13,272 nucleotides of DNA, from positions 1 to 13,272 of the forward strand of contig CAMYJJ010000053.1 of assembly GCA_947258735.1 (NCBI GenBank), read 5' to 3'. This document shows, in pieces, positions 1-13,272 of this stretch. Under the pieces are notes generated by a model. It was not told the DNA's origin. It worked only from the letters and a program-made list of their open reading frames with translations, and did not search any database. Position 1 is the first letter of the stretch; the number at the start of each line of letters is the position of its first letter. This DNA comes from Thermodesulfovibrionia bacterium (GTDB lineage: Bacteria > Nitrospirota > Thermodesulfovibrionia > UBA6902). A program made the position numbers and the translations under genes.

Positions 1-80
1 AGGCATCACTGATGAACCCTATAGAAGCGTTACGATACGAATAAACCTGTTTATAGAAAACCGCGGGGCATGTTAATACT

Positions 81-102
81 CCTTCCCCCTTGACGGGGGA
101 GG
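81..102. repeat. GC-rich hairpin at the window edge
   Basis: A run of C's and a run of G's face each other around the short loop TTGAC (TCCCCC / GGGGGA, with further partial pairing after one mismatch). It lies just downstream of the stop of the minus-strand lipoprotein gene. It could help terminate that transcript, or be one copy of a dispersed palindromic repeat. Only one copy is visible here. The rest of positions 1-130 holds nothing I recognise. Confidence 0.4.
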
Positions 103-130
103 ACTAAGGTGGAGCTGGTTGCGTATATGT

Positions 131-1645
131 TTAAGCCTGGACATCAAATGCTAGGATAATTTCAGGTACAATACATGTTGACAGCTCTGCATCGGGATCT
201 TCATAAAGATCTGCATTGAGACCATTTTCAAGATCAGCAAACCCAATTATCTCACTGCTGTTATCCATAATCATAAAAATCTTCACATCATCAGGGATTT
301 CCACACATACTGTGTCTGTGTCCATTATGAGATCAAATGTTCCGGCATCATGATCAATATTGTCAATCATGCCTGAAAGCGGAACTCGTATGACCCCGTC
401 ATCGATTGAAATAAAAGAAGCAACCAGCGTATCAGGCTCTGAATCAGACAGCAGCATAATACCATCGATTTCTGCAATGCTGTCGACCTCAATGGCACTT
501 TTATCAAGCTCTTCACCTGATGAAGAATAAATTTTTGTTGCATCCCCGATCAGGACTTCTATCTCTGTTGACATGCCATAGCCCTGTACCGATGCAACCA
601 TGAAATTAAACCTCCCTGAATCCTCATCAACAGGAGACAGAACAGTCCCCTGCAGCTTCTCAAATGCCCCGATCTGAACAACTACAGCTTCCATATTCAT
701 ATTACATGTGCGGATATTGTGAGAAACAGTATTTACTGCTTCATTATCATCATTGCTGTCATCTGACTCGTCTATGTCTTCACTATCGCTGTCGCTGTCA
801 ATATCAGTACCATCACCCGGATCCATTGAAGGCGGCATCACAGTAAGAAAACCTATAACTGTGATGGTATCGCCCTGCATGATATCTCCTATTTCTGCAG
901 GCTCTCCATCAGTTTGCGCGTTGAAAATCGATGCACCTTCCGGCACTGAGACGGTTATACAGCAAAGCGGTCTGTTTTCGTCATTGATATAATCCGGGCA
1001 TACGGTGATCTCCCTGCCATCAATGTCTATCCGCTGGACCTTACCGGATATCCTTGTCATTTTTTCCAATGGTGCAAGCCCGACGATATCTATAAAAACA
1101 ACAGGGCGAAACATATATTTCAATTTATTTTCATGCAGTTTTATTGATTTCTCTGCATCGATATCCAGCTGAAGTGTGAGCATTTCACCGGATACAACCT
1201 GAAAAGGCTGTGCCGGCTTAAGATCAATCTTATTATTACCGGGTAACTTTACCGGTTTATCGATATGTTCTCCTGTTAAATCGTACAGCATGACATCTGT
1301 AACGGTAAGCCGTATTTTTTCATACTGTTCAGCAGGAATATTATCCTGCATCGAAAATAATATCGTCTCATTTTTCAGGTCCAGCAAATTGAACTGTTTC
1401 TCACCGGAAAATACGGTAACGTTGCCGCCATCAGAAAGTAGTTCTATGCTGCTGATGGTTATGTCTACCTTTGAAAAATCGTCGGTATACCCATCCGTCA
1501 TCATGATGGCTACACTGCCTGTTAATGGATTGTTTGTTTGCTGACCGTTTGTACCTGCAGGGTTAGTCCCGGATGAACCACATGATAATAGCATCGATAT
1601 GAGTAATACAATTATCAATGGAACTATTTTTTTAAAATTATTCAT
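131..1645 (-). CDS. DUF4382 domain lipoprotein with DUF5666-like repeats
   Basis: Predicted 504-residue envelope lipoprotein of unknown function. The start at 1645 is preferred over a longer in-frame start at 1681 because AAGGAGG lies 4 nt before it and the signal peptide then begins MNNFKK. A hydrophobic stretch ends in the lipobox LLSC, making Cys22 the likely lipidated residue. The next ~165 residues match the DUF4382 pattern (GSVAIMMTDGYTDDFSKVDI and a later YEKIRLTV). After it come about three beta-rich segments, each beginning G-K/T/M-V/I and ending near a charged strand, which resemble DUF5666 OB-like repeats. Between them sits a strongly acidic Asp/Ser/Glu linker (about residues 271-301) that might bind calcium or act as a spacer; that is inference. 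It ends in TAA. The family assignment is from pattern memory and is good for DUF4382, weaker for DUF5666. Confidence 0.85.
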   Translation of the reverse strand: MNNFKKIVPLIIVLLISMLLSCGSSGTNPAGTNGQQTNNPLTGSVAIMMTDGYTDDFSKVDITISSIELLSDGGNVTVFSGEKQFNLLDLKNETILFSMQDNIPAEQYEKIRLTVTDVMLYDLTGEHIDKPVKLPGNNKIDLKPAQPFQVVSGEMLTLQLDIDAEKSIKLHENKLKYMFRPVVFIDIVGLAPLEKMTRISGKVQRIDIDGREITVCPDYINDENRPLCCITVSVPEGASIFNAQTDGEPAEIGDIMQGDTITVIGFLTVMPPSMDPGDGTDIDSDSDSEDIDESDDSNDDNEAVNTVSHNIRTCNMNMEAVVVQIGAFEKLQGTVLSPVDEDSGRFNFMVASVQGYGMSTEIEVLIGDATKIYSSSGEELDKSAIEVDSIAEIDGIMLLSDSEPDTLVASFISIDDGVIRVPLSGMIDNIDHDAGTFDLIMDTDTVCVEIPDDVKIFMIMDNSSEIIGFADLENGLNADLYEDPDAELSTCIVPEIILAFDVQA

Positions 1646-1991
1646 ACATCCTCCTTCTTGATATGAAATATATTGTATCAATTCAGTTATTGATTATAAT
1701 TATAAGCAATTTTTAAACCACTTCCTGATCTTTTTGATTAAATTGAATTTATATAATTAGCTCCACATGCATGATGTAAATATTATCAACAGATATTTTA
1801 CGCTGCAAATTGGTAACTCTATGGTAATTAATGTTTTTATTGACAAGTCTTATATTTGTAATAATATTTGTCATGTTACATGCTCTTTCATTTCCAAGCT
1901 CCGGATTTCAATTTATGATACATTGTATGTGTAAATCAACATTAAGTATAATGTCTGAGAAAAAAACAGATCTACTAAAGGGAGATGCCAT
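1646..1991. other. Divergent intergenic region, AT-rich
   Basis: This 346-bp stretch separates the minus-strand lipoprotein gene from the plus-strand DUF885 gene, so it must hold promoters for both. It is clearly more AT-rich than the flanking genes. The only signals I can support are the sigma-70-like promoter and dyad listed separately near 1840-1873. I see no small ORF with a ribosome binding site. Confidence 0.5.
1840..1873 (+). promoter_or_regulatory. Candidate sigma-70 promoter with overlapping dyad
   Basis: TTGACA at 1840-1845 is a perfect -35 hexamer. TAATAT at 1862-1867 (16-nt spacer) or AATATT one base later could serve as -10. An inverted repeat TGACAA (1841-1846) / TTGTCA (1868-1873) brackets the promoter and could be an operator. 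ATATTTGT also occurs twice in direct orientation between the arms. The leader to the DUF885 start would be about 115 nt. The -10 match is only moderate. Confidence 0.4.
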
Positions 1992-3677
1992 ATGAACACC
2001 GCACCTGAAGAATTACACGAGCTGCTGAAAGGTTACTGGGAATATGTGCTGGAGCAAAATCCTACATTTGCCACGTATATAGGAGACCATCGATACAACA
2101 GCAGACTGGAAGATCTGTCAGAGACAGCAATAAATAAACAGGCCGAACATGTGAAACGTCTTCTGGATAAAGCAGAAAAAATAGAAGAGAACCGGCTGAA
2201 TGATGATGACAGGCTCAACCTGCACTTGATAAAAACATCGATCAGCAACCAGATCAGAATGCATGAGTTCAGGACCCACTATATTCCGCTGAACCAGATG
2301 CAGGGGCCGCATCTTGATTTTCCCCAGATTATCGAGTTTCATCCATTCAGAAATGAAAAAGATGTAAAAGATTATATTGCCCGATTACACCTCTTTCCTG
2401 CTCAGATTGACCAGGTCATTGCGCTTCTCAGAAAAGGTGCGGAACAGAGGATGGTTGCCTACAAAAGAGTCATCGAAAACACCATGAGACAGCTCGAGAC
2501 CTTCTCACAATTTACCCCTGAACAAAGCCCTCTGTTTGCGCCGACAAAAAAAATTAAGGAGAGTTTTTCGGAAAAGGAAATAACAGACTTTACAAATGTC
2601 ATCAGGGAATCGATCGCATCAAACGTAACTCCTGCTTACAGGAAGCTCCTTGATTATCTGAGCGGTGAATATATAAACCATTGTCGTGAGAAAGAAGGAC
2701 TCTGGGCATTACCGGACGGCAGGGAGATGTACCGTTTTTATACTGCTTACCACACGACAACCGATTTGTCACCGGAAGAGATACATACAACAGGAAAGAA
2801 CGAGGTAGCAAGAATAACCAGCGGGATTAAGGCAATTATGGAAAAAACCGGTTTCAGCGGTACGATCAGGGAATTTACTGATTACGTCAAGGACAGAAAA
2901 GAGCTCTATCCTGAAAATGGTAATGAGATTCTGGACGGTTATAAAGATATTCTGACTCATATGGACAAAAAGCTGCCTGATTTTTTTGGACATCTGCCGA
3001 AGGCGGCATATGATATTAAAGCTATTGAGGACTACAGGGAGCAGGCTGCACCGGCTGCCTATTATTATCCTCCGCCAAAGGATTTTTCCCGGCCCGGCTA
3101 CTTTTATGCAAATACATACAAACCGGAGCAAAGACCAAAATTCATAATGGAGGCACTGGCATATCATGAAGCAGTCCCGGGCCATCATCTTCAGATCGCT
3201 ATCATGCAGGAGCAGAAAGAGATGCCTGATTTCAGGCGGTATGAAGGCTCCACTGCATTTATCGAAGGCTGGGCTCTCTATGCCGAAAAACTGTCAAAGG
3301 AGATGGGATTTTATCAGGATGTTTATTCCGAATACGGCAGGCTTTTAATGGAGATCTGGAGGGCCGTGAGACTCGTGGTAGACACCGGTCTTCATTATTA
3401 TAAATGGACCAGGGACGAGGCCATTGCCTATTGCAAAGAGAATTCCGGGGAAGAGGAGCATGAAATAGAAGTGGAAGTGGACAGATATATTGCGATGCCG
3501 GGTCAGGCCCTGGCGTACAAGATAGGCGAACTCAGAATCCTTGCACTGAGAGAAAAGGCAAAAAAAGCCCTCGGCTCAGAGTTTGACATAAAAGATTTCC
3601 ACGACAGACTGCTGGAGAAAGGCGCCCTTCCTCTCTATGAATTAGAGAGGGTCATGACTGATTGGATGAATGCGTAA
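1992..3677 (+). CDS. DUF885 family protein, probable zinc metallopeptidase
   Basis: A 561-residue protein of the DUF885 family, whose members look like M2/M3-type zinc carboxypeptidases or oligopeptidases. The signature is HEAVPGHH at residues 392-399, an expanded form of the HExxH zinc motif, followed by EGWALYAEKL with Glu425 placed as a third metal ligand. Further family-like segments are MPGQALAYKIGELRI near the C-terminus and YWEYVLEQNPTFATYIGDHR at the N-terminus. Length is normal for the family and the ORF looks intact. No signal peptide is visible, so it is probably cytoplasmic, although many homologues are secreted. The ATG at 1992 follows AAAGGGAGA at a usable spacing. It stops at 3677, one base before the stop of the convergent 62-residue gene. 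Substrate is unknown; peptidase activity is inferred from the motif. Confidence 0.9.
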   Translation: MNTAPEELHELLKGYWEYVLEQNPTFATYIGDHRYNSRLEDLSETAINKQAEHVKRLLDKAEKIEENRLNDDDRLNLHLIKTSISNQIRMHEFRTHYIPLNQMQGPHLDFPQIIEFHPFRNEKDVKDYIARLHLFPAQIDQVIALLRKGAEQRMVAYKRVIENTMRQLETFSQFTPEQSPLFAPTKKIKESFSEKEITDFTNVIRESIASNVTPAYRKLLDYLSGEYINHCREKEGLWALPDGREMYRFYTAYHTTTDLSPEEIHTTGKNEVARITSGIKAIMEKTGFSGTIREFTDYVKDRKELYPENGNEILDGYKDILTHMDKKLPDFFGHLPKAAYDIKAIEDYREQAAPAAYYYPPPKDFSRPGYFYANTYKPEQRPKFIMEALAYHEAVPGHHLQIAIMQEQKEMPDFRRYEGSTAFIEGWALYAEKLSKEMGFYQDVYSEYGRLLMEIWRAVRLVVDTGLHYYKWTRDEAIAYCKENSGEEEHEIEVEVDRYIAMPGQALAYKIGELRILALREKAKKALGSEFDIKDFHDRLLEKGALPLYELERVMTDWMNA

Positions 3678-3678
3678 G

Positions 3679-3867
3679 TTAGACCAGCTCTTTATCCCAG
3701 TCTTCTGCTTCAATCTGTACCTTCTTTTTCTTTCTGCCTCTTTTTGACTTCTTCTCCGGATTGTTACACCTTTCGTGAATGTTTGTTAACAACTCGGATG
3801 AGGCCTGACAAAAAGACTCGATCCTTTCATCGATCATGGTTTTCTTCATATTACTGTTTTTTCCCAT
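3679..3867 (-). CDS. Small basic hypothetical protein (62 aa)
   Basis: I do not recognise this protein. The start at 3867 (MGKNSNMKKTMIDERIESFC) is chosen because GGGGAGG lies 8 nt upstream; an in-frame ATG at 4002 would only add a low-complexity leader overlapping that binding site. The N-terminal two thirds look helical (IDERIESFCQASSELL). A strongly basic patch KKSKRGRKKKK follows, then an acidic tail ending EDWDKELV. The basic patch with a central RGR resembles minor-groove or nucleic-acid-binding tails, but that is suggestion only. Two cysteines are present (FC and RC). It is convergent with the DUF885 gene with a single base between the two stop codons, so neither gene has room for its own terminator. 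Confidence 0.6.
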   Translation of the reverse strand: MGKNSNMKKTMIDERIESFCQASSELLTNIHERCNNPEKKSKRGRKKKKVQIEAEDWDKELV

Positions 3868-4036
3868 TGTATGTTCCTCCCCATTTTTCTCATTGTTACA
3901 TCTATATCGGCAATTATGTTTTAAATCTAAAGGCTTGTGCTTTTTAAAAATGTTGTAAGGTATATTACGAGGAGAAAGGAGGATAACAGCGGGAAAGATC
4001 AATCATTGTCTGCACATAAACGTATACTATTGCCCC

Positions 4037-4122
4037 GTCATTCCCACGGCCTGCCTTCCGGCAGGCAAGCCGGAATGACAGCATTTTGGAACTGTGGCAG
4101 AGACCACAGGTTTAATAATTAT
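4037..4122. repeat. Dispersed palindromic repeat, copy A
   Basis: Outer arms GTCATTCC (4037-4044) and GGAATGAC (4072-4079) are perfect inverted repeats. Nested inside is a second perfect hairpin, GCCTGCC (4049-4055), loop TTCC, GGCAGGC (4060-4066). After the palindrome a tail reading roughly GAACTGTGGCAGAGACCACA and then an AT-rich stretch is shared with copy B at 7427-7478, so the mobile unit is longer than the hairpin alone. It lies downstream of the YHS gene and could act as its terminator. Confidence 0.75.
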
Positions 4123-4150
4123 CACGTACGAATGCAGTAAGGGTGCAGTA

Positions 4151-4609
4151 CTATTTATTCAGGACACCGGGCCAGTTTTTGTCAGCGCTCTTTATATGAT
4201 TCATCATGTCTTCATTCCACATGCCTTGAACGTTATCATTGAGGTTAAGGTACAGTTTGCCATCCACAATTGTCCAGAGCTCAGGAATGATATCAGCCGT
4301 GGACCCACGGCTTACTGCATAAGCTCAGTAGCCTCCATATTGAGGAGCGTATTTTTCAGGAGAAGCAGCAAAAAGATCAAGGTGCTTTTTGCTCGAAAAA
4401 AGCCATGTGGCGCCTTTCCAGTCATGACTGAACTGCCTGTCCCCTTTCACCGGTTTGCCAACGGTAAAGTAAGCAACCGTATCATACCCTTTTATGGCAA
4501 GCCCGTCAGTATCAATATTGACCGGATTATTAGACTTACAGGAAACCAGAACAGTAAATAATAAAAGCGCAAGGAAACATTCATACATATGCTGTTTGTT
4601 CCTTTTCAT
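4151..4609 (-). CDS. YHS-domain lipoprotein, candidate selenoprotein (Sec95)
   Basis: Predicted 152-residue YHS-domain lipoprotein containing one in-frame TGA (4325-4327). GGAGG lies 8 nt before the ATG at 4609. Residues 1-24 form a lipoprotein signal ending VLVSC (Cys24). The domain reads DGLAIKGYDTVAYFTVGKPV, then WKGATWLFSS, then AASPEKYAPQYGGY, then TGA, then AYAVSRGSTADIIPELWTIV, DGKLYLNLNDNVQGMW and SADKNWPGVLNK before TAG at 4151. Homologues have Cys at the TGA position (GGYCAYAVS), and all 57 codons after it keep the family pattern, so the TGA is best read as selenocysteine and not as a stop. A hairpin right after it fits a bacterial SECIS. YHS domains are thought to bind metals; a Sec there suggests redox or soft-metal chemistry, which is inference. 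The alternative is a pseudogene with one Cys-to-stop change. A conventional call would end at 4325 with 94 residues. Confidence 0.82.
4277..4327 (-). promoter_or_regulatory. Putative SECIS element of the YHS gene
   Basis: On the minus strand the TGA is followed by 12 nt and then a perfect 7-bp hairpin AGCCGTG - GGTC - CACGGCT (plus-strand 4295-4312). The loop GGUC is the core of the loop of the E. coli fdhF SECIS (AGGUCU), and the fdhF hairpin begins 11 nt after its UGA. A lower stem can form between GAGCT, which includes the last two bases of the TGA, and AGCTC at 4277-4281. The loop lies 19 nt after the UGA. No bulged U as in fdhF is visible. Folding and SelB binding are untested. Confidence 0.7.
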
Positions 4610-4696
4610 GAGTATTCCTCCCCTGGACTTAATTTATTTCATATCATAATAAGACGCATACCGAATTATAAGGCAATGAACAATGCATGCCTTTCA

Positions 4697-5227
4697 CTAA
4701 ATGATTGCTACGGTAGAGGCCTGAGGACCTTTTTCTCCGGCGGCCTCCTTAAACCGGACCTTCATCCCCACTTTCAGCCGGTTAAAATCGCTGTTGACCA
4801 CGCTGTTTTCGTGGAAATAAACCTCCATATTCTGAGGTGTTGTTAAAAACCCATACCCCAGTTCCGGAAAAAGCGATGTAATGCTTGCCTGGGGAGCCTC
4901 TTCATGGTGTTTGACATCTCCCCGCTGTTTCCGGGCAAAGTCCTCGAGCTTGCGCCGGGCAGCGCTGAAACTGTCCCTTATGGCTACCTTGATGTCCTCT
5001 CGAGGTTCTCGCTTAATAATCATGTCACCTCCGGGAAGGGTCAAATGGATCTTGATATGAAACTGTTTGCCCTGCCGGCTGTGACGGTGCGGTGACTCTA
5101 CAACGACCCTGCAACGCATGATCCTGTCATAGAATCTGTTCAATTTCTCCGCTTCGTTTCGTATTTTGGTTTCAACGTCTTCAAACAGCTTAAAATTACG
5201 GCTGGTAATCTGAAGTGGCAGTTCCAT
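4697..5227 (-). CDS. HPF/RaiA-type ribosome-associated factor fused to a cold-shock domain
   Basis: A 176-residue two-domain protein. Residues 1 to about 100 match the S30AE/HPF-YfiA fold (MELPLQITSRNF, then IRNEAEKLNRFYDRIMRCRV, then HIKIHLTLPGGD, then IRDSFSAARRKLEDFAR), which binds the 30S decoding region and stalls ribosomes during starvation. Residues from about 112 resemble a cold-shock domain: ASITSLFPELGYGFLTTP matches the first strands with an RNP1-like core, VYFHENSV the RNP2-like part, and the end GPQASTVAII is typical. The start at 5227 follows AAGGAGAG. Such HPF-CSD fusions occur in several bacterial groups; here the C-terminal dimerisation domain of long HPF is replaced by an RNA-binding domain. 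It stops in TAG, 87 bp before the YHS start, so the two genes may be cotranscribed. Confidence 0.88.
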   Translation of the reverse strand: MELPLQITSRNFKLFEDVETKIRNEAEKLNRFYDRIMRCRVVVESPHRHSRQGKQFHIKIHLTLPGGDMIIKREPREDIKVAIRDSFSAARRKLEDFARKQRGDVKHHEEAPQASITSLFPELGYGFLTTPQNMEVYFHENSVVNSDFNRLKVGMKVRFKEAAGEKGPQASTVAII

Positions 5228-5310
5228 GGTGTCTCTCCTTTTCTACTTAAAATATATCAGCCAATCAGTCCTCTGTCAACGCTGAATGAAAAGCTTATGA
5301 AAATACAGTT

Positions 5311-5506
5311 AACCCTGATTATTCATTATGGAACGCAGGTATGCTGCAAAAACGAATTGCGGGCGGCATTTCCAGAACACCGCTATAAAATAGAATGAAC
5401 ATTAATAACCATGATTGCATTAATCCAAGGCAGACATCACAACGCATTCAATACTTTTTTGCAGCATACCTGCGTTCCATTGAAAATTATATGAATAATC
5501 TTGGTT
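5311..5506. repeat. Long nested inverted repeat (possible MITE or invertible segment)
   Basis: A perfect 25-bp inverted repeat occupies 5328-5352 and 5456-5480 (left arm begins ATGGAACGCAGGTATGCTGC). Outside it a second perfect 10-bp pair, GATTATTCAT (5317-5326) and ATGAATAATC (5491-5500), is followed by AACC (5311-5314) / GGTT (5503-5506). The inner segment is 103 bp and has no credible ORF. It lies between the stop of motB and the start of the HPF-CSD gene, both on the minus strand, and fills much of a 348-bp gap. I cannot tell whether it is a miniature transposon, a recombinase-invertible segment or a structured leader. Confidence 0.85.
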
Positions 5507-5575
5507 ATATATTTAATATTGAGCAGCCTAATACAGCTGGATCTCCGAACATGTTATCTACGGACCAATTACTGA

Positions 5576-6292
5576 TTAAACATCGGTCCGCGTAAACCTT
5601 ATCTCGACCCTTCTGTTTCTGGCCCTGTTTTCAGGGGTATCATTTGAGGTCAAAGGTTTCTGGTCTGCATACCCCTTGATTGAAAGGCGGGAGGTATCTA
5701 TCACATGAGAATGAATAAAATATTTCAGCACATTTGCTGATCGGGCAACAGACAGTTCCCAGTTGGATGGATATAAAGGGGTCTTAATGGGGACATTGTC
5801 CGTGTGTCCGCTTATCTCAACAAGATATTCCGGATGCCTGCTCATAATCCCGGCAATCCTGTTCAGTAAGGGAAGGGATCCCGTCAGAACATCAGCCTCA
5901 CCCTTCAGGAACGTGACCTTTTCTTTCATGATAACCACGACCTCCCTGCCCTTTTCCACAACAGAAACTTCCTCTCCAAGACCAAGGCTGCCCACGCTCT
6001 CTGCTATTGCATCCCTTATTCCAGTTTTAATGTGCGTACTTTCATAATTGATATCATCCTTTGCGTGTAATTCTGTATCCTTCACTGACTCATCAGAACC
6101 GGTCGTGTTTTTCGTCATGACCAGAAACACGATCATGAACACGAGGAGAAGCGTGAATACATCACTGAGTGTGATAAGCCAGTTACTGTCCCCGTCAACT
6201 GAGGCTTCAGATTTACGTATAAGTCCATTGAAGGACTGTGTCAGGTATGAATCATTTGTGTTTTGAACCTGTTGCCGGTCTGTATATTTCAT
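5576..6292 (-). CDS. motB: Flagellar motor stator protein MotB (OmpA-like)
   Basis: A 238-residue stator B subunit. The N-terminal cytoplasmic segment is followed by one membrane helix at about residues 38-60 (WLITLSDVFTLLLVFMIVFL); Asp44 matches the proton-carrying Asp of MotB. After a short periplasmic linker the OmpA-like peptidoglycan-binding domain shows ISGHTDNVPI (160-169), LSVARSANVLKYF (181-193) and NRARNRRVEI (222-231). Together with MotA it forms the ion channel that powers flagellar rotation while anchored to the cell wall. It starts 2 nt after the motA stop, so the pair is an operon. The helix is preceded by SNWLITLSD where many MotB have a similar W-xx-xxD arrangement. A TolR/OmpA-type homologue for another system is possible, but the MotA partner favours motility. 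Confidence 0.88.
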   Translation of the reverse strand: MKYTDRQQVQNTNDSYLTQSFNGLIRKSEASVDGDSNWLITLSDVFTLLLVFMIVFLVMTKNTTGSDESVKDTELHAKDDINYESTHIKTGIRDAIAESVGSLGLGEEVSVVEKGREVVVIMKEKVTFLKGEADVLTGSLPLLNRIAGIMSRHPEYLVEISGHTDNVPIKTPLYPSNWELSVARSANVLKYFIHSHVIDTSRLSIKGYADQKPLTSNDTPENRARNRRVEIRFTRTDV

Positions 6293-6294
6293 TT

Positions 6295-7092
6295 CTACCT
6301 TGCATTACTCATTACACTCGCCGGGACCATCTGCGGAAGGCCCTGCGTTGACTCATCCATTACCTGAAAACCACCCAGTTTCTCTTCAATCTTCAATGGG
6401 TGCTCCCTCTTCTGTATCAGCATTATCCCCTCTATGATCAGATGCATGGATGCCTCGGACAGGATTGCCCTCTCTCTGATCTTTGCATTCAGGGGCATCA
6501 TGAAGAGGTTTGCCATGATTACGCCATAAAATGTAGACATGAGTGCTACGGCCATCAATGGTGCGATTGATTCAATGGAGTCGAGATGTTTAAACATCTT
6601 GATGAGACTTATAACCGTGCCTGCCAGACCAAAGGACGGTGTAAGACGGGCAATGGTTTTAATGACATTCTGACTGAAATTGCTGTTTATTATCCTGAGC
6701 ATCATCTCCCTTTCCATGGTGCTCCTGATCTCTTCATTACTGTGATTGTTTATTAACAGGTTAACCCCCATTTTTAAAAAATGATCTTCAACCGTGTTCA
6801 TCCTGTTTTCTATACTCCTTACATCAGTTCTCCTGTACATCCTTGAAATATCCAGTATGTCCCTGATGACCTCTCCCCTGCTCTTCTGCTCTGTAAATGT
6901 TGCGAGAATATCATTGAAGGCATGACGGAGCCGCTGGATCGGAAATCCAATAAACATGGCTATGGCGGTGCCGCCGATGACGATCACAAAGGCATCAAAA
7001 TTAAAGATCATGGATGTGCCTATGTCCCTGAATACCGTTAAAACAAATACCATAATCCCGATGATAAGAACCATACCCGTTACGATGTTCAT
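6295..7092 (-). CDS. motA: Flagellar motor stator protein MotA
   Basis: A 265-residue MotA/TolQ/ExbB-family stator subunit. Two membrane helices lie near the N-terminus (about 2-20 and 32-51), a long cytoplasmic loop follows with a charged stretch YRRTDVRSIENRM near residues 86-98, and two more helices lie at about 152-170 and 178-203. The segment LTPSFGLAGTVISLIK (150-165) matches the conserved MotA region before helix 3, with Pro152 at the position of the functionally important Pro. ALMSTFYGVIMANLFMMPL is the typical helix 4. AGAGAGGAAC precedes the ATG at 7092. It is the first gene of the motAB pair and is preceded by a consensus sigma-54 promoter. No other flagellar gene is in the window. 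Confidence 0.9.
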   Translation of the reverse strand: MNIVTGMVLIIGIMVFVLTVFRDIGTSMIFNFDAFVIVIGGTAIAMFIGFPIQRLRHAFNDILATFTEQKSRGEVIRDILDISRMYRRTDVRSIENRMNTVEDHFLKMGVNLLINNHSNEEIRSTMEREMMLRIINSNFSQNVIKTIARLTPSFGLAGTVISLIKMFKHLDSIESIAPLMAVALMSTFYGVIMANLFMMPLNAKIRERAILSEASMHLIIEGIMLIQKREHPLKIEEKLGGFQVMDESTQGLPQMVPASVMSNAR

Positions 7093-7136
7093 ATGTTCCT
7101 CTCTGTTTCAGTTTTCTAGTTGATATACATAGTAAA

Positions 7137-7152
7137 TGCAATCACCGTGCCA
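7137..7152 (-). promoter_or_regulatory. Sigma-54 (RpoN) promoter of motAB
   Basis: Read on the minus strand this is TGGCAC-GGTGA-TTGCA, a full match to the -24/-12 consensus TGGCAC-N5-TTGCA with the GG and GC pairs at the required spacing. The transcript would start about 12 bp past the GC, giving a leader of roughly 30-35 nt before the motA ATG. Sigma-54 control of flagellar genes is common in polarly flagellated bacteria. The activator site is not obvious; ATCAA (7203-7207) / TTGAT (7220-7224) is a weak candidate about 60 bp upstream. Confidence 0.85.
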
Positions 7153-7350
7153 CAAAAAAATCATCCTCACCACTTCGCATTTTATTGTTAAATCTTCTAT
7201 TAATCAACAAGTTACACAATTGATATGTTTTGTGAATTCAGTATAATCAAGGGAACTTTTTTCCATGACAGCACTTTTTTCCTTCCTGAGTGAAGCACCC
7301 TGCAGCAGAGACTGCAGGGCGTCCATTATTTGTAAGTTTATTTTTTGTTA

Positions 7351-7478
7351 TCATTCCCGCACGCAAAGTGCACCTGCCTGACGGCAGGCAGCTCGGGAAT
7401 CCTTCCGGAAAGATTCCGGACAAGCCGGAATGACAGCAATGTAAAACTGTGGCAGAAACCAAAGGGTTTTAAAATTAT
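7351..7478. repeat. Dispersed palindromic repeat, copy B
   Basis: The outer arms TCATTCC (7351-7357) and GGAATGA (7427-7433) pair as in copy A. Inside are CCTGCC (7373-7378) / GGCAGG (7383-7388) and several TTCCGGAA-type units. The tail after the right arm (TGACAGCA, then ACTGTGGCAGA, then ACCA) matches copy A closely. It lies in the 488-bp gap between the divergent motA and cvpA genes (7093-7580). Apart from this repeat and the sigma-54 promoter I see only AT-rich sequence there and no credible gene. Confidence 0.75.
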
Positions 7479-7580
7479 GAATGAACTACTTTATTAAATC
7501 CATCAACGTCAATCAACAATAATTACATATTTCTATTTTTGCTTAAAGAGTGTATCCTTTTATAAAACCAGGAGCATATT

Positions 7581-8111
7581 ATGAATATACTTGATATTTC
7601 TGTCATATTAATTATCATTATCACGACCATACACGGATTCTGGAGGGGCATGCAAAGACAGATTTTCGGGCTTGGGGGTATTGTTGTAGGATACATTGCT
7701 GCTACCAGATTCTATGAGCCGGTTGCAGGTTTCATAGGCAGCAAAGATTCTTCTCTGGCCCAGATTGGGGCTTTTATTATGGTTTTCATACTTGGCAAAT
7801 TAAGCGTCTCCTTTGCCGGATGGCTTGTGAGAAATCTCTTTAAGGACATCACACTGACATGGGTAAACAGAATAGGAGGGGCAGGCATGGGTGTGCTAAA
7901 AGGATTCATTATCATTATGATCATTATTTTAGCTCTTCTGGCATTTTTACCTGCTGATATGAGCCTTTTAAAAAATTCAGCCACATTACCCTATATAGCG
8001 TCACTGCCAAATATGACTAGCGGGATCATTCCGGAAAAGATCAGGACTCAATATAATGATAAAATCGAAACGCTCAGATTAAAGTGGGAGAAAAAATATA
8101 AGACTGAATGA
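7581..8111 (+). CDS. cvpA: CvpA family membrane protein
   Basis: A 176-residue integral membrane protein of the CvpA (colicin V production) family. It starts at an ATG 6 nt after AGGAG. Four hydrophobic segments are visible, near residues 4-20, 28-45, 58-80 and 100-123, and the family signature NRIGGAGMGVLKG precedes the last one. MNILDISVILIIIITTIHGF followed by WRGMQRQIFG is the usual CvpA beginning. In E. coli the protein is linked to colicin V secretion and envelope stress; its molecular role is unsettled. It is monocistronic here. It ends in TGA, the only ordinary gene in the window that does so. A repeat copy immediately downstream probably serves as a terminator. Confidence 0.85.
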   Translation: MNILDISVILIIIITTIHGFWRGMQRQIFGLGGIVVGYIAATRFYEPVAGFIGSKDSSLAQIGAFIMVFILGKLSVSFAGWLVRNLFKDITLTWVNRIGGAGMGVLKGFIIIMIIILALLAFLPADMSLLKNSATLPYIASLPNMTSGIIPEKIRTQYNDKIETLRLKWEKKYKTE

Positions 8112-8148
8112 CCAATCCCGCAGCAAAAATGCAAGATATCAAAAAGAC

Positions 8149-8227
8149 GTCATTCCGGTAGTCCTTTGAGCCGGAATCCAGCCCTTTATGAAAAGACTCT
8201 GGATTCCCGCCTTCCCGGAATAACGAC
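8149..8227. repeat. Dispersed palindromic repeat, copy C
   Basis: The outer arms GTCATTCCGG and CCGGAATAACGAC pair imperfectly. Inside, GGAATCCAG (8173-8181) and CTGGATTCC (8199-8207) form a perfect 9-bp stem. It shares the GTCATTCC start with copies A and B but lacks their tail. It sits between the convergent cvpA gene and the 8251-9465 gene, where a bidirectional terminator is expected. Confidence 0.7.
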
Positions 8228-8250
8228 ATGTAGCCTGTTGAGAAATTAAT

Positions 8251-9465
8251 CTAATTTTGAGACAGATTTTCCCCATTCCTGTAATCCAGTTGTCTCCAGG
8301 TATTTAAAAACACTTTCTTTTGAAGATACGCAAATCCAATATAATCGCCAGTGTCCATAACTGTGGTCTTCAGACGCTTCAGGTCTCCCGGATGGTCCTC
8401 CCTCCAGTATCCTGAAAACATCTGAATTTCATAGGGCATCAGTTCAGGCAGTGTATTGTAGTAGGCCCCAGGAGGACCGGTGCGGCCCGGCAATAATCTC
8501 TTCTCACCAAGGAATCCATGAAAGGTATAGAAGGCATCATCAGGGGGAAGAAATGCGAGGTCATAAGAAATCTCGAAAGAGCTGTCTGTTACATCATATC
8601 CGGCCAGCAGAGGTTTTTTCCTGCCGCTCAGCAGAAAATACATTGATTTTGCATCAGGCATGTTTACCGCCCTGTGTCTTGTCCGGCCCTTTGAATGAGG
8701 GTACAGCTCATTGGATCGAATGGCAAGATCAATGACCACTCTGTCATCTTCAGGAAGCTGTATCGTCTCACCGACAAGATATGTTCTCACATTATTATGC
8801 TGCTGAAGCATGATTGCAATCGGCTTTCCACCTTCATTCCTGTATCCAGCCAGGACGACAAAAACAGCAGTATAGTGATCAAGCTGGTGCCAGTCATTGA
8901 GGTCTCCGATCAGTTTGAGGACAGTCTCCTGCCATTGCGGTATCCCCGCTGAAAGCCCTGAAGTCCTGAACACCAGGTGATACCTCAGGAAGGTGAGAGG
9001 CTGATGAATCTCTTCAGTACTGACCTGAAAGGATATTGTATCGCGATGAATTCCACCATATACAACGGTATCATTCTCTGTTTTTTCCTGTCTGTGCTCA
9101 AATATGATATCCGGATCAGCCTTGTACGTATTAAGAAGTTCGCGGGTTACCTTACTGCTTAAAATGTTTCCCTGGGCATCTTTTAATACGCCATCGGAAA
9201 TATAATCCCTGTAAAAATCGATCGGCAGCTGATTTCCCTCAGCCGACATGAATCTCGGACGATAACGATACAGCAGTTCTCTATCGCCTTGATCAGGAAG
9301 GTGCCTGGAAGGAGGATTGACAGCAAAGTATTCAGTAAACCCGGGATACTGTGAAAAATTTGATTTGTCTCTTACATAAGCAGATGCGGTAAAAAAAAGG
9401 AGGACGAGCATTGCAAACAGTACACTAACTGCAATATACATGGTCCGATAAGAAGGATGCCTCAT
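8251..9465 (-). CDS. Membrane-anchored protein of unknown function (404 aa)
   Basis: I do not recognise this protein with confidence. An N-terminal membrane anchor or uncleaved signal covers about residues 9-32 (MYIAVSVLFAMLVLLFF), so the remaining ~370 residues probably lie outside the cytoplasm. Recognisable pieces are LLYRYRPRFMSAEGNQLPID near residue 65, then GDLNDWHQLDHYTAVFVVLA, then IMLQQHN and RSNELYPHSKGR. The order 'RPRF ... DW ... QH ... ELYPHS' faintly recalls Vps62-type domains (YAPR ... DWEHV ... SxH), but this is weak. Coding looks uniform and intact, ending in TAG. The ATG at 9465 has no Shine-Dalgarno sequence; instead TATAAT lies only 5 nt upstream (9471-9476), so the message may be leaderless or start elsewhere. 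It is divergent from recN and convergent with cvpA. Confidence 0.75.
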   Translation of the reverse strand: MRHPSYRTMYIAVSVLFAMLVLLFFTASAYVRDKSNFSQYPGFTEYFAVNPPSRHLPDQGDRELLYRYRPRFMSAEGNQLPIDFYRDYISDGVLKDAQGNILSSKVTRELLNTYKADPDIIFEHRQEKTENDTVVYGGIHRDTISFQVSTEEIHQPLTFLRYHLVFRTSGLSAGIPQWQETVLKLIGDLNDWHQLDHYTAVFVVLAGYRNEGGKPIAIMLQQHNNVRTYLVGETIQLPEDDRVVIDLAIRSNELYPHSKGRTRHRAVNMPDAKSMYFLLSGRKKPLLAGYDVTDSSFEISYDLAFLPPDDAFYTFHGFLGEKRLLPGRTGPPGAYYNTLPELMPYEIQMFSGYWREDHPGDLKRLKTTVMDTGDYIGFAYLQKKVFLNTWRQLDYRNGENLSQN

Positions 9466-9657
9466 GAAATATTATAAAGGAATGGCCGGCTGAATTATCA
9501 TATCTAATAAACGTTGTTATATTATCATAGTAATATAGATAGATATATTCATGAAGCACGATAGAGAATTCATACTACTGCAAAAAAGGCTTTCAAAACC
9601 TCATAAAGCATAAGTACAAAAAAACCAGCGGGTTTTGATAAGATATTCCTCACTATT
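9466..9657. other. Divergent intergenic region upstream of recN
   Basis: This 192-bp AT-rich gap serves both the 8251-9465 gene and recN. An ATATTA (9519-9524) / TAATAT (9531-9536) dyad lies near the middle. A hairpin AAAACC - AGCG - GGTTTT (9621-9636) lies about 20 nt before the recN start and could hinder or mark its leader. No LexA-like box of the common types is evident. A 20-codon frame at 9551-9613 lacks a ribosome binding site and I do not call it. Confidence 0.4.
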
Positions 9658-11349
9658 ATGCTCCAGGAACTCCATATTCATAATTTCTCCATTATTGACG
9701 ATGCAACGGTCGAGTTTGGAAAGGGATTTAATGTCATTACCGGAGAAACAGGAGCAGGCAAATCAATCATCATTAACGCCCTGAGCCTGTCCCTCGGTGA
9801 AAGGGCCGCCTCAGAGTATGTGAGAAGCGGTAAAGAAGAGGCCATAGTGGAGTCTCTCTTTGAGATCTCTCCGAAGAAATTCAGCGCATCCGTTCATGAA
9901 GCAATGAAAGACCTTGGTGTGAGCAACGATGAAGGATTAATCCTTAAAAGAATCATCTCGTCACAGGGAAAAAACAGGGCATATATTAACAGCTCAATGG
10001 CAAACGTTCAGACCCTTTCTGACATAAGCAGTAATATTATTGATATACATGGTCAATATGAACATCAGTCTCTGCTGTCACCGGAAAACCAGCTGGACCT
10101 GCTTGATATGTTTGGCGGACTGACAAAGGAGCGTGAAAAAGTTACTCACCTCTTCGATTCCCTGTCTTCTGTAAGATCGCAGATACGATCACTGGAGCAG
10201 AAGGACAGGGAACGGGCACAGAGACTGGACTTGCTTAATTACCAGATCAATGAAATCGAGTCAGCAGGATTAAGCAGTGATGAGGAAGAAGGGCTTATTG
10301 AAGAGGAAAAGGTGCTGGGAAGCGCAGGGCATCTGGCAGAACTTGCAAATAAGTCCCATGAGATGCTGCATTCATCGGATACTGCATCTCTCTCAGCAAT
10401 TTCTTCTATTATTGATAATCTTCGAAAGATGTCTGAAATTGACAGCAGGGCAAAAGATGCACTTACATCTGCAGAAGATGCCCTGCCCCTTCTGGAGGAG
10501 ACATCTTTCTTTTTGAGAGATTATAAGGACACAATTGATTTTAATCCTGCCCGGCTTGGAGAGGTTCAGGAGCGGCTTGAGCTGATTAAGGCATTAAAGA
10601 AAAAGTACGGTGCTTCGGTCAATGAAATCCTGCTCTATAGAGAAAAGTCATTGATAGAGCTTGAGGAACTTCAGCATTCACAGGAGACAATTGAATCACT
10701 AACTTCTGAATGTGAAATACTCCGGAAAACATTTACTGATAAGGCACATGCACTGTCAAAGAAAAGACATACTGCTGCAAAAAAAGTTGAATCTGCAGTT
10801 GTTCAACAGCTTGCAGAACTTTCCATGCCTGATACCCAATTTACGATTTCGATCACACAGCAGCAGGGAAACGACACCTTTGATGGTTTTCAGGCAAATC
10901 AGACAGGGATCGACAATATCGAGTTTTTAATTTCCCCCAATATTGGGGAAGAGCTCAAACCAATGGCGAAAATCGTGTCAGGAGGAGAACTCTCACGGAT
11001 CATGCTCGCTCTCAAGGGTATCATGGCAAAAGGAGATAACATCCCGATACTTGTCTTTGATGAGATTGACGCCGGCATCGGTGGAAAGACTGCTGAAACA
11101 GTCGGAAAGAAACTGAAGGCCCTCTCGAAAAACCATCAGGTAATCTGCATCACCCACCTTCCCCAGATTGCATCATTTGCTGACAGACATATGAAAATCG
11201 AAAAAAAAGTGGAGCATAAACGGACCGTTGTTATTATTAAGCCCCTGGACAAAAATGATCGGGTAAAGGAAGTCGCCCGGATGCTCAGCGGGGACATTTC
11301 AGATACATCGCTCAACCACGCAAGAGAACTGATAAAAAAGGCCCGTTAG
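9658..11349 (+). CDS. recN: DNA repair protein RecN
   Basis: A 563-residue SMC-like ATPase that acts in double-strand-break repair, holding DNA ends together. The N-terminal half-ATPase carries Walker A GETGAGKS (29-36) after the family opening MLQELHIHNFSIIDDATVEF. DIHGQYEHQSLL is a RecN hallmark. The middle (about 150-390) is charged and helical, forming the short coiled-coil arms. The C-terminal half has the ABC signature SGGELSRIMLA (from Ser441), Walker B PILVFDEIDAG (Asp468, Glu469), and the switch histidine in ITHLPQIA (His500). The length is normal. The ATG at 9658 fits the family start but lacks a clear Shine-Dalgarno sequence. It ends in TAG, followed by an imperfect palindrome that may terminate it. 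Confidence 0.96.
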   Translation: MLQELHIHNFSIIDDATVEFGKGFNVITGETGAGKSIIINALSLSLGERAASEYVRSGKEEAIVESLFEISPKKFSASVHEAMKDLGVSNDEGLILKRIISSQGKNRAYINSSMANVQTLSDISSNIIDIHGQYEHQSLLSPENQLDLLDMFGGLTKEREKVTHLFDSLSSVRSQIRSLEQKDRERAQRLDLLNYQINEIESAGLSSDEEEGLIEEEKVLGSAGHLAELANKSHEMLHSSDTASLSAISSIIDNLRKMSEIDSRAKDALTSAEDALPLLEETSFFLRDYKDTIDFNPARLGEVQERLELIKALKKKYGASVNEILLYREKSLIELEELQHSQETIESLTSECEILRKTFTDKAHALSKKRHTAAKKVESAVVQQLAELSMPDTQFTISITQQQGNDTFDGFQANQTGIDNIEFLISPNIGEELKPMAKIVSGGELSRIMLALKGIMAKGDNIPILVFDEIDAGIGGKTAETVGKKLKALSKNHQVICITHLPQIASFADRHMKIEKKVEHKRTVVIIKPLDKNDRVKEVARMLSGDISDTSLNHARELIKKAR

Positions 11350-11396
11350 CTTCTGAACGTTTCAAGGACTTACGTTCGCATTGGCTCTATCTATAG

Positions 11397-11476
11397 AATT
11401 TCAGATTACAAATTTCACATTACAGATTTTGCTGGAGGTTTTTCTTTTTGTAATTTGGAATCTAAAATTTGAAATT
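11397..11476. repeat. Imperfect AT-rich palindrome after recN
   Basis: Two 30-nt arms (11397-11426 and 11447-11476) pair at 23 of 30 positions; the left arm begins AATTTCAGATTACAAATTTC. The arms are made of short ATTxCA-like units, a type of dispersed intergenic palindrome common in many bacterial genomes. It may end recN transcription. Only one copy is in the window. Confidence 0.6.
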
Positions 11477-11484
11477 GCTTTTAT

Positions 11485-11528
11485 GTTACATATTGTAACC
11501 ATACAGACGCATCGTAACAATTTGTAAC
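11485..11528. promoter_or_regulatory. Tandem dyads, candidate activator sites for the hydrogenase operon
   Basis: GTTACA-TAT-TGTAAC (11485-11499) is a perfect 6-3-6 dyad. A second, imperfect version GTAACA-ATT-TGTAAC lies at 11514-11528. The right halves are identical over TTGTAACC and are 29 bp apart, close to three helical turns. They lie roughly 90-120 bp upstream of the sigma-54-like promoter at 11602, the usual location of enhancer-binding-protein sites. The protein that binds is unknown. Confidence 0.5.
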
Positions 11529-11601
11529 CGCTAATTAGTGCCAAAGATTGTAATTTTCTTCCAATCACCTGTTATAAAAGGATTTTAATTATCACTTTAT
11601 C

Positions 11602-11617
11602 CGGTACATATCTTGCA
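11602..11617 (+). promoter_or_regulatory. Sigma-54-like promoter of the hydrogenase operon
   Basis: CGGTAC-ATATC-TTGCA matches the -24/-12 consensus TGGCAC-N5-TTGCA with the essential GG and GC in register; two of the six -24 bases differ. A transcript from here would have a leader of about 130 nt before the small-subunit ATG. A poorer sigma-70 alternative begins with TTGACA at 11662-11667 but has no good -10. Confidence 0.5.
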
Positions 11618-11717
11618 TTGTTTTTTTCGTTTATTATTATATGGTTATATATTTTATTTAATTGACAATTGCCAGTACCTGTGATAGCTTTTATGATAAG
11701 GAGCTGTTTAACTGTTT

Positions 11718-11736
11718 AATATTAATTATTAATATT
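11718..11736. promoter_or_regulatory. AT-rich perfect dyad upstream of the hydrogenase start
   Basis: AATATTAAT-T-ATTAATATT is a perfect 9-1-9 dyad ending about 20 nt before the small-subunit ATG, right before its ribosome binding site (AAAGGGGG). It is preceded by the direct repeat TGTTTAA-C-TGTTTAA. It could be an operator or just AT-rich leader sequence; the position next to the binding site makes control of expression possible. Confidence 0.35.
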
Positions 11737-11755
11737 TCAGAAAGGGGGTAGGTCT

Positions 11756-12844
11756 ATGAAGTCTAATTCCAACGGCAGCCCGGATGAAAATAATGTCTTT
11801 GATGCCCTTGTAGAGAAGGGGGTTTCCAGACGGGACTTTATAAAATTCTGTTCTGCCATGGCAGCAACACTGGCTTTACCTGCATCGTTTATACCAAAAA
11901 TAGCAGAAGCAGTGGTCGCCCAAAAGCCGTACCTTGTGTGGCTGGAGTTTTCAGACTGTGCCGGAGATACAGAAGCTACGCTAAGAGCGTCGAGTCCAAC
12001 CATTTCCCAAATTGTGCTTGATGTGTTTTCTATTGAGTATCACGAGGTAATCATGGCCCCATCGGGATTTAATGCTGAGAAATCGCTGCAGGATATAGTT
12101 AAAAATCACAAGGGTAAATACTTTGCTGTTGTTGAGGGTGCCATCCCCATGGCAGATAACGGTATTTACTGCTGTGTAGGCGGCAGATCTGCACTTGACA
12201 TCGCACGTGAAGTCTGCGGTAATGCAGCTGCCACCTTCGCCGTTGGCTCCTGTGCCACCTGGGGTGGACTTCCCAGCGCAAAGCCGAATCCCACTGGAGC
12301 GGTTGGCGTGGAAAAGGCTGTCCCCGGCATCCCGCTGGTGAATCTGCCGGGATGTCCCATGAATGTTGAAAATTTTACGGCAACGATTGTTCACTATCTT
12401 ACCTTCGGCTCCCTACCGCTCCTTGATGACCGTAAACGTCCGCTGTTTGCACATGGCAAGAGAATTCATGACAACTGTGAGAGACGGGGTCATTTTGATG
12501 CCGGACAGTTCGTACAAAAGTGGGGTGATGAAGGCCACAGACAGGGATGGTGCCTGTATGAAATGGGATGCAAAGGCCCGGAAGCCTTTTTCAACTGCCC
12601 GTCCATTAAATTTAACGAAGGAACAAGCTGGCCCATACAGGGAGGTCATGGCTGTATCGCATGTGCAGCTGACAATAATTGGGACACCATGACGCCGATT
12701 TATAAGAGACTGCCCAATGTTCCGGGATTCGGTGTCGAGAGCACAGCTGACAAGATTGGCGTTGGTCTCGCAGCAGCTACTGCAGCAGGTCTGGTACTGC
12801 ATGGTATTGGAAGGGCGATTAAACCAAAGCAAAAGGAAGAATAG
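11756..12844 (+). CDS. [NiFe] hydrogenase small subunit, Tat-exported, membrane-anchored
   Basis: A 362-residue iron-sulfur subunit that passes electrons between the Ni-Fe site of the large subunit and a membrane partner. The Tat signal SRRDFIKF (24-31) is followed by a hydrophobic stretch, so the folded dimer is exported to the periplasm. Proximal cluster: Cys68 in DCAGDTE, Cys166 in VGSCATWGG, Cys200 in LPGCP. The usual second Cys of the first motif is Asp71, suggesting a 3-Cys/1-Asp cluster as described for actinobacterial-type (group 1h) enzymes. Distal cluster: His238, Cys241, Cys266, Cys272. Medial cluster: Cys281, Cys300, Cys303, i.e. a 3Fe-4S type. A C-terminal helix (about 334-355) anchors it. 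AAAGGGGG precedes the ATG. It contains no in-frame TGA and uses ordinary Cys codons throughout. The large-subunit gene follows after a 142-bp gap. Confidence 0.95.
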   Translation: MKSNSNGSPDENNVFDALVEKGVSRRDFIKFCSAMAATLALPASFIPKIAEAVVAQKPYLVWLEFSDCAGDTEATLRASSPTISQIVLDVFSIEYHEVIMAPSGFNAEKSLQDIVKNHKGKYFAVVEGAIPMADNGIYCCVGGRSALDIAREVCGNAAATFAVGSCATWGGLPSAKPNPTGAVGVEKAVPGIPLVNLPGCPMNVENFTATIVHYLTFGSLPLLDDRKRPLFAHGKRIHDNCERRGHFDAGQFVQKWGDEGHRQGWCLYEMGCKGPEAFFNCPSIKFNEGTSWPIQGGHGCIACAADNNWDTMTPIYKRLPNVPGFGVESTADKIGVGLAAATAAGLVLHGIGRAIKPKQKEE

Positions 12845-12857
12845 GATATTCTTGATG

Positions 12858-12930
12858 ACACAGATTCAAAATGCGATTACACGGATTAACAACAGGATTA
12901 CACAGATATCAATCCTTAATCTGTGCAATC
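12858..12930. repeat. GATTACAC-type palindromic repeat inside the hydrogenase operon
   Basis: The unit ACACAGATT / GATTACACGGATT / GATTACACAGAT recurs in direct order. The last copy (12896-12907) pairs with ATCTGTGCAATC (12919-12930) with one mismatch. It fills the gap between the small and large subunit genes, which in most operons are only a few bases apart. It may be a dispersed repeat insertion or may modulate the ratio of the two subunits. Confidence 0.65.
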
Positions 12931-12952
12931 AATTTAATAATCGGAGTAATCA

Positions 12953-12982
12953 ATGAAATTTAAATTTCATATGGAGGTGATC
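12953..12982 (+). promoter_or_regulatory. Palindrome and strong ribosome binding site before a TTG start
   Basis: ATGAAATTTAAATTTCAT (12953-12970) is a perfect 18-bp palindrome. It abuts GGAGGTGATC (12973-12982), complementary to the end of 16S rRNA over ten bases and 9 nt before GGAGG's target TTG at 12987. The ATG of the palindrome opens a 13-codon frame (MKFKFHMEVIRIG) that ends at 12994, overlapping the TTG start, which could couple translation. The hairpin could also mask the binding site. Confidence 0.5.
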
Positions 12983-12986
12983 AGAA

Positions 12987-13272
12987 TTGGCTAAAAAGTT
13001 AGTAATTGATCCGATAACAAGAATCGAAGGACATCTCAGGATTGAAGCAAAGGTTGAAAACGGCAAGGTTGTTGATGCCTGGAGTTCCAGCACCATGTTC
13101 AGAGGGATCGAGCTGATCATGAAAGGTCGTGATCCAAGAGATGCGTGGGCCTTTACGCAGCGAATATGAGGCGTCTGAACTACGGTGCATGCAACCGCCT
13201 CGGTGAGAGCGGTCGAAGACGCTTTAGGCATTACCATTCCTGATAACGCAAGGATTATCAGAAACCTTATTT
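12987..13272 (+). CDS. [NiFe] hydrogenase large subunit with two candidate Sec in the N-terminal motif (partial)
   Basis: N-terminal 95 residues of the catalytic subunit; the gene runs off the window. It starts at TTG (12987) behind a very strong ribosome binding site. LVIDPITRIEGHLRIEAKVE and the following FRGIELIMKGRDPRDAWAFT are the standard opening, with Glu14 of the RIEGH motif present. The active-site motif RxCGxCxxxH should follow. Here it reads R59-I-TGA-G-V-TGA-T-T-V-H68, with TGA at 13167-13169 and 13176-13178, exactly at both cysteine codons. The frame continues intact as ATASVRAVEDALGI, TIPDNARIIRNLI to the end. In standard enzymes the first Cys is a terminal Ni ligand and the second bridges Ni and Fe. 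Two independent nonsense changes at precisely these codons are implausible, and a SECIS-like hairpin follows, so both are best read as selenocysteine. The C-terminal motif, where known [NiFeSe] enzymes have Sec, is outside the window. Confidence 0.88.
13171..13222 (+). promoter_or_regulatory. Putative SECIS element of the hydrogenase large subunit
   Basis: The upper stem pairs ACCGC (13194-13198) with GCGGT (13209-13213) and CTC (13199-13201) with GAG (13205-13207). It has one bulged A (13208) and the loop GGT (13202-13204). An outer stem GCGTCT (13171-13176) / AGACGC (13217-13222) includes the first base of the second TGA. The loop lies 23 nt after the second TGA and 32 nt after the first, both inside the roughly 16-37 nt range I recall for bacterial SECIS elements. 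One element may serve both codons. Structure is by eye only. Confidence 0.65.

Follow-up and report, generated by a model that had tools for sequence, protein, structure and literature searches.

Can a [NiFe] hydrogenase carry selenocysteine (Sec) at two of its nickel ligands at once? This question is raised by the gene lying at the 3' end of a 13,272-nucleotide stretch of DNA from a Thermodesulfovibrionia bacterium (contig CAMYJJ010000053.1 of assembly GCA_947258735.1), called here the window. In its large-subunit frame, both cysteine codons of the RxCGxCxxxH motif are TGA. As argued below, the gene very probably encodes a group 1-type [NiFe] hydrogenase large subunit in which the two TGAs at the N-terminal Ni ligands are decoded as Sec through SelA, SelB, SelC and SelD, with one terminal and one bridging Se predicted. 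It probably also represents a widespread natural [NiFeSe2] class, which would combine Se on one terminal and one bridging ligand, Cys at the classical Sec position, one SECIS element for both UGAs, many switches between CGxC, CGxU and UGxU across Nitrospirota, Chloroflexota and deltaproteobacteria, and a bridging Sec whenever the terminal ligand is Sec.

A hydrogenase operon with two in-frame TGA codons

The large-subunit frame starts at TTG 12987 on the forward strand, just 3' of a Shine-Dalgarno-like sequence recognized by eye (ggaggtgatc, 12973..12982), and its first 95 codons extend to the window end (12987..13272). It reads ...RDPRDAWAFTQRI-TGA-GV-TGA-TTVHATASVRAVEDALGITIPDNARIIRNLI, running to 13271, and includes the N-terminal metal-binding motif R-I-(TGA)-G-V-(TGA)-T-T-V-H at 13161..13190 (R to H, forward strand). 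When the TGAs are taken as Cys, the 95 residues match the hydrogenase family PF00374 (E 1.2e-29, 104 bits, model positions 1-57), and the residues flanking the TGAs on both sides align with hydrogenases of solved structure. These matches, together with full-length relatives, bear out what an earlier note on this DNA had claimed, namely a canonical hydrogenase frame whose family sequence continues unbroken beyond the two TGAs. The note had also foreseen that automated annotation would report a 60-residue fragment, and a 60-residue ORF is indeed what genetic code table 11 leaves of the gene. A sequencing error at the TGAs is ruled out, since independent assemblies carry the same codons.

The nearest relative found is a gene of Nitrospiraceae bin97 (locus L113, CP070632.1), 84% identical over 1.56 kb. 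This full-length counterpart has 570 codons, contains exactly two TGAs and matches PF00374 with 796.3 bits over model positions 1-508. Both loci have a recN-like gene upstream. In the window, the hydrogenase small subunit (11756..12844, forward strand, 362 aa) carries a twin-arginine (TAT) signal; it scores 435.6 bits with TIGR00391 (cut-off 179.5) and 23 with the TAT signal model TIGR01409 (cut-off 16.7), and also matches PF14720 and PF01058. Genes for a cytochrome b (PF01292) and a maturation protease (PF01750) lie 3' of the large-subunit gene in bin97, the one locus where they were recorded. The TAT-signal small subunit of the window and these two bin97 genes are those of a group 1 [NiFe] hydrogenase operon. 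Neither a tRNA nor an Rfam match at gathering score occurs in the window. A separate peculiarity concerns the small subunit, which reads DCAGDTE where two relatives of solved structure have ECTGC(T/S)E, with Asp in place of the second Cys of the proximal cluster; the bin97 small subunit has DCAGDTE too. A 3Cys-1Asp proximal cluster is known from group 1h enzymes.

Extent of the double-UGA family

The pattern R-[IVM]-TGA-G-[IVM]-TGA-T-x-x-H was scanned over genome_contigs, in which 84,980 species are represented by a single genome each. At least 120 stretches fit it; among the matches listed, 100 are in-frame hydrogenase large subunits with a double TGA, and the 20 of the 120 that have no hydrogenase context correspond to the chance level. 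According to the phyla named in their records, 62 of the 100 listed loci belong to Nitrospirota, 26 to Chloroflexota and four to other named phyla (single bins), the last eight having no phylum. The double-TGA hydrogenase is thus a widespread family in at least two bacterial phyla and not a single oddity. The Ile codon before the first UGA (13164-13166 in the window) is ATA in 88 of 94 double-UGA genes, its third base being free in the scan pattern.

The C-terminal motif is reached by 80 of the listed loci, and in every one of them it is DPCxxCxxH, with Cys at both ligand positions. Among the remaining 20 loci, 18 extend to the border of the extracted stretch, and two (L008 and L053) have a frame broken before the C-terminus. 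The window ends before this motif, where the earlier note had envisaged further Sec residues, three or four per site in all. That suggestion did not hold: three or four Sec are ruled out for the relatives by their Cys/Cys motif. Thirty genomes were chosen from those of the 100 loci, and 29 of them have a full-length hydrogenase match with exactly two TGAs; in the thirtieth (G001) the two TGAs lie within a broken frame.

Predicted selenocysteine as one terminal and one bridging ligand

Residues 5-95 of the window protein match residues 25-115 of 5xle_L, which we take to be the Desulfovibrio vulgaris Miyazaki F enzyme. The two spans are equal, and window residues 61 and 64 therefore fall on residues 81 and 84. 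The His of the C-terminal motif is the last residue of the 5xle chain (552 residues), which places the C-terminal cysteines at 546 and 549, as in PMC12117559. According to the part of that article consulted, Cys84 and Cys549 bridge Ni and Fe in the Miyazaki F enzyme, and a proton resides on Cys546. The first in-frame UGA (13167..13169, forward strand) is hence aligned with Cys81, a terminal Ni ligand, and the second (13176..13178, forward strand) with Cys84, a Ni-Fe bridging ligand. With the numbering of 5xle_L and the ligand roles of PMC12117559, in the part consulted, the proposal that one terminal and one bridging ligand of Ni are Sec is supported as a prediction. These would be positions other than that of the known [NiFeSe] enzymes, because in the latter Sec replaces the proton-relay cysteine, equivalent to Cys546 (JACS 2024, PMC11212049, as far as the excerpts of this source go). 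The family and the placement of the two codons can be read from the sequence; the selenium itself is deduced.

The protein has full-length homology to group 1 [NiFe] hydrogenases such as E. coli Hyd-1 and Hyd-2 and the Miyazaki F enzyme, the best match being 3myr_B (730.8 bits), with the Hyd-1 chains at about 625. It resembles them further in its TAT-exported small subunit and C-terminal DPCxxCxxH and, in bin97, in its cytochrome b and protease genes, but TGA stands here in place of two of the four Cys codons for the Ni ligands. The full set of ligands of the RxCGxC and DPCxxC motifs is thus complete only if Sec counts as a ligand, the C-terminal pair being Cys in the relatives. The [NiFeSe] enzymes of the HysA type, from Desulfovibrio and Desulfomicrobium, are also a selenoprotein form of periplasmic Ni-Fe hydrogenase, but are more distant in sequence and have Sec at the C-terminal Cys546 equivalent, which is Cys in the 80 relatives mentioned above. 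The double-UGA hydrogenase scores 426.8 bits with the HysA model NF045518, below its cut-off of 780, and 586.9 bits with the broader NF033181, whose cut-off is 600. The archaeal Fru/Vhu [NiFeSe] enzymes likewise have Sec at a Ni ligand, but they belong to a different hydrogenase group; in the excerpts available, they are described with one Sec, in UxxC (PMC13188914), and the archaeal SECIS is placed in the 3' UTR (PMC9499178).

Both positions used here have already been occupied by Sec in E. coli, where Evans et al. (2021, 2024) replaced each Ni-ligand Cys of Hyd-1/Hyd-2 in turn (PMC11212049, PMC13111528, PMC9499178, from the portions consulted), but these variants are engineered and carry one Sec at a time. 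The same two-residue spacing of Sec is found in other UxxU selenoproteins, namely Prx-like, mercuric reductase-like and FmdB-like proteins (PMC13188914, in part), where the Sec residues are not Ni ligands. The portions seen of the HydDB table give [NiFeSe] variants for groups 1a, 3a and 3c (PMC5037454), and those of selenoproteome reviews give hydrogenase alpha subunits with UxxC, with one Sec where a number is stated (PMC13188914, PMC9312934). A hydrogenase with Sec at both N-terminal ligands is undescribed as far as searched: no description of a UGxU or double-Sec hydrogenase was found in the openly licensed literature, as represented by excerpts, and a report elsewhere is possible. None is given in the parts consulted of PMC9499178, PMC5736913, PMC9751293, PMC9469722, PMC8406227, PMC8275790, PMC9961374, PMC13111528, PMC10362691 and PMC12456013.

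Cysteine and predicted selenocysteine variants within one class

A PF00374 search reading through stops was run on 150 genomes of the class of bin97, and the matches of at least 600 bits were kept and counted by hand. Among these 99 matches, 62 have two TGAs, 15 have one and 22 have none. At the DNA level, the 38 two-TGA genes that were read (out of the 62) are all UGxU, the 15 single-TGA genes are all CGxU, with the TGA at the second position, and the 21 genes read among the 22 without TGA are all CGxC. Homologues with UGxU, CGxC or a mixture, as considered in the earlier note, are thus all found, UGxC being the one combination not seen among the loci read. The in-frame UGAs are aligned with Cys of close homologues, as in bacterial selenoproteins.

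A few loci stand apart. L211 (RICGVUPTAH) and L212 (RICGVUPTGH) belong to a different hydrogenase type, marked by PTxH, with a single TGA at the second position; L213 (RIUAVUPTAH) is of this PTxH type with a double TGA, and its C-terminal motif is DCCIACAVH. Two genomes, G122 and G073, hold CGxU and CGxC paralogues together (pairs L196/L224 and L199/L226), each possibly a selenium-responsive pair.

A FastTree tree of 159 rows was built with the motif columns masked, after merging identical proteins (165 to 132) and adding 29 database proteins; L211 and L213 (other hydrogenase type), L212, and the window, too short to place, were left out. It requires 17 changes among the UU, CU and CC states, compared with a mean of 56 when the labels are shuffled. 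For UU alone, at least nine changes fall on strongly supported branches, and UU and CC are interleaved. Judging from this tree, the Cys and predicted Sec forms have therefore switched repeatedly. With the same changes and interleaving, a simple order from CGxC through CGxU to UGxU is not claimed. The repeated switching may occur because a benefit against oxidation is traded against the cost of selenium supply, which we put forward as a proposal.

The variants also bear on how many of the two UGAs are really translated. Perhaps only one of them, probably the second, is fully read as Sec, the first being read poorly or as Cys, so that truncated protein would predominate and mixed enzyme would be minor. 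In keeping with this, the UGA of all the single-UGA genes is at the second position, the nearer one to the hairpin described below, and two UGAs in series lower translation yield. On the other hand, the first UGA has been kept across distant branches even though Cys forms exist alongside, and the lack of UGxC among the loci read also argues against it. Such one-codon reading is improbable, and the decoding of both UGAs as Sec is retained.

Decoding machinery and the meaning of UGA

The genes for Sec synthesis and insertion, on which the earlier proposal depends, are present in most of the relatives' genomes. In the 30 double-UGA genomes, selA and selB are each over cut-off in 29 and selD in 26, each selD having one TGA of its own. 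A tRNA-Sec scoring at least 60 bits is present in 24; this threshold is our own choice, made because the curated cut-off is also reached in 5 of 14 control genomes. No strong tRNA-Sec was found in G001, G012, G023 and G028, in a family search that scored at most 98 candidates per genome, so that a missing tRNA-Sec is not proof of absence; in G002, 53 nt of it are readable. The bin97 genome has selA, selB and selD, and a DNA search retrieved the initial 53 nt of its tRNA-Sec, anticodon loop included, the rest reading N. The family scan, ARAGORN and Rfam near selB, and a pattern search gave no tRNA-Sec match in this genome, and ARAGORN and Rfam reject the 53-nt fragment. An ORF of 405 codons lies on the opposite strand between its selA and selB (L130, 7475-8692). 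G004, which has a double-UGA gene (L045), remains an exception, with no selA or selB over cut-off and no strong tRNA-Sec; since a TGA-containing selD is present, this genome may be incomplete. Among the 30 selD loci extracted, the Sec codon was found by motif in 18, and many have a hairpin soon after it, with another loop.

The sel genes show ability rather than use, because selA is near-universal in the class whatever the motif: it occurs in 74 of 80 genomes (80 of the 94 first listed), Cys-only genomes included, and fails as a discriminator of Sec and Cys forms.

Could a changed genetic code or a suppressor tRNA instead insert a standard residue, either Cys or Trp, at UGA? Homologues have Cys at both positions, and with a tRNA-Cys that reads UGA the enzyme would be a normal one. 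However, in 29 of 95 double-UGA genes (one of the 95 being L213), the first stop codon beyond the motif is itself a TGA, and on this sequence evidence TGA is therefore not simply reassigned. The presence of tRNA-Sec and other sel genes in most hosts examined also speaks against such a change, as does the lack of internal stops in the other NiFe hydrogenases listed for these 30 genomes. Reading as an ordinary residue is thus very improbable, and Sec remains the preferred assignment.

Truncated database entries and the integrity of the gene

A homologue search with the bin97 protein scored 8000 candidates, of which the best 120 were listed. Fragments of at most 510 aa starting just past the UGAs (M/V-HATAS, M-HAAAS or M/V-RAVE) account for 91 of these 120, and the other 29 are full length with CxxC; the 14 of the 29 that were read whole have RxCGVCxTVH and are 72-80% identical to the query. 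The table 11 ORF of bin97 itself starts at a GTG just after the UGAs. That annotation would miss part of these genes, as anticipated, is thus the rule among the best matches.

The same fragments could be taken as a sign that translation stops at the first UGA and restarts at the downstream GTG, the near-invariant codon 12, or that the gene is dead, and frames are indeed broken in 2 of the 100 listed loci. Against a split gene, no Shine-Dalgarno-like sequence is seen by eye 5' of GTG 13203, and the Ni site cannot form without the N-terminal motif, which is needed for it. The amino acids encoded from the UGAs up to the GTG are moreover conserved with varied codons, as are those further on: codon 15 is Val and codon 18 Ala in 94 of 94 genes, with four codons each. 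Codons 1, 2, 4 and 7 were set aside as evidence, since the scan pattern partly fixed them. Decay is contradicted by the full-length, two-TGA frames in all but one of the 30 sampled genomes. A split or decayed gene is accordingly an extremely unlikely explanation, and an intact double-Sec gene is considered in what follows.

A candidate SECIS element

A bulged hairpin, ACCGC(C)UC-GGUGA-GAGCGGU, can be folded at 13194..13213 of the forward strand, i.e., at 27-46 when the first base of the first UGA is numbered 0. It is a candidate SECIS. Its loop contains the GTG Val codon 12 (13203..13205, forward strand), which lies 24 nt downstream of the second UGA and 33 nt downstream of the first. Bacterial SECIS elements usually act within 16-37 nt, and both distances fit.

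The stronger sign of such an element, as judged from the sequences, is synonymous constraint. At codon 12, GTG is used by 93 of 94 double-UGA genes and by 15 of 15 CGxU genes, compared with 2 of 21 Cys genes. Synonymous entropy, scored for 137 codons, is lowest at codon 12 (GTG, loop), codon -1 (ATA) and codon 5 (ACG), all near the UGAs. The six scored hairpin codons average 0.52, versus 0.83 for the 131 others (p 0.002), a set chosen after the hairpin had been seen.

The evidence for the hairpin itself is less uniform. Among distinct double-UGA genes, 92 of 94 form at least five of seven pairs, 56 of them in register I and 36 in register II. In register I, pair 30-44 is A-U in 22, U-A in 16, G-C in 10 and unpaired in 8 of the 56 genes, and the fraction of paired cells is 0.849, whereas none of 500 shuffles, which take no account of kinship, exceeds 0.770. 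Register II, to which the window belongs, shows no covariation in its 36 genes (0.968 paired, shuffle mean 0.961, maximum 0.968). The folding energy of the hairpin stretch is -9.2 in UU (94 genes), -9.0 in CU (15) and -5.3 in CC genes (21). Relative to synonymous shuffles, the mean z is -1.14, -1.68 and 0.00, respectively, and -0.24, 0.15 and 0.15 for a control stretch. Taken singly, only 15% of UU genes reach folding significance; the window does not (p 0.175), and its control stretch is lower (z -2.2). The number of base pairs does not separate Sec from Cys genes (mean 6.20 of 7 in UU versus 5.95 in Cys), and a register displaced by 12 nt pairs almost as well (5.95 in Cys and 5.85 in UU genes). 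RNAalifold over all sequences returned weak short stems only, because different hairpins are used. The CGxU clade (L200-L210) has indeed another one, GCACUG-GCUU-CAGUGC, exact in 9 of 11 loci and formed by 10 of 11. The two double-UGA genes that fit neither register, L099 and L214, carry this hairpin instead, and it is exact in 11 of the 13 loci together.

The synonymous constraint and, less firmly, the hairpin suggest one candidate SECIS for both UGAs. Acting for both, this single stem-loop would allow SelB and Sec-tRNA to insert Sec at both UGAs, which are three codons apart. After Ni insertion and cleavage by the protease, the large subunit would pair with the TAT-exported small subunit, and electrons from H2 would pass to a cytochrome b. 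From their chemistry, the two selenolates may confer more resistance to irreversible oxidation and easier reactivation, at a cost set by selenium supply.

Implications

Where selenium is of benefit at a Ni-Fe site has been probed by placing single Sec residues at one ligand after another of E. coli hydrogenases. The genes described here form a natural graded series of close homologues with none, one or two predicted Sec at the N-terminal ligands, the Ni-Fe bridge included, and with paralogues in two genomes; the role of each ligand is therefore directly testable. If one element does serve two UGAs three codons apart, it would be a useful test of the reach of SelB. Since the database entries for such hydrogenases are mostly truncated fragments, counts of hydrogen uptake in these Nitrospirota and Chloroflexota may be too low.
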